This document shows, one piece after another, positions 1 through 64,000 of a DNA stretch of 64,000 nt. How positions within the stretch are numbered: the stretch's first letter is position 1; every line of letters begins with the position of its first letter. The DNA is from Odoribacter sp. Z80 (lineage in GTDB: Bacteria; Bacteroidota; Bacteroidia; Bacteroidales; Marinifilaceae), in the NCBI RefSeq assembly GCF_009935865.1, contig NZ_QWEL01000003.1, positions 62,001 through 126,000 of the forward strand. The letters run 5' to 3'. The notes under the pieces were generated by a model. It was not told the DNA's origin. It searched no databases and saw only the letters and a program-made list of their open reading frames with translations. A program made the position numbers and the translations under genes.

Positions 1-1572
1 CGACTCTCCATGTTTCATATCTGACAACTTCTTTTTCACCTCTTCTATCCGCTGTTCGGCATCTTTCATCTTTCCGTACCGCAACTCCGCCACCTTACCG
101 TAATCGCCTTCCCGTTCGGCCCGTCCCGCCTCGAACTTATACTGCTCAATGGCATCTTTATTTTTCTGGATTTCATCAATCAGCGAACGTTCCGATTCCC
201 ACTGAGCCCGCAATTTGGTACGTTCATCATTCAAATCAGCCAGTTCCTTTTTTATTTCATCCAACTTTTTACTGGTTCCTTCCCGCTTTAAAGCCTCCTT
301 CTCAATCTCCAATTGTTGGATTTTCCGGTCCAGCTCATCTATCTCTTCGGGTACGGAATTCATTTCCAACCGCAATTTAGCCGCCGCCTCATCCACTAAG
401 TCTATGGCCTTGTCCGGCAAAAAACGGTCAGAAATGTACCGGTGAGACAATTCCACCGAAGCAATAATAGCATCGTCTGTAATCCGCACTTTATGGTGAT
501 TTTCATATTTCTCCTTCAACCCCCGCATAATACTGATTGCGCTCATCACATCCGGCTCATCAATCATCACCTTCTGGAAACGCCGCTCCAAAGCCTTATC
601 CTGTTCAAAATACTTCTGATATTCATTCAAAGTAGTCGCACCGATTGCTCTCAGGTCGCCGCGGGCCAGGGCCGGCTTTAAAATATTGGCGGCATCCATC
701 GCTCCCTCGGACTTTCCAGCCCCAACCAAAGTATGGATCTCATCAATAAACAATATAATCTCCCCTTCGGAAGCCAGAACCTCATTTACCACCGCTTTCA
801 AACGTTCTTCAAACTCCCCTTTGTATTTTGCTCCGGCAATCAAAGCTCCCATATCCAGCGAAAATATCTGTTTCGAAGCCAGGTTCGTGGGCACATCCCC
901 GTTGACAATCCGCTGGGCCAACCCTTCGGCTATAGCCGTCTTACCGACTCCCGGCTCCCCAATCAATATCGGATTATTCTTTGTACGCCGCGAAAGAATC
1001 TGCAATACCCGCCTGATTTCATCATCCCGGCCGATTACCGGATCCAATTTTCCGTTCCGTGCCCGTTCATTCAGATTGATGGCATATTTTCCCAAAGCGT
1101 CGTAACTATCTTCGGCAGACTGGGAATTTACCTTGGACCCTTTCCGCAACCCCACAATAGCCTCTTTGGTTTCTTTTTCCGTCATACCGCTGTCTTTCAA
1201 CAACTGCGACACCTTGTCGCGCATATCCAGCAAGCCCAATAAAATATGTTCCAGCGAAATATATTGGTCTCCCATCTCCGCAGCCATCCGGGCAGCCTTT
1301 TCCAAAGCCTTGTTGCTATCGGCAGACAAATAAGCTTCCCCTCCCGATACCTTGGGATAAGCATCTATAATCCGATCCAAAGCAGCCGCTAAATTAGAGC
1401 CATTGATCCCCAATTTATTAAAAATAAACTGCGTGACATTTTCACCCACATTCATGACCCCTTTCAGCAAATGCCCCGTTTCTATCGCCTGCTGGCCTTT
1501 TCTCTGTGCAAGCTCCACCGCATTCTGCAACGCTTCCTGCGATTTGATCGTGTAATTATTCATATTCATCAT
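1..1572 (-). CDS. clpB: ClpB disaggregase, N-terminal 524 residues (runs off the window)
   Basis: This is the 5' part of the AAA+ chaperone that, with DnaK/DnaJ/GrpE, pulls polypeptides out of aggregates in the cytoplasm. The frame stays open to base 1, so the second ATPase domain of a family usually about 860 residues long is missing. Visible in order: two Clp-N repeats (about 1-145), the first AAA+ domain with Walker A GEPGVGKT near residue 205 and Walker B IILFIDEIHT near 275, then the start of the charged coiled-coil middle domain from about 410. The start is the ATG at 1572, preceded by AAGGAG at about 8 bases; two further ATGs follow within four codons. The gene is divergent from the hexosaminidase. 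No perfect TAnnTTTG box was found upstream on this strand. Confidence 0.96.
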   Translation of the reverse strand, partial: MMNMNNYTIKSQEALQNAVELAQRKGQQAIETGHLLKGVMNVGENVTQFIFNKLGINGSNLAAALDRIIDAYPKVSGGEAYLSADSNKALEKAARMAAEMGDQYISLEHILLGLLDMRDKVSQLLKDSGMTEKETKEAIVGLRKGSKVNSQSAEDSYDALGKYAINLNERARNGKLDPVIGRDDEIRRVLQILSRRTKNNPILIGEPGVGKTAIAEGLAQRIVNGDVPTNLASKQIFSLDMGALIAGAKYKGEFEERLKAVVNEVLASEGEIILFIDEIHTLVGAGKSEGAMDAANILKPALARGDLRAIGATTLNEYQKYFEQDKALERRFQKVMIDEPDVMSAISIMRGLKEKYENHHKVRITDDAIIASVELSHRYISDRFLPDKAIDLVDEAAAKLRLEMNSVPEEIDELDRKIQQLEIEKEALKREGTSKKLDEIKKELADLNDERTKLRAQWESERSLIDEIQKNKDAIEQYKFEAGRAEREGDYGKVAELRYGKMKDAEQRIEEVKKKLSDMKHGES

Positions 1573-1733
1573 CTTACATTCTCCTTTCCATTGACAGAAA
1601 TTACAAATCTTATACCGATTCACACAAAGAAAGGTTTCATAGAACATTTTAGAGATATTTTGCCAAATTGACATAATAAATACAAAAAACAAGACAGAAA
1701 GTCAGAATATTCTCTGAAATCAACTTTTTTTAA

Positions 1734-1741
1734 TACCTTTG
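1734..1741 (+). promoter_or_regulatory. Bacteroidota -7 box for the GH20 gene
   Basis: TACCTTTG matches the TAnnTTTG consensus of the Bacteroidota primary sigma factor and lies about 32 bases before the likely start codon. No clear TTTG -33 partner is present. Confidence 0.5.
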
Positions 1742-1772
1742 AACATATAAACAAACTCTTAAATTTATCGTG

Positions 1773-3449
1773 ATGATGCCATTTCACCCTCAACGTTTCA
1801 TTTTCGCCCTGCTCTTTTCCGTTTCCGCAACAATAGTTTCCGCCCAAGCTCTTATCCCGGTTCCGGCCCATATCAATCCCTCAAAAGGAGAATACCGCTT
1901 CCGGCCCATAGAAAAAATCATCATCACCGATACTTCTTTACAAAACGAAGCAACGGAACTAAAAAAAATCATCCAAAAACGCACAGGAAGCAACACACAT
2001 ATCCTCTATGAAAAAGAAGCGGGAAAAAGAAACATCAGCCTCCGCCTCGATACCTCTATTCTTCAGCCGGAAGGTTACCGGATTGCCATTACTCCTCAAC
2101 GCATCGCCATCTCAGCCGCTACTCCGGCAGGCGTTTTCCGGGCTCTCCAAACCCTGGACCAACTCTTATTAGGAGATGGTGGTCAAAACCTGCATCCCCA
2201 GCTGCCAGCCATAGAAATAGAGGACGCTCCCCGTTACGGCTACCGGGCCCTGATGCTTGACCCGGCAAGACATTTCATACCGCTTCCGGAAATAAAACGT
2301 TTCATCGACCTGATGGCCCGGTATAAATTCAACATCCTGCAACTCCATCTGACCGATGACCAAGGATGGCGCATAGAAATCCGGAAGTACCCCCAACTGA
2401 CTTCCACGGGAGCTTTCCGGGCTCAAAATTCCGGCAATCAAGGCCCTCACAATGGCTTTTATACACAGCAGGAATTACAGGAACTGATTAACTACGCAGC
2501 CCGCAAACACATTGAAATCATCCCGGAACTGGATATCCCGGGACATACCGTAGCCGCCATCCTGGCCTATCCCGGATTAGGCTGTAAAAACAAGGATTCT
2601 ATTCCCATTATCCCCAGAAAAACCACCGACCGTACCTTATGTGCGGCAAAGGAGGAGGTTTATACCTTTTATGCCAATGTATTGCAAGAAGTTTGTTCCC
2701 TTTTTCCTTCTCCCCGAATCCACCTCGGAGGCGATGAAGCCATTATTGAGGAAAACTGGGGACAATGTCCCGATTGTCAAAATTTAATGCACTCCAAAGG
2801 ATTTCAAAATGTCCGGGAAATTATGGGGTATTTCTTTAACCGGATACATGAGACAGTAAGAAAACACCAGAAACAACTCCTGCTCTGGTGTGAGCTGGAT
2901 AACATCCGGATGCCGGCAGAAGAGTTTTTGTTCCCTTACCCGAAAGACTGCACTTTATTCACCTGGCGCATGGGACTCACACCGAAAGTAATTGAACTGA
3001 CCGGAAAAGCAGGAATAAATCTGATTGCCTCTCCGGGAGAACATTGTTACTTTGATTATCCCCAATATAAAGGCGACTTACCAGAATACAATAACTGGGG
3101 CATGCCCTTGTTGCCTCTGCAACAAGCCTACAATTGGGACCCCGGCTACTACTTGCCCGCCGGGCATCAGAAACATATCATCGGAGTTGCAGGATTGCTC
3201 TGGGGAGAAGCTCTTCAGGACATGAACCGCATCACCTATATGGCTTATCCCCGGGCACTGGCTCTGGCAGAAGCAGGATGGAGCCTGCCGGAAAACCGTA
3301 ACTGGGAAAGTTTTAAGAAAAGACTTGTCCCTCAGCTGTTTGACTTAATACGTGAAGGTGTGAGTTTCCGGGTACCTTTTGAAATCATAAACTCAAAAGA
3401 ATTGACATCCACACCCGAACCATCTAATTCTGAAAAACATAAGAAATAA
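1773..3449 (+). CDS. Secreted GH20 beta-N-acetylhexosaminidase
   Basis: A predicted exo-hydrolase removing terminal GlcNAc or GalNAc from glycans, exported to the periplasm or outer surface. The N-terminus is a signal peptide (hydrophobic run, then VSAQA near residue 25). A GH20b-like domain covers about 28-150, followed by the GH20 TIM barrel. HLGGDEA near residue 320 carries the Asp-Glu pair that orients the acetamido group and protonates the leaving group in substrate-assisted catalysis; QLHLTDDQGWR near 192 is also typical of the family. The open frame begins with GTG at 1770, but ATG at 1773 or 1776 is the more natural start. The last 26 bases overlap the convergent DUF4159 gene. No SusC/SusD pair lies beside it, so its glycan substrate is unknown; it could feed the amino-sugar genes at 12-18.6 kb. 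Confidence 0.92.
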   Translation: MMPFHPQRFIFALLFSVSATIVSAQALIPVPAHINPSKGEYRFRPIEKIIITDTSLQNEATELKKIIQKRTGSNTHILYEKEAGKRNISLRLDTSILQPEGYRIAITPQRIAISAATPAGVFRALQTLDQLLLGDGGQNLHPQLPAIEIEDAPRYGYRALMLDPARHFIPLPEIKRFIDLMARYKFNILQLHLTDDQGWRIEIRKYPQLTSTGAFRAQNSGNQGPHNGFYTQQELQELINYAARKHIEIIPELDIPGHTVAAILAYPGLGCKNKDSIPIIPRKTTDRTLCAAKEEVYTFYANVLQEVCSLFPSPRIHLGGDEAIIEENWGQCPDCQNLMHSKGFQNVREIMGYFFNRIHETVRKHQKQLLLWCELDNIRMPAEEFLFPYPKDCTLFTWRMGLTPKVIELTGKAGINLIASPGEHCYFDYPQYKGDLPEYNNWGMPLLPLQQAYNWDPGYYLPAGHQKHIIGVAGLLWGEALQDMNRITYMAYPRALALAEAGWSLPENRNWESFKKRLVPQLFDLIREGVSFRVPFEIINSKELTSTPEPSNSEKHKK

Positions 3450-4092
3450 TATTCGCTCCCATTTCCAAAGCCTGACGATGTTTGTTTTCCGGGTCACGAT
3501 GGACCTCCGGATCTTCCCAGCCATCCCCCAAATCCGTTTCAAAAGTAAACAAAACGACCAACCGGCCTTCTTTAACAATACCAAAAGCCTGAGGCCGTTT
3601 GGCGTCATGTTCATGAATCTTCGGCAACCCCTGCGAAAAATCATATCGCTGATGGAAGATAGGATGCTCCCAGGGAAGTTCAATCCACTCATTGTCCGGA
3701 AAGACCTTTTTCATCTCCCGCCGGAAAGACGGCTCCAAACCATAATTATCATCAGCATGCAAAAAACCTCCGCCTAACAGATATTTCCGCAAATTCTCCG
3801 CCTCCACGGGAGTAAACACAATATTCCCATGCCCCGTCAAATGCACGTAAGGATAATTAAAAATATCCCGGTTCCCGGGTTCTACGACTGCCGGTTCTTT
3901 AGCTAAATCAGTATTCAGATTTTCATTACAAAACCGGATCAAATTAGGAAGCGAAGTCGGATTGGCATACCAATCCCCGCCTCCCTTATACTTCAGCAAG
4001 GCTATTTTCACCTTGGTATCCTGACTCCACAACCAACGCGGTACAAACACAAACAAAACCACCAATAAAACAATCTTCCAAATATGTTCCAT
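3424..4092 (-). CDS. DUF4159 protein, exported or membrane-anchored
   Basis: A 222-residue protein with an N-terminal hydrophobic segment (about 5-23) ending WSQ, so a signal peptide or anchor, followed by a DUF4159 domain filling the rest. The domain resembles the class I glutamine-amidotransferase-like flavodoxin fold, with a GGFLHADDNYG segment near 107. No catalytic activity is established for the family. It starts 10 bases after rsmE and is probably co-transcribed with it. Its 3' end overlaps the GH20 gene by 26 bases tail to tail. Confidence 0.8.
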   Translation of the reverse strand: MEHIWKIVLLVVLFVFVPRWLWSQDTKVKIALLKYKGGGDWYANPTSLPNLIRFCNENLNTDLAKEPAVVEPGNRDIFNYPYVHLTGHGNIVFTPVEAENLRKYLLGGGFLHADDNYGLEPSFRREMKKVFPDNEWIELPWEHPIFHQRYDFSQGLPKIHEHDAKRPQAFGIVKEGRLVVLFTFETDLGDGWEDPEVHRDPENKHRQALEMGANIISYVFQN

Positions 4093-4102
4093 ATACCAAA
4101 AC

Positions 4103-4807
4103 CTATACCTTATTCATAAAATTAATACTATGACAAGCCACAATCCCGGCAGTCTCCGTCCGGAGCCGACTTGTCCCTAAAGAAATAGCTATAAAACCAT
4201 TGGCCTCAGCCAGAGCCACTTCTTCTGTCGAAAAATCACCTTCCGGTCCGATTAAAATGACTGCATCCCGCCCCGGTTGGTAAACCTCATCCAATCGCTT
4301 TTTCTCTCCCGGACAGCAATGAGCTATAAATTTTTGAGCCGAACACTCCTCTGTCACCATTTGCCGGAAATCCACCATTGGATTCAGCCGGGGCAAATAA
4401 GCCTTCAAAGACTGCTTCATGGCAGAGACAAGCACCTTTTCCAGCCGTTCATCCTTCACCACTTTACGCTCCGAATGAGCGGTATGAAGCAAAGTAATTT
4501 CATCTATTCCCATCTCTGTACATTTCTCCAGCATCCACTCCGTCCGGTCAATATTTTTAGTCGGAGCCACCGCTAAATGCAAATGAAAAGGACGCTGTCC
4601 GTGATTCTCTATCTTCTCTGTTACCCTGACACCGCATCCTTTCAGTTCTGGCCGTTCCACCACAGCATTATACCAATTTCCTTTTCCATCCACCAACGAC
4701 ACGGATTCCCCCTCCGTAAACCTCAACACCCGTATGCAATGGCGGGACTCTTCCGCATTCAGCGTATAATAATCTCCTTCTATATCAGGCGCATAAAACA
4801 AATACAT
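4103..4807 (-). CDS. rsmE: 16S rRNA m3U1498 methyltransferase RsmE
   Basis: A SPOUT-class enzyme that uses SAM to methylate N3 of U1498 in 16S rRNA late in 30S assembly. An N-terminal PUA-like domain (ESRHCIRVLR near 20) binds RNA. The C-terminal trefoil-knot domain carries ILIGPEGDFS near 190 and SLGTSRLRTETA near 215, both RsmE hallmarks forming the SAM pocket. The open frame reaches an upstream TTG at 4816, but the protein normally begins near MYLFYAPDI, so ATG at 4807 is chosen. At about 234 residues it has normal family length. It is the first gene of a pair with the DUF4159 gene. Confidence 0.93.
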   Translation of the reverse strand: MYLFYAPDIEGDYYTLNAEESRHCIRVLRFTEGESVSLVDGKGNWYNAVVERPELKGCGVRVTEKIENHGQRPFHLHLAVAPTKNIDRTEWMLEKCTEMGIDEITLLHTAHSERKVVKDERLEKVLVSAMKQSLKAYLPRLNPMVDFRQMVTEECSAQKFIAHCCPGEKKRLDEVYQPGRDAVILIGPEGDFSTEEVALAEANGFIAISLGTSRLRTETAGIVACHSINFMNKV

Positions 4808-4858
4808 AATTTTCAACCATTTACTTCACAAAGCTAAAGGTTTTCACTAAAATAAAAA

Positions 4859-4892
4859 ATGCCGGCCGCTTTATTTTATCAGCGTACCGGCA
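4859..4892 (-). terminator. Rho-independent terminator of the EF-G paralogue
   Basis: Two nested stems, TGCCGG with CCGGCA and CGCT with AGCG, surround an A/T-rich loop. Read on the minus strand they are followed by a T-rich stretch. It lies just after the stop codon of the EF-G-like gene. Confidence 0.65.
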
Positions 4893-4914
4893 CCTTAGGA
4901 CATCATCCCTCTAC

Positions 4915-7071
4915 TTATTCATCTTCATCCATCTCCTGATAAGTCTTTAACAACTCCTCCTGAACCTCTGACGGTACTTTCTCATATCCCGCAAAACTCA
5001 TAGTAAAAGTAGCCCGTCCTCCGGAAATGGAACTCAAAGCCGTAGAATAACGCTGCATCTCCTTCAAAGGCACTTTGGCCTTGATTTTCTGAAAACCGTT
5101 GTCAGCCTCCATGCCCATAATCAAAGCACGGCGAGTCTGTAAATCTCCCATTACATCCCCCATGTCCTCGTCAGGCGTCAACACCTCCACATCATAAATC
5201 GGCTCCAGGATCTTCGGAGCAGCCTTCTTAAAAGCTTCACTGAAAGCATGGCGGCCGGCCAGACGGAAAGAAATTTCATTGGAATCCACCGGATGCATCT
5301 TACCGTCATAAATACACACCCGTATATCCCGGGCATAAGAGCCGGTTAAAGGTCCTTCTTCCATTTTTTCCATAATCCCTTTCAGAATAGCCGGCATAAA
5401 ACGAGCCTCAATCACCCCGCCTACAATGCAGTTATAAAACACCAATTTTCCTCCCCAAGGCAAATCATATACTTCTTTTCCCTTTACGGACATTTTACTG
5501 TCTACCCCGCCGATTTTATAAGAAACCGGTTCCGGCATACCCTCTTCGTAAGGCTCAATGACCATATGCACTTCCCCAAACTGCCCGGCACCCCCAGACT
5601 GTTTTTTATGACGATAATCCGCCTGGGCATATTTCGTAATAGTTTCCCGATACGGAATCCGTGGAGCATAAAACTCAATCTGAATCTTATCATTGTGTTC
5701 TATCCTCCACTTCATTGTATTCAAGTGAAATTCTCCCTGACCGGACAGAATCATCTGTTTCAATTCCTTAGAATATTCTACCAACAAAGAAGGATCTTCT
5801 TCATGCATCCGGTAAAGTACTTCCGCCATCTTTTCCTCATCCGCCTTATTTACAGCTTTCACAGCTGTGCGGAAACGGGAATTCGGATACATAATCTCCG
5901 GGAAAACATAGTCGCAATCCTTGTCATTCAGGGTATCGCCGTTGGTAGTACCTTTCAATTTCACCGTAGCACCGATATCTCCTGCCCTCAATTCCGTCAC
6001 CTTAGTACGATTCTTTCCTGCCACAGCATACAACTGAGCAATGCGTTCCTTCGCTCCCGTTGTCATATTAATCAGATCATCCCCCTCTTTTACAACACCG
6101 GACACTACCTTGAAATAATTGATATCTCCCAAATGTTGCTCTATCGTCGTATTAAACACGAAAGCCGAAGCCGGACCGTCCACTTGATAAGGCACCAAAC
6201 GTCCGTCTTTTGTCATCATTCCCGGCATAGAAGCCGCATTGGGAGCAACATTTACCAAAAACTCCATAAACCGGCGCACACACATATCTTTCTCAGCCGA
6301 AACACAGAATACCGGGAACATATCCCTGGCAATCAACCCCTTTCGTATACCAGCTCGCATTTCATCCTCACTCAGGCTGCCTTTCTCAAAATAAAGTTCC
6401 ATCAACCCCTCGTCATTCTCCGCTGCCGCCTCCACCAAAGCATTATGCAATTCTCCGGCTTTTTCTTTCTCCGAATCGGGAATAGGAAGGACATCAGGTT
6501 TACCTCCCTCAGGTTTCCACCGGTACATCTCCATTTTCAAAACATCCACCACTTCATTGAAACCCGAACCCGGATTCACCGGATATTGCACCAAAACCAC
6601 TTTCTTTCCGAAAGAAGACTGTGCATGCTCCACCGTCTGTTCAAAATTAGCTTTTTCATGATCCAACTGGTTGATAATAAAAATCATCGGTTTATTCAGC
6701 TTTTGAGCATGACGGCTGATAATCTCCGTCCCGACTTCCACACCCCTCACGGCATTCACCACCATCACAGCAGTATCGGCGACATTCAGCGCAGAAATAA
6801 CCCCTCCGACAAAATCATCAGCCCCCGGAGTATCTATAAAATTCAGCTTTTGTTCTTTCCATTCAGTGTACAACACCGCCGGAAAAACAGAAGAACCGTA
6901 TTCCTGCTCCACAGGCCGGTAGTCAGAGGCCGTGTTTTTAGCACTCACGCTACCCCTGCGCGGGATGACCCCGCCCTCGTACATCATCGCTTCAGCCAAT
7001 GTGGTCTTTCCCGACCCCGCACTGCCTACAAGAGCGATATTCTTGATTTCATTAGGATTGTAGGTTTTCAT
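4915..7071 (-). CDS. fusA2: EF-G paralogue of the Bacteroides EF-G2 type, altered GTPase site
   Basis: A 718-residue translation factor with all five EF-G domains. The G domain has P-loop GSAGSGKT (16-23), whereas canonical EF-G has GHIDAGKT. Switch II reads DTPGADDF (80-87), so the catalytic histidine of canonical DTPGHVDF is alanine. The G4 motif is NQLD rather than NKxD, and switch I lacks the usual RGIT signature. Domain IV carries a recognisable GGAGQFGEV segment. From the literature, B. thetaiotaomicron has an EF-G2 of this length reported to support translocation without GTP hydrolysis and to be needed in the gut under control of the Cur regulator; equivalence here is inferred. The open frame starts at 7110, but MKTYNPNEIKN at 7071 is the likely start. 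The normal fusA is expected in the str operon beyond base 64000. Confidence 0.88.
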   Translation of the reverse strand: MKTYNPNEIKNIALVGSAGSGKTTLAEAMMYEGGVIPRRGSVSAKNTASDYRPVEQEYGSSVFPAVLYTEWKEQKLNFIDTPGADDFVGGVISALNVADTAVMVVNAVRGVEVGTEIISRHAQKLNKPMIFIINQLDHEKANFEQTVEHAQSSFGKKVVLVQYPVNPGSGFNEVVDVLKMEMYRWKPEGGKPDVLPIPDSEKEKAGELHNALVEAAAENDEGLMELYFEKGSLSEDEMRAGIRKGLIARDMFPVFCVSAEKDMCVRRFMEFLVNVAPNAASMPGMMTKDGRLVPYQVDGPASAFVFNTTIEQHLGDINYFKVVSGVVKEGDDLINMTTGAKERIAQLYAVAGKNRTKVTELRAGDIGATVKLKGTTNGDTLNDKDCDYVFPEIMYPNSRFRTAVKAVNKADEEKMAEVLYRMHEEDPSLLVEYSKELKQMILSGQGEFHLNTMKWRIEHNDKIQIEFYAPRIPYRETITKYAQADYRHKKQSGGAGQFGEVHMVIEPYEEGMPEPVSYKIGGVDSKMSVKGKEVYDLPWGGKLVFYNCIVGGVIEARFMPAILKGIMEKMEEGPLTGSYARDIRVCIYDGKMHPVDSNEISFRLAGRHAFSEAFKKAAPKILEPIYDVEVLTPDEDMGDVMGDLQTRRALIMGMEADNGFQKIKAKVPLKEMQRYSTALSSISGGRATFTMSFAGYEKVPSEVQEELLKTYQEMDEDE

Positions 7072-7293
7072 AGTATAAGGTTTTAGGTTTTTCTTTAAAA
7101 TCCGTCTCAAACGTTTTAAATTGGTTCACAAATTAAACAGAAATTTTAAAAAAACAAAAAAATACCCGCCAATTTGTAGCTTTACGCGCCCCGGCAAATA
7201 TCCAACAAATCCGCCCAATCAGTCAACTCGAAAGAAAAACAGGCTACCATTCATATGCCAAAGTTATCATCAACACAAAATAAGATAAGCTTC
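7072..7293 (-). promoter_or_regulatory. Promoter and long 5' leader of the EF-G paralogue
   Basis: About 310 bases separate this gene from ilvE. A perfect -7 box TAACTTTG lies on the minus strand at 7266-7259, which would give a leader of about 180 bases. A second candidate is TTAATTTG (7136-7129) with TTTG 18 bases upstream (7158-7155). No open frame of interest or strong hairpin was seen in the leader. The rest of the gap is the ilvE terminator. Confidence 0.45.
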
Positions 7294-7346
7294 ATAAAAA
7301 AACACGTTAACCGGTTTCCGTTTCACCGATTAACGTGTTAATTTTT
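7294..7346 (-). terminator. Terminator of the dpp7-ilvE operon
   Basis: A 14-bp stem with arms AACACGTTAACCGG (7301-7314) and CCGATTAACGTGTT (7326-7339) and an 11-base loop has one non-Watson-Crick position. It is flanked by an A-run on the left and a T-run on the right, so it could work in both directions. On the minus strand it follows ilvE by about 40 bases. Confidence 0.8.
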
Positions 7347-7380
7347 ACCGGGACCGAATAAATCCCGCCAAAGTTTCAAA

Positions 7381-8403
7381 TCAAAAATCCAACACCTTCA
7401 CCCAACCGAACTTATCCGGCTCATCACCATATTGGATTGCCCTCAGACGATGGTATAACTTAGTACACCATTCTCCCGGAACTTCAGGATTTCCAAAAAC
7501 AATACTCCTGTTATTTTCCAGGTCATCAATTTGACCGATAGGACTAATCACAGCAGCCGTACCACAAGCACCAGCCTCTTCAAAAGTCTCCAGTTCTTCC
7601 ACCGGAATATGGCGGCGTTCCACTTTCAGCCCCATGTCTTCTGCCAATACCATCAGACTGGCATTCGTAATAGAAGGCAAAATAGTATGGGAAAAAGGAG
7701 TAATATAAGTATTGTTCTTTATACCGAAGAAATTGGCCGGACCACATTCATCAATGTATTTCTTTTCTTTGGAATCCAAAAATATTGCGGTGGAATATCC
7801 TTTCTGATGGGCAACTTCGCCGGAACGCATACCTGCAGCATAATTACCACCCACTTTAATATGCCCCGTACCATTGGGAGCCGCCCGGTCGTAACGCCGT
7901 TCCAGCATCACCTTGGTGGGTTTAAATCCAGCCTTAAAATAAGGGCCCACCGGAGCAACAAAGACAACAAACATATATTCCCTGGCCGGAGCAACTCCCA
8001 TTTGAGGTCCTACGCCTATCAACAAAGGACGTATATACAAACTGGCTCCCGATTCAAAAGGCGGTACGTACTCCTTATTCAACTCAATCGCTTTTACAAC
8101 TGCCTCAGTAAATAATTCCACCGAAGGTGCTTGCATCATCACATATTCAGCAGAATGAAGCATACGTTTGGCATTCTCCTCACAACGGAACAAACGAATG
8201 CGTCCGTCCCGGCCCCGGAAAGCTTTCATTCCTTCAAAAGCTTCCTGTCCGTAATGCAAACACGTAGAAGCCATATGGATATTTAACATTTCCGAATCGC
8301 TGACCTCCAACTCTCCCCATTTACCGTCCTTATAAATACAACGCACATTATAATCGGCCTTAGAATAACCGAAGGACAATTTACTCCAATCTAAATTCTT
8401 CAT
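7381..8403 (-). CDS. ilvE: Branched-chain amino acid aminotransferase
   Basis: A fold-type IV PLP enzyme that interconverts Leu, Ile and Val with their 2-oxoacids using 2-oxoglutarate, cytoplasmic. At 340 residues it is the longer (class II, eukaryote-like) BCAT form. The PLP lysine is K183 in GHIKVGGNYAAG; EEAGACGTAA near 275 fits the phosphate-binding region, and ECGPANFFGI near 218 is the usual signature. It starts 14 bases after the S46 dipeptidyl-peptidase gene on the same strand, so the two are very likely one operon, linking extracytoplasmic dipeptide release with branched-chain amino acid use. The start ATG at 8403 gives the usual N-terminus. Confidence 0.95.
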   Translation of the reverse strand: MKNLDWSKLSFGYSKADYNVRCIYKDGKWGELEVSDSEMLNIHMASTCLHYGQEAFEGMKAFRGRDGRIRLFRCEENAKRMLHSAEYVMMQAPSVELFTEAVVKAIELNKEYVPPFESGASLYIRPLLIGVGPQMGVAPAREYMFVVFVAPVGPYFKAGFKPTKVMLERRYDRAAPNGTGHIKVGGNYAAGMRSGEVAHQKGYSTAIFLDSKEKKYIDECGPANFFGIKNNTYITPFSHTILPSITNASLMVLAEDMGLKVERRHIPVEELETFEEAGACGTAAVISPIGQIDDLENNRSIVFGNPEVPGEWCTKLYHRLRAIQYGDEPDKFGWVKVLDF

Positions 8404-8417
8404 AACAGTTATATTTT

Positions 8418-10580
8418 CTATTTTATAATAGTCATTTCATTAATCAGATTTTTAGCACCTGCATACTTATCTACAATCCAAAGCATATACCGGGTATCCA
8501 GATTGATACACCGTTGCAGATTCTCCTCAAAATCAATATCTCCGGACATCGCTTCCGAATTACCGTCAAAAGCCGTACCAATCAAATAACCTTCGGCATT
8601 AATCACTCCGGAACCGCTATTCCCGCCAGTAATGTCATTATCTGTAATAAAATTCACATTCAGGTAATCCGTACCATAGGGTGCAAAATCTTTTTTTGCA
8701 TACAGTTCCTTCAAACGCTGGGGAACTTCAAACTCACCACCTTTAGGACCTTCCTTTTCCATCACCCCGTTCAAAGTAGTATAGTAATCATAAAAAACGG
8801 CATCCCGGGGTTTATAACTTCCCACTTTTCCGTAGGTCAAACGAAGTGTGGAATTAGCATTGGGGGCCCAGGCTTTTTCTGGTTCCATTTCCATCAAACC
8901 ACGTACAAACAAACGGTCTCCTTTTACTATTTTCTCCTGGATATCTCTTGTATACGCACCTAATTTGAGTATCATCTCAAAGCAAGATTTCCCTGCACGA
9001 TAGGCTAAATCCTTATCTAATTTCTTACAATCCGGTTTTTCCAGGAAAGCATTAAAAGATGCCTCATCCATAAAAAACGAGGTTTTCTTCAAATCCGCCG
9101 CAAAACGGGCATAATCCCCTTTGTATTTCTTATTCACCCAATGTATCAACTCGGGATGTAAATCAACACCGACCTTATCACTATAAACTTTAAACAATGT
9201 GGCAAATAAATTCGCGTCAACCTCACTGTTGAAATCCTTGTAAAATGCTTTCCCCATTCTCTGAAGCTCTTCTTTTATCTCTGCTTTCTCTTCCGAACTT
9301 TCGCCCTTATCACAAAGCCTTTCAATCAACCCTCCGGACCGGTAAGCAAAAAGATGAGCCTCCGGACCGGCTAAAGCTTCCTGCACATAAGTCATTGCCA
9401 CAGCATAATTTTTCATATCGGCATATCCCTGTTTCAGGTCAGATAAAACACTACCATATACCGCTTTTCGGGCTGGTTCAGCCTCTACCCAGGCCTCAAA
9501 CTGTTTTTCAATGGCCTGCTTATTACCCATGGTGTTCAGTTGTTTCAATGCTTTATTCTGTTCAAAAGAATATTTCCAATAGTTGGCACAACTGGCATAT
9601 TTAGAAGCATACTGAATACGGGTCTTCGGATCCTTTTCCATTCCTTCCCGCATCACTCCCAATTTAACGGTCCTGACCTGATAACGGATATCATTGGTCA
9701 CATCCATTGTATTCTCCAATCCGTAACTGGTCGTATAACGATCGGTACTTCCCGGAAAACCAAGGATCATAGCAAAATCACCGTCTTTTACTCCCTGTGC
9801 CGACACCGGTAAAAAGTGTTTGGGCTTCAACGGCACATTGTCTTTAGAATATTCGGCAGGACTTCCGTCAGGAGCCGTATAAATACGAAACATGGAAAAA
9901 TCAGCCGTATGACGGGGCCACATCCAGTTATCCGTATCTCCGCCAAACTTACCCATACACTGAGGAGGAGCTCCGACTAAACGCACATCCTTGTAAATGG
10001 TATATAAGAACAGAAAAAACTGATTCCCTTCAAACATGGGTTGTACCTGACCACTCAAAACAGTATTTTCCGTTGCTTCCTTTACAATAATAGCAGAAAT
10101 ACTATCAATGGCCGCATTCCGCTCCGATTCACTCATCCGGTCGTTTAAAACGGCATTCACCCGGTCCGTCACATCTTCCATCCGATCCAGTATAGAAGCT
10201 GTAATGCCGGGATTTGCCAGTTCATCTTTTGTATCATAAGCCCAAAATCCATTCTCCAGATAATTGTGTTCAAGAGAAGAATGAGACTGAATGGCATTAA
10301 AACCACAGTGATGGTTCGTCAGTAACAATCCATTCGGGGAAATGATTTCTCCTGAACAAAAATGACGGAACGGCTGACCGGCTCTTCCTAACCCGACAAT
10401 AGCATCTTTTATGCCAGGTTTATTAACATCATAAATATCCTCAGCCGTAAGCTTAAAGCCCATCTGCTGCATTTTCTCAATATTCTGCTGTTTTAATTTA
10501 GACAACAACCACATGCCTTCATCCGCTTTCGCTCCCATTACTGACAGCAGCGCAAAAATGATAACCCCTAATTTCTTCAT
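8418..10580 (-). CDS. S46 dipeptidyl-peptidase, DPP7-type
   Basis: A periplasmic serine exopeptidase that removes dipeptides from peptide N-termini. It has a signal peptide (about 1-19, ending AKA) and two-part chymotrypsin-like catalytic regions: TNHHCGF near 88-94 holds the catalytic His, DTDNWMWPRHTADF near 220 the Asp region, and GGNSGSG the nucleophile Ser655. The residue 18 positions after that serine is Gly673, in FDGN; in the family Gly here marks DPP7 (hydrophobic P1) and Arg marks DPP11 (Asp/Glu P1). The 720-residue length is typical. It leads an operon with ilvE and is divergent from rlmN. Confidence 0.93.
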   Translation of the reverse strand: MKKLGVIIFALLSVMGAKADEGMWLLSKLKQQNIEKMQQMGFKLTAEDIYDVNKPGIKDAIVGLGRAGQPFRHFCSGEIISPNGLLLTNHHCGFNAIQSHSSLEHNYLENGFWAYDTKDELANPGITASILDRMEDVTDRVNAVLNDRMSESERNAAIDSISAIIVKEATENTVLSGQVQPMFEGNQFFLFLYTIYKDVRLVGAPPQCMGKFGGDTDNWMWPRHTADFSMFRIYTAPDGSPAEYSKDNVPLKPKHFLPVSAQGVKDGDFAMILGFPGSTDRYTTSYGLENTMDVTNDIRYQVRTVKLGVMREGMEKDPKTRIQYASKYASCANYWKYSFEQNKALKQLNTMGNKQAIEKQFEAWVEAEPARKAVYGSVLSDLKQGYADMKNYAVAMTYVQEALAGPEAHLFAYRSGGLIERLCDKGESSEEKAEIKEELQRMGKAFYKDFNSEVDANLFATLFKVYSDKVGVDLHPELIHWVNKKYKGDYARFAADLKKTSFFMDEASFNAFLEKPDCKKLDKDLAYRAGKSCFEMILKLGAYTRDIQEKIVKGDRLFVRGLMEMEPEKAWAPNANSTLRLTYGKVGSYKPRDAVFYDYYTTLNGVMEKEGPKGGEFEVPQRLKELYAKKDFAPYGTDYLNVNFITDNDITGGNSGSGVINAEGYLIGTAFDGNSEAMSGDIDFEENLQRCINLDTRYMLWIVDKYAGAKNLINEMTIIK

Positions 10581-10691
10581 TGTTAACCGAACTTTAATTT
10601 AAATTATTACTCAATTTCCTTTTTTAATTAAATATTTAAAGCAAAAAACCACTCTTGCTATTTTATTAAAACTTTTACTTCAAGGTAACTG

Positions 10692-10699
10692 CAAATATA
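10692..10699 (-). promoter_or_regulatory. -7 box for the dpp7-ilvE operon
   Basis: Read on the minus strand the site is TATATTTG, a perfect TAnnTTTG match, giving a leader of about 105 bases. No TTTG at the -33 spacing was seen. Confidence 0.5.
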
Positions 10700-10827
10700 T
10701 AATTTAATCTGTTCCTTAGCAGATTTTCACTATAATTTAACAAAACGATTCATAAATATCTCTATTTGCCCAAAAACCTCAAATTTACAATCTGCCATAT
10801 AAATTTATATTTCCCCATTAAATCCCC

Positions 10828-10835
10828 TATCTTTG
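10828..10835 (+). promoter_or_regulatory. -7 box for rlmN
   Basis: TATCTTTG matches TAnnTTTG and ends 20 bases before the rlmN start codon, implying a short leader. Confidence 0.55.
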
Positions 10836-10855
10836 CCTCCTGAAACAAACAGATT

Positions 10856-11899
10856 ATGGAAACAGACAACCAAAAACACAATATCCGGGAGTTATCCCTG
10901 CAACATATCAGTGATTTTTTGACGGAAAAAGGAGAAAAAACTTTCAGGGCAAAGCAAATATGGCAATGGATCTGGCAAAGGGGAACAACTGATTTTGAAG
11001 CCATGACCAATTTACCCAAACCAACCCGGGAAATATTGGAAAAATATTTTTTCTTTGATAAAATTACCCCGGCTCAAGTACAGACAGCAACTGACGGTAC
11101 AATAAAAACAGCCTGGCGCCTGCATGACAATGAAATCATTGAAAGCGTACTAATCCCCGGCCACCAGAAATTCACGGTCTGCGTGTCTTCGCAGGTGGGT
11201 TGCAAACTCGGCTGTAAATTCTGTGCCACAGGAAGTCTGGGATTTAAAAGAAATCTCTCCCCCGGAGAAATTTTCGACCAGGTAGTAGCTGCCCAAAAAG
11301 CAGCCGAAGAACAAGAATCAACACTCTCCAATATTGTTTTTATGGGCATGGGAGAACCCTTGTTAAACTATGAAAATGTAATGACGGCTATCGAACAAAT
11401 CACCGCCCGGGATGGTTTGGCCATGTCACCCTACCGGATTACCGTTTCTACGGCAGGAATCCCGGATAAGATACGACGTTTAGCCGATGACGGAGTTCGC
11501 TTTCATTTAGCTGTTTCCCTCCATTCTGCCAAAGAAATAACCCGTAGCAAGCTTATGCCGGTAAACAAAGCCTATTCTCTGCAACAAATTGCTGAAAGCC
11601 TGAAATACTTCGTAGAAAAAACAGGTACACGTCCAACATTAGAATATCTGTTGCTTAAAGACATCAATGATCAACCGGACGATGCCAAAGCGCTGGCTAC
11701 ATATTGCAAACAATTCCCGGTTAAAATTAACCTCATCGAATACAATACAGTTGAAAATACCGGTTTTCAACACAGTCCGGATAAAAACCGGGATGAATTC
11801 ATCCGCTTTCTGGAAAGCTGCAATATGATTGTCAATCTGCGCCATAGCAAAGGCAAAGATATTGATGCCGCATGCGGTCAGCTTGCTGCAAAAAAATAA
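10856..11899 (+). CDS. rlmN: Dual-specificity RNA methyltransferase RlmN
   Basis: A radical-SAM enzyme that makes 2-methyladenosine at A2503 of 23S rRNA and A37 of some tRNAs. The [4Fe-4S] motif CKLGCKFC places cysteines at 116, 120 and 123. The second catalytic cysteine of the RlmN mechanism is present near the C-terminus (about residue 340, in DAACGQL). VFMGMGEPLLNY near 160 is a family signature. Length 347 is normal. The next open frame overlaps its 3' end, but the real start of that downstream gene is 62 bases further on. Confidence 0.96.
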   Translation: METDNQKHNIRELSLQHISDFLTEKGEKTFRAKQIWQWIWQRGTTDFEAMTNLPKPTREILEKYFFFDKITPAQVQTATDGTIKTAWRLHDNEIIESVLIPGHQKFTVCVSSQVGCKLGCKFCATGSLGFKRNLSPGEIFDQVVAAQKAAEEQESTLSNIVFMGMGEPLLNYENVMTAIEQITARDGLAMSPYRITVSTAGIPDKIRRLADDGVRFHLAVSLHSAKEITRSKLMPVNKAYSLQQIAESLKYFVEKTGTRPTLEYLLLKDINDQPDDAKALATYCKQFPVKINLIEYNTVENTGFQHSPDKNRDEFIRFLESCNMIVNLRHSKGKDIDAACGQLAAKK

Positions 11900-11933
11900 A
11901 AAAAAACTTTCGAAATTATTTTACAAAGTTTCT

Positions 11934-11941
11934 TAACTTTG
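11934..11941 (+). promoter_or_regulatory. -7 box for the ROK regulator gene
   Basis: TAACTTTG matches TAnnTTTG and lies 20 bases before the ATG at 11962. TTTC at 11908 is an imperfect -33 candidate. Confidence 0.5.
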
Positions 11942-11961
11942 TAATCATAAAAAAACAATGT

Positions 11962-13191
11962 ATGCAATCAGCAAACAAAACCTCTTTACCGGGTTTAAAA
12001 GAAAAGCGATACCAACAAAAGAAAAGTATTATAGGCGACCTTTATAAAAAAGGGAAACTTTCAAAGCCGGAGATCTGCCGGCTTACCAATATGACAACTC
12101 CAACCATCAGCCGGATCATAGATGAACTTATTGAAGAAGGCTGGGTTGTGGACCAAGGCCAGGGACCTTCTGTCGGAGGAAAACGTCCTCACATTTTTTC
12201 ATTAAATCCGGATGCGGCATACATTATGGGAATTGATTTTGGCCGGGAATTTCTAAAAATTGCCATCTTCAATCTTCATAAAAATCCCATCGGTGAAATC
12301 CAGGTCTTCCCTTCCATCTTAGAAAGCCAGAACAATCAACACATTCTGCAATATCTGAAAGAAAAGATAAACCAAACCCTGGAAATACTGCAAACCGACC
12401 GTCATAAAATTCGGGGTGCCGGACTTTCGCTTCCCGGATTAATCGACAGCGACGGCAATTCCTTTACCTATCTGAACTTTGAAAATACCAACATTCGCCT
12501 CATGCTGGAGGATATGTTGGGTATCCCCGTATTCATTGATAACGATTCCACCATCATGACCCTGGCCGAACACACTTTCGGTGCGGCACAGGATGTTTCA
12601 GAAGCATTGTGCATCAACATCAACGAATGTATAGGGCTCGGGATGATTCTGAACTCACGCCCCTACACAGGTTACAAAGGTATGGCAGGAGAATTGGGAC
12701 ATATTCGTATTCCAGGCTCAGAAAACCTCTGCTACTGCGGTAAGGCCGGTTGCCTGGAAACCATTGCTTCGGGAAGAGCCATCGTAAAAGCCGCACAAAA
12801 GGCAATAGAACAAGGAAAAGCAACTGCCATTCCCTCCAGGACAAAAGGTACTCTCCACCTTACCGATATTATACAGGCCGCTCTCCAGGACGATATTTTC
12901 GCGATTGAATTATTACAAAAAGCAGGCGAAAAAATCGGAGAAGCATTAGCCAGCCTGATTCATCTTTTCAATCCTCAGCGGATAGTTATCGGAGGAGAAA
13001 TCACAGAAGCCCGGGAACTTATCCTGTCCTCCATTCGCCAAGCCATTGATAAATACACCATTGCCCGGCTTAAAAATCAATGTGAAATTCAAATCAGCAC
13101 ACTAACAGACCAATCCTGCATATTGGGCACCCTATGCTTAGTGATGGAACACCTGTATTATGATTCTGAAGAAAATTTTTCTCTATACTAA
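11962..13191 (+). CDS. ROK-family transcriptional regulator, NagC-like
   Basis: A 409-residue protein with an N-terminal winged helix-turn-helix (about 18-75; KPEICRLTNMTTPTISRII is the HTH) followed by the ROK sugar-kinase-like fold with IMGIDFG near 88. The ROK zinc motif is intact: GHIRIPGS then CYCGKAGC (His plus three Cys) around residues 245-265. Proteins of this layout repress sugar genes and release DNA on binding a sugar or sugar phosphate. An intact kinase site cannot be judged. The open frame reaches back to 11872 into rlmN, but the TAACTTTG box and alignment favour ATG 11962. It lies 84 bases ahead of the MFS-NagB genes on the same strand, and its own promoter suggests it regulates them. 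Confidence 0.85.
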   Translation: MQSANKTSLPGLKEKRYQQKKSIIGDLYKKGKLSKPEICRLTNMTTPTISRIIDELIEEGWVVDQGQGPSVGGKRPHIFSLNPDAAYIMGIDFGREFLKIAIFNLHKNPIGEIQVFPSILESQNNQHILQYLKEKINQTLEILQTDRHKIRGAGLSLPGLIDSDGNSFTYLNFENTNIRLMLEDMLGIPVFIDNDSTIMTLAEHTFGAAQDVSEALCININECIGLGMILNSRPYTGYKGMAGELGHIRIPGSENLCYCGKAGCLETIASGRAIVKAAQKAIEQGKATAIPSRTKGTLHLTDIIQAALQDDIFAIELLQKAGEKIGEALASLIHLFNPQRIVIGGEITEARELILSSIRQAIDKYTIARLKNQCEIQISTLTDQSCILGTLCLVMEHLYYDSEENFSLY

Positions 13192-13246
13192 AAATCACTT
13201 ATTCAGAAACTCTATAAAATTATCTTAAAAAAAAATTAATTTTTCA

Positions 13247-13254
13247 TACATTTG
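13247..13254 (+). promoter_or_regulatory. -7 box for the MFS-nagB operon
   Basis: TACATTTG matches TAnnTTTG and ends 21 bases before the MFS start codon, separating the five-gene unit from the ROK gene. This is the natural place for an operator, but no convincing palindrome was recognised. Confidence 0.5.
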
Positions 13255-13275
13255 TAACGAAGCAAGAACAATAGC

Positions 13276-14511
13276 ATGACTATTAAAAAATTTTATCCTT
13301 GGGCAGTCGTAGGTTTATTATGGGGAGTAGCACTCCTCAACTACATGGACCGGCAAATGCTGTCTACCATGAAAGAAGCCATGCAGATAGACATCAGGGA
13401 GTTACAATCAGCGGTTAACTTCGGTCGTCTTATGGCTATATTTTTATGGATTTACGGCTTCATGAGTCCCGTTGCAGGCCTTGTTGCCGATCGGATAAAC
13501 CGCAAATGGCTGATTGTAGGAAGTCTATTTGTCTGGTCGGCAGTAACCTACGGCATGGGATATGCCACCACCTTCAACCAGGTATATTGGTTGCGGGCAT
13601 TGATGGGTATAAGTGAGGCTTTATACATCCCTGCGGGACTTTCCCTGATTGCCGACTGGCATGAAGGCAAATCAAGGTCTCTGGCCATTGGCATCCACAT
13701 GACAGGACTTTACACGGGACAGGCTTTAGGCGGTTTCGGAGCCACTGTGGCAGCCGCTTACTCCTGGCATACGGCCTTTCATTGGTTCGGCATCATTGGT
13801 ATTGCGTATGCCATAATTTTAATATTATTCCTTCACGAAAATAAAGAACACATTGAAATTGAAAAAGTTTCTTTAAAAGGAAGTCCGGAGAAAAATTCCA
13901 TCGGAAAAAGTTTCTCTCTCTTATTCAGTAACATTGCTTTCTGGGTGATTCTCTTTTATTTCGCGGCCCCCAGTCTTCCGGGTTGGGCAACTAAAAACTG
14001 GTTACCCACTTTATTTGCTGAAAATTTAAATTTAGATATGTCATCTGCAGGTCCTTTGTCAACAATTACGATAGCCGTATCTTCCTTTATCGGAGTGATT
14101 TGCGGAGGGATTCTTTCCGACCGGTGGGTTCAAAAGAATATCCGGGGCAGAGTCTACACCGGCGCTATCGGGCTGGGTATGACTGTACCCGCTCTGATGT
14201 TGCTCGGATTCAGCCATCACATTACAGGAGTCGTGGGTGCAGGTCTGTTATTTGGTATAGGCTATGGAATCTTTGATGCAAACAACATGCCTATCCTTTG
14301 CCAGTTTGTTTCAGCAAAAAACAGAGCTGCTGCTTATGGGATTATGAACATGACCGGCGTTTTTGCAGGAGCAGCGGTAACCAGCCTCCTGGGGAAATGG
14401 ACCGACGGCGGAAACTTAGGAACTGGCTTTGCATGGCTAAGCGTAGTGGTGTTGGTTGCCCTGGGGTTACAACTCTATTTCCTGCGGCCCAAGACAGATA
14501 ATATGCAATAA
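13276..14511 (+). CDS. MFS transporter, probable amino-sugar or sugar-acid permease
   Basis: A 411-residue inner-membrane protein with about 12 hydrophobic segments. MDRQMLSTM at the end of TM1 and the loop 2-3 motif GLVADRINRKW (about 70-80) fit the anion:cation symporter-like branch of the major facilitator superfamily, which includes hexuronate and sialic acid carriers. The substrate is not readable from sequence. Context suggests an N-acetylated or acidic amino sugar, because YhcH-like, creatininase-family and NagB-PIG-L genes follow with gaps of 16, 12 and 32 bases. It opens the operon behind a TACATTTG box. Confidence 0.85.
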   Translation: MTIKKFYPWAVVGLLWGVALLNYMDRQMLSTMKEAMQIDIRELQSAVNFGRLMAIFLWIYGFMSPVAGLVADRINRKWLIVGSLFVWSAVTYGMGYATTFNQVYWLRALMGISEALYIPAGLSLIADWHEGKSRSLAIGIHMTGLYTGQALGGFGATVAAAYSWHTAFHWFGIIGIAYAIILILFLHENKEHIEIEKVSLKGSPEKNSIGKSFSLLFSNIAFWVILFYFAAPSLPGWATKNWLPTLFAENLNLDMSSAGPLSTITIAVSSFIGVICGGILSDRWVQKNIRGRVYTGAIGLGMTVPALMLLGFSHHITGVVGAGLLFGIGYGIFDANNMPILCQFVSAKNRAAAYGIMNMTGVFAGAAVTSLLGKWTDGGNLGTGFAWLSVVVLVALGLQLYFLRPKTDNMQ

Positions 14512-14527
14512 CTTTAAAATCAAAGCC

Positions 14528-14974
14528 ATGATCATCTCCAAATTAGAAAATAGTTTCCGGATTGAATCACTTCATCCTTTATTTAAAACCCTGTTTGACT
14601 ACGTCAAATGCCACAATCTCCTGAAAGAAGAAACAGGTAAAATCGTCTTACAGGGAGAAGATTTATTTATCAACAACGTAGCCTTAGAGGGAGTAGAAAA
14701 AAATAAACAACCGTTAGAATTACATCGGGACTACATTGATGTACATATTCTTCTGGAAGGTCGTGAATCTATCGGTTGGAAACCTATTGAAGATTTACAG
14801 GAGGAACTCCAGGCCTATAAAAAAGAAGGAGATTGCGCCTTATATTCCGACAAGCCTACAACTTTCGCAGACCTCCATCCGGGAGAATTTGTGATTGTTT
14901 TTCCGGAAGATCCCCATGCTCCGGCAATCGGTCAGGGAAAAATCCGCAAACTGATAGCTAAAGTGAGAGTTTGA
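14528..14974 (+). CDS. YhcH/YjgK/YiaL (DUF386) family protein, NanQ-like
   Basis: A 148-residue cupin-like protein of the EbgC/YhcH family. The conserved core ELHRDYIDVHILLEG (about 62-76) supplies the His/Glu metal-site residues, and FPEDPHAP near 125 adds another His. E. coli members sit with sialic acid genes, and YhcH (NanQ) is reported to speed anomer interconversion of N-acetylneuraminate. An anomerase or epimerase role on the sugar brought in by the upstream transporter is inference. The open frame extends upstream into the MFS gene, but ATG 14528 gives the standard N-terminus 16 bases after that gene. Confidence 0.85.
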   Translation: MIISKLENSFRIESLHPLFKTLFDYVKCHNLLKEETGKIVLQGEDLFINNVALEGVEKNKQPLELHRDYIDVHILLEGRESIGWKPIEDLQEELQAYKKEGDCALYSDKPTTFADLHPGEFVIVFPEDPHAPAIGQGKIRKLIAKVRV

Positions 14975-14986
14975 AAAATCATACAC

Positions 14987-15754
14987 ATGAATAAAAATAT
15001 AGATTTAACAATATCCTGTTATGGAGAGGTGAAAAAAAACCACTATCACTTGGCCATTCTGCCGTGGGGAGCCACCGAACCGCATAATCAGCATCTTCCT
15101 TACCTGACTGACTGCATTCTTTCTCAGGCTATTTCTTTAGATGCTGCCGGCTTAGCTCTTCACGAGAACCAAGTTCGCTGTATGGTACTACCTCCGGTAT
15201 TCATGGGCTCTCAGAATCCGGGCCAACGGGAACTGGAATTCTGCATTCATTCCAGATATGAGACACAAAAGGCCATCCTTACGGATATCGTCGCCTCCCT
15301 TTCTCATCAAGGACTCCGAAAATTGGTTATCATCAACGGGCATGGCGGCAACAATTTTAAAAATATGATCAGGGACCTTGCCGTAGATTTTCCGGATTTT
15401 TTGATTGCGACCACCGAATGGTTTACCATAGTTCCTCCCCGGAATTTTTTTGAAGAAAAAGACGACCATGCCGGAGAACTGGAAACGTCCGTAATGTTGC
15501 ACTATCATCCGGAATGGGTGAGGCTTGACCTGGCCGGAGAAGGAAAAAGTAAACCTTTCGCCCTTTCTTCGTTAAAAGATAAGATAGCCTGGATTCCGCG
15601 CAACTGGCAAAAAGTGACTCAAGACACCGGAATCGGAGACCCCCGAAAAGCTACCGCATCAAAAGGCAAACAATATGCGGCAGCCGTAACCGGAGAACTT
15701 TGCCGGCTATTCACCGAATTAGCTCTAAACGAGAATATTTATATCGAAAACTAA
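14987..15754 (+). CDS. Creatininase-family metal-dependent amidohydrolase
   Basis: A 255-residue member of the creatininase/FAPy-deformylase/MftE superfamily, which hydrolyses C-N bonds, often in cyclic amides, with a two-metal site. Visible metal-site motifs are LPWGATEPHNQHLP (about 24-37), a TDC aspartate soon after, NGHGGN near 119 and DHAGELETS near 162. Its position between a NanQ-like gene and a NagB-PIG-L fusion makes creatinine itself an unlikely substrate; an amide or lactam of an amino sugar is a better guess, but nothing in the sequence proves it. The start lies 12 bases after the YhcH-like stop. Confidence 0.85.
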   Translation: MNKNIDLTISCYGEVKKNHYHLAILPWGATEPHNQHLPYLTDCILSQAISLDAAGLALHENQVRCMVLPPVFMGSQNPGQRELEFCIHSRYETQKAILTDIVASLSHQGLRKLVIINGHGGNNFKNMIRDLAVDFPDFLIATTEWFTIVPPRNFFEEKDDHAGELETSVMLHYHPEWVRLDLAGEGKSKPFALSSLKDKIAWIPRNWQKVTQDTGIGDPRKATASKGKQYAAAVTGELCRLFTELALNENIYIEN

Positions 15755-15786
15755 ACAAATTATATTAACATAATTAATCCTTTCAT

Positions 15787-17736
15787 ATGATTACAAAAAA
15801 TTATATCGCAAAAGGTGAAGGCGCAGACAGGCTGGAAAAAGTTCCTGTTCAGATCTACGAAAAACCTTCGGAAGCAGTAAAAGCTGTAGCTCAGGAAATG
15901 GCAACTCTTATCCGCGAAAAAACGGCAAAGGGAAAAAAATGTGTATTAGGACTGGCCACCGGCTCCTCTCCTATTAAACTCTATCAGGAATTAGTGAGAA
16001 TGCACCGGGAAGAAGGATTGTCCTTCAAAAATGTCATTACTTTCAATCTTGATGAATATCTGCCGATGCAGAAAGAATCGGAGCATAGTTACCATTACTT
16101 CATGCACCATCATCTGTTCGACCACATTGATATAGACCCCCAAAACATTCATATTCCGGATGGTACTCTAAAAAATGAAGAAATCGAAGATTTCTGTAAA
16201 ACTTACGAACAAGCCATTGAAGCTGCCGGAGGTATTGATATCCAGATATTAGGCATCGGCCGCACCGGCCATATCGGTTTCAATGAACCCGGTTCCTCCA
16301 TGACATCCAAAACCCGCATGGTCTATCTGAACGAACTGACCATGAAAGATGCATCAGGCGACTTCGGAGGCATAGACAAAGTTCCGGCTCGCGCCATCAC
16401 AATGGGAGTAGGCACCATTATGAAATCTCATAAGATTATCCTGATGGCCTGGGGTGAAAATAAAGCTCCGATCGTAAAGAAAACGGTGGAAGGCGGAATT
16501 ACAGACTCTGTGCCTGCTACTTTCCTGCAAACTCATCCCAATGTTCAGTTCGTCATTGACGAAAGTGCCGCAGAAGAATTAACCCGCGCTAATCTGCCCT
16601 GGTTGGTAAGTAAAGTAGAATGGAGTGATAAGCTGATCCGAAAAGCAGTCATTTGGCTTTGTCAGAAAGTCAACAAACCGATTCTGAAAATCGAGAATAA
16701 AGATTACACAGACAACGGAATGAGCGACCTGATTAAAACTTTCGGTTCTGCCAATAAGGTAAATATCCAGGTATTTAATGATTTACAACACACCATTACC
16801 GGATGGCCGGGAGGGAAACCCAATGCAGACGATTCTACCCGTCCCGAAAGAGCTACTCCTTATCCTAAACGGGTATTGATTTTCAGTCCCCACCCGGACG
16901 ATGATGTCATTTCCATGGGAGGTACTTTTGCTCGTCTGGTGGAACAGGGCCATGAAGTTCATGTCGCTTATGAAACTTCCGGAAGTATTGCCGTATTAGA
17001 CGACTACCTCTACCAGCAGATGGACATTGCCTGCTCATTCACCAAATTGTCCGGAGGAGACCTCTCCGCCATGGAAAAGGCGTTCAAACAGATGAAAAAA
17101 GATATCGAATTGAAAAAACTGGATGAACCCGAATCCTCCGATTTATTAAAATACAAAGCGGCATTACGCAGGGCAGAAGCCCGTGGCGCCGACCGTTACT
17201 TAGGCGTACCGGAAGAAAGAGTACATTTCTTGAATCTACCGTTTTACGAAACAGGAACAGTAAAGAAAAATCCGTTAGGCCAGGCAGACGTAGATATTAT
17301 CGTAAAACTTTTACGGGAAGTGAAACCCCACCAAATCTATGCAGCAGGTGACCTGGCAGACCCGCACGGAACCCACGGTGTTTGCCTGGATGCAATCCTC
17401 CGTGCCTATAATGTAGTTGACGGTGATGATTGGTTCAAAGAATGTAACACTTGGTGGTATCGTGGAGCATGGATGGAATGGGAAATTGAAAAAGTAGACA
17501 TGGCTGTGCCCATCAGTCCGGCAGAATTAGCCATCAAACGGAAAGCCATCTACAAACACGGCTCCCAGAACAACGGTCCCGCTTTCCCCGGAGACGATCC
17601 CCGTGAATTCTGGCAGCGTGCAGAAGACCGCAACCGGAACACAGCAGATATATACAACCGTCTGGGAATGGCCGAATATGAAGCTATCGAAGTATTCGCC
17701 AAATATGTTCACAAACACGGAGATACGCTGAAATAA
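15787..17736 (+). CDS. nagB: NagB-type glucosamine-6-phosphate deaminase fused to a PIG-L/LmbE deacetylase domain
   Basis: A 649-residue two-domain enzyme. Residues 1-300 are NagB-like, converting glucosamine-6-P to fructose-6-P and ammonia: GLATGSSP near 55-62 is the phosphate loop, FNLDEY near 86 holds the general-base Asp, and GIGRTGHIGFNEPGS (156-170) keeps the His and Glu of the active site. The Asp expected at position 160 (GxDGH in E. coli) is Thr. After a linker (300-355), residues 356-649 form a PIG-L/LmbE-type zinc de-N-acetylase domain with HPDDD at 369-373 and DPHGTHG near 522. The fusion suggests that deacetylation and deamination occur in one protein, replacing a separate NagA; that coupling is inference. 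Long NagB proteins of this kind are familiar in Bacteroidales. Confidence 0.9.
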   Translation: MITKNYIAKGEGADRLEKVPVQIYEKPSEAVKAVAQEMATLIREKTAKGKKCVLGLATGSSPIKLYQELVRMHREEGLSFKNVITFNLDEYLPMQKESEHSYHYFMHHHLFDHIDIDPQNIHIPDGTLKNEEIEDFCKTYEQAIEAAGGIDIQILGIGRTGHIGFNEPGSSMTSKTRMVYLNELTMKDASGDFGGIDKVPARAITMGVGTIMKSHKIILMAWGENKAPIVKKTVEGGITDSVPATFLQTHPNVQFVIDESAAEELTRANLPWLVSKVEWSDKLIRKAVIWLCQKVNKPILKIENKDYTDNGMSDLIKTFGSANKVNIQVFNDLQHTITGWPGGKPNADDSTRPERATPYPKRVLIFSPHPDDDVISMGGTFARLVEQGHEVHVAYETSGSIAVLDDYLYQQMDIACSFTKLSGGDLSAMEKAFKQMKKDIELKKLDEPESSDLLKYKAALRRAEARGADRYLGVPEERVHFLNLPFYETGTVKKNPLGQADVDIIVKLLREVKPHQIYAAGDLADPHGTHGVCLDAILRAYNVVDGDDWFKECNTWWYRGAWMEWEIEKVDMAVPISPAELAIKRKAIYKHGSQNNGPAFPGDDPREFWQRAEDRNRNTADIYNRLGMAEYEAIEVFAKYVHKHGDTLK

Positions 17737-17750
17737 TAAATCTTAACAGT

Positions 17751-18641
17751 ATGAAAAAGAAAACAACCCTTTTAGTCATGGCAGCTGGTATGGGTTCCCG
17801 TTTCGGTAGTCTGAAACAGATTACTCCACTCGGACCGCACCAGAAGGCCCTGCTTCACTATACCGTATATGATGCCGTCCATGCAGGATTTGACAAAATC
17901 GTTTTTATCATCCGGGAAAGTTTTGCTCAGGAATTTAAAGATTTCGTCGGTAAATATTCAGAGAACTTGGTAGAAACAGACTATTGCTACCAAAGCATGG
18001 AAAACCTGCCCGGAGGGATGCCACCCATTGAGCGGGAAAAACCTTGGGGTACAGCTCATGCCATTTGGTGTGCAAAAGATATTATTCACGAACCCTTCGC
18101 GGCATTGAATGCTGACGATTTTTACGGCAGTGATGCTTTTGTAAAAGCGCATGATTTCCTCGCCAACGAAGCCAGTGACGAAGAATTTGGATTGGTAGGC
18201 TACCAATTGGCAGCTACACTGTCTGAAAACGGAACCGTATCCCGGGGAATATGCGAATCAGATAACAACCAGCATCTGACTTCTGTAACCGAATGCACGA
18301 AAATCGGAATTGAACCGGACGGAACCATCAAAGACCAGGATAGTGGCAAAATATTACATGCAAACGACTTGGTTTCCATGAATTTCTGGGCTTTCACACC
18401 CAAAGTTTTCCAGGAAATTGAAAAACAGTTCATCGAATTCTATCCGGCAAACAAGGATAATCTGAAATCAGAATTCTACATCCCCAAGGTAGTAGACAAA
18501 ATGATTAAGGATAACACAGCACAGGTAAAAGTGCTGAAAACCGATGCAAAATGGTTTGGAGTAACTTACAAAGAAGATACTCCTGGTGTAAATGCCGCTT
18601 TAACGGCATTTGACAAAGAAGGCAAATACCTGGATTTGTAA
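17751..18641 (+). CDS. Sugar-phosphate nucleotidyltransferase-like protein
   Basis: A 296-residue GT-A-fold nucleotidyltransferase. LVMAAGMGSRFG (8-19) is the nucleotide-binding loop and LKQITPLGP follows; ALNADDFYG near 118 is the metal-binding acidic motif. KPWGTAHAIWCA near 98 is the usual nucleobase-contact region. The acceptor sugar phosphate is unknown. It is 14 bases after the nagB fusion and is the last gene of the unit, followed by a long hairpin, so it may activate the sugar handled by the operon, or salvage it into a nucleotide sugar instead of catabolism. Confidence 0.82.
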   Translation: MKKKTTLLVMAAGMGSRFGSLKQITPLGPHQKALLHYTVYDAVHAGFDKIVFIIRESFAQEFKDFVGKYSENLVETDYCYQSMENLPGGMPPIEREKPWGTAHAIWCAKDIIHEPFAALNADDFYGSDAFVKAHDFLANEASDEEFGLVGYQLAATLSENGTVSRGICESDNNQHLTSVTECTKIGIEPDGTIKDQDSGKILHANDLVSMNFWAFTPKVFQEIEKQFIEFYPANKDNLKSEFYIPKVVDKMIKDNTAQVKVLKTDAKWFGVTYKEDTPGVNAALTAFDKEGKYLDL

Positions 18642-18658
18642 TTCGCAAACTTCTGAAA

Positions 18659-18735
18659 TTGTCTGAAACCTTTAGTGAGGCTGTCTTACCGTCAATCGGC
18701 TGACAACTTCACTAAAGAGTTTTCAGACAATCTTT
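18659..18735 (+). terminator. Long hairpin terminator of the MFS-nagB operon
   Basis: TTGTCTGAAA (18659-18668) pairs perfectly with TTTCAGACAA (18721-18730), then CTTTAGTGA (18670-18678) with TCACTAAAG (18709-18717), leaving a 30-base loop. TCTTTTC follows. The total arm length of 19 bp exceeds a typical terminator. Confidence 0.75.
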
Positions 18736-18778
18736 TCATATAAACGATTTACTTAGATAAACTACCGCATCCCCTTCC

Positions 18779-20239
18779 ATGAGTAAATTATTTTTTCTGT
18801 TTCCCGCCATTTTTTTTCTTCAGTTAAATGTAACCCAGGCTCAATACCACATTGACATTCATGTCAGACAAATGGCAGGACAAAAGGTTACACTGGGATA
18901 TTATACCTCAGACAGCAAACTGTTGGTTCAGGATAGTGTCATACTCAACTCCCAAGGAAAAGGAACTCTCCGGAATGAGCAACAGAAACTCGCACGAGGA
19001 CTTTACCTGCTGGTTTTTTCCCGCACCAAATATTTCGACCTGCTCATCGGTGACCAACAAAATTTTTCTGTTTGGGTAGATACACTGGACATCCAGGGAA
19101 GTATGCGCATTGAAGGCTCGCCAGAGAATCAGGAATTTTTGAAATTTCAACGTTTTATTCAATCCAAGAACAGAGAAAAACAGCAACTCAAAGATGCTTA
19201 CGACAAACATCCTCAAAAAAACGAAGAAACCACCAGAAAGAAATACCTGGAACAATTAAAAGCCATAGACCGAACGGTCCAGGATTATCTGGTACCCCTA
19301 AGACGAGGTGACAGGGGAAGTGCCCTGATGGCTCTCGTCAACTTTTCCGTTCAAACCGAAACCCCGGATTTTTCAAAAGAAATAGCAGAAAATACCCCGG
19401 ACCGGGAAGTAGAAATATTACGGAAAACACTTTATTACGAAAAAGACCATTACTGGGAAAGAATCAATCTCCAGGATAGCATATACATCCGGATTCCCGG
19501 ATTTAAAAACAAGCTGGAAAACTATTTCAGCAAAATGCTGCCCCAACATCCGGATACCATCTGTCAGGAAGCAATCCGACTCATAGAAAAAGCACGGGGA
19601 AATACAACCATGTTCCAATATATGACTGCCACTTGCTTTAATTATGCTTTAAAAAGCGAAATTATGGGAATGGATGAAGCATGGGTAAAACTGGGAAAAC
19701 GCTATTACCTTTCACGGCAGGTGAAATTCGGAGGAACCGAGGAAAATCTCAGGCAACTGGAGCGGGAAATAGCCCTGACTCAATATAACCTTATCGGTCA
19801 AACGGCTGTAGAACTAAAACTCCCGACATTGGAAGGCAATTGGGTAAGCCTTCATGAAACGGAGGCTCCCTTTATCCTGCTACTTTTCTGGGAGGAAAAT
19901 TGCGGCCATTGCAAAAAACAAGTACCCCAGATAAAGCAAAAATTACTGGACCGATTTAAACCCTATGGTTTCAAAATCTTTGCCGTCCACGGAGCCAACG
20001 AAAAAGAAAAATGGGAAAGATTCATCATTGACCATGAATTGTTCGATTTCATCAACTGCTGGGATCCCCACCGACAATCCAACTTTCAAATGTACTATCA
20101 TGTAGACGCCACCCCCGTTATGTACATGCTCGATAAAAACAAAAAAATCATCGGCAAAAAACTCAGCATTGAGCAATACGCCGATATGCTGGTCCACGAA
20201 TACAAAAAAATAGGGATAGATATTCCTACAAAGGAATAA
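18779..20239 (+). CDS. TlpA-like thioredoxin-fold protein with CGHC motif
   Basis: A 486-residue exported protein with a signal peptide (1-22, ending TQAQ), an N-terminal DUF4369-like beta domain (about 23-115), a helical DUF5106-like middle (about 115-335) and a C-terminal TlpA/AhpC-type thioredoxin domain. FWEENCGHCKKQVPQ near residue 370 has an intact CxxC, and DATPVMYMLD near 443 supplies the cis-proline. It is expected to carry out thiol-disulfide exchange in the periplasm; the client is unknown. It starts 48 bases after the operon terminator and lies upstream of a related protein that has lost its cysteines. Confidence 0.82.
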   Translation: MSKLFFLFPAIFFLQLNVTQAQYHIDIHVRQMAGQKVTLGYYTSDSKLLVQDSVILNSQGKGTLRNEQQKLARGLYLLVFSRTKYFDLLIGDQQNFSVWVDTLDIQGSMRIEGSPENQEFLKFQRFIQSKNREKQQLKDAYDKHPQKNEETTRKKYLEQLKAIDRTVQDYLVPLRRGDRGSALMALVNFSVQTETPDFSKEIAENTPDREVEILRKTLYYEKDHYWERINLQDSIYIRIPGFKNKLENYFSKMLPQHPDTICQEAIRLIEKARGNTTMFQYMTATCFNYALKSEIMGMDEAWVKLGKRYYLSRQVKFGGTEENLRQLEREIALTQYNLIGQTAVELKLPTLEGNWVSLHETEAPFILLLFWEENCGHCKKQVPQIKQKLLDRFKPYGFKIFAVHGANEKEKWERFIIDHELFDFINCWDPHRQSNFQMYYHVDATPVMYMLDKNKKIIGKKLSIEQYADMLVHEYKKIGIDIPTKE

Positions 20240-20305
20240 TAAATTACTGCATTTACCGAAAATATTGTATTTTCGTAAAAATAAATCATCATCGAATCTA
20301 TTGTC

Positions 20306-21469
20306 ATGAGCACAAAAAATATCTTATATTTTCTATCTATCATCACACTGGCTATTTCCTGTGGAGATAAAAAAAACGTCAGCATATCCGGAACTATCCA
20401 AGGGGCAGATAAAGAAAAAATTTATCTGGAACAACTGAACGTAGATAAAACTTACCCGGTCGACTCTACCTGTACGGATAAAAAAGGCCGGTTCTCTTTC
20501 AAATTGACAACCCAATTACCTACCTTTTATAACCTCCGGACAAACAGCGGAGAATCCGTCACCCTTTTAGCTATGCCGGACGAACAAATAAAAATAAACG
20601 GCCAGTTGAAAGGTCTTGCCCGGAATTATTGGGTCGACGGCTCCGACCATTCCCTCTGGATTAAACTTCTGAACTTCCAGCATCAACGCACTTTATCCCA
20701 CATGGATTCTTTACAAAAAATATACACCTCTCTTCCTCAGGATGTCTCCGGGAACAATGAAAGGCAAAGACTGACAGCAGAATGGGATTCTGTTATTTCG
20801 AAACAGATCAGTTTCTCCAAGGACTTCATTTTAAAGCATGCAATTTCTCCGGCTTCCTATTATGCCTTATATCAAAAATTTGACAAAGACAATTTTATTC
20901 TCACTCCTCAGGAAAATTTACATTCCTATAAAATCGTGGCTTCATCTTTGCAGGCCCTCTATCCGGAATCACCATACACCAAAGCCATCCTCACCCATCT
21001 AAAACAAATTAATCAGACACTACAAGGAGAAAAACTCCGTCAATTGATTGCCAGCAGTGAAGGTTCTTTACCGGAAATCCGATATGCCAACATCCAGAAT
21101 GACACTCTTTCTCTCAGCTCTTTCAAAGGAAAATACATCATTCTGGATTTCACTATTCTCCAGGCAGAAGGAGCGCCGGCTGCCATCGAAAACCTCAGGA
21201 AAATTTATAATAAATTCAAACACAAAGGGGTTGAAATCTACCAGGTGTGTCTCGACCCCAACAAAGCAGATTGGGAAAAAGCCGTGAAATATTTCCGCAT
21301 AAACTGGCCTTGTGTCTGGGACCCGGACGGATTGAACAGTCGAGCCGCACAATCGTGGAATATTCAAAATATCCCGGCAAACTATATCATCAATCCCCGA
21401 TATGAGATTGTAGGCAAAAATTTATCCGGTTCCCGTCTGGAAGACAGGTTAAAAGATTTAATCCGATAA
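20306..21469 (+). CDS. DUF4369/TlpA-like lipoprotein without redox cysteines
   Basis: A 387-residue lipoprotein: the signal sequence ends LAISCGD, so Cys19 is the lipid site. A DUF4369 domain covers about 27-115 and a TlpA-like domain the C-terminal third. Where redox members read WxxWCxPC, this protein has FTILQAEGAPA near 280, so neither catalytic cysteine exists; the cis-proline is kept (NIPANYIIN near 352). It is therefore probably a binding or structural paralogue, not an oxidoreductase. It follows the CGHC protein by 66 bases and precedes lpxH by 8, suggesting co-transcription with lpxH. Confidence 0.8.
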   Translation: MSTKNILYFLSIITLAISCGDKKNVSISGTIQGADKEKIYLEQLNVDKTYPVDSTCTDKKGRFSFKLTTQLPTFYNLRTNSGESVTLLAMPDEQIKINGQLKGLARNYWVDGSDHSLWIKLLNFQHQRTLSHMDSLQKIYTSLPQDVSGNNERQRLTAEWDSVISKQISFSKDFILKHAISPASYYALYQKFDKDNFILTPQENLHSYKIVASSLQALYPESPYTKAILTHLKQINQTLQGEKLRQLIASSEGSLPEIRYANIQNDTLSLSSFKGKYIILDFTILQAEGAPAAIENLRKIYNKFKHKGVEIYQVCLDPNKADWEKAVKYFRINWPCVWDPDGLNSRAAQSWNIQNIPANYIINPRYEIVGKNLSGSRLEDRLKDLIR

Positions 21470-21477
21470 GAGCTATC

Positions 21478-22296
21478 ATGGTGAAAAAACACACCCATCC
21501 GGCCATCCCCCAGTCAGAAATACCTCTGGAACTTCCCGAAGGGAAAAAAGCATATTTCCTTTCGGACGTCCATCTGGGAGCTCCCGTCTTGTCTGACAAC
21601 CAAATCAGAGAAGACCGCTTGGTAAAATGGCTGGAAACCATCCGGACCGACTGTGGCATTTTATTTCTTTTAGGAGATATTTTTGATTTCTGGTTCGAAT
21701 ATAAAAGAGTTGTACCGAAAGGGTACATCCGGTTTTTAGCCAAAATCTGCGAATTTACAGATGCAGGAATTCCTGTGCATTTTTTCACCGGCAACCATGA
21801 TATATGGGCCTTCGATTACCTTCAAAAAGAATGCGGAATACGGTTACATCCCCATAATGAAATCTTTTCAATCCGTAACAAACGATTCCTGATAGGACAT
21901 GGAGACGCCCTCAATCCCTCAGACAAAGGCTACCTGTTTCTTTACCGAATTTTTCATAATTCTTTCTTGCAACATTGCTTCCGTTGGATTCATCCGGATA
22001 TCGGCATCTGGTTAGCCCGCAAATGGTCTTCCCACTCCCGGCTTGAAAACGGCCGGATAGAAGCTGATTCTTTCCGGGGAGAGGACCAGGAGGAAATCGT
22101 CCGCTTCTGTAAGCAGACAGCCTGCCAACAGTATTTTGATTACTACATCTTCGGCCACCGCCATCTTCCTCTCGATATCTCCATCGGCAAAAAAAGCCGC
22201 TATATCAATACAGGAGACTGGATCACTTATTATAGCTATGCCGTTTTTGACGGAAATCAGACAGAACTTCATTCCCGGAAAGACTTGTCTGTTTAA
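21478..22296 (+). CDS. lpxH: UDP-2,3-diacylglucosamine pyrophosphatase LpxH-type
   Basis: A calcineurin-like metallophosphoesterase that makes lipid X from UDP-2,3-diacylglucosamine in lipid A synthesis at the inner membrane. The metal-ligand blocks are all present: SDVHLGAP near 30, GDIFDFWFEYK near 66, GNHDIWAF near 106, GHGDALNP near 141 and FGHRHLP near 224. The FDFWFE segment after GD is characteristic of LpxH over other phosphoesterases. Length 272 is slightly above E. coli LpxH (240). It begins 8 bases after the preceding lipoprotein gene. Confidence 0.9.
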   Translation: MVKKHTHPAIPQSEIPLELPEGKKAYFLSDVHLGAPVLSDNQIREDRLVKWLETIRTDCGILFLLGDIFDFWFEYKRVVPKGYIRFLAKICEFTDAGIPVHFFTGNHDIWAFDYLQKECGIRLHPHNEIFSIRNKRFLIGHGDALNPSDKGYLFLYRIFHNSFLQHCFRWIHPDIGIWLARKWSSHSRLENGRIEADSFRGEDQEEIVRFCKQTACQQYFDYYIFGHRHLPLDISIGKKSRYINTGDWITYYSYAVFDGNQTELHSRKDLSV

Positions 22297-22344
22297 CAAA
22301 ATTTTCTTAACTTACATGAAACTTAACCCATAAAGAAAAGTGTC

Positions 22345-23877
22345 ATGTTGGTCAAAATATTCAGTGGGGCCGTCAACGGAATTGAAGCTACCACCATCAC
22401 ATTAGAAGTTAATATTCTGACCGGGGCAAAATTTATCATTGTTGGTCTGCCAGACAATGCCGTCAAAGAAAGTCAGCAAAGAATTGATTCGGCACTACGG
22501 GAAATCGGAACCCGCATTCCCGGTAAACGGGTTATTATCAATATGGCACCGGCAGATGTCAAAAAAGAAGGCTCTGCCTATGACCTTCCTCTGGCAATAG
22601 GTATTCTGGCCGCTAATGAACAACTCACCTGTGAGAACCTGGAACATTGCATCATTTTAGGAGAGCTGTCCCTCGACGGAAGTCTGGTCCCTGTAAAGGG
22701 CGTTCTTCCCATCACCATAAATGCAAGGTTTGCAGGCTTCAAACAAATAATCGTTCCCCTTGAAAACGCCAATGAAGCTGCTGTTGTTGAGGGCATCGAA
22801 GTATTCGGATTCAGTCATATCCGGGATGTTATCGCCTTTCTGAATAAAACCCGAAACTTTCCTCCCTGCTCTTTTAATCCTTCGTCCCAACTGCAGGAAA
22901 ATTTTTCATTCTATGATTTTAAAGACGTAAAAGGTCAGGAAAACGTAAAAAGAGCCTTAGAGATTGCAGCTGCCGGAGCACATAATTTACTAATGATTGG
23001 CAGTCCGGGCTCAGGAAAAACCATGCTTGCCCGCCGTCTATCGGGCATCTTACCGCCCATGAACACAGAAGAATCGCTCGAAACCACTAAAATCCATTCC
23101 GTCGCCGGCCAATTATCACGCAACTGCTCCCTGATCACCCACCGTCCTTTCCGAAGTCCCCACCACACCATCTCCGACATTGCTTTAATCGGTGGAGGTG
23201 CTATTCCCCATCCCGGAGAAATCTCTTTAGCTACCAACGGAGTTTTATTTCTGGACGAACTCCCCGAATTTAAACGAAGCGTACTGGAAGTGTTGCGCCA
23301 ACCCCTGGAAGACCGAAAAATCACCATCAGCCGGGCCCGCTACAGTGTCGACTATCCGGCTAATTTCATGCTGATTGCTTCCATGAATCCTTGTCCGTGC
23401 GGTTATTACAACCACCCAACCAAAGAATGTACCTGTAATGGAAGCGCCGTACAACGTTATCTCTCCAAAATATCCGGGCCGTTGTTAGACCGTATTGACA
23501 TGCACATAGAAGTCGTACCAGTAGAGCTGGATAAAATAACCGGCATCCAGGAATCTACTCCAAGTGCCGTTATCCGGCAACGGGTTATCACTGCCCGGCA
23601 ACGACAAACCAAACGATTCAGAGATTATCCCGGCATACATTGCAACGCCCAAATGAACCCAACACTTTTAAAACAATTCTGTCCTCTGGATTCACAATGC
23701 ATGCAGCTTCTCAAAATGGCTATGCAAAAATTCGGTTTCTCAGCCAGAGCTTATGACCGGATTATCAAACTATCCCGGACAATTGCCGACCTGGAGAATT
23801 CAGACCGCATCCTTCCTCCCCATTTAGCAGAAGCCATACAATACAGAAGTCTGGACCGGGAAACCTGGGGCAATTGA
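22345..23877 (+). CDS. YifB/ComM-family Mg-chelatase-like AAA+ ATPase
   Basis: A 510-residue cytoplasmic protein with an N-terminal Lon-protease-like (ChlI) domain (about 1-180) and a magnesium-chelatase-type AAA+ domain. Walker A GSPGSGKTML is near 217-226, Walker B VLFLDELPEF near 300, and a cysteine cluster CPCG then CTC lies near 350-360. ComM homologues are hexameric helicases that extend branch migration during natural transformation; the role in Bacteroidota is not established. It ends 1 base before the convergent ppa stop codon. Confidence 0.92.
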   Translation: MLVKIFSGAVNGIEATTITLEVNILTGAKFIIVGLPDNAVKESQQRIDSALREIGTRIPGKRVIINMAPADVKKEGSAYDLPLAIGILAANEQLTCENLEHCIILGELSLDGSLVPVKGVLPITINARFAGFKQIIVPLENANEAAVVEGIEVFGFSHIRDVIAFLNKTRNFPPCSFNPSSQLQENFSFYDFKDVKGQENVKRALEIAAAGAHNLLMIGSPGSGKTMLARRLSGILPPMNTEESLETTKIHSVAGQLSRNCSLITHRPFRSPHHTISDIALIGGGAIPHPGEISLATNGVLFLDELPEFKRSVLEVLRQPLEDRKITISRARYSVDYPANFMLIASMNPCPCGYYNHPTKECTCNGSAVQRYLSKISGPLLDRIDMHIEVVPVELDKITGIQESTPSAVIRQRVITARQRQTKRFRDYPGIHCNAQMNPTLLKQFCPLDSQCMQLLKMAMQKFGFSARAYDRIIKLSRTIADLENSDRILPPHLAEAIQYRSLDRETWGN

Positions 23878-23878
23878 A

Positions 23879-24556
23879 CTATACCCTACTCAGAATGTCT
23901 TCTAAACCCTCAAAATGATTTTTATAATCCTCTAAACTTCTGCGGATAACCTCATAAGCTTCTTCTTTTCCGTACACATGCGTTATTTCCACCTTACGCT
24001 GGCACTCCTCACCCGGCATATCCTTATAAGTCAGAAAATAATGTTTCAGACGGTCTACCACCACATGCGGCAATTCTAAAATATCGTTATAAACATTATA
24101 GGTTGCATCGTGTTTCAAGACAGCAATAATCTTATCGTCAGCCTCATTCCCGTCCAACATGCGGAAACCGCCGATAGGCCTTACCCGGGCCAGAATATCT
24201 CCATGAGCAATAGTCCTCTCTGTCAGCACGCATATATCCAAAGGGTCACCGTCACCGTTAATATCAGCCTTTTGGGTCTGCTGCATAGCATATTCCGCCA
24301 CCAAATCACCGCAATAACTCTGTGGAATAAACCCATAAAGCGCCGGAACGACATTGGAATACTTCTGAGGACGGTCTATCTTAATATATCCGCTGACCTT
24401 ATCCAACTCGTACTTTACCGTATCTGTAGGCACCATTTCAATAAAAGCGGTAACTACTTCCGGTGCATCTGTGCCGACTTCTATGCCGTGCCACGGATGT
24501 GATTTATAACGCAAGCCCATCAAACGGGCTATCGGGTCATTAATTTTATTTCCCAT
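23879..24556 (-). CDS. ppa: Family I inorganic pyrophosphatase
   Basis: Hydrolyses pyrophosphate to two phosphates, pulling biosynthetic reactions forward in the cytoplasm. The family I signature DGDPLDICVL is near 101-110, with the substrate-contact region YIKIDRPQKYSN near 57. At 225 residues it is longer than E. coli Ppa (176), with an N-terminal extension of about 40 residues and a longer C-terminus. It is 26 bases after gmhA on the same strand and probably shares its transcript; the ADP-heptose pathway that GmhA starts releases pyrophosphate. Confidence 0.93.
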   Translation of the reverse strand: MGNKINDPIARLMGLRYKSHPWHGIEVGTDAPEVVTAFIEMVPTDTVKYELDKVSGYIKIDRPQKYSNVVPALYGFIPQSYCGDLVAEYAMQQTQKADINGDGDPLDICVLTERTIAHGDILARVRPIGGFRMLDGNEADDKIIAVLKHDATYNVYNDILELPHVVVDRLKHYFLTYKDMPGEECQRKVEITHVYGKEEAYEVIRRSLEDYKNHFEGLEDILSRV

Positions 24557-24582
24557 AATACTAATTAAACTTTTCCTCAGAC

Positions 24583-25164
24583 TTACTGCGGAATCTGAAA
24601 TAATGAATATTCAATATATTCAATTAAAGTATGAATAATCTTGATATGAATTTCCTGTATCCGGTCAGAATGTTCTTGCCAGGGTACAACAATAGAAACA
24701 TCGCACAAATCCTTCATCTTCCCACCGGTCTTCCCCATCAACCCAATCACTTTCATTCCTTTGACTTTAGCAACTTCTATAGCCCGCAACACATTTCCGG
24801 AATTTCCGGAAGTACTGATAGCAAACAAAACATCCCCGGCCTGCCCCAATGCCTCAACGTACCTGGAAAAGACAGAATCAAATCCCATGTCATTGGAGAC
24901 ACAACTCATATGAGAAGGATCGGCTAACGCAATTGCAGGTAAAGCCACACGGTCGGAACGAAAACGTCCTGTCAGTTCTTCGGCAAAATGCATGGCATCA
25001 CACAAAGACCCTCCGTTTCCACAACTAAACACCTTCCCTCCCCGCCGAAACATCTCAACCAACATATCCCCTGCCTCACACACAAGCTTCATATTCCTCT
25101 CATCCGCAATAAAATCATTCAGCACCCGCTGTGCATCTAAAAAGCTATTTTTTATTAAATTCAT
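24583..25164 (-). CDS. gmhA: Sedoheptulose-7-phosphate isomerase GmhA
   Basis: Converts sedoheptulose-7-P to D-glycero-D-manno-heptose-7-P, the first step to ADP-heptose for LPS core. The SIS-domain protein has [20 protein letters not shown] near 48-67, STSGNSGNV near 116 and [12 protein letters not shown] near 168, all close to E. coli GmhA. The open frame runs upstream to 25266, overlapping dnaJ, but MNLIKNSF at 25164 matches the family N-terminus and gives 193 residues. It follows dnaJ by 94 bases. Confidence 0.92.
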
Positions 25165-25258
25165 GGATTCTCGGTTACACCAACGTCTCTTTATAAATAC
25201 CGGATATTCGATAATTGGCTGAACAAAACTACATATTACAACCCTATTCAGCAAATCA

Positions 25259-26413
25259 TTATTCAAAAAAGTCTTTTACCTTACGAAAAAAACCTTTTTT
25301 ATTCTCTACATTAACCGGTCTCAAAAAAGTTTGCTCTTTCAGGTCTTCCATAACTTTCTTATCCTCCCGTGATAAATTTTTAGGTATCCAGACATTAACT
25401 TTCACCAGCAAATCACCTTTACCATATCCATTCACATCAGGAATTCCCCTGCCTTTCAAGCGTAAAATTTTACCGGGTTGAGTTCCGGGTTCTATCTTCA
25501 CCTTTACCTTACCTTCCAAAGTGGGAATTTCCACCGAATCTCCCAATACTGCCTCAGGAAATCCAATAAAAGTATTGTATAACAGATCATTACCATCCCG
25601 CACAAAATCCGGATGTTCCGCTTCCTCTATCAACACAATCAAATCCCCGTTCACTCCTCCCCGCCGGGCTGCATTTCCCTTACCGTTCAAAGCCAACTGC
25701 ATACCGTCAGCAACTCCCGCCGGAATATTCAGTGTAATCACTTCTTCCGACAACTGAACGCCTTCCCCGTTACAATGAGGACATTTCTCATTGATAATCT
25801 TCCCTTCTCCTTCACAAGTAGGGCAAGTAGAAGTGGTCTGCATAGCCCCCAAAATAGTATTCTGCACCCGCGTAATCTGACCGCTGCCATGACAAGTATT
25901 ACAAGTCGTAAACGACGTGCCGTCTTTCGCTCCCGTTCCATGACAATGAGTATCGGCTACATATTTTTTCACTTTAATTTTCTTTTCTATCCCTGTAGCG
26001 ATTTCCTCTAAAGTCATCTTCACCTTGACCCGCAGATTAGTACCTTTATTCACCCGCCGGGCTGAACGTCCCCCTCCACCAAAACCACCGAACCCGCCAA
26101 AGCCTCCAAAACTTCCGAATATATCTCCAAAGTGGGCAAAAATATCATCCATACTCATACCGCCACCACCAAAGCCACCAGCACCACCCATACCGGCATG
26201 ACCAAACTGGTCATAGCGGCGTCTTTTCTCTTCGTTACTCAACACATCGTATGCTTCCGCAGCCTCTTTAAATTTTTCTTCCGCATCTTTATTTCCGGGG
26301 TTCCTATCCGGATGATATTGCAAAGCCAATTTACGGTAAGCTTTTTTTATTTCGGCAGCATCGGCATTTTTCGACACTCCCAACACTTCATAATAATCTC
26401 TTTTTTCAGCCAT
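25259..26413 (-). CDS. dnaJ: DnaJ (Hsp40) with an altered first zinc repeat
   Basis: Co-chaperone that delivers unfolded clients to DnaK and triggers its ATPase. The J domain (1-70) has the HPD motif; a Gly/Phe-rich linker follows (about 75-125), then the zinc domain and two C-terminal substrate domains. Zinc repeats 2-4 are normal ([24 protein letters not shown]), but repeat 1 reads DTHCHGTG, with Asp in place of the first Cys. Start chosen at the second of two adjacent ATGs ([13 protein letters not shown]). It is downstream of grpE, with a 140-base gap that contains an 11-bp hairpin. Confidence 0.93.
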
Positions 26414-26432
26414 CACTCCAGATTCAATTTCA

Positions 26433-26466
26433 GGTCCGGATTTTCAATTCCTTTGAAATCCGAACC
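26433..26466 (-). other. Hairpin between grpE and dnaJ
   Basis: Arms GGTCCGGATTT and AAATCCGAACC pair over 11 positions with one mismatch and a 12-base loop, in the leader just upstream of dnaJ. There is no T-run, so processing or attenuation is more likely than termination. Confidence 0.4.
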
Positions 26467-26553
26467 CAAACATTTCAAAACATTATAACATATATCATTT
26501 TCAAACACCTTCAGCAACAATCTCACACCGGACACACACCGGTTCTCCACTTT

Positions 26554-27102
26554 TTATTCTCCCACCACCACTTTCGGAAAACGAATCACTTTATCATTCA
26601 TTGTATATCCTTTCTGAATGCAATCCACCACCTTACCCTTCAACTCCTCCACAGGAGCCGGTATTTTAGTAACCGCTTCCTGAAGCTCCGGGTCAAAATC
26701 CGTATGAATACATTCCATTTCCTTTACTCCATTCTGAGCCAGAAAATCTTTGAAATTAGCATAAATCAACTCCACCCCTTCACGCAAAGCAGGAACATCA
26801 GTTGCTGTCTCCATACTTTTAAGGGCTCGCTCGAAATTATCCATAACAGGCAGGATTTTTTCCAGAATCTGTTCCCCAGCATGTTTCGTAAGTTCCATCC
26901 TCTCTTTCAAAGTACGCTTCCTGTAATTATCAAATTCTGCTGATAACCTCAAATATTTATCATTAAGCTCAGCCAATTTTCGGTCCGACTCCTCGGCTTG
27001 CCGGCATTCTTCCTTCTCTGTAGCCTCCTGCTCCCGTCCGGCATCTTCATGCATTTCATTCAGTTCTTCTTGTTCCTGGTTATCTTTCACATCCTTAGAC
27101 AT
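26554..27102 (-). CDS. grpE: GrpE nucleotide-exchange factor
   Basis: Exchanges ADP for ATP on DnaK. A 182-residue protein with an acidic, charged N-terminal coiled-coil (about 1-70), the conserved DNYRKRTLKER near 57, and the beta-wing domain containing GVKEMECIHTDFDPELQEAV near 127-146 and MNDKVIRFPKVVV at the end. It opens the grpE-dnaJ-gmhA-ppa series, with dnaJ 140 bases downstream, and has a well-formed promoter at 27223-27254. No CIRCE-like operator was recognised. Confidence 0.94.
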   Translation of the reverse strand: MSKDVKDNQEQEELNEMHEDAGREQEATEKEECRQAEESDRKLAELNDKYLRLSAEFDNYRKRTLKERMELTKHAGEQILEKILPVMDNFERALKSMETATDVPALREGVELIYANFKDFLAQNGVKEMECIHTDFDPELQEAVTKIPAPVEELKGKVVDCIQKGYTMNDKVIRFPKVVVGE

Positions 27103-27222
27103 AACATTTGATTTTAGTTAACTAAAGTCTCCCTTCACAGGAATTACTTCATATTTTGTTTTATTATTGCTTAAAAGTTGTACGGAAAAAAAACATTCCG
27201 GATTTCATAAAAATTACTAAAG

Positions 27223-27254
27223 CAAAACTAAGCAAAAACTTTGCCATTACCAAA
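27223..27254 (-). promoter_or_regulatory. Promoter of grpE-dnaJ, both boxes present
   Basis: On the minus strand TTTG (27254-27251) is followed after exactly 20 bases by TAGTTTTG (27230-27223), a full TTTG-N19-21-TAnnTTTG match. The leader to the grpE ATG would be about 115 bases. Confidence 0.7.
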
Positions 27255-27310
27255 AGTTGTCACAATTCCCCCTCTCACCTGCCAATATGGCATTTTACAC
27301 ATTTCCAGAC

Positions 27311-28033
27311 CTACCTTCCCGCTTTCCTCCAGTAATTTAACATACCTTCATCGGCAAAACTAAAATAAGCCCCTTGCCCCACTATAATATGGTCATACAA
27401 TTTGATATTCAACAAATCTCCCGATTCAAAAATCTTCTTTGTAATCATTTCATCATAAGAACTGGGCCTTAGCGTCCCTCCCGGATGATTATGGGCAATC
27501 AGGATATAAGCTGCTTTCCTGTGCAGTGCATTCCGGAAAAGAACCCGGACATCCACAACCGTTCCATCCATACCTCCGGACGAAAGACATTCACAACCTT
27601 TCACCCGGTTGGATTGGGTCAGATAAATCACCCAGAATTCTTCATGGCTCAAATCTTCCATAAAACGACGGATATAATCATAAGCATCCCTACTAAAACG
27701 AATCAGAGTGTAAGCATCCGCATCTTTCGGCTTCCGGCGTCTGCCGATTTCCATTGCAGCAATAATAGCAGAAGCTTTTGCTATCCCTATCCCCTTATAA
27801 TTATTCATCAACTCCCGAACCTCACACTGAGCTAAAATGTTCAGGTCATTCTGGTAATCCGCCAATACCCGTCTCGCCAAACTCAAAGCCGATTCCCCAT
27901 CCACTCCCGACCGGAACAGAATAGCAAATAATTCACTCAACGATAAAGAAGCAACTCCCTGCTGAAGTAATTTTTCACGGGGACGCTCATCTTGAGCCCA
28001 AGATTTCATGGAAATGTATTGTTCATCCATCAT
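27311..28033 (-). CDS. radC: RadC-family JAB-domain protein
   Basis: A 240-residue protein with an N-terminal helix-hairpin-helix region (about 20-100; KGIGIAKASAI near 80) and a C-terminal JAB/MPN+ domain. The metal-site motif AHNHPGGTLRPSSYDE near 178-193 is complete, with Gly instead of the common Ser after HNHP. Despite its name the family is not established as a recombinational repair factor, and its biochemical role is unknown. The likely start is one of two adjacent ATGs at 28033/28030. It stands between rpsT and grpE on the minus strand. Confidence 0.92.
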   Translation of the reverse strand: MMDEQYISMKSWAQDERPREKLLQQGVASLSLSELFAILFRSGVDGESALSLARRVLADYQNDLNILAQCEVRELMNNYKGIGIAKASAIIAAMEIGRRRKPKDADAYTLIRFSRDAYDYIRRFMEDLSHEEFWVIYLTQSNRVKGCECLSSGGMDGTVVDVRVLFRNALHRKAAYILIAHNHPGGTLRPSSYDEMITKKIFESGDLLNIKLYDHIIVGQGAYFSFADEGMLNYWRKAGR

Positions 28034-28111
28034 ACACCACGATTAGGATAAACAATTTACAAAAAAAATGAAAGAAAAAAAACAAATATACCTCTAAAAG
28101 ACATGAAAGAA

Positions 28112-28138
28112 AGGAGATGAGTTTTTCACTCATCTCCT
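28112..28138 (-). terminator. Terminator after rpsT
   Basis: A perfect 11-bp stem, AGGAGATGAGT with ACTCATCTCCT, with a 5-base loop lies 25 bases after the rpsT stop. The following minus-strand sequence TTTCTTTC is a weak T-tract. Confidence 0.75.
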
Positions 28139-28163
28139 AAATATATAACGATTATATAATCAA

Positions 28164-28415
28164 TTACAGCTTGTTAACGTGCAATGCCAACTTAGATTTC
28201 AGATTGGCAGCTTTATTATCATGAATGATATTCTTCTTAGCCAACTTATCCAGCATCGCAACCACTTTCGGCAAAAGTTCTACAGCAACAGCCTTTTCTG
28301 TCGTCATACGCAATTTCTTAACAGCATTACGAGTAGTTTTTGCATAATAACGATTATGTGCTCTTTTAGTTGCAGTCTGCCTGATTCTTTTTTCTGATGA
28401 TTTATGATTTGCCAT
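28164..28415 (-). CDS. rpsT: 30S ribosomal protein bS20
   Basis: An 83-residue basic helical protein binding 16S rRNA early in 30S assembly. [13 protein letters not shown] at the N-terminus and [17 protein letters not shown] at the C-terminus are diagnostic. It lies 32 bases downstream of two tRNA-Glu genes on the same strand. A perfect TATATTTG (28428-28421) ends just 5 bases before the ATG, so the message is either nearly leaderless or comes from the tRNA promoter at 28632-28662. Its own terminator follows. Confidence 0.96.
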
Positions 28416-28447
28416 CTCTACAAATATAAAAATTCAACTTCTTAATG

Positions 28448-28519
28448 TAGTCAGTACGGGAATCGAACCCGTGTTGCAAGAATGAAAATCTTGTGTCCTA
28501 ACCCCTAGACGAACTGACC
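28448..28519 (-). tRNA. tRNA-Glu (UUC), copy 2
   Basis: 72 bases with a full cloverleaf: acceptor GGTCAGT/ACTGACT (closing G-U pair), anticodon arm CAAGA/TCTTG around loop TTTTCAT giving anticodon UUC, T-loop GTTCGAATC, discriminator A. CCA is not encoded. It is identical to the copy 20 bases upstream. Confidence 0.97.
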
Positions 28520-28539
28520 ATGGGTCTTTTTTTGTAATG

Positions 28540-28611
28540 TAGTCAGTACGGGAATCGAACCCGTGTTGCAAGAATGAAAATCTTGTGTCCTAACCCCTAG
28601 ACGAACTGACC
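28540..28611 (-). tRNA. tRNA-Glu (UUC), copy 1
   Basis: Identical in all 72 bases to the neighbouring copy (anticodon UUC, CCA not encoded). It is the first gene after the promoter at 28632-28662, so the two tRNAs, and perhaps rpsT, form one transcript. Confidence 0.97.
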
Positions 28612-28631
28612 AAGGTTTTGCTTAGCGGATG

Positions 28632-28662
28632 CAAATATACGGCAAATTTATTTCCTACCAAA
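28632..28662 (-). promoter_or_regulatory. Promoter of the tRNA-Glu pair
   Basis: On the minus strand TTTG (28662-28659) and TATATTTG (28639-28632) are separated by 19 bases, the ideal spacing, with the tRNA 5' end about 20 bases downstream. A second TAnnTTTG (TAAATTTG, 28650-28643) overlaps the spacer. Confidence 0.7.
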
Positions 28663-28784
28663 AAAAATGCCATTTTTTTTCAAGAAAGAGGCAGAAGAAA
28701 CAATTTATTAAAAATCAACAAGATAATATAATGCCTATCATCTCCACAAATGAGATTCTCAAAGAAAGACCCGGAACAAATTGG

Positions 28785-28812
28785 GTTACCCTGCAAAATG
28801 ATACAGGGTAAC
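28785..28812. other. Hairpin upstream of rsmI
   Basis: GTTACCCTG (28785-28793) and CAGGGTAAC (28804-28812) form a perfect 9-bp stem with a 10-base loop. It lies before the rsmI -7 box, with no T-tract; role unknown. Confidence 0.35.
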
Positions 28813-28836
28813 TCCCGATAATACACCGGAATTCAT

Positions 28837-28844
28837 TACATTTG
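28837..28844 (+). promoter_or_regulatory. -7 box for rsmI
   Basis: TACATTTG matches TAnnTTTG and ends 22 bases before the rsmI start codon. Confidence 0.5.
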
Positions 28845-28866
28845 TAAAATTCAATCTTACTATCTT

Positions 28867-29580
28867 ATGGGCAAATTATACCTGATACCAACCCCGGTAG
28901 GAAACATGGAAGACATCACCCTCCGGGCCTTACGGCTACTGAAAGAAGTTGACCTGATTCTGGCTGAAGACACCCGCACCACAGCCAAACTATTAAAACA
29001 TTACGAAATTACAACTCCTTTACTTTCCCATCATAAATATAACGAACACCAACAGGTAGAGCGGATAGCAGAGCGTCTGATACGAGGAGAAAATATCGCA
29101 TTGGTCAGTGATGCCGGAACACCCGGAATTTCTGACCCGGGCTTCTTGTTAACCCGCACTTGTGTTGAAAAAGGGATAACTACAGAATGCCTCCCGGGAG
29201 CGACGGCATTTGTGCCGGCATTGGTTAACTCCGGCTTCCCATGCGACCGTTTCTGCTTTGAAGGTTTTCTGCCCCAGAAAAAAGGACGACAAAAAAAACT
29301 GAATGCCTTAGCAGAAGAAAAAAGGACTCTGATTTTTTACGAATCTCCCTTCCGGCTTGTCAAATCTCTCGAACAAATGGCTCAGACTTTCGGCCCCGGA
29401 CGGTATGCTTGTGTCGCCCGGGAAATTAGTAAAGTATTCGAAGAATTCCGGAGAGGTACTCTGGAAGAATTAGCCCTATATTATTCCCAACAAGGAATAA
29501 AAGGAGAAATTGTACTCATTGTTGCCGGACAAGGTTATAATGCTGACGAAGAGATTCAAATCGAAGTGGAAGAAGATTAA
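28867..29580 (+). CDS. rsmI: 16S rRNA 2'-O-methyltransferase RsmI
   Basis: SAM-dependent methylation of the ribose of C1402 in the 30S decoding centre. A 237-residue tetrapyrrole-methylase-fold protein with LIPTPVGNMEDITLRAL near 6-22, LAEDTRTTAKLL near 31, SDAGTPGISDPG near 80 and LPGATAFVPAL near 112. It carries an acidic C-terminal tail. Its last 4 bases overlap the convergent lipoprotein gene. Confidence 0.95.
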   Translation: MGKLYLIPTPVGNMEDITLRALRLLKEVDLILAEDTRTTAKLLKHYEITTPLLSHHKYNEHQQVERIAERLIRGENIALVSDAGTPGISDPGFLLTRTCVEKGITTECLPGATAFVPALVNSGFPCDRFCFEGFLPQKKGRQKKLNALAEEKRTLIFYESPFRLVKSLEQMAQTFGPGRYACVAREISKVFEEFRRGTLEELALYYSQQGIKGEIVLIVAGQGYNADEEIQIEVEED

Positions 29581-31178
29581 AGATCTCCTATATCCTTTAT
29601 TTCAGCCTGTGCCTCCACCTTCATCTTAAATGAAAGCTGAGCATCGGCTTTAATATCTACACCACTCCCATTCAAGTCACTTGTAGCAGCTATGGCTTCC
29701 AGGATAATATTTTTAGTTTTTCCCAGATGACGGGCTTGCTCCTTATCTATCGCAATGCTCACTTTACTACTGGCAACTGCTCCATTTTGCGCAGCTTTCA
29801 GATAATTATCAGCACCACCGGAAATAATAGTGTCAAGAGGCACATTATTCTCATCCAGCAAAATCAGGCTCGGAATACGTAAATTTAAAGGAAGTCCGTT
29901 TTCTGCCATAATCTGAATCGCTCCGTGCAAAATCTTATCTGCCCACTTCTCATCTATATCAATATCCGTCAAAGTATCCCGATAAGACAAGCTGTCCGCA
30001 CTCAGAGAAAACGGCACATACACATAAGCATCCAGAGCTATTCCCACGGAAGGATCATTATAAATGACATTCTGATGATCACGGGTTCCGTCAGCCATCT
30101 CCGGATTAACCTTGACTGTACCTGAATAAGAAATATTTCCCTGGGGAGGCAGTGCCAGAAAATCCACAATATTAGAATTGGCAGCATTCAAAGTCAGAGT
30201 ATCGGGAACCATCTCCAACAACTTATTTCCTTGAGTCATCAAAGGATAAGGAGTTGCGTTCGCATTTGCCTTCAGTTCAACCGACCCTCCGTCTGCATTA
30301 CTTCCCACAAAAGAAGCATCCACCTTCAAAGGCACTCCGATACCGGTATTCCGTAAAATAATGCTTAATTCCGGTTTGGTAAACTTAAATTTACCTCCGA
30401 TTTCATTCAGGAAATCCACATCCATGTCAAACTCCCCGGACTCAATAACAATATCTGCAACCTGTATAGCGCCGACAGCCTTAATAAAGGTCAGTTCCCT
30501 TAACCCGAAGTTTAAATTCAAAGTCAAATCATCCAATACAGTACCCTGAGGAATCGTAATAGAAACACCCAATGTCACCATCTTGCCAGCACCCAAATCA
30601 ATCTCAAAATCATCCAAAGAAACTGCTGTTCCCGTTGCTTCCACCTCTATACGCTCTTTCAGTACAGTCTCATTCAACTTCACATTTTCAATCCGGTAAG
30701 GGAAACCCAACGCCGGTAAAATAAAATCGGCAGAAGCCTCTATGCTCGTCAAAGCACATCCTTGCGGAATTTTTTGCAACGATCCATCCAATTGCAAATC
30801 TACGGTAACATCCGTAGGCAGAGGAATGTTTGGAACATATTCATTCCCGAGGGTATAAGTTTCAGCAAACCATACATCCTCTGCCGGCATGTCAAACACA
30901 TCCTGCAAAGTTATTTCATAAATATCTTTTTTCAGATATTGAATAGCCAGTTCATCCCCTTCCCGAATAATAACAGAATCACCATTAGCCTCCTGATTAA
31001 TCAAGTCCCAAAGTGTAAAACTCCCCTTCACAACAGAAAGTGTCACATTAGGTTTCCATTCTCCTTTTACCTCATCCGACCACTTATCCGTATCAAAAAG
31101 GTCCGCATCCCCACAAGAACCACAGCACAACAAAACACCTAACAACAACAAACTACTCTTTCTCAATAAAGATTTCAT
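29577..31178 (-). CDS. Large beta-rich lipoprotein, function unknown
   Basis: A 533-residue protein with a lipoprotein signal ending CCGSCGD, so it is anchored to a membrane by the Cys at about residue 22. The rest is strand-rich, acidic and low in Cys, and appears to contain repeating beta-sandwich-like units (for instance SLDDFEIDLGAG, LDDLTLNLNFG, NGLPLNLRIPS). No catalytic motif or named domain was recognised. The open frame starts upstream at 31196, but MKSLLRKSSLLL at 31178 gives a normal signal. It is downstream of the 908-residue membrane protein on the same strand, 100 bases away. Confidence 0.75.
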   Translation of the reverse strand: MKSLLRKSSLLLLGVLLCCGSCGDADLFDTDKWSDEVKGEWKPNVTLSVVKGSFTLWDLINQEANGDSVIIREGDELAIQYLKKDIYEITLQDVFDMPAEDVWFAETYTLGNEYVPNIPLPTDVTVDLQLDGSLQKIPQGCALTSIEASADFILPALGFPYRIENVKLNETVLKERIEVEATGTAVSLDDFEIDLGAGKMVTLGVSITIPQGTVLDDLTLNLNFGLRELTFIKAVGAIQVADIVIESGEFDMDVDFLNEIGGKFKFTKPELSIILRNTGIGVPLKVDASFVGSNADGGSVELKANANATPYPLMTQGNKLLEMVPDTLTLNAANSNIVDFLALPPQGNISYSGTVKVNPEMADGTRDHQNVIYNDPSVGIALDAYVYVPFSLSADSLSYRDTLTDIDIDEKWADKILHGAIQIMAENGLPLNLRIPSLILLDENNVPLDTIISGGADNYLKAAQNGAVASSKVSIAIDKEQARHLGKTKNIILEAIAATSDLNGSGVDIKADAQLSFKMKVEAQAEIKDIGDL

Positions 31179-31277
31179 GATAATGTATATTTTCATTTAT
31201 GTGCAAAATTGTGTTAATTTTTCGGGGAAAAAAAATTTTTAAAGAGAATTTTAGTAAGATTTTAAAGTATTCGTTCA

Positions 31278-34004
31278 TTATCGCTGAACTTTATACTTTA
31301 TCACAGATCCGTTATCTGCACCGGCAAAAAGGAAAAAACCGTCATTCCCGGAAAACACAATAGAAAAAGGAGAATCACCGGCTAAAGGAAAACCTTTTGA
31401 CACATTCCCGTCAACCGCCAGTAACAACATCTTCCCCCCCACACGGTCCATCAGACCAATTCGGCTGTCTCTGCCGGAGAAACGATAAATATAAGGAAAA
31501 TCCAATCCGTTTGCTTCAAGTTCTTTGTTTAATATTACTTTCCCGTTGCCATCGGCAATAAAAATCCGGTTTCCATTACTGAAGACATACTCAGAATCAC
31601 CGTCTCCTTTCAGGTCTGCCACATTCATCCAGCCCCCTTCGCCAAATCCTTCCATTTTAAACTCTGTCGTACGTCCCTCGAAATCTACCTGATAAACCTT
31701 TCCTCCTTTTCCCAGAAAAGACAATCTGGGCACAGCATTGTGATAAATTTTATAAACATCCGTATGCTCATCCAATTCAAAAACCGAAGAAACCTTTACC
31801 CTCTCTTTTCCTTTCCGGTCCAGAATATACAAACGATATAAATCTGCAAAAACAATGTAATCCTTATCGTGAACCCTGAAATGTTCTACCTTAGAAACTA
31901 TTTTCTTATCCGCTTTAGCAGGATTCCATCCCTGCACCAGCTTTCCGTCCAAACCATACAAATACACCTTCCGGTCCTCACCCGGAGCAAATATCCGGTA
32001 TTCTTTCCTTCCATCATAATCGAACACCGAAATCCCCTGCTCACATTTTGCCCGGAAAGTAACCGGGAAATGACCCGCATGATTACCATTCCGGTCTATC
32101 AGATACATCCGCGAAGGGGTCGAAAACAGATATTGCAATTTTCCATTCTTAAACAAATCCACTTGCCACACATCACTGTTGATCTGCTCCTCCAGGGCCA
32201 GTTTCCACAAAATACGGCCCGCATCATTTATCAGATAAATCGTATTTCCTTCATCCTGCACAAACAATTCCCTCTCTCCTGTAACATGATTCAGCACCGG
32301 CACCGGTTTCATACGAAGCGGAGCGTCCAGTTTCGTCTGCCACAAAACGTGTGGATGCAAATCTTCTTCCACTTCCTCCGTACTCAAAAACAGTGTATTG
32401 TATAAAAACTCCCCTTCATTCGACCACTGCAAGGCAAAATATGGAAAAACCTCCATTACTTCTGTCTTCCGGGTAAAAGGAACCTTCCTGTCAGCCTGAA
32501 GCATATTTTCAAAGACAGGTAATACCTCTGCCGTTTTGGCAAAATAAGCTATGTTGTATTTCCCGGCCAGCTTCGTCTTTAAATTGCGGTACCATTCCGC
32601 ATCCCTGATAAAACTTCTGTGTACATAATCCTGTACGAATTTTTTTACTGCTTTTTCCGAAGAAGCAAAAACCAGATAATTATCTTCTACAAATACAAAA
32701 CGATTCTTTATACCTTCTAAAATATACCCCCAATACACAGAGGCAAAATCTTCAGCAGGAAATTGAAAATAACCAAAAGCCTTTTCCCGGTCTATTCGGT
32801 ACTCCCGTTTATATTCTTCCAGAGTTCTCCCGTCAAAACGAGCATAGGCCGTCAACATCCGTTCCAGCAACATTCGGCCCAGACTCCCTGATTTCAGAGC
32901 TACGATCAGCAAACCATCCTTCTCCTGAGTTACTCCATCAAAGGCCAGATCTGCCAACGCAAACTCCCCTTGCAATAAATTCCTCCACTCTTCTTCCACC
33001 CCTTTCCCAAACATCTTGTCATATTGCTGTTTCCGCCGATAAACAATTTCTTTCTTCTCCGTATCATACCGGTAAGCCTCCAAAGCAGCAAAATAAGAGG
33101 ATAAATCGGCAATATTCAGCATACCCAAAGCCATTAAACGAGAAGGTATAATAGCATCTACATTAGACTCTTTAGGTTCCTGTTTTTCTAAAACGCGCAT
33201 AAAGGACTGCTTCATCCCTCCATAATACAGAAAACCATTCAAACAAATCCCCTCCTGCCTGAAATCCGCATCAATCGCCCCCCATTCAAAAAAACGAGCC
33301 ACATCCACATGAGGAAAAATCTTCTTCACCTGTAAGTACAAAGGCAAAACTTCCGTAAATAAACCAGTATTTAAAAAGACATTCATCCCGGCACCCGCTG
33401 AAAAATATTTATTCAAATTCTGATAACGGGTATGAACGGCCTCCCCTTCTTCTTCCCGGTCAAACTGCTTTAAACCGTCTTCAATATACAACTCCGAATC
33501 AGAAACTAAAATAATACCTCCACAAACCGAAAAATAAACTTCTTCCTTGCCTTCTTTTAAGGTATAAATCTTGTAGCGATCATATTTTCGCATGTTTTCC
33601 GCTCCTCCCGCATAAACCTGATTCAGAAAACCGGCCACCTCACTCCGGGACAAAACATCCATATTATCCATCACATACAACAAAGCCAAATCACTTTTCC
33701 CTTCAAGCCGGGCAGCTATAACATACGGATTTACTTTTACATACCCCTGAGCCCTGAGGGTATCCGTTACCCGGCTCAGCAACCGCCGGCGAAAATGTTT
33801 CCATCCTTCGGCAAAAGCCTGCCTAACCTCCGGTTTTAAGGAAACCTCCCCATTTACACTGATTACCACTGCCGAATTGTAGGGAATAAAAGCATCCTTG
33901 CTGCCCGTACGCATCTTTCCCTCCTCATTGATATACCAAATTGCAAAAGCAATCACACCAACAAGTAGCAAAGCTCCCAAAGACAACCAGATTCCCTTTT
34001 TCAT
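31278..34004 (-). CDS. Membrane-anchored protein with DUF3352-like and beta-propeller regions
   Basis: A 908-residue protein with a single N-terminal membrane segment (about 5-25) and the rest predicted in the periplasm. Residues 40-530 resemble the DUF3352 type (PYNSAVVISVNG near 41, repeated F-x-W and LVFASSEKAVKKF segments). Residues 550-908 look like a PQQ/VCBS beta-propeller: recurring units such as LINDAGRILWKL, LIDRNGNHAGHFP, LYGLDGKLVQGW, ILDRKGKERVKV and NVADLKGDGDSEYVF. No enzyme motif was seen. It is divergent from hydE across a promoter-containing 101-base gap. Confidence 0.72.
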   Translation of the reverse strand: MKKGIWLSLGALLLVGVIAFAIWYINEEGKMRTGSKDAFIPYNSAVVISVNGEVSLKPEVRQAFAEGWKHFRRRLLSRVTDTLRAQGYVKVNPYVIAARLEGKSDLALLYVMDNMDVLSRSEVAGFLNQVYAGGAENMRKYDRYKIYTLKEGKEEVYFSVCGGIILVSDSELYIEDGLKQFDREEEGEAVHTRYQNLNKYFSAGAGMNVFLNTGLFTEVLPLYLQVKKIFPHVDVARFFEWGAIDADFRQEGICLNGFLYYGGMKQSFMRVLEKQEPKESNVDAIIPSRLMALGMLNIADLSSYFAALEAYRYDTEKKEIVYRRKQQYDKMFGKGVEEEWRNLLQGEFALADLAFDGVTQEKDGLLIVALKSGSLGRMLLERMLTAYARFDGRTLEEYKREYRIDREKAFGYFQFPAEDFASVYWGYILEGIKNRFVFVEDNYLVFASSEKAVKKFVQDYVHRSFIRDAEWYRNLKTKLAGKYNIAYFAKTAEVLPVFENMLQADRKVPFTRKTEVMEVFPYFALQWSNEGEFLYNTLFLSTEEVEEDLHPHVLWQTKLDAPLRMKPVPVLNHVTGERELFVQDEGNTIYLINDAGRILWKLALEEQINSDVWQVDLFKNGKLQYLFSTPSRMYLIDRNGNHAGHFPVTFRAKCEQGISVFDYDGRKEYRIFAPGEDRKVYLYGLDGKLVQGWNPAKADKKIVSKVEHFRVHDKDYIVFADLYRLYILDRKGKERVKVSSVFELDEHTDVYKIYHNAVPRLSFLGKGGKVYQVDFEGRTTEFKMEGFGEGGWMNVADLKGDGDSEYVFSNGNRIFIADGNGKVILNKELEANGLDFPYIYRFSGRDSRIGLMDRVGGKMLLLAVDGNVSKGFPLAGDSPFSIVFSGNDGFFLFAGADNGSVIKYKVQR

Positions 34005-34041
34005 TTTAAATTTTCTTCAGATACAATGGGCTATTTGGAAG

Positions 34042-34049
34042 CAAAATTA
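34042..34049 (-). promoter_or_regulatory. -7 box for the 908-residue protein
   Basis: On the minus strand TAATTTTG, a perfect TAnnTTTG match, lies 38 bases before the ATG at 34004. TAACTTTA at 34083-34090 on the plus strand is a near match for hydE. Confidence 0.45.
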
Positions 34050-34105
34050 ATAAAAAAATCAGATTATCCCGCTCATAATTCATAACTTTACCGGGGAAAG
34101 AAAAC

Positions 34106-35254
34106 ATGATGAATATAGAATCACTACTAAAACAAAAGACTTTCAGCCGGGAAGAACTGGTTTACCTTTTATCCTGCCAGGGAGAAGACGAACAAAAGTT
34201 GTTCGCTTACTCAAAACATCTGAGAGATAGATTGTTAAGTAATAATATACATCTGAGAGGACTCATTGAAATTTCCAACCTCTGTATCAAAGACTGCCTG
34301 TACTGCGGCATCCGGAAATCCAACAAACAAGCCAAACGATATGCTTTAGATGAAGCGGAAATTTTAAAAGCAGCCTCTTATGCGAGCCAAAACCGTTATG
34401 GTTCCATCGTCCTGCAAGGTGGAGAACGCAATGACCCGGATTTCGTCCGGGAAATAGAATCAATAGTATACCAGATCAAGAAACAAAGCGGACAAAAATT
34501 AGGTATTACCCTTTCCTTAGGCGAACAAAGCGAAGACACCTACCGAAGATGGTTCGATGCCGGAGCACACCGCTACTTGTTACGAATAGAAACCAGCAAT
34601 GAGCAACTATACCAGCAAATCCACCCCCATACACAAAACCATAGTTTTTCCACCCGGCTCAAATGCCTGCAAACCCTCCGGAAATGCGGCTACCAGACAG
34701 GTACCGGTGTTATGATAGGACTCCCTTTCCAAACATTGCAAAACCTGGCCGACGACCTCTTATTTTTTAAACAGACAGATATTGATATGGTAGGCATGGG
34801 ACCTTATCTCGAACATCGGGAAACTCCCCTCTGGTCTTTTCGCAACCGCCTGATACCCCTGAAAGAACGCTTGAACCTCAGCCTTCACATGGTCAGCTGT
34901 CTCAGAATATTAATGCCTTACATCAACATCGCAGCAACCACAGCACTGCAAGCCATAGAACCACTGGGACGGGAAAAAGCACTGGCCATTGGTGCCAACA
35001 TAATCATGCCCAATATCACTCCGGCAGTACAGAAAACAAAATACCAATTATATGAAAACAAACCCGACACGGATGAAAGTGCAGAAGCAGCTACACTCCA
35101 ACTGATAGAAAGCGTACGTAACTGCGGATGCGAAATTCAATGGGATAACTGGGGGGATTCCCGGCATTTCCGGAACAAAACACTCACTGCGTCACCACCA
35201 ATGACCTCAAAGGCTCAAAAGCCGTTAAAATCACCAGAATCCCCAGCAAAGTGA
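34106..35254 (+). CDS. hydE: [FeFe]-hydrogenase maturase HydE
   Basis: A radical-SAM enzyme that helps build the 2Fe subcluster of the [FeFe]-hydrogenase H-cluster. CIKDCLYC (60-67) is the cluster motif; LRGLIEISNLC just before it, YGSIVLQGGE near 98 and TGTGVMIGLPFQT near 199 match HydE over the related BioB and PylB. Neither hydF, hydG nor a hydrogenase gene is in the window, so it is an orphan here. The reading frame runs 71 bases into the convergent LysE gene, giving a Ser/Pro/Lys-rich tail after WGDSRHF, where HydE proteins usually end. The first of two adjacent ATGs is used. Confidence 0.88.
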   Translation: MMNIESLLKQKTFSREELVYLLSCQGEDEQKLFAYSKHLRDRLLSNNIHLRGLIEISNLCIKDCLYCGIRKSNKQAKRYALDEAEILKAASYASQNRYGSIVLQGGERNDPDFVREIESIVYQIKKQSGQKLGITLSLGEQSEDTYRRWFDAGAHRYLLRIETSNEQLYQQIHPHTQNHSFSTRLKCLQTLRKCGYQTGTGVMIGLPFQTLQNLADDLLFFKQTDIDMVGMGPYLEHRETPLWSFRNRLIPLKERLNLSLHMVSCLRILMPYINIAATTALQAIEPLGREKALAIGANIIMPNITPAVQKTKYQLYENKPDTDESAEAATLQLIESVRNCGCEIQWDNWGDSRHFRNKTLTASPPMTSKAQKPLKSPESPAK

Positions 35255-35840
35255 TAATCACTCCCGACACCCGGTTAATCGTTATCAACACCCGGAGGCG
35301 GAATTTCCTACGGAAAAGGTTAACCAAAGTAGACAACGCATACCACCACAAACCACCTCCCAGCAAAATACCGGCCAATACGAAAAGTTCTATACGAAAA
35401 GAAGGTTCACTACCAAACACGGAAGCTCCTGCAAACACCGCCATAAAAACCACAATGGCTACCGGATTCGAAACGGTCAGAAAAAATAAAGTCAGAAAAT
35501 CACCCAGCAAACCCGTTTTAGAAACTCTTTTTTTCATCCGGATTTGTTTCAAGGGATTATCAAAATAGATTTTCAATCCTATGATAAGAAGAAAAATACC
35601 ACCGATAATTTGTAAAATAAGCTCATGGGATTGTATGATATTAATGACAAAGCCCAAACCAAACGCAGCTACTGTAGCATAAAACAAATCGGCACACGCA
35701 GCCCCCATCCCTGCAATAAAACCAGCCAAAGCCCCCTTTTGCAATGTCTTCTGAATAATCAGCACCCCCATGGGGCCTAACGGAACGGAAACCATCAGAC
35801 CAATCAGGATTCCCCTGAAAATATAAACCACATCGTACAT
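35184..35840 (-). CDS. LysE-family transporter
   Basis: A 218-residue inner-membrane protein with about six hydrophobic segments. SVPLGPMGVLIIQKTL near 18-33 and the TVSNPVAIVVF segment near 119 are LysE/RhtB-like, a family exporting amino acids and small amines. The substrate is unknown. It ends inside the 3' end of hydE (71-base tail-to-tail overlap) and is the last gene of a minus-strand run behind the acyltransferase gene, 43 bases away. Confidence 0.88.
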   Translation of the reverse strand: MYDVVYIFRGILIGLMVSVPLGPMGVLIIQKTLQKGALAGFIAGMGAACADLFYATVAAFGLGFVINIIQSHELILQIIGGIFLLIIGLKIYFDNPLKQIRMKKRVSKTGLLGDFLTLFFLTVSNPVAIVVFMAVFAGASVFGSEPSFRIELFVLAGILLGGGLWWYALSTLVNLFRRKFRLRVLITINRVSGVIITLLGILVILTAFEPLRSLVVTQ

Positions 35841-35883
35841 GCCTAAAAATTTAAATATACACCGCCTCGTTCTCCTCCGGAAA

Positions 35884-37692
35884 CTACAACTCCGGAGAAT
35901 CAGGAGTAAACCGGGTCAATATGGTTGCATCATTGATTTCTTTTGACAAAGCCTCCACTGTACTCATAGGAACATCAAACAAATCCAATATCAGCAAACC
36001 ATCCAAACACATATTAAACTTCGGATCTATATTGAATCCGGTAATTCGGCCGTTCAAAGAAATATATTTCTTCAATAAAACCGGCAACTTATCACTTGAC
36101 GGTTCTATGTCACCAATGACTTTATCCAGGGTGGCGATATTGTCCCCGGAAGCTTCCACCATCACCTCTACATCCGGGTCATTCGTTTCTACACGATACT
36201 TACAGCGGGGGATAATATATCTGGCAAACTCCTCATTCCAGTGGTTGCGTTTTATAAACTTCATAATCAACTCTTTGGAAACATCAGTATATTTCCCGCT
36301 AATAGTAACCGGCCCAACCAGATAACGGTACTCCGGGTTCTTAATCAGAAAATAGAGAATCCCTTTCCACAGCATAAACAAAGGAAAAGGTTTGCGTTGA
36401 TAATCTTCTACAATAAAAGAGCGACCCAACTCTATGGATTCATACAACACCGGCAACATCTCCTTACGGATTTTAAATAAAGTATGGATATAAAATCCCT
36501 TTACTCCGTACCGGTCAATAATATCCTTTCCTTTACCTACACGGTAAGCACCCACTATCCGGTTCGTATCATTATCCCAGATAAAAAGATGATAATAATA
36601 CAAATCAAACTCATCCAGGTCTATACTCCGGTTCGTCCCCTCACCGACGGCACGGAAAGTAACCTCCCGCAAACGTCCGATTTCATTCAGAATATTAGGT
36701 ATCTTGATGGTAGGCGCACAATATACGGAATAATTCTTCATGGAAAACAACAAATAATCCTCCTGGATATCCGAAATATCTTTTTTCAGCATTTCAACCG
36801 GAACTTCTTTGGCTATAGCCTCTACCTTCTTGCCGGCTTTTTGGGACTTGAGAAAAAACTTTTTCACCTCCAAAGAAGAACCCAACAAATAAGTTTTCGC
36901 TCTTAAAAACTTCCCATATTGAATAATATCCCCGAATGAATTCTGTGTTTCCACGGAAATCGGATTGCCTATCCGTAATTTAATCACCCGGTTCTTTTTA
37001 TTCAACAGCTCCGACGGTAATTTCACCGTTCGCAACATGGGATGAATCAAACCCAAAACCTGGAATAATAAACTATTCGAACCCTTAAAATAAATCGGGA
37101 TAACCGGCACATTTGCTTTCCGTATTAACTTCAGGACAGAAGCACTCCATTCCCGGTCTTCCACAGAATTAGAGTCCGCCTGATAAGCCGATACCTCACC
37201 AGCCGGGAATAATCCTAAAGGTTTCCCTTCAGACAAATGACGCAAAGCCTCTTTCAATCCGCCGGCACTGGAAATATCTTTTCGGCTTTCAAAAGGATTC
37301 ACTCCCAGAAAATAATCCTTAATCGGTTCTATCTTTTTCAGGAGAAAATTAGCCATTACTTTATAGTCCGGGCGGATTTTACTTAATAACTGAATCAGGA
37401 TAATGCCGTCCAAACCACCAAAAGGATGATTAGAAACAGTAATAAAAGCTCCCTCCTGAGGGATTTTTTGCAAGTCCTCCTCACTGACCTCCACTGAAAC
37501 CCCCAACGCATCTATCAATTGCTCCAAAAAAACACTTCCGTCCTTCGTATACACATCCGAATACAATTTATTAATTTTATTCAAACGCATAATATGCATC
37601 ACAAGTTTGGCAACCAGACTTCCTCCGAAATTACCTCCGAAACGGTTCAGCTTCCCTGCTGTTTTTATATCATTTGATTCTATCAAATTCAT
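35884..37692 (-). CDS. Bifunctional acyltransferase, OlsF-like (ornithine or glycine lipid synthesis)
   Basis: A 602-residue two-domain protein. The N-terminal PlsC-type domain has SNHPFGGLDG (about 88-97, an NHx4D-type motif) and FPAGEVS near 163. From about 320 onward it resembles the hemolysin-related GNAT acyltransferases (OlsB/GlsB type), with LREVTFRAVGEG near 342 and ELGRSFIVEDYQ near 427. The layout matches OlsF, where the C-terminal half adds a 3-hydroxy fatty acid to the amino group of ornithine and the N-terminal half adds the second acyl chain; in Bacteroides the equivalent glycine-lipid enzymes are separate proteins. The head-group amino acid cannot be read from sequence. It lies 34 bases after the DUF721 gene. 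Confidence 0.75.
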   Translation of the reverse strand: MNLIESNDIKTAGKLNRFGGNFGGSLVAKLVMHIMRLNKINKLYSDVYTKDGSVFLEQLIDALGVSVEVSEEDLQKIPQEGAFITVSNHPFGGLDGIILIQLLSKIRPDYKVMANFLLKKIEPIKDYFLGVNPFESRKDISSAGGLKEALRHLSEGKPLGLFPAGEVSAYQADSNSVEDREWSASVLKLIRKANVPVIPIYFKGSNSLLFQVLGLIHPMLRTVKLPSELLNKKNRVIKLRIGNPISVETQNSFGDIIQYGKFLRAKTYLLGSSLEVKKFFLKSQKAGKKVEAIAKEVPVEMLKKDISDIQEDYLLFSMKNYSVYCAPTIKIPNILNEIGRLREVTFRAVGEGTNRSIDLDEFDLYYYHLFIWDNDTNRIVGAYRVGKGKDIIDRYGVKGFYIHTLFKIRKEMLPVLYESIELGRSFIVEDYQRKPFPLFMLWKGILYFLIKNPEYRYLVGPVTISGKYTDVSKELIMKFIKRNHWNEEFARYIIPRCKYRVETNDPDVEVMVEASGDNIATLDKVIGDIEPSSDKLPVLLKKYISLNGRITGFNIDPKFNMCLDGLLILDLFDVPMSTVEALSKEINDATILTRFTPDSPEL

Positions 37693-37726
37693 GACTATCC
37701 CATTAGAAATTACTTCCTCTTCCCTT

Positions 37727-38017
37727 TTATTTTACGATTATTTCATATATCACCTCTGCTCCCACCCTATCATTCAAAGCTTTCGCCAATCCTTCCTTTA
37801 CCATTCTGATCTCATTACGCACGACAGCAGAGGTAAAAGTCACAAACAGCCGTCCGTCTCTCACTTCTAAACTTTTGGTCCGGGAAGCTATCATCTGCCC
37901 TACGACTTCAGGCCATAACTGCCGGACCTCATATTCTTTAAATTTTTGTTCCAGCCCCATCTGCCTTAACACCTGGTTTACCAGTTCATTAATCGGTCTG
38001 GTTTTCCCTTCTTTCAT
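37727..38017 (-). CDS. DUF721 (DciA-like) protein
   Basis: A 96-residue protein filling a DUF721 domain: LWPEVVGQMIASRTKSLEVR near 34-53 and LFVTFTSAVVRNEIRM near 57 are the conserved core. DciA family members load or regulate the replicative DnaB helicase in bacteria without DnaC, and the gene often sits next to recF as here. Whether this short single-domain form loads helicase is not known. It is 111 bases downstream of recF on the same strand. Confidence 0.85.
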   Translation of the reverse strand: MKEGKTRPINELVNQVLRQMGLEQKFKEYEVRQLWPEVVGQMIASRTKSLEVRDGRLFVTFTSAVVRNEIRMVKEGLAKALNDRVGAEVIYEIIVK

Positions 38018-38128
38018 GACTTATCCCTGTATGGTAAACACAATATTCTTATGTACACCCGATTTGAATGCAAATATAACACCATAAATTAAAATACCCA
38101 CCATCCTGGTTTGAATACTTCAACAGAA

Positions 38129-39226
38129 TCATTCCGGCATACCCCCTTGCTTCACCGAAAATAAACGGTAATCCGCCGGCTGGCTTTTCAAAATTTCATC
38201 CAGATGTTCCCGGTTCGTATCGGTCATAAATATCTGTCCGAATTGCTCCCCTCCTACCGTCTTTACAATCTGGTTCACCCGGTCTGCATCCAATTTATCA
38301 AAAACATCATCCAACAACAGCAACGGTTTTACCCCACTCATCTTCATCAGCCAGTCATATTGTGCCAGCTTCAACGCAATCAGAAAAGTCTTCTTTTGCC
38401 CCTGAGAACCAATCTTCCTCACCGGATATTTCCCTATATTCAAAAGCAGGTCATCCCGATGAATACCACAGGACGTATAAGTCAGGATTCGGTCCCTCTC
38501 CGTCGAATCATGCAAAGCTTTTGACAAACCTCCGCTTTCCACCGATTGCTTATAGACCAATTCCACCTCCTCCCGTCCCAATGAAATCCACTCATAATAA
38601 GTTTGAAAAACCTGGCGAAATTCCTCCAAAAAAGCAATCCTCCGCGCCATGATAGCCTCACCATATTCCGCCAACCGTTCATTCCAAAGCTCCATGCTAT
38701 CATAATCCAGGCCATGTCCGGCAGAAGCCTTCAATAAAGAATTACGCTGCATCAGCGTTTTATTGTAACAAATCAAATGATGAAGATAACTGCGGTCACA
38801 CTGACTGATAATTCCGTCCATCAACCTGCGTCTCTCCTCGCTGCCTCCGTCTATCAGACCGACATCCTCCGGAGAAATCATCACCAAAGGCAATAAACCG
38901 ATGTGTTCGGACAACTTCTCATAAGCTTTCTGATTCTTCTTGAAAGTCTTTTTTTGTCCCCGTTTTACTCCGCAATAAACATTTATCTCCTCGCCCGCCC
39001 GCTCATACTTCCCCTGCACTACAAAAAAAGGTTCATCATGCCGGATATTCTGCAAATCCGGCAAATTAAAATAACTCTTGCACATAGAAAGATGGTAAAT
39101 CGCATCCAGGATATTGGTCTTGCCCACCCCATTCCTACCCACAAAACAATTAAAGCCCGGAGTAAAAGAAAAATTTGCTTCTGCGATATTCTTAAAATTT
39201 ATAACAGTCAATTCTTTCAGTATCAT
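38129..39226 (-). CDS. recF: DNA recombination and repair protein RecF
   Basis: An SMC-like ABC-type ATPase that acts with RecO and RecR at single-strand gaps and stalled forks. Walker A GRNGVGKT is near 30-37, and the C-terminal half has the ABC signature region (GSQGQKKTF near 278) and LLLLDDVFDKLD Walker B near 303. The open frame extends to a TTG at 39250; MILKELTVINFKNI at 39226 matches the family start, with MTEG at 39238 as an alternative. It heads the group recF, DUF721, acyltransferase, LysE and is divergent from the TPR protein. Confidence 0.93.
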   Translation of the reverse strand: MILKELTVINFKNIAEANFSFTPGFNCFVGRNGVGKTNILDAIYHLSMCKSYFNLPDLQNIRHDEPFFVVQGKYERAGEEINVYCGVKRGQKKTFKKNQKAYEKLSEHIGLLPLVMISPEDVGLIDGGSEERRRLMDGIISQCDRSYLHHLICYNKTLMQRNSLLKASAGHGLDYDSMELWNERLAEYGEAIMARRIAFLEEFRQVFQTYYEWISLGREEVELVYKQSVESGGLSKALHDSTERDRILTYTSCGIHRDDLLLNIGKYPVRKIGSQGQKKTFLIALKLAQYDWLMKMSGVKPLLLLDDVFDKLDADRVNQIVKTVGGEQFGQIFMTDTNREHLDEILKSQPADYRLFSVKQGGMPE

Positions 39227-39336
39227 GCCCTCAGTCATTTCTTTTTTCAAGCAAAATCTGCTTGTACAAAATTAATCTTTTTCACAGAAGGAGGGGAAAA
39301 ATCATAACGGATATTTCAATATTCAATTAAAAAAGC

Positions 39337-39344
39337 TAATTTTG
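39337..39344 (+). promoter_or_regulatory. -7 box for the TPR membrane protein
   Basis: TAATTTTG matches TAnnTTTG; an imperfect TTTC lies at the -33 spacing. The leader to ATG 39416 is about 65 bases. Confidence 0.5.
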
Positions 39345-39415
39345 CACACTATTGAAAAGAAGTGATTCCGGTATCTGCCGGACAGAAATTCAGTAACCTT
39401 ATAACAAAAACAGAT

Positions 39416-40099
39416 ATGTCAAAAGAACAGAAAAAACAAGAAGATGGTTTTGAACATCTGGAAGATGCATTGACCAGCAGCGAACAATTTATTGAGAAAA
39501 ATCAAAAAATGATTGTCAATGTCATCGTAGCTTTAATGATTATCATCGGAGTATACTTCGGATACCAGAAATTCATTTCCGAACCCAAAGCCGTTGAAGC
39601 TTCCAACCAAATTTTCGGTGCTCAGAACTACTTTGCAAAAGATTCTTTCAACCTGGCACTCAATGGAGACGGCAATATTCTGGGATTTATAGAAATTGCA
39701 GATAAATACAGTTCAACTCCCAGCGGAAATCTGGCCAATTACTATGCCGGATTATCCTACCTCTATACCGGCGAATATGAAAATGCCATCAAATACCTGA
39801 AAAAATTCTCTTCCGATGATTTACTGATGAACAACATGGCTATTGCCAACATCGGAGATGCTTACATGCAATTGGGAGATTATAAAAAAGCCTCGGAATA
39901 TTACACAAAAGCTGCTGCTACCAAAACCAATGAATTTTCCACTCCCATCTTTCTGATGAAAAGCGGAATGGCAGCAGAAAAAGCCGGAGATTTTAAAAGT
40001 GCTCTGAACAGTTACGAACAAATTGAAAGAGAGTACCCCAATTCGCCGGAAGCCAGAGATATAGAAAAATACATTGAGCGGACCCAACTCAAAAAATAA
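39416..40099 (+). CDS. TPR-repeat membrane protein, YfgM-like
   Basis: A 227-residue protein with a short cytoplasmic N-terminus, one membrane helix (about 32-50) and a TPR domain outside. The repeats show as YYAGLSYLYTGEYENAIKYL near 108-127, ANIGDAYMQLGDYKKASEYY near 144 and KAGDFKSALNSYEQIEREYP near 187. The layout is like the periplasmic chaperone-associated YfgM, but the function in Bacteroidota is not established. The open frame begins at a GTG (39362); MSKEQKKQ at 39416 is the natural start. Confidence 0.8.
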   Translation: MSKEQKKQEDGFEHLEDALTSSEQFIEKNQKMIVNVIVALMIIIGVYFGYQKFISEPKAVEASNQIFGAQNYFAKDSFNLALNGDGNILGFIEIADKYSSTPSGNLANYYAGLSYLYTGEYENAIKYLKKFSSDDLLMNNMAIANIGDAYMQLGDYKKASEYYTKAAATKTNEFSTPIFLMKSGMAAEKAGDFKSALNSYEQIEREYPNSPEARDIEKYIERTQLKK

Positions 40100-40104
40100 A
40101 ATGG

Positions 40105-40131
40105 AAAGCCCCGGCAACGGGGCTTTATTTT
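40105..40131 (+). terminator. Terminator after the TPR gene
   Basis: A 9-bp perfect stem AAAGCCCCG/CGGGGCTTT capped by a GCAA tetraloop is followed by ATTTTTATT, a textbook intrinsic terminator 6 bases after the stop. Confidence 0.9.
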
Positions 40132-40146
40132 TATTGCCTTTTTTGT

Positions 40147-40154
40147 TATTTTTG
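40147..40154 (+). promoter_or_regulatory. -7 box for the coiled-coil/TPR and beta-barrel pair
   Basis: TATTTTTG fits TAnnTTTG and ends 35 bases before the ATG at 40190. Confidence 0.4.
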
Positions 40155-40189
40155 TGTGTTGTCTCACATCTGTATAAACCAATCCAATC

Positions 40190-41872
40190 ATGAATCGGCT
40201 GGCTCTATTATTTTGTTGTATTTTAATCCCTTTTCTTACCTTAGCCCAAAACATCCTGATCAACGGTTCTGTGGTCATTAACGAAACGAGTCCGGAAGGA
40301 GCCCGTCTGGTCGTCTTGAAAAATGGCATTAAACTCCACGAACAAAACATTGGAAAAAAAGGACGCTTCGAACTGAAACTCTCTACCGGGGCCGATTACA
40401 AACTCTCTTTCCAGAAGCCAGGTTTTATTTCTAAGATTGTCACGATCAATACAGAAGTTCCGGAAGAAGTGCTGGAAACCAACCCCAACTTCCCTCCGGT
40501 CAAACTCATTATCAACCTTCTCCCAAAAGTAGAAAATGTCGATTTGAGCATCTTCGACCAAGCAGTAGCCATACTGGCCTACAATTCGGAAGTAGATGAT
40601 TTCATCTTTGACAAAGAATACACGGAAAAAATCAAAGACCGCATCGCCCAGGCAGAACAAGCCATAAAACGGGAACTGGCATCCAAAGGTGCTGCCGCAT
40701 TAGAACATGAACGCCAATACGCCGAGTGGACCGAACGAGGGCAACAAGCTTTTGAGCAAAAAGCCTGGAACGAAGCCATAGAAAACTGGAACAAAGCTTT
40801 AGCCCTAAAACCGAATGAAGAAGAAATAAACCGGAAAATAGCCTCCGCCCGCAATGAAATGAAACTGGAAAAAGAACGCCAGAACATAGAACAACAAAAC
40901 CGCCGGGCTTATCAACTTTTGCTGGCTTCTGCAGACAGTTTGTTCCTGGAGAAACAATATACGACAGCAAAAACAAAATACCAAACCGCACAAAACCTCC
41001 AGCCGGACGATTCCTATCCAGGAAACCGGATTCGGGAAATAGACCGTCTTTTAGCACAATTGGCGCAGCAAAATGCAGAACAGCAAAAACAAATTGCAGA
41101 GACAGAGGCCAAGTATAAGAAAATTCTATTGTCGGCAGACCAGGCGATGACTGCTAAAAACTATGAAAAAGCCATCGAAACCTACCAACAGGCTCTGGCA
41201 CTAAAAACGACAGAGACTTATCCCAGACAAAAAATTACAGAAGCGGAACAAGCCCTGGCACTCCTCCGCAAACAACAGGCCGCCGCAGCCGAGCAACAAC
41301 GGGCGGAACAGGAAAAATTAGAAAAGCTGAGAGCTAAATACGAAGCCATCATAGCCCAGGCAGATAAAGCTTTCCATCAGGAAAACTACGCCCTCGCCCG
41401 GCAACGTTACATGGAAGCCCAGCAAGTAGGGCTACAAGAAGATTATCCCAACCGAAAACTAAACGAAATCTACCAGATCATCAATTCTTCTAAATACAAA
41501 GCTCAACAAGCCGAATATCATAAAAACAAAACATTCGCAGAAAAAAACATGCAGCAAAAAGATTATGCAGCCGCAAAAGTCTATTATCAAAAAGCATTGG
41601 CAATCTCTGCCGTAGAAAAAGAATTGATTGAACAAAAAATCATCGAAATCGAAAGACTCATAGAGGCTGCCCATCTGGCCGAACTGGAAAAAGCTTATAA
41701 AGAAAACATCGGGAAAGCCGATAAAGCTTACGAAACCAAATCTTATGCCATAGCCAAATTTTATTATCAAAAAGCACTGGAAATCAAAATTGGTGATAAA
41801 TATGCCCGGCAACGCTTAGACGAAATCTCCGAACGCATGGGTGACCGCCATGAAAAAGAAGCTGAATTATAA
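40190..41872 (+). CDS. Exported protein with six TPR/SEL1-like helical repeats
   Basis: A 560-residue protein with a signal peptide (1-19, ending TLAQ), a short beta domain (about 22-90, SPEGARLVVLKNG then FELKLSTGADYKLSF, like a carboxypeptidase-regulatory or CNA-B fold), and six helical repeats of about 45-60 residues: centres near 190, 250, 325, 400, 460 and 520. Each carries the pattern AD-A-x-K/E-Y-x-x-A-x-x-Y-x-x-A-L. Between repeats are long charged segments likely to be coiled-coil. It is a periplasmic scaffold of unknown partner, 10 bases upstream of an outer-membrane-barrel gene. T9SS or gliding proteins are a possibility only. Confidence 0.72.
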   Translation: MNRLALLFCCILIPFLTLAQNILINGSVVINETSPEGARLVVLKNGIKLHEQNIGKKGRFELKLSTGADYKLSFQKPGFISKIVTINTEVPEEVLETNPNFPPVKLIINLLPKVENVDLSIFDQAVAILAYNSEVDDFIFDKEYTEKIKDRIAQAEQAIKRELASKGAAALEHERQYAEWTERGQQAFEQKAWNEAIENWNKALALKPNEEEINRKIASARNEMKLEKERQNIEQQNRRAYQLLLASADSLFLEKQYTTAKTKYQTAQNLQPDDSYPGNRIREIDRLLAQLAQQNAEQQKQIAETEAKYKKILLSADQAMTAKNYEKAIETYQQALALKTTETYPRQKITEAEQALALLRKQQAAAAEQQRAEQEKLEKLRAKYEAIIAQADKAFHQENYALARQRYMEAQQVGLQEDYPNRKLNEIYQIINSSKYKAQQAEYHKNKTFAEKNMQQKDYAAAKVYYQKALAISAVEKELIEQKIIEIERLIEAAHLAELEKAYKENIGKADKAYETKSYAIAKFYYQKALEIKIGDKYARQRLDEISERMGDRHEKEAEL

Positions 41873-41882
41873 TTAAAAAGAA

Positions 41883-42533
41883 ATGAAAAAAACTATCCTA
41901 TATCTGATTTTCGGGTTCTTCTGTTTTCAAACCGGATTCAGCCAGTACTACCGCCAAGACAAAGGATTTTTATTAGGTATCAATGCCGGTTATCTTTATC
42001 CGACAGGCGATATGGGAAAAATTTTAAAAAACGGTATCGGAGGAAACATTGCAGCCAAATATTTAATCAACGAAGTCATCGGCATCGGTTTTGAGGGCGG
42101 ATATTACCGGTTTAAGTCCAAATTAAACCTCGACAACGACCACACTGCCCAGGAATACAAATGCCATCTGCTACCGGCTTTATTAGAAGCCACTTTTTAT
42201 ATTCCGACCTGGAACCGCACAACATTGCCTTATTTCGGTGTGCAATTCGGAGGCTACCTCACCCACATCAAAGTTTCCCAGAATCCTCTCTCTTCTTATT
42301 CGGTACCTGAAGTCTCTAAAAAACTTTTTCTTTTCTCACCGGGAGGAGGACTGCACGGAGGGGTATTATTCCAATTGGCTTCCGACTACTGGTGGATGGA
42401 CATTAAACTACGGGCCGATTACGTTCCTAAAATTGAAGACGAATATACCTGGGATGAATACTCCCACGGCAATACCGGATTCAATAAAATGCTAAATATC
42501 GGAGCAAACATCGGTATTCTATACAAATTCTGA
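41883..42533 (+). CDS. Outer-membrane beta-barrel protein
   Basis: A 216-residue protein with a signal peptide (1-20, ending GFSQY) and alternating aromatic/glycine strands (GFLLGINAGYLYP near 28, GIGFEGGYYRFKS near 67, LPYFGVQFGGYL near 113, LNIGANIGILYKF at the C-terminus). It ends in a terminal Phe, typical for barrels inserted by BAM, and resembles small porin-like proteins. The start lies 10 bases after the repeat protein, so the two are likely co-transcribed and may work together. No ligand or pore function is evident. Confidence 0.75.
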   Translation: MKKTILYLIFGFFCFQTGFSQYYRQDKGFLLGINAGYLYPTGDMGKILKNGIGGNIAAKYLINEVIGIGFEGGYYRFKSKLNLDNDHTAQEYKCHLLPALLEATFYIPTWNRTTLPYFGVQFGGYLTHIKVSQNPLSSYSVPEVSKKLFLFSPGGGLHGGVLFQLASDYWWMDIKLRADYVPKIEDEYTWDEYSHGNTGFNKMLNIGANIGILYKF

Positions 42534-42560
42534 TCCCCTCCCTTCAAATACCAAAAGTAA

Positions 42561-42586
42561 ACCCGCCCGATTGTTATCGGACGGGT
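42561..42586 (-). terminator. Terminator for korAB
   Basis: Arms ACCCGCCCGAT (42561-42571) and ATCGGACGGGT (42576-42586) with a 4-base loop pair over 11 positions; the one mismatch becomes a G-U pair in minus-strand RNA. TTACTTTTGG follows. It sits between convergent genes. Confidence 0.6.
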
Positions 42587-42613
42587 CACTTCCCTAATCT
42601 AAAAATCAAACTA

Positions 42614-43630
42614 CTACTTCACTTCCCAGGTATCTCCGCTATTTAACAGGTCTTCCATACAATGGATTTTTGAAATCCGCTTCACCTCCTCAATCTGTTC
42701 ATCCAAAGCCTCGTCATAAGTATGAGCCTCCACTTCCCGGATAACACCTAAAGCCACCGGAAATTCAGGGGCTTTCATGTTAACCAGCATCCAATGCAAG
42801 AAAGGATTGGGATTACGGGCATCATGAACCAGAATATCTTTTTCCGTAACTCCGTTTTTACCGATTTCCACAACTTCCAGTTCTCCGGTAGACGAAAATC
42901 TCAATCCTTTATCCTTATTTTTACCGAAAATCATCGGTTTCCCATGTTCCAACACCAATTGGCGGTCCTCTTTAAATTCTTTATCGGTAACAGCCGAATG
43001 AGCTCCGTCTGCAAAAATGACACAATTCTGCAACACCTCAACCACAGCAGTACCTTTATGCTCGACAGCCGATTTCAGTATTTCGGCAGTCAACCCCACA
43101 TTTGTATCAATGGAACGGGCAAAGAATTTTCCCTGAGCGCCGATACACAACTCTCCCGGATTAAAAGGATGCTCGATAGTTCCGTAAGGAGAAGTTTTAG
43201 TTTTCGTACCCAATTTAGTCGTCGGGGAATATTGTCCCTTCGTCAGTCCATAAATTTCATTATTAAACAACAGGATAGTAATATCCACATTCCGGCGGAT
43301 AGCATGGATAAAATGATTACCACCGATAGCCAAAGCATCACCATCCCCGGAAATCTGCAGAATATTCAACTTCCGGTTAGCATTTTTTGCTCCTGAAGCA
43401 ATAGCTGCTGCCCGGCCATGAATGGTATGGAAACCATAGGTATTCATATAATAAGGAAAACGGGAAGAACAACCGATTCCGGAAATTACAGCCCAGGATT
43501 CTTTCGGATAGCCCAATTCAGCCATCGCCTTTTGCACAGAAGTGATGATTCCATGATCGCCACAACCAGGACACCATCTTATTTCCTGGTCGCTTTTAAA
43601 ATCTTTGGGGGTATAATTTATTTCGCTCAT
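42614..43630 (-). CDS. korB: 2-oxoacid:ferredoxin oxidoreductase, beta subunit
   Basis: TPP-binding subunit of the enzyme that oxidatively decarboxylates a 2-oxoacid, probably 2-oxoglutarate, to its acyl-CoA and reduces ferredoxin. CPGCGDHG near 20 and GDGDALAIGGNHFIHA near 93 form the TPP site. Length 338 fits the OorB/KorB branch. It follows the alpha subunit by 45 bases. Substrate choice (2-oxoglutarate or branched-chain 2-oxoacid) cannot be settled by reading. Confidence 0.88.
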   Translation of the reverse strand: MSEINYTPKDFKSDQEIRWCPGCGDHGIITSVQKAMAELGYPKESWAVISGIGCSSRFPYYMNTYGFHTIHGRAAAIASGAKNANRKLNILQISGDGDALAIGGNHFIHAIRRNVDITILLFNNEIYGLTKGQYSPTTKLGTKTKTSPYGTIEHPFNPGELCIGAQGKFFARSIDTNVGLTAEILKSAVEHKGTAVVEVLQNCVIFADGAHSAVTDKEFKEDRQLVLEHGKPMIFGKNKDKGLRFSSTGELEVVEIGKNGVTEKDILVHDARNPNPFLHWMLVNMKAPEFPVALGVIREVEAHTYDEALDEQIEEVKRISKIHCMEDLLNSGDTWEVK

Positions 43631-43675
43631 TTCAATTTCAATTTTAAATCAGATTCCGTAAATCACCATTTACCG

Positions 43676-45517
43676 TTACTTCATCAATGCATTGATTTTT
43701 TCTTTCAACTCAACGACTGTAAAAGGAAGTCCGGCTACCTTATTCACTTGTTTATATTCAAACTGCGGGTATTTACTCTTCAGGTATTTCGCAAATTGTC
43801 CCAGGTTCAATTCACAAACAATGATTTTTTTATACCGGGCAAATATTGCTTCCGTATTTTTAGGCAAAGGATTAATATAATTGAAATGAGCAAGGCTCAC
43901 ATCTTTTCCTTCTGCCCTCATTTCCTTCACTGTTGTATAAAGATGTCCATAAGTACCTCCCCAGCCAACAACCAGAACCTCTCCTCCTTCAGGATTACCG
44001 AACACTTCCTGTTCAGGAATAGAATCAGCTATACGGGCCACTTTCTCTTCCCTCAAATCCGTCATCACCTGATGATTTTCCGGAACATAACTGATAGTTC
44101 CGGTGATATTCATCTTCTCCAGCCCTCCGATACGGTGTTCCAGCCCTTTCGTTCCGGGCAAAGCCCAGGTTCTGGCCAACGTTTCCGGATCCCGGGCATA
44201 CGGTTTATAATCGTCACCTTCCTTAGCTAAGCGCAATTTAATTTCAGGCAGATTCGACATAGAAGGAATCAACCAAGGCTGGGCTCCGTTTGCTAAAAAT
44301 CCGTCAGTCAACAAAACGACCGGCGTCATGTGCTCCAGGGCAATCTTACCGGCCATAAAAGCATAGTCGAAACAGTTTCCGGAAGTGCTGGCCGCAATGA
44401 CAGGCATAGGACACTCGCCGTTACGTCCATAAAGAGCTTGTAACAAATCAGATTGTTCTGTTTTGGTAGGCAACCCTGTCGACGGGCCGCCCCTTTGAAC
44501 ATCCACAATCACCAAAGGTAACTCAGCCATCACAGCCAAACCGCAGGCCTCCGACTTCAAAGCCAGACCAGGGCCCGAAGTGGTAGTACATGCAAAATTA
44601 CCGGCATAACTGGCCCCGATAGCGGTACAGATACCTCCGATTTCATCTTCTGCCTGATAAGTCTTTGCACCTAAATCCCGGCGTAAAGCCAGTTCATGCA
44701 ATATATCCGTAGCAGGAGTAATCGGATAAGAACCACAGAATAAAGGCAATCCGGCCTTTTCAGCAGCTGCTAACAATCCCCAGGCCGTAGCTTTATTACC
44801 TGTAATCGTCCGGTACTTCCCTTTCTCGATAACCGCAGGTGCCACCTTAAAATGGGTTGCCAAGGCATGCACATTGGCTGCATAATTAAAACCTGCCTTT
44901 AACACCAACTTATTAGCAGATGCAATAGCCGGTTTCTTTCCGAATTTTATATCAAAAAAAGCTTCAGTATGTTCCACCGACTCTTCAAACATCCAATAAA
45001 TCATACCCAAAGCAAACATATTCTTACACCGCAATACTGATTTCTGATCCAGACCGCTTTCCTTCAAAGCTTCTATCGTCAGGTCAGTTATTTTCACCGG
45101 AATAACATTATAATCAGCCAAAGAACCGTCTTCCAGCGGACTAACCGTATAACCTGCTCTTTCTACATGTTTCTCAGTAAACGCATCCACATCAAGAATT
45201 ACGGTTGCCGCTTTCTTAGCCCAACGCAAATTCGCCTTTAAAGCAGCCGGATTCATGGCCACCAGTACATCTGCATAATCACCCGGCGTTTTTACCTGTT
45301 CTTCACCAATATGTACCTGAAAACCAGACACACCACCAACTGTCCCTTGAGGAGCTCGGATTTCTGCGGGATAATCCGGAAACGTTGCCACATCATTTCC
45401 AAATAAAGCAGCGGTATCCGAGAATTGCTGCCCGGTCAATTGCATTCCATCTCCCGAATCTCCGGAAAACCGAATGACAACATCGTGTTTCTCGATAACT
45501 TTTGTCTCTTGACTCAT
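43676..45517 (-). CDS. korA: 2-oxoacid:ferredoxin oxidoreductase, fused gamma-alpha subunit
   Basis: A 613-residue subunit with the gamma domain (1-190; FSGDSGDGMQLTGQQF near 13 is its start motif) fused to the alpha pyruvate-binding domain (about 195-613; FCGSYPITPATDILHEL near 252, TTTSGPGLALKSEACG near 302, DVQRGGPSTGLPTKTEQSDL near 331). The pair with korB is the two-subunit form without its own ferredoxin domain. Reducing ferredoxin here suits anaerobic amino acid and TCA chemistry. No perfect promoter box was found in the 378-base gap upstream. Confidence 0.88.
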   Translation of the reverse strand: MSQETKVIEKHDVVIRFSGDSGDGMQLTGQQFSDTAALFGNDVATFPDYPAEIRAPQGTVGGVSGFQVHIGEEQVKTPGDYADVLVAMNPAALKANLRWAKKAATVILDVDAFTEKHVERAGYTVSPLEDGSLADYNVIPVKITDLTIEALKESGLDQKSVLRCKNMFALGMIYWMFEESVEHTEAFFDIKFGKKPAIASANKLVLKAGFNYAANVHALATHFKVAPAVIEKGKYRTITGNKATAWGLLAAAEKAGLPLFCGSYPITPATDILHELALRRDLGAKTYQAEDEIGGICTAIGASYAGNFACTTTSGPGLALKSEACGLAVMAELPLVIVDVQRGGPSTGLPTKTEQSDLLQALYGRNGECPMPVIAASTSGNCFDYAFMAGKIALEHMTPVVLLTDGFLANGAQPWLIPSMSNLPEIKLRLAKEGDDYKPYARDPETLARTWALPGTKGLEHRIGGLEKMNITGTISYVPENHQVMTDLREEKVARIADSIPEQEVFGNPEGGEVLVVGWGGTYGHLYTTVKEMRAEGKDVSLAHFNYINPLPKNTEAIFARYKKIIVCELNLGQFAKYLKSKYPQFEYKQVNKVAGLPFTVVELKEKINALMK

Positions 45518-45895
45518 GATTAAAATAAGTGAGTTAAATATTTTAACAGTTCTTTAACCTTTGTTTTATAGATTTATTTATGTTATAAAACATGGTAAAG
45601 GTAACGAATCGTAAATACTAAACAAGTTTCCGCAAAACAATTTCTTTTTAGTTATAAGACATTCATTATCAAAGCATATTCAGGATTTATTTACACCATA
45701 TAACGTCTCAAATTATATTCATTCCAAATAATCACATCCCAAAAACATCTTTTTCCACCCGTTCCGCCTACGTTTGCGGAAAGGAAAGTTAAAATTGTTT
45801 CCTATTTATTTATCCCTTTCTTTAATAGATTTTTTTCAGTTTCAATATCCCCATTTCTCCTTTTCCCGTATAAAAGAAAAATAAACTACATCACC
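45518..45895. promoter_or_regulatory. Divergent korA/corA intergenic region with palindromic promoter
   Basis: This gap holds no convincing gene. A palindrome TTCCGC-N8-GCGGAA (45762-45781) overlaps a perfect plus-strand -7 box TACGTTTG (45769-45776), which would drive corA with a leader of about 115 bases. On the minus strand no exact TAnnTTTG was found for korA. Confidence 0.4.
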
Positions 45896-46957
45896 GTGGC
45901 CCGTTTTCTGAAAAACAAACAAAAATCCCAGGGAGCTCCTCCGGGTTCCCTTATATTTATCGGAAAGCAAAAAATAGAATACACCCATATCCGGGTAACA
46001 CAATACAACACAGACTATATCAAAGAAGGAAATCTCAAATCTCTGGATAAAATTTCAGAATATCTTTCCGACAATCATCTCACCTGGGTCTCCATTCAAG
46101 GTCTGCATGACACTCAACTCATCGGACAGTTGGGAAAAAAATTCGGTATCAGTTCCCTGATTCTGGAAGACATCCTGAACACAGACGAACGCCCTAAATT
46201 CATCGAAGACGACAAACACCTGTTTATCATCCTGAAATCCCTGAATTTTGACAAAAACATCTCCAAAATCCACATTGACCAAATCTCCCTGATTGTCGGA
46301 AAAAACTACCTGATTACCATCCAGGAAACCACAGAAGATTACTTCAAAGAAGTAGACCAGCGTTTATATGCCGGTCAGGGAAAAATCCGCACTTATCCCT
46401 CTGATTACCTATGCTATGCCCTAATAGATACCTTAGTAGACAACTATATCCTGAACATAGAAAAAATGGGAAATGTCATTGAAGAACAAGAAAAATTACT
46501 GCTTCATTCAGACAAAGAACTTATCGAGAACATCTACCATTACAAAACCGAATTAGCTTATATCCGGAAAAACATACGTCCGGCAAAAGAACTGATGACC
46601 CGCTTCGTCACCAGCGATTCGGAACTCATCAACGAGCGTACTTACAACTACCTGCGCGACTTAGAAGGTTTAGTCACACAAGCACTGGAAGCCATAGAAA
46701 TCTATTACACCATGCTCTCCGATCAACAAAACAGTTATAATGCAACCATCAGCAACAATGTAAACGATGTCATGAAAATCCTTACTGTCTTTTCAGCCGT
46801 ATTTATTCCACTCACTTTTATTGTCGGAGTATATGGCATGAACTTTAAATACATACCTTTTCTGAACTACCATTACGGCTACTTCATTTTATGGGGGATC
46901 ATGCTCATCGTCACTATCCTTATGCTTATTTTCTTCAAACGCAAAAGATGGTTTTAA
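45896..46957 (+). CDS. corA: CorA-type magnesium/cobalt transporter
   Basis: A 353-residue divalent-metal channel of the inner membrane. A large N-terminal cytoplasmic funnel is followed by two C-terminal membrane helices (about 293-313 and 325-345) flanking the selectivity motif YGMNF, and the protein ends with the basic cluster KRKRWF. The start is GTG (45896); no ATG lies nearby in frame, so the usual start is uncertain by a few residues. The leader may contain regulatory structure, as the palindromic promoter box suggests. Confidence 0.92.
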   Translation: MARFLKNKQKSQGAPPGSLIFIGKQKIEYTHIRVTQYNTDYIKEGNLKSLDKISEYLSDNHLTWVSIQGLHDTQLIGQLGKKFGISSLILEDILNTDERPKFIEDDKHLFIILKSLNFDKNISKIHIDQISLIVGKNYLITIQETTEDYFKEVDQRLYAGQGKIRTYPSDYLCYALIDTLVDNYILNIEKMGNVIEEQEKLLLHSDKELIENIYHYKTELAYIRKNIRPAKELMTRFVTSDSELINERTYNYLRDLEGLVTQALEAIEIYYTMLSDQQNSYNATISNNVNDVMKILTVFSAVFIPLTFIVGVYGMNFKYIPFLNYHYGYFILWGIMLIVTILMLIFFKRKRWF

Positions 46958-47049
46958 CCTATCCGGACAGCCATTTTCAAACTACCTGAAAACCGAACTG
47001 AGCTATCCGGAGTCCTGACACCTCAATTCAATTTTCAGGGAACTATGTT

Positions 47050-48462
<1,413 letters not shown>

Positions 48463-49737
48463 TTAACGTAAAGTGATTTTCAATACGTCAGCTACAGCAG
48501 GAATCGGGAAAGTCTCACCCACTCCCGTGATCACATTATTTTCAGGAATCGGGGTTCCTCCGAAAATATACTGCGCATTTCCTGCTCCCGGATATTGGCT
48601 GACTGCCGTACCATCATCCAGCAATCTTGCAGTAGAAGTAATATCATTAGCAGTAATAGCTTTCACATCTGAGCCATTGGAATAAAACCAGTCATTAGAA
48701 TAACCGAACATTGTTACATAAGCCAGTTTATCTCCGTTATAAGCAGAATATTCCACCTGAGTTTTCTCTCCCGGATACAAAGAAGTAGTTCCTGCTACAT
48801 ATACATTTCTGACATACGGCAATTTAGCCAATGCTTCCTTTAACTGATTTACGTTTCCGGTTTGTGCAAGAGCTTTCAACCCTATCCCCTGATCCTTTTT
48901 ATCCAATTGATAAACCGGATTGATATCACCTGTATAAATCACAACCAAAGTAGGTGATAAAGTCGTAATAATACCGGTTTTATCATTCACCGCAGCATAC
49001 AAATCGTTGACATTTCCATCTTCTGCCAGTTTAGTCAATTCAGCACTGGAACTTTCGCCGGGAATAAAGTAAGGTTTATCACTCAGCAATTTATTCTGCA
49101 GCACATTAGAAACAACCCATACTCCAGGAGAGAAAGGAGTTTCGTTGCTGGTATTATTAGAAATATTAGTAATAATCAATGTAAACTCAGATTTCGTCTT
49201 ATCATAAGTCAATACCAGCTTCATCATTTCAGAAGCAGCCGGATAAGTATTTCCTTCGGCATCGGTACCATTAATCATTTTCACCTTATCATTTTTTGCT
49301 GTTCCGGGATGAATATTTGAAGGTCCGGGAGCTGCATTTACCCGGGTTCCGTTATCCCACAACTTTACCTTGGCAGATACGTCTCCGGTAATAGGTGTAC
49401 CGTCAGCATTATACAAAGCAATACCCGGATTTTCCGGTGCAAAGAAAAGGTCATTCGAATAACCGTACATCGTGGCAAACATCAGATATTGGCCTTTGGC
49501 AGCACAAAACTTGATACTGGCAGACTCTCCCGGAACAAGAATATCGCCCGTTGCACCCTGTCCTTTAAAAGTACCGCTCTGAACAAACTCTTTCAGTGTC
49601 ATCACATTCTCAATGGTAAAAATGGAGGCTTTCTCTCCAGGTGTATTATCATCGTCATCACTATGACAAGAGGTAAGTCCTATCCCTCCAGCCAATAAAG
49701 CTGCAAACAATACAGCAGGTAAAAATCTTTTTTTCAT
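48463..49737 (-). CDS. Lipoprotein with two tandem Spondin_N-like domains
   Basis: A 424-residue lipoprotein: the signal ends GLTSCHS, so Cys24 is the lipid anchor, followed by an acidic linker with DDDD. Two repeats share the motifs F-T/A-MYGYSND-FF ... LWDNGT-VN-PG: repeat 1 about 38-205 (MYGYSNDLFF, LWDNGTRVN) and repeat 2 about 210-424 (MFGYSNDWFY, LLDDGTAVSQYPG). These match Spondin_N-type domains, best known in extracellular matrix proteins and bacterial surface proteins. It stands between rplQ and eno behind the cluster terminator. Binding partner unknown. Confidence 0.8.
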   Translation of the reverse strand: MKKRFLPAVLFAALLAGGIGLTSCHSDDDDNTPGEKASIFTIENVMTLKEFVQSGTFKGQGATGDILVPGESASIKFCAAKGQYLMFATMYGYSNDLFFAPENPGIALYNADGTPITGDVSAKVKLWDNGTRVNAAPGPSNIHPGTAKNDKVKMINGTDAEGNTYPAASEMMKLVLTYDKTKSEFTLIITNISNNTSNETPFSPGVWVVSNVLQNKLLSDKPYFIPGESSSAELTKLAEDGNVNDLYAAVNDKTGIITTLSPTLVVIYTGDINPVYQLDKKDQGIGLKALAQTGNVNQLKEALAKLPYVRNVYVAGTTSLYPGEKTQVEYSAYNGDKLAYVTMFGYSNDWFYSNGSDVKAITANDITSTARLLDDGTAVSQYPGAGNAQYIFGGTPIPENNVITGVGETFPIPAVADVLKITLR

Positions 49738-49861
49738 CTCTCTGTTTATTTAATTATTTGATTAATTTATACGTCAGGTTGAACGTATATTACAAAGAGA
49801 AGTTCGGGCTTTTGGATTTTTTAATGTAAAAGACAATTCTTTCAGGTTTGAACATAAAAAT

Positions 49862-49890
49862 ACCGGCCGGGAAGTAAATTTCCGGCCGGT
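49862..49890 (-). terminator. Terminator of the ribosomal protein cluster
   Basis: Arms ACCGGCCGGGAA (49862-49873) and TTTCCGGCCGGT (49879-49890) give a 12-bp stem with a 5-base loop; on the minus strand TATTTTTATG follows. It lies 20 bases beyond the rplQ stop. Confidence 0.88.
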
Positions 49891-49909
49891 TCTATCTGAA
49901 TGTTCCTGA

Positions 49910-50419
49910 TTATTCAGCTTTCGGAGCCTCTTCAGCAGATGTTTCAGCTGCTTTAGGAGCTTCCTCTACTACTGTTGCTTCAGCAGCTTTCTTTGCTCCT
50001 GAAGAACGACGGCGACGGGTTGCAGTTTTCTTCACTTCCTGTTTTACTTCAGTATAAGTAGCATTAAAATCTACTAACTCTATGATACAGGTTTCAGCGT
50101 TATCACCAATACGACGGCCAGTACGCAGGATTCGGGTATATCCACCGGGACGGTTAACAATCTTCGGAGCTACTTCACTGAACAATTCAGTAACAGCTTC
50201 TTTCTGTCCCAGGTAGCTGAATACTACACGGCGAGAATTCTGGTTATCGTTTTTACTTTTGGTAATCAGCGGCTCTACATACATTTTGAGCGCTTTAGCC
50301 TTAGGCACGGTTGTACTGATTCTTTTGTGAAGAATCAAAGAAGTAGCCATATTTGAAAGCATAGCCTTGCGATGTGCACTGGTTCTGCTCAGGTGATTAA
50401 ATTTCTTCTTATGGTTCAT
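49910..50419 (-). CDS. rplQ: 50S ribosomal protein bL17
   Basis: Starts [21 protein letters not shown], as in the family, and keeps the LITKSKND and GGYTRI motifs. It has 169 residues with an Ala/Glu/Lys-rich C-terminal tail of about 45 that is absent from E. coli L17 (127). Last gene before the cluster terminator; it begins 4 bases after rpoA. Confidence 0.95.
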
Positions 50420-50423
50420 GATG

Positions 50424-51416
50424 TTATTCCTTATCTAATTTATACTTAGAAACATCCATACCGAATTCAAGATTGTTATTTTCCAATAAAGCCTCCAATT
50501 CAGTCAGCGACTTTTTACCAAAGTTGCGGAATTTCAGCAAATCATTTTTATTGAAACGGCACAATTCTCCAAGCGTTTCTACTTCAGCAGCTTTTAAACA
50601 ATTCAGCGCACGTACGGACAAGTCCATGTCAACTAATTTAGTCTTCAACAACTGGCGCATATGAAGCACTTCCTCGTCAAACTCTTCATTACCGTATTTA
50701 TCCTCAGACTCCAGAGAAATCTTTTCATCAGAGAACAACATAAAATGGTGAATCAGAATCTTAGCAGCCTCCTTCAAAGCATCGGTAGGAGCAATAGAAC
50801 CATCGGTTTCAATTTCCAACAACAATTTCTCATAGTCGGTTTTACCTTCCACACGATAGTTCTCAATTTCATATTTTACATTCCGGATCGGAGTATAAAT
50901 GGCATCAATAGGGATAAATCCCGCTTCGGCTTCCGCCGGCATATTTTCAGTGCTGGGCACATATCCACGTCCTTTCTGGATTGTGATTTCCATCTGGAAA
51001 TTTACAGAAGCGTCCATATTGCAAATCACCAAATCCGTATTCAGCACTTCAAAACCGGTGAGGAATCTGTTAATATCCCCTGCCTTAAAAGCTTCCTGTC
51101 CGGAAATCAGAACTGTCAGCTTCTCATCCTCAACATCTTCCACTTTTCTTTTAAAGCGAACCTGTTTCAGATTCAGAATAATCTCAGTAACGTCTTCAAT
51201 TACCCCTGGGATAGTGGCAAACTCATGTTCTACACCATGTATTTTAATGCCGGTAATCGCGAAGCCTTCCAATGAAGACAGTAGGATTCTGCGCAACGGA
51301 TTACCAATAGTGATTCCGTAACCTGGCTCCAACGGACGAAATTCGAATTTTCCGAACTTGTCTGTAGATTCGAGCATGATTACTTTATCCGGTTTCTGGA
51401 AAGCTAATATTGCCAT
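50424..51416 (-). CDS. rpoA: RNA polymerase alpha subunit
   Basis: A 330-residue protein with the N-terminal dimerisation/assembly domain (about 1-235; [19 protein letters not shown] near 34) and the C-terminal DNA- and activator-binding domain (about 255-320; [20 protein letters not shown] near 265-284). Located in the alpha-operon part of the ribosomal cluster between rpsD and rplQ. Confidence 0.97.
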
Positions 51417-51432
51417 AAATATCTTTAATTTA

Positions 51433-52041
51433 TTACTTAGAATACAATTCTACGATTAACTGCTCTTTGATATTCTCCGGAATATCTGTCCTTTCCGGAA
51501 CATTCAACAGTTTGCCACTCATGGAAGCTCCGTCCCATTCCAACCATGAATATTTGCTCACCCGATTGCTGCGCAAACTTTCCTCAATCACCTCAAGAGC
51601 TTTTGATTTTTCGCGTACTGCAACAATATCACCGGCTTTCACTGCAGCAGAAGGTATATTACAAACCCCTCCGTTCACCGTAATGTGACGGTGAGATACC
51701 AACTGGCGGGCAGCTGCCCGCGTAGGAGCAATACCTAAACGATAAACTACATTATCCAGACGGCATTCCAACATCTGCAACAACACTTCACCTGTAACAC
51801 CTCCGGCACGTTCTGCTTTTTCAAACAAAATGCGGAATTGCTTTTCCAGCAAACCGTAAGTATATTTTGCTTTTTGTTTTTCTTTCAACTGAATACCATA
51901 TTCAGAGATTTTTCTGCGACGACGAGCCAAACCATGTTGTCCGGACGGATAATTTCTCCGTTCCAGTGCTTTATCCGGTCCGTAAATGGGCTCACCGAAC
52001 TTTCTTGCTATTTTAGACTTAGGTCCTGTATATCTAGCCAT
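51433..52041 (-). CDS. rpsD: 30S ribosomal protein uS4
   Basis: A 202-residue primary 16S rRNA binder, also a translational autoregulator in E. coli. [18 protein letters not shown] at the start and the S4 domain ([21 protein letters not shown] near 93-113) are clear. The family's N-terminal zinc-ribbon cysteines are absent. The 110-base gap upstream, before rpsK, holds an AATCGTAAATC-type repeat. Confidence 0.97.
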
Positions 52042-52073
52042 TTCTTTTAAATTTTTGATTTCAGATTTTAACT

Positions 52074-52135
52074 TCAGATTTCCTTCCGATTTCCGACCTT
52101 ATTCGTTAATCGTAAATCTTTCATCCTCAATCTGA
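52074..52135. repeat. Intergenic repeat element D (rpsK-rpsD gap)
   Basis: A left part with GATTTCAGATTT twice and a right part TTAATCGTAAATC match the left and right arms of the other cluster repeats (52.1, 54.2, 59.2 and 59.6 kb). This copy is the most degraded, with the left GATTTACGATT core missing. Confidence 0.5.
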
Positions 52136-52151
52136 CACGTTCACTAAATAA

Positions 52152-52544
52152 TTAAACTCTTCTACGTTTAGGAGGCCGGCAACCATTGTGAGGCAGCGGA
52201 GTAACGTCAATAATTTCAGCTACTTCAATCCCACTCGCGTGGATAGAACGGATAGCTGATTCACGACCGTTTCCAGGGCCGGAAACATATACTTTAGCTT
52301 TACGCATACCCAGGTCAAATGCAACTTTAGCGCAATCGGCTGCTGCCATCTGTGCTGCATACGGAGTGTTCTTTTTAGATCCTCTGAATCCCATCTTTCC
52401 GGCTGAAGACCATGAAATCACCTGTCCGGTGGAATTGGTCAAAGAAATGATGATGTTATTAAATGAGGAATGAACGTGTGCTTGTCCCACGGCTTCTACT
52501 TTAACCAGCCGCTTCTTGTTACTTGATGTAGACTTCTTTGCCAT
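52152..52544 (-). CDS. rpsK: 30S ribosomal protein uS11
   Basis: A 130-residue protein of the 30S platform. [17 protein letters not shown] near 24 and the C-terminal [13 protein letters not shown] are diagnostic. It begins 12 bases after rpsM. Confidence 0.97.
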
Positions 52545-52556
52545 AATTCAACTCAA

Positions 52557-52934
52557 TTATTTAGTTGCTTTTTTCTTATTAGCAACAGTTTTCTTCTTAC
52601 CCTTACGTGTACGGGCATTGTTCTTGGTACTCTGACCTCTTACCGGCAATCCGAGACGATGACGGATTCCACGGTAACAACCGATATCCATCAGTCGTTT
52701 AATGTTCATCTGAACGGTTGATCTCAACTCACCTTCGACTTTGTACTCCGATCCGATAATCTTACGTACAGCCCCGAGCTGGTCATCGTTCCAGTCTTTC
52801 ACCTTAAGGTCATAATCGATGCCGGCTTCACTCAGGATAGCGCGGGCACTACTTCTACCTATACCATAGATATAGGTTAAGGCTATTTCTCCTCTTTTGT
52901 TTGAGGGTAAATCTACACCTACGATTCTTGCCAT
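52557..52934 (-). CDS. rpsM: 30S ribosomal protein uS13
   Basis: A 125-residue head protein of the 30S subunit. [20 protein letters not shown] at the start and [19 protein letters not shown] near 91 are the family marks; a Lys-rich tail follows. It begins 29 bases after rpmJ. Confidence 0.97.
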
Positions 52935-52963
52935 AAATCTTTTTAATTTAACTAAATGAATGA

Positions 52964-53080
52964 TTAACCCTGACGCATTTTAAACTTAGGGTTCTTTTTG
53001 TTAATGACGTACAAAACGCCTTTTCTTCTTACAATCTTGCAATCGTCATTACGTTTCTTAATGGACGCTTTTACCTTCAT
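52964..53080 (-). CDS. rpmJ: 50S ribosomal protein bL36, zinc-free form
   Basis: A 38-residue protein ([16 protein letters not shown], then [18 protein letters not shown], ending MRQG) found by reading the gap between infA and rpsM. It keeps a single Cys at position 14, so it lacks the C-x2-C and C-x-H ligands of zinc-ribbon L36 and belongs to the zinc-independent form. Confidence 0.95.
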
Positions 53081-53106
53081 GGTTATTTAATTTGAAATTA
53101 AAATTC

Positions 53107-53328
53107 TTAATTCTTATATCTGAATGTAATCCGGCCCTTGGTCAGGTCATAAGGTGACATATCCACCCTTACCTTATCCCCGGGAAGGATTTTAATATAA
53201 TGCATACGCATCTTTCCGGAAATATGAGCTGTAATCACATGCCCGTTTTCCAATTCAACCCTGAACATCGCATTCGATAATGCTTCTGTTATTACCCCAT
53301 CCTGCTCTATTGACGGCTGTTTTGCCAT
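53107..53328 (-). CDS. infA: Translation initiation factor IF-1
   Basis: A 73-residue S1/OB-fold protein bound at the 30S A site during initiation. [20 protein letters not shown] and [19 protein letters not shown] are typical. The open frame reaches TTG 53334; [11 protein letters not shown] at 53328 is the true start. It is 13 bases after map. Confidence 0.97.
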
Positions 53329-53341
53329 AAACAATATTGAT

Positions 53342-54115
53342 TTATATTAATGCTTTTTCCACAAATTCAAACGAAGACAGTATGTCTGCCCCGTCCTTAC
53401 CAATTGCCACCGTATGCTCAAAATGAGCAGAAGGCATCTTATCCCTGGTACAGATTGTCCAACCGTCCCGGTCCTGATAAACATGCCGTTTCCCCAGATT
53501 TATCATAGGCTCAATGGCAATAACCATTCCCTCCTTCAACTTCATCCCTTGCCCCCGATGACCATAATTCGGCACCTGAGGTTCTTCATGCAAATCCCGT
53601 CCCACACCATGTCCTACCATCTCACGCACTACGGAAAATCCCTCTGCTTCACAGTGAGACTGCACAGCATAGCCGATATCCCCGATACGCATTCCCGCAA
53701 CTGCCTTCTCAATACCCTTATATAAACTCTCCTTGGTCACGCGCAACAACTTTCTGACCTCTTCTGCCACTTCCCCTACCTCAAAAGTGTAGGCGCTGTC
53801 ACCGTAAAAACCATTCTTCAATGTCCCGCAATCCACAGAAACCACATCCCCTTCCTTCAAAACACATTGGGCAGACGGAATACCATGTACCACAACATCA
53901 TTTACCGAAATACAAAGTGTATTGGGAAATCCCCCATATCCTTTAAATCCCGGTTCCGCCCCGTGAGAACGGATAAACTCCTCTGCTATACGATCCAGTT
54001 CTAATGTAGAAATCCCCGGACGGATGTGCTTTGCCACCTCGCCCAGAGTCATCCCTACCAAAAGATTACTTTCCCTCAGTAATTCAATCTCTTCTCTGGT
54101 CTTTACCAAAATCAT
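53342..54115 (-). CDS. map: Type I methionine aminopeptidase
   Basis: Removes N-terminal Met from nascent proteins in the cytoplasm. Length 257 with the pita-bread metal site: HGIPSAQ near 78, VDCGT near 95, DSAYTF near 106, [12 protein letters not shown] near 168 and [10 protein letters not shown] near 200 supply His, Asp and Glu ligands. It sits between secY and infA, as in many Bacteroidota clusters. The 122 bases upstream hold a repeat element. Confidence 0.97.
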
Positions 54116-54163
54116 GGCGCGAAATTACAAAAAAAAACTCAACCCACAAACTCCGTGCTTACT

Positions 54164-54229
54164 TTAGATTTAAAAATTCAGATTTACGATTAAATTCCAC
54201 TAGAATCCAATCGTAAATCATAAATCTAT
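54164..54229. repeat. Intergenic repeat element A (secY-map gap)
   Basis: GATTTACGATT (54181-54191) and AATCGTAAATC (54209-54219) form an 11-bp perfect inverted repeat around a 17-base loop, flanked by TTTAGATTT on the left and ATAAATCTATT on the right. This is the clearest copy of the cluster repeat. Confidence 0.7.
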
Positions 54230-54237
54230 TTCATCAA

Positions 54238-55578
54238 TCAATAAGCAGCCGGACCACCCGGTGTTTTTCCTTTTATTCTTCCCGTCTTCATCAAACCGTC
54301 GTAATGACGCATCAACAAATGGGATTCAATTTGCTGTAAGGTATCTAATACTACTCCCACCAAAATCAACAATGAAGTACCTCCATAAAACTGAGAGAAT
54401 TGATTATTGACTCCCGCCATAGTAGCAAAAGCCGGCAATATAGCTACAATCCCCAGGAAAATAGAACCTGGCAAAGTAATCCTTGACATAATCGTATCCA
54501 AAAACTCCATGGTCTTCCGGCCGGGTTTTACTCCCGGTATGAAACCTCCGTTCTTCTTCATATCCTCTGCCATTTGCATCGGATTAACCGTAATTGCAGT
54601 ATAAAAATAGGTAAACGCAACAATCAGGACAAAGAATGTGAAATTATACCAGAATCCCGTAAAATTAGAGAATGCAGCTACAAAACCCGACAAAGACTCG
54701 GAAGATGCATAATTGGCAAAAGATATAGGCAGCAACATCAATGCCTGAGCAAAGATAATAGGCATTACCCCTGCTGCATTTATCTTCAAGGGAATATACT
54801 GACGGACTCCTCCGTACTGTTTATTGCCTACAATACGTTTGGCATACTGTACAGGCACCTTTCGGGTTCCCTGTACCAACAATATACTACCGCAAAATAC
54901 AAAGAACAATACTACAATCTCAATAATAAAGGCGATAATTCCTCCTCCCTGCTGACTCACCCTGGCACCGAATTCCGCAACTACACCGAAAGGCAAACGG
55001 GCAACAATACCAATCATGATAATGATAGAAACACCATTACCGATACCTTTATCCGTGATCTTCTCTCCCAGCCACAGCACAAACATAGAACCTGCTGCCA
55101 GAACAGCTACGGAAAATGCCGTAAACAACCAGCCTTTCAGCAAAAAGTATTCAGGCTGGATTTGCATATGCAAGTTGGTAAGATACGCAGAACCTTGTAA
55201 AATCAGAATCAAAACAGTCAGGTAACGGGTAATCTGATTAATCTTCCGGCGTCCGCTCTCACCTTCCCGCTGCATCCTTTGAAAATAAGGAACGGCTATC
55301 CCCAGCAACTGAACCACGATAGAGGCAGAGATATAAGGCATAATTCCCAAAGCAAAAATAGAAGCATTTGAGAAAGCACCTCCCGAAAACATATCCAGCA
55401 ATCCCAACACTCCGGTAGAGGTTTGTTCCTTCAAAGCAGCCAGACCGGCAGGATCAATACCAGGTATCACAATCTCTGTTCCAAGCCTGTAAACGAGAAT
55501 CAACCCGAGAGTCGTCAGAATCCGGGTTTTCAATTCCTCAATTTTCCAAATGTTCTTTAATGTATCAAATAACTTCAT
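54238..55578 (-). CDS. secY: SecY translocase subunit
   Basis: A 446-residue inner-membrane protein with ten membrane segments forming the Sec channel. LIPGIDPAGLA-type periplasmic start near 39, MQREGESGRRKINQITRYL near 104 and PVQYAKRIVG near 243 (cytoplasmic loop) are conserved. The start MKLFDTLKNIWKIEELK is standard. The 127-base gap to rplO contains the TTATAAAG array. Confidence 0.97.
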   Translation of the reverse strand: MKLFDTLKNIWKIEELKTRILTTLGLILVYRLGTEIVIPGIDPAGLAALKEQTSTGVLGLLDMFSGGAFSNASIFALGIMPYISASIVVQLLGIAVPYFQRMQREGESGRRKINQITRYLTVLILILQGSAYLTNLHMQIQPEYFLLKGWLFTAFSVAVLAAGSMFVLWLGEKITDKGIGNGVSIIIMIGIVARLPFGVVAEFGARVSQQGGGIIAFIIEIVVLFFVFCGSILLVQGTRKVPVQYAKRIVGNKQYGGVRQYIPLKINAAGVMPIIFAQALMLLPISFANYASSESLSGFVAAFSNFTGFWYNFTFFVLIVAFTYFYTAITVNPMQMAEDMKKNGGFIPGVKPGRKTMEFLDTIMSRITLPGSIFLGIVAILPAFATMAGVNNQFSQFYGGTSLLILVGVVLDTLQQIESHLLMRHYDGLMKTGRIKGKTPGGPAAY

Positions 55579-55696
55579 AAGTCCATAATTTATAAGTTTA
55601 TAAAGCCTATAAAGTTTATAAAGCCTGTAAAGTTATAAAGCCACATGACCTTACGAACCTTATAAACCTTATAAACTTTATGAAACTTCATAAGCC
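55576..55696. repeat. TTATAAAG short-unit array, inverted halves (rplO-secY gap)
   Basis: The left half repeats units such as GTTTATAAAGCC several times; the right half repeats CCTTATAAA and CTTTATGAA, i.e. the reverse-complement sense. The halves could pair into an extended A/T-rich hairpin. It differs from the GATTTACGATT family. Confidence 0.6.
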
Positions 55697-55705
55697 CGTT
55701 TCGTT

Positions 55706-56152
55706 TTACAAAACGACAACAGAGCCACCGGCAGCTTCAATCGCTTCGACAGCTTTTTTAGAGAACGCATTCGCTTTTACTTCCAGTTTTGCAGTGATAA
55801 CACCATCACCCAATACCTTCAGCAATTCGTTCTTGTTCAGCAAACCAGCATTAATCAATATATCCCGGTCAATCATTTCCAGGTTATCTCTTTCAGCCAA
55901 AGCCTGCAACATATTTACATTGATTGCTTTAAAAGCTACACGATTAATATTTTTAAAACCGAATTTCGGTACCCGTCTCTGCAAAGGCATCTGACCTCCC
56001 TCAAAACCAATTTTCATATGATAACCTGATCTTGATTTAGCTCCTTTATGTCCTCTTGTAGAAGTACCTCCTTTTCCGGAACCCTGTCCGCGGCCGATTC
56101 TCTTTTCGCGGTGAATCGATCCGCTAGCCGGTTTTAAGCTACTTAAATCCAT
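55706..56152 (-). CDS. rplO: 50S ribosomal protein uL15
   Basis: A 148-residue protein; LSSLKPASGSIHREKRIGRG at the start and GQGSGKGGTSTRGHKG near 23-38 are the conserved Gly-rich region. The C-terminal segment holds the RNA-binding alpha/beta fold. Next gene downstream is secY. Confidence 0.97.
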   Translation of the reverse strand: MDLSSLKPASGSIHREKRIGRGQGSGKGGTSTRGHKGAKSRSGYHMKIGFEGGQMPLQRRVPKFGFKNINRVAFKAINVNMLQALAERDNLEMIDRDILINAGLLNKNELLKVLGDGVITAKLEVKANAFSKKAVEAIEAAGGSVVVL

Positions 56153-56182
56153 TGTATTTAGTCCTTAAAATGTTTAACAATA

Positions 56183-56365
56183 TTACTTTACTTCTTCCAC
56201 GCGAACCAGATGGCTGATTTTTGCCACCATGCCCAGGATCTGCGGAGTAGCTTCTTTCTCTACACTGCTGTTGGTCTTCTTCAATCCCAATGCCTGAATA
56301 GTGCCAACCTGAGTTTTATCGCTACCGATTTTACTTTTTACAAGTGTGATTTTAATCTTTGCCAT
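56183..56365 (-). CDS. rpmD: 50S ribosomal protein uL30
   Basis: About 60 residues; [15 protein letters not shown] at the start and [15 protein letters not shown] near 24 are the signature. The open frame includes an upstream TTG at 56374; the ATG at 56365 has GAGG just ahead of it and follows rpsE by 12 bases. Confidence 0.95.
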
Positions 56366-56377
56366 GATCCTCAAATA

Positions 56378-56884
56378 TTATCCGTTAAACACTTTATCCA
56401 GACTAACCCCTCTCTGGGCAGCAATCGTACGTGCATCACGCATTTCTTTCAATGCCGCAATAGTTGCTTTCACCAAATTATGAGGGTTGGACGAACCTTT
56501 GCTCTTAGCCAATACATCATGAATACCTGCACTCTCCAATACGGCACGCATAGCACCTCCAGCCACCAAACCGGTACCGGAAGAAGCCGGCTGCATATAA
56601 ACCTGAGCTCCGCCAAAACGGGCAACTTGCTCGTGCGGAATCGTTCCTTTCAATACAGGCACTTTAATCAGGTTTTTCTTTGCTGCTTCAATACCTTTAG
56701 AAATAGCAGTAGTCACTTCATTCGCTTTTCCTAAGCCCCAGCCTACAATACCATTCTCGTCACCTACAACCACAATAGCCGCAAAACTGAAGGTACGACC
56801 ACCTTTTGTAACTTTGGTCACACGATTGATAGCCACCAATCTGTCCTTTAATTCCAAGTCAGTATTATTTACTTTCTGTTCCAT
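56378..56884 (-). CDS. rpsE: 30S ribosomal protein uS5
   Basis: 168 residues with the double-stranded RNA-binding-like N-terminal domain ([20 protein letters not shown] near 11-30) and the C-terminal domain ([20 protein letters not shown] near 112). It begins 12 bases after rplR. Confidence 0.97.
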
Positions 56885-56896
56885 TCTGCTAACTTA

Positions 56897-57253
56897 TTAA
56901 AAATTAAGACCTCCGTTACGGGCTGCATCTGCCAATGCTTTCACCCTGCCATGATACAAATAACCGTTACGGTCGAAAACAACCACATCGATACCAGCAG
57001 CTTTCGCTTTTTCAGCAATAGCAGTACCAACGAATCCCGCCTGTTCAATCTTGGTTCCTTTTTTCTCTGCAATCTCCTTTGATAAAGAGGAAACAGATAC
57101 CAAGGTCTTACCTGCCTTGTCATCAATCAACTGAACAGAAATCTGCGTATTTGAACGATAAACACTCATACGGGGACGTTCAGCAGTTCCGGAGACAATC
57201 TTACGGATTCTCCGTTTTATTCTTAATCTTCTTTCTTCTTTCGTTAAAGCCAT
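56897..57253 (-). CDS. rplR: 50S ribosomal protein uL18
   Basis: 118 residues; [18 protein letters not shown] near 28 and [21 protein letters not shown] near 92 mark the 5S rRNA-binding protein. Normal length. Confidence 0.97.
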
Positions 57254-57274
57254 AACTTTTTACCTCTTTAGTAA

Positions 57275-57829
57275 TTAAACTTTAGCTGACTTACCAGCTT
57301 TCCGGCGAACCTCTTCACCAACGAAGCGGATACCTTTCCCTTTGTAAGGTTCAGGTTTACGGAAAGAACGGATCTTTGCAGCCACCTGACCGATCAGCTG
57401 TTTGTCACAGCTCTCAAGGGTGATAATCGGGTTAGCACGTTTTTCAGTTACAGCTGAAACTTTTACTTCTGCCGGCAATTGCAAGAAAATAGAGTGAGAA
57501 TATCCCAACCCCAATTCAAGCACCTGGCCTTCAGCATTAGCACGGAAACCTACACCTACTAATTCCTGTTTTATAGTATAACCTTCAGAAACACCTACTA
57601 CCATATTATGCAGTAATGCACGGTAAAGACCATGCTGTGCTTTATGTTCCTTATCTTCAGTGTGACGTTGTACGTGCACTTCATTTCCTTCAATGGCAAC
57701 AGTCAGGTCAGAACTTACTTTCTGGGAAAGCTGTCCCTTCGGACCTTTCACTGTGACGGTATTATCCGGACTTACTGCTACAGTAACTCCTTGTGGTATA
57801 TGAATCGGTAATTTCCCTATACGTGACAT
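57275..57829 (-). CDS. rplF: 50S ribosomal protein uL6
   Basis: 184 residues with two L6 domains; MSRIGKLPIHIPQGV at the start and EPYKGKGIRFVGEEVRRKAG at the C-terminus are conserved. Confidence 0.97.
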   Translation of the reverse strand: MSRIGKLPIHIPQGVTVAVSPDNTVTVKGPKGQLSQKVSSDLTVAIEGNEVHVQRHTEDKEHKAQHGLYRALLHNMVVGVSEGYTIKQELVGVGFRANAEGQVLELGLGYSHSIFLQLPAEVKVSAVTEKRANPIITLESCDKQLIGQVAAKIRSFRKPEPYKGKGIRFVGEEVRRKAGKSAKV

Positions 57830-57847
57830 CTCTTCTTCACTTTAAAA

Positions 57848-58243
57848 TTAATACACATAACACAATACCTCACCGCCTACATTCCGTTGACGAGCTTCCT
57901 TGTCAGTCATCACTCCCATAGAAGTAGACAAGATAGCAATACCCAATCCGTTTAATACGCGAGGCATCTCCTCCACATTCGTATAACGGCGTAAACCGGG
58001 TTTTGATATACGTACCAGAGATTTGATTGCCGGTACCTTTGTCTCAGGGTGATACTTTAAAGCGATTTTAATATTGCTTCTCACTCCATCCTGCTCACAT
58101 TTATAATTCAGGATATATCCTTTTTCTTTCAGGATTTTGGTCATTTCGAGTTTCAATTTAGAACCCGGGATTTCAACCACTTTATGACCAACACTTACCG
58201 CATTCCGGATGCGGGTAAGGAAATCTGCTATTGGATCTGTCAT
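57848..58243 (-). CDS. rpsH: 30S ribosomal protein uS8
   Basis: 131 residues; MTDPIADFLTRIRNAVSVGH at the start and the C-terminal GIAILSTSMGVMTDKEARQ segment are diagnostic of S8, a 16S rRNA binder and, in E. coli, the spc-operon autoregulator. Confidence 0.97.
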   Translation of the reverse strand: MTDPIADFLTRIRNAVSVGHKVVEIPGSKLKLEMTKILKEKGYILNYKCEQDGVRSNIKIALKYHPETKVPAIKSLVRISKPGLRRYTNVEEMPRVLNGLGIAILSTSMGVMTDKEARQRNVGGEVLCYVY

Positions 58244-58265
58244 CTCTTTTCGTTTTTAATAATAA

Positions 58266-58535
58266 TTACCAACTAGCCTTTTTAACTCCAGGTATCAATC
58301 CTTGTGAAGCCATTTCACGGAACTGAATACGGCTGATACCAAACTGTCTCATATAACCTCTGGGACGTCCTGTCAGCTTACAACGGTTGTGCAAGCGGAT
58401 CGGATTTGAGTTTCTCGGCAGGAGACTCAGTGCGGCATAGTCACCTTCCTCTTTTAATTTTGCTCGTTTCGCAGCGTACTTTTCTACCAATTTTGCACGC
58501 TTCACCTCACGGGCTTTCATTGATTCTTTTGCCAT
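58266..58535 (-). CDS. rpsN: 30S ribosomal protein uS14, zinc-free form
   Basis: 89 residues, the longer S14 form that lacks the two CxxC pairs of the zinc-binding type; only one Cys (in [16 protein letters not shown]) is present. Together with the zinc-free L36 in this cluster it points to low zinc dependence of the ribosome. Confidence 0.96.
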
Positions 58536-58547
58536 TTCGCTTTGTTT

Positions 58548-59096
58548 TTAGTTCTTTTTAAATGGTAATCCAAATTCTCTGAGCAGAGCAAAACCTTCTT
58601 CGTCGGTATTAGCCGAAGTCACAAATGTAATGTTCATACCCATGATTTTATGCACTGAATCCAGCACAATTTCAGGGAATATGATCTGCTCTTCGAGACC
58701 CAATGTATAATTGCCTTTTCCATCAAGCTTGCTATTAATACCCTTAAAATCGCGGATACGCGGCAGGGCACTCGTAATCAATCTCTCCAGAAACTCATAC
58801 ATTCTTTCTTTCCGTAAAGTCACTTTCACACCAATTGGCATGCCTTTACGCAATTTAAAGTTAGATACGTCTTTTGTTGATTTACCTACAACAGCTTTCT
58901 GACCTGTTATCGCGGTAATCTCATTCAATGAGAATTCCAGGATTTTCTTATCCTGAATAGCTGAACCTACTCCCTGGTTGATTACTATCTTCTCCAAACG
59001 GGGAGCCTGCATAACTGACTTGTATCCGAATTCCTTCATCAAAGTCGGTACAATTTCTTCGTTATACTTTGTCTTAAGATTTGGTACGTATTTCAT
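58548..59096 (-). CDS. rplE: 50S ribosomal protein uL5
   Basis: 182 residues; [19 protein letters not shown] at the start and [19 protein letters not shown] near 115 are the family marks; it binds 5S rRNA. A 181-base gap upstream, the longest in the cluster, contains repeat element C. Confidence 0.97.
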
Positions 59097-59277
59097 TTAT
59101 TTTAACATAATTTTGATTCACGATTGACAGTTTACACACCTAAGCCTACCGAAAATCAGATTTTCAGGCGGCAAAGGTATAAAATATTTTCAACAAATCA
59201 CTTCGTAAATCCATTTTCTGTTTTAAATTTACGACTCATGACTGAGCAGAGACCCAATCATAAATCGTAAACTATAA
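59097..59277. repeat. Intergenic repeat element C (rplX-rplE gap)
   Basis: The gap holds no gene. Its right side reads AATTTACGA then, after about 25 bases, AATCATAAATCGTAAAC, the same arms as elements A and B in rearranged form; the left side has GATTCACGATT and a small TCAGATTTTCAGG repeat. Confidence 0.5.
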
Positions 59278-59601
59278 TCATTTCAGGATTTCTCCCGATT
59301 TTTTAGCATATCTGACGAGATTGCCTTTTTCGTCCAATTTACGTCCGATGCGAGTCGGTTTGTTCGTAGAAGGATCTATCACATTCAGATTAGAAATATG
59401 GATCGGAGCCTCCTGTTTGATGATACCTCCTTGCGGATGCTTGGCATTCGGTTTCGTATGCTTGCTCACCAGGTTGATACCTTCTACAATGGCCCTTTCC
59501 TTCTCCGGTAAAACCTCCAGCACCTTGCCCTGCTTCCCTTTATCTTCACCGGAGTTCACCTGCACTAAATCGCCTTTCTTAATATGAAATTTTCTATTCA
59601 T
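59278..59601 (-). CDS. rplX: 50S ribosomal protein uL24
   Basis: 107 residues with the KOW motif ([20 protein letters not shown] near 6-25) and [18 protein letters not shown] near 59. Normal length. Upstream gap to rplN holds element B. Confidence 0.97.
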
Positions 59602-59614
59602 CGTTTTTACATTT

Positions 59615-59676
59615 TAGATTTCAGATTTACGATTTGTCTGCCATTGCATTCAATCGTAAACCATAAATCGTAAATT
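59615..59676. repeat. Intergenic repeat element B (rplN-rplX gap)
   Basis: GATTTACGATT (59624-59634) is followed by two copies of AATCGTAAA (59652-59660 and 59666-59674) joined by CCATA, so either copy can pair with the left arm. The left flank TTTTAGATTT matches element A. Confidence 0.65.
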
Positions 59677-59677
59677 A

Positions 59678-60043
59678 TTAAAGTACCTCGGGGGCTAACG
59701 AAACAATTTTCGTATAACCTTCACGAACTTCACGGGCTACAGGTCCGAAAATACGGGTTCCTCTCATTTCACCGGCATTGTTCAACAACACACAAGCATT
59801 GTCGTCAAAGCGGATATAAGAACCATCCGGCCGTCTGTATTCTTTAGTCACACGTACTACCACAGCTTTGCTAACAGTTCCCTGTTTAATTTCACCATTA
59901 GGCAGCGCGCTTTTTACAGCAACAACGATTTTATCGCCGACACGTGCATATCTTTTTCCGGTACCACCCAGAACACGGATACAAAGCACTTCCTTGGCAC
60001 CGCTGTTGTCTGCTACTGATAATCTGGTTTCCTGTTGTATCAT
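59678..60043 (-). CDS. rplN: 50S ribosomal protein uL14
   Basis: 121 residues; [19 protein letters not shown] at the start and [12 protein letters not shown] near 98 are diagnostic. It starts 2 bases after the rpsQ stop. Confidence 0.97.
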
Positions 60044-60045
60044 GA

Positions 60046-60303
60046 TTACTTCGCTCTTTCAATGATTTCAACTAATCTCCATCTCTTCATTTTACTCAAA
60101 GGACGGGTTTCCATAATTCTCACGGTATCACCGATATTACACTCATTTTTCTCATCATGAGCGGTGAACTTTTTGGTCTTCTTTACGAATTTACCATAAA
60201 TCGGGTGTTTCTCCTTAAAGTGTACAGCAACGGTGATAGTTTTATCCATCTTATTGCTCAGCACCAGACCGATACGTTCTTTTCTAAGATTTCTTTCTTC
60301 CAT
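60046..60303 (-). CDS. rpsQ: 30S ribosomal protein uS17
   Basis: 85 residues, OB-fold 16S rRNA binder; [19 protein letters not shown] near 10 and [19 protein letters not shown] near 64 are the conserved blocks. It begins 4 bases after rpmC. Confidence 0.97.
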
Positions 60304-60307
60304 TGCT

Positions 60308-60508
60308 TTACTTCTTTTCAGTTAATTCTCTCTTACGTATTTCAGTCATCATACGGGCGATAGTCTTACGGGCAGCACGAATCTGCATCGGGTTCTCCAT
60401 CGGGGTAATCGTATGATTCATAGTCAGCTTATTCAGAGCAGCCTTTTCAGTTTCTACTCTTTCTTTAAGCTCAGCTGTGGTCATCTCTATAATTTCTGAA
60501 TTTTTCAT
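60308..60508 (-). CDS. rpmC: 50S ribosomal protein uL29
   Basis: 66 residues, two-helix protein near the exit tunnel; [20 protein letters not shown] near 9 and [18 protein letters not shown] near 44 match the family. Confidence 0.96.
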
Positions 60509-60549
60509 CTCTCTGACAAATTAATTTTTTACACTTAATAGCCGGAAGA

Positions 60550-60972
60550 CTATTCTTCTACATAGTCACGTCTAACCACAAACTTTGTCGTAATAGGTAA
60601 TTTCTGTGCTGCAAGACGTAAAGCCTCTTTTGCCACTGCATAAGGAACACCGTCTGCTTCGAAAAGAATTCTTCCCGGAGTTACAGGTGCTACAAATCCC
60701 TCTGGGTTACCTTTACCTTTACCCATACGTACTTCGGCTGGTTTCTTGGTAATCGGCTTATCAGGGAATATGCGAATCCAAATCTGTCCCTGACGTTGCA
60801 TATAACGGGTTACTGCAACACGGGCAGCTTCTATCTGGCGTCCTTCGATCCATTTTTCTTCCAACGCCTTAATACCGAAAGATCCGAATGCAAGTTGATT
60901 GCCTCTCTGGGCATTCCCCTTCATTCTGCCTTTCTGGCTTCTTCTAAATTTAGTCCTTTTCGGCTGTAACAT
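60550..60972 (-). CDS. rplP: 50S ribosomal protein uL16
   Basis: 140 residues; [19 protein letters not shown] at the start and [19 protein letters not shown] near 82 mark the A-site-proximal protein. Normal length. Confidence 0.97.
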
Positions 60973-61002
60973 AGCTCTTTGTTTAATTGATTAAAAGACT
61001 AC

Positions 61003-61740
61003 TTACTTTCTTTTCTTCTTAAAGCCACCTTTTTTTCCGTCAGCTTTTGCGGCTGATGCGGGACGGCTACTGTTATCACGGCTCTGGAGCAATGAGTTCG
61101 GAACAAGTTCACGTCTGCCATAAACCTCACCTTTGCAAATCCATACCTTAATACCCAGCAAACCGTAAGTGGTCAGGGCTTCTGCCTGTGCATAATCAAT
61201 ATCGGCACGGAATGTATGCAACGGAGTTCTTCCCTCCTTGAACATCTCAGCACGAGCCATTTCAGCTCCGTTCAGACGTCCGGAAATTAAAATCTTAATT
61301 CCCTCAGCACCCATTCTCATAGTCGAAGCAATCGCCATTTTGATAGCCCGGCGATATGCTACACGGCCTTCCAACTGACGAGCAATGTTATTACCTACGA
61401 TCACAGCATCCAATTCCGGACGTTTGATCTCAAAGATATTGATTTGTACTTCCTTATCAGTGATCTTCTTCAACTCTTCTTTCAACTTATCCACTTCCTG
61501 GCCGCCTTTTCCGATAATGATACCCGGACGCGCAGTATTGATAGTGATAGTAATGAGCTTCAAAGTACGCTCGATAACGATTTTTGCGATTCCGGCTTTT
61601 GCAAGACGGGCATTCAGGTATTTACGGATTTTATAATCCTCTACCAGCTTGTCTCCGTAATTCTTGCCGCCGAACCAATTAGAATCCCATCCACGGATGA
61701 TTCCTAATCTATTGCTTATTGGATTACATTTTTGTCCCAT
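61003..61740 (-). CDS. rpsC: 30S ribosomal protein uS3
   Basis: 245 residues with KH domain ([19 protein letters not shown] near 75-93) and the C-terminal S3 domain ([15 protein letters not shown] near 151); a Lys-rich tail of about 25 residues follows. It begins 3 bases after the rplV stop. Confidence 0.97.
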
Positions 61741-61743
61741 GCT

Positions 61744-62166
61744 TTACTCTTTTACAGTGTTTTCAACAACGGCAGTTTTACTTCCCAATACGATAGTCAC
61801 GTGATTGGATCTTTTGCGGATTCTGTGAGCACGTCCCTGCGGAGCCGGACGCAGTCTTTTCAGAATACCTGCACCATCCACAAAGATTTCTTTAATATAC
61901 AAAGCGGCATCATCAATGCGCGCTCCGTCATTCTTCACGCTCCAGTTTGCAATGGCTGAAAGCAATAGTTTTTCCACTTTACGAGCAGCCTCTTTAGGAC
62001 AAAATTTCAGTGTATCCAAAGCCTTCTGTACGTCCATTCCACGTACCAGGTCTGCCACCAACCTCATTTTCTGAGGGGATGAAGGACAATCATGCAGCAC
62101 AGCGAAAGCCTTTTGTTTTCTGGCTTCCTTCATCTGATTTGCTCTTATTCTTTTTCTTGCACCCAT
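61744..62166 (-). CDS. rplV: 50S ribosomal protein uL22
   Basis: About 140 residues; SSPQKMRLVADLVRGMDVQ near 28 and RAHRIRKRSNHVTIVL near 115 are conserved. The open frame includes an upstream TTG at 62175; MGARKRIRANQ at 62166 is the likely start. Confidence 0.96.
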   Translation of the reverse strand: MGARKRIRANQMKEARKQKAFAVLHDCPSSPQKMRLVADLVRGMDVQKALDTLKFCPKEAARKVEKLLLSAIANWSVKNDGARIDDAALYIKEIFVDGAGILKRLRPAPQGRAHRIRKRSNHVTIVLGSKTAVVENTVKE

Positions 62167-62204
62167 TTTATACAATCTTCATTTGTTCAACTTAAATCAC
62201 GCTA

Positions 62205-62474
62205 TTATTTCTTTTTCTTATCAGCGTGACCTCTAAAGGTACGTGTCGGTGCAAATTCACCCAGTTTATGACCTACCATGTTTTCAGTCACATATACCGG
62301 AATAAATTTGTTACCGTTGTGTACAGCTACTGTATGCCCTACGAAATCCGGAGAGATCATGGAGTAACGAGCCCAGGTCTTAACAACCGATTTTTTGTTG
62401 GTCTCATTCATCGCCAGGATTCTCTTTTCCAGCTTCACATCAATAAAAGGGCCTTTTTTTAACGAACGACTCAT
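62205..62474 (-). CDS. rpsS: 30S ribosomal protein uS19
   Basis: 89 residues; [19 protein letters not shown] at the start and [19 protein letters not shown] near 55 are diagnostic. Confidence 0.97.
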
Positions 62475-62493
62475 AACATCAAGTTTTAATCAG

Positions 62494-63318
62494 TTATTTT
62501 TTCCTTCTTTCTACAATATACTTCGAAGATGCCTTCTTCGGTGCTCTGGTCTTCAAGCCCTTAGCCAACAAACCTTTCCTGGAACGAGGCAGACCTCCTG
62601 AAGCACGGCCTTCACCACCACCCATCGGGTGATCTACCGGGTTCATTACAACACCACGAACACGCGGACGACGGCCTAACCAACGGGTACGACCAGCCTT
62701 ACCGGAACGTTCCAGTGAATGGTCGGGGTTAGATACGGTACCGACAGTTGCTTTACAGGTTACCAGAACCATACGGATCTCACCTGAAGGCAATTTGATA
62801 GAAGCATATTTTCCTTCTCGCGCAACCAACTGAGCGTAAGAACCGGCACTACGAGCCATTACAGCTCCCTGTCCGGGACGCAACTCAATGTTATGGATGA
62901 TTGTACCTAATGGAATTTCAGACAGATACAACGTATTTCCGACTTCCGGAGCAATACCCTTGCCACTTTCAACCGTCTGACCTACCGTCAAACCAATCGG
63001 GGCAACGATATAACGTTTTTCACCATCTGCATACACCAACAGGGCAATACGGGCAGTACGGTTCGGGTCATATTCAATTGTGGCCACTTTAGCCGGAATA
63101 TTTTCCTTCTCACGTTTAAAGTCGATTACTCTGTATTTGTGTTTATGACCACCACCTATATATCTCATTGTCATCTTACCGGTGTTGTTACGACCTCCGG
63201 TTTTGCTGTTCGGTCTCAACAATGATTTCTCAGGTCTATCTGTAGTCACCTGTTCGAAAGTATTTACTACCTTTCCTCTCTGACCAGGGGTTACAGGATT
63301 TAATTTTCTTACAGCCAT
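62494..63318 (-). CDS. rplB: 50S ribosomal protein uL2
   Basis: 274 residues; the OB and SH3-like domains are present, with [20 protein letters not shown] near 41-60 and the peptidyl-transferase-proximal segment [20 protein letters not shown] near 219. Normal length. Confidence 0.97.
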
Positions 63319-63323
63319 GTTAT

Positions 63324-63614
63324 TTAAATATTGCTAAAAAAATCAATACTATCACCTTCTGCTAAGGTCACAATTGCTTTCTTGAACGAATTGGTACGTC
63401 CGCTGATCATTCCAGCCTTGGTATAACGGGACTTAGCCGTACCCTGATAACGCTGGGTATTTACAGCCAGTACGTTCACTCCGTACATTGCTTCAACTGC
63501 TTTCTTTATCTCAATCTTATTTGCTCCTTCTGCCACGATAAAAGCTACCTTGTGCTGTTTATCGGTGAGAGCCGTCATCTTTTCCGTTAAAACGGGCTTA
63601 ATAATAATTTCCAT
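63324..63614 (-). CDS. rplW: 50S ribosomal protein uL23
   Basis: 96 residues at the exit tunnel, docking site for trigger factor and [22 protein letters not shown] near 4 and [20 protein letters not shown] near 43 match the family. It begins 5 bases upstream of rplB and follows rplD by 12 bases. Confidence 0.97.
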
Positions 63615-63626
63615 CTCTTCTTTCGA

Positions 63627-64000
63627 TTAGTTAAGATTGAACATTTCGTTAAGGCCCTCCACAGAACTTTCAACTAAAACGAGGTTTTTCGCCTTCATGA
63701 TGTTGTAAGTTGCGATGTCGCTCACTCTCATTACCTCTACATTCTGCAGATTACGGGCAGACAGAAGTACGTTTTCGTTCACACCGTTCCCCAATACCAA
63801 CAACAGACGACCATTGTTTACTTTCAGGTTGTTGATTACAGCAACCATTTCTTTGGTTTTCGGAGCTTCGAAGGTGAAATCTTCCACAACCTTCACAGCA
63901 TCAGCACTTGCTTTCACTGCCAAAGCTGATTTACGAGCCAATTTTTTCAATTTCTTGTTCAGTTTGAAGCTGTAATCTCTTGGTACGGGACCAAAAACAC
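63627..64000 (-). CDS. rplD: 50S ribosomal protein uL4, C-terminal part (runs off the window)
   Basis: The frame is open to base 64000 and reads VFGPVPRDYSFKLNKKLKKL at its first residues, the conserved L4 core, so about 124 of roughly 208 residues are visible. The apparent start at 63950 (a TTG inside this core) is not a real start. It opens the visible part of the S10-spc-alpha cluster; rplC and rpsJ should lie beyond the edge. Confidence 0.95.
   Translation of the reverse strand, partial: VFGPVPRDYSFKLNKKLKKLARKSALAVKASADAVKVVEDFTFEAPKTKEMVAVINNLKVNNGRLLLVLGNGVNENVLLSARNLQNVEVMRVSDIATYNIMKAKNLVLVESSVEGLNEMFNLN

Follow-up and report, generated by a model that had tools for sequence, protein, structure and literature searches.

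The window analysed here, a 64,000-nucleotide stretch of the Odoribacter sp. Z80 genome, contains six co-directional genes on the plus strand between positions 11962 and 18641, as determined from its open reading frame listing and profile searches. The unit starts with a NagC-like ROK transcriptional regulator (11962-13191; PF00480, 2.5e-58) with an N-terminal winged HTH, followed by an MFS permease (13276-14511; MFS_1, 9e-52), a YhcH/DUF386 protein (14528-14974; DUF386/YhcH, 5e-44), a creatininase-fold metal-dependent hydrolase (14987-15754; PF02633, 2e-54), a fusion of NagB (glucosamine-6-phosphate deaminase) with a PIG-L de-N-acetylase domain (15787-17736), and a sugar nucleotidyltransferase (17751-18641; NTP_transferase, 4e-11). 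These strong matches bear out the six gene families named in an earlier note on this DNA. The spacing of 12-32 bases given there holds from the permease onward (gaps of 16, 12, 32, and 14 bases) but not between the regulator and the permease, where an 84-base gap contains its own -7-like box (TACATTTG at 13247). The nearest solved relative of the nucleotidyltransferase is 3pnn, which is unnamed. As a homologue was found in none of the best 80 creatininase-family loci listed (described below), we rejected this gene as a member of a conserved unit.

The ROK open reading frame opens at 11872, within an upstream rlmN-like gene, and the gene likely starts at 11962. The regulator scored 241 bits against a NagC equivalog cut-off of 650. 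It matches the ROK regulator heading the nan operon of relative G324 (34%) and the one beside nanA in B. salyersiae (~30%). A perfect inverted repeat, TTACAAAGTT-TCTT-AACTTTGTAA (11921-11944), overlaps a Bacteroidetes -7-like box (TAACTTTG at 11934) and is the only candidate operator palindrome. Assignment of this repeat as the ROK operator is only suggestive, because its 10-bp arm appeared in 109/5000 first-order Markov resamples of the region. At the other end, the unit is closed by a long intergenic stem-loop (18654-18738, plus strand; -38 kcal/mol, z = -7.3 against 200 shuffles). The hairpin proposed earlier is thus real, but a consensus scan called no intrinsic terminator of the classical U-tract type. 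A dispersed repeat was rejected, as a second copy was absent from the sequences compared.

Homologues of the permease (58-84% identical) occurred in 10 loci, which were drawn via the creatininase-family gene (best 80 listed) and so do not sample the permease family freely. All ten contained NanA, AGE, NanM, or sialidase genes, and none of the 10 lay outside a sialic-acid locus. These relatives suggest that the window protein is a sialic-acid permease of the NanT clade. The YhcH protein belongs to the YhcH/YjgK/YiaL subfamily (97.5 bits, cut-off 45.5) but remains below the curated NanQ cut-off (93.9 versus 160 bits), so that its earlier description as NanQ-like applies to the family and not to the curated equivalog. 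Given these two scores, it is the genomic context that suggests a NanQ-like function: YhcH homologues lie within or beside nan genes in the genomes G324 and G313 and the loci L027 and L127. A role of YhcH as Neu5Ac anomerase has been demonstrated (PMC8141875), and the window protein may act as a cytoplasmic enzyme of this kind.

Targeted searches of the genome (2.56 Mb, 99.8% complete) located further sialic-acid genes outside the window. Contig C40 carries, at ~72.5-76 kb, an operon encoding a NanA-like lyase, a NanM-type mutarotase, an AGE epimerase, and a GDSL/SASA esterase. The lyase (NanA/NanL type) and the epimerase (NanE-II) are adjacent, and the epimerase exceeds its equivalog cut-off (714 versus 600 bits). 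Two sialidase-family proteins (PF13859) scored over the cut-off, one of them encoded next to a GH20-like gene, and a ROK kinase is also present. The ROK kinase gene adjoins a gene that by eye resembles GH92. In G324 and G313, relatives from the same family, the nan operons start with yhcH and carry a fusion of NanM with a sodium:solute symporter (SSF) domain. The C40 operon has no yhcH and its NanM no SSF domain; the window permease and YhcH fill exactly these two places.

The lyase and epimerase are of the same types as in the nanLET systems of Bacteroides fragilis and Tannerella (NanL, NanE-II/AGE, NanT, RokA, NagA, and NagB). The likeness extends to the MFS permease, the ROK kinase, the sialidases, and the esterase, and many nan operons likewise include a YhcH-type anomerase. 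By contrast with nanLET, the Odoribacter pathway is split over two places, the genome has no canonical NagA match, and the genes for the permease and YhcH are grouped with those for NagB-PIG-L and the creatininase-family protein. An operator common to both places was rejected, as no copy of the window palindrome was found near the nan operon with up to 5 mismatches allowed, and this search thus did not connect the two operons directly.

The creatininase-family protein is, by alignment and predicted structure (pLDDT 91.7), a member of the PF02633 superfamily with the characteristic fold and Glu/His/Asp...His metal site. Glu34, His36, Asp45, and His120 of creatininase are retained in the alignment, whereas the position of the metal ligand Glu122 is occupied by Gly; Gly121 of the window protein is invariant in 36 relatives. 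Creatininase proper (EC 3.5.2.10) was rejected on this replacement and on a score of 81 bits against an equivalog cut-off of 235. Creatininase structures (1j2t / 3a6j) share the fold at 21% identity (Z 25), differing in Glu122. The closest structure is 3lub, a putative creatinine amidohydrolase from Bacteroides fragilis (Z 37.2, 62% identity, rmsd 1.0 over 252 residues), which represents the same subfamily; it has been available as a solved structure since 2010, and the literature searched yielded no function for it. FAPy deformylase, MftE, and IolN were absent from the list of structure matches, an absence that says nothing on kinship.

We scanned 84,980 species genomes for the creatininase-family gene. 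For the best 80 loci listed, neighbours were clustered, named by profile, and mapped back, and the flanks were examined. All but one of these loci are titled Bacteroidales or Bacteroidota, the exception (L075) being titled Hungatella. A NanA-type lyase, AGE epimerase, NanM mutarotase, or sialidase was encoded in the flank of 15/80. A ROK-MFS-SIS-domain setting, in several cases including GH9 or GH20 genes, surrounds the gene in 11/80. The gene comes after nagB and nagB-pigL in three Prevotella-type loci and directly after yhcH in two, and ~48/80 had no recognised sugar partner in the flank. Sialic-acid cases are found on several branches of the gene tree of these 80 loci, SIS cases mainly on one. 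The most complete setting is that of relative G321, where the gene lies within a sialidase-fucosidase-YhcH-SASA-NanA-NanM/SSF-AGE-LacZ-GH20 locus. Among 60 relatives, the gene was present in 6/8 genomes with linked NanA-AGE versus 3/52 others (Fisher p = 4e-5, or 2e-4 with the own genome excluded; shared ancestry ignored). These contexts (sialic acid, the second amino-sugar setting, and NagB) agree with the earlier view that the protein belongs with amino-sugar genes. The further expectation that the creatininase-family and NagB genes are conserved together holds for co-occurrence of the gene and NagB-PIG-L in genomes (7/11 versus 35/284 among 295 genomes of the class, p = 1.6e-4, ancestry ignored), but not for adjacency, which is rare (the window and 3/80 best loci). 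The literature searched contained nothing relevant on the occurrence of creatininase-family genes within nan loci.

The published Bacteroidetes route (NanL/NanE-II/RokA/NagA/NagB) needs NagA for deacetylation (PMC10017367). The 99.8% complete genome contains no canonical NagA match: the best TIGR00221 score is 26.5 bits (cut-off 225.65), and this candidate was rejected as a TRZ/ATZ hydrolase. The NagB-PIG-L fusion, a full-length PRK02122 match (1020 bits, cut-off 384), is the genome's sole protein of the GlcN6P-deaminase type, the other NagB-superfamily member being a 6-phosphogluconolactonase. Both PIG-L motifs are intact (HPDD at residue 369, HGTH at 527). With no canonical NagA found and the fusion as the sole deaminase-type protein, N-acetyl removal therefore probably falls to the PIG-L half and/or the creatininase-family protein. 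Absence of NagA is common among carriers, since it was matched in only 12/44 chosen Bacteroidales genomes (32/44 without a match at the threshold used), nearly all of which carry the creatininase-family gene or linked nan genes. The fusion is found at >650 bits in 42/295 genomes of the class. As a general rule, a strict replacement of NagA by the fusion was rejected, because 21/24 NagA genomes also carry it; this frequent coexistence, which speaks against a simple substitution, counts against the explanation favoured below. PRK02122 fusions of Bacteroidia usually do not adjoin the creatininase-family gene, whereas the two are adjacent in the window and near each other in the three Prevotella-type loci. 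The PIG-L half also shows a weak local match around HPDD (~50 residues aligned) to the archaeal diacetylchitobiose deacetylase (Dac, PIG-L family), which, unlike the window domain, is not fused to NagB. A structural model of this half, built from only four sequences (pLDDT 44), was discarded.

Sialic acid is a major nutrient of gut Bacteroidetes. We consider it likely that the unit provides uptake and the lower half of a sialic-acid pathway of the Bacteroidetes type, kept in two places of the genome. The uptake and degradation of an N-acylated amino sugar proposed earlier is thereby supported and narrowed to sialic acid, the likeliest sugar because relatives of the permease and of the creatininase-family gene lie in nan loci and the remaining pathway is encoded elsewhere in the genome. 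Extracellular sialidases and hexosaminidases would free Neu5Ac, which would be imported by the MFS permease and ring-opened by YhcH. The C40 lyase and then the AGE epimerase (ManNAc to GlcNAc) would follow, with phosphorylation of GlcNAc by the ROK kinase. After removal of the N-acetyl group by the PIG-L half and/or the creatininase-family protein, the NagB half would yield fructose-6-phosphate. The ROK regulator presumably represses the unit until an amino-sugar intermediate binds. Gene content, family membership, neighbourhoods, and the lack of a canonical NagA match are observed; the reactions and the regulation are all inferred. Further points against this explanation are that no copy of the palindrome was found at the nan operon, ~48 of the best 80 loci have no recognised partner, 11 lie in the SIS context, YhcH is below the NanQ cut-off, and the Fisher tests take no account of shared ancestry. 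The arrangement is that of an ordinary pathway, unusually split, with one conserved enzyme of candidate function. Which enzyme deacetylates and what the conserved hydrolase (3lub) does thus become a single question with two named candidates. As its likeliest, though tentative, role, the creatininase-family protein may cleave the N-acyl linkage of one of the pathway's amino sugars. That its Bacteroidetes clade forms an unrecognised class of amino-sugar N-deacylases, deacetylating in the sialic-acid/GlcNAc catabolism of genomes that lack a canonical NagA, is doubtful.

Instead of the main intermediate's N-acetyl group, the hydrolase could attack sialic acid in an unusual or derivatised form (N-glycolyl, lactone, or lactam), a somewhat doubtful alternative. 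Its known relatives creatininase and ArfB open cyclic or formyl amides, and SASA/GDSL esterases, which handle modified sialic acids, frequently neighbour the creatininase-family gene; the PIG-L half or a NagA could then cover the N-acetyl step. However, the gene also occurs in SIS-context loci without sialic-acid genes, and many genomes show it without a recognised partner. Another alternative is a general GlcNAc/ManNAc scavenging unit, in which the permease would import free GlcNAc or ManNAc, the creatininase-family protein and NagB-PIG-L would process the sugar, and sialic acid would be merely one source. The NagC-like regulator and the fusion do concern GlcN6P metabolism, the flanks of the three Prevotella-type loci are without NanA or AGE, and a second clade of the creatininase-family gene occurs with ROK kinase, MFS, SIS-domain protein, and GH20 or GH9 genes. 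The permease clade, by contrast, was seen only in sialic-acid loci (10 loci) and the demonstrated role of YhcH is on Neu5Ac; general scavenging is unlikely.

Slightly less probable again is that the creatininase-family gene is a passenger, encoding a general metabolic enzyme (e.g. for metabolite repair) that repeatedly came to lie near sugar genes. The unrelated neighbours in ~48 of the best 80 loci listed fit this explanation, whereas its proximity to nan genes in 15 of them, over several branches, and genome-level co-occurrence with linked NanA-AGE argue against it. Salvage of muramic-acid lactam from the spore wall, an earlier suggestion consistent with the ability of creatininase-family enzymes to open lactams, is highly improbable: neither the unit nor its relatives give any hint of it, the unit and the annotated neighbours yielded no muramic-acid enzyme family, and those neighbours are sialic-acid or hexosamine genes.

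A second repeated neighbourhood of the creatininase-family gene was observed among the best 80 loci from the scan of 84,980 species genomes (loci L043, L057, L067, L068, L082, L084, L086, L089, L095, L096, and L102). These loci combine a ROK kinase, an MFS protein, a SIS_2 protein (253 aa, PRK02947), and the creatininase-family gene, a set that looks like a compact amino-sugar pathway; GH20 or GH9 genes follow the creatininase-family gene in several of them. In other loci of the best 80 (L091, L094, L100, L103, and L104), the creatininase-family gene is flanked by methylmalonyl-CoA mutase genes together with a gene of LuxR type, and the creatininase-family genes of these loci formed a clade of their own in the gene tree.

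In Odoribacter sp. Z80 itself, a sialidase gene identified by profile lies beside genes that by appearance encode two GH20 enzymes, a GDSL esterase, and a GH2 enzyme (L148:8303-17557), likely constituting a host-glycan locus. Fusions of a NanM mutarotase to a sodium:solute symporter occurred in nan operons of relatives (L124:8531-11287, L126:8074-10788, and L127:7053-9785); the nan operon of Odoribacter sp. Z80 contained no such fusion.

Within the window, two thioredoxin-like proteins are encoded in succession 3' of the hairpin that closes the six-gene unit (18779-21469), the first carrying AhpC/TSA and DUF5106 domains and the second judged thioredoxin-like by eye. Two identical tandem tRNA-Glu(TTC) genes lie in a 92-base direct repeat (28443-28612). 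Short 18-base AT-rich tandem repeats (55594-55686) are located in the ribosomal protein operon, between ORFs that by appearance are secY-like and rplO-like.
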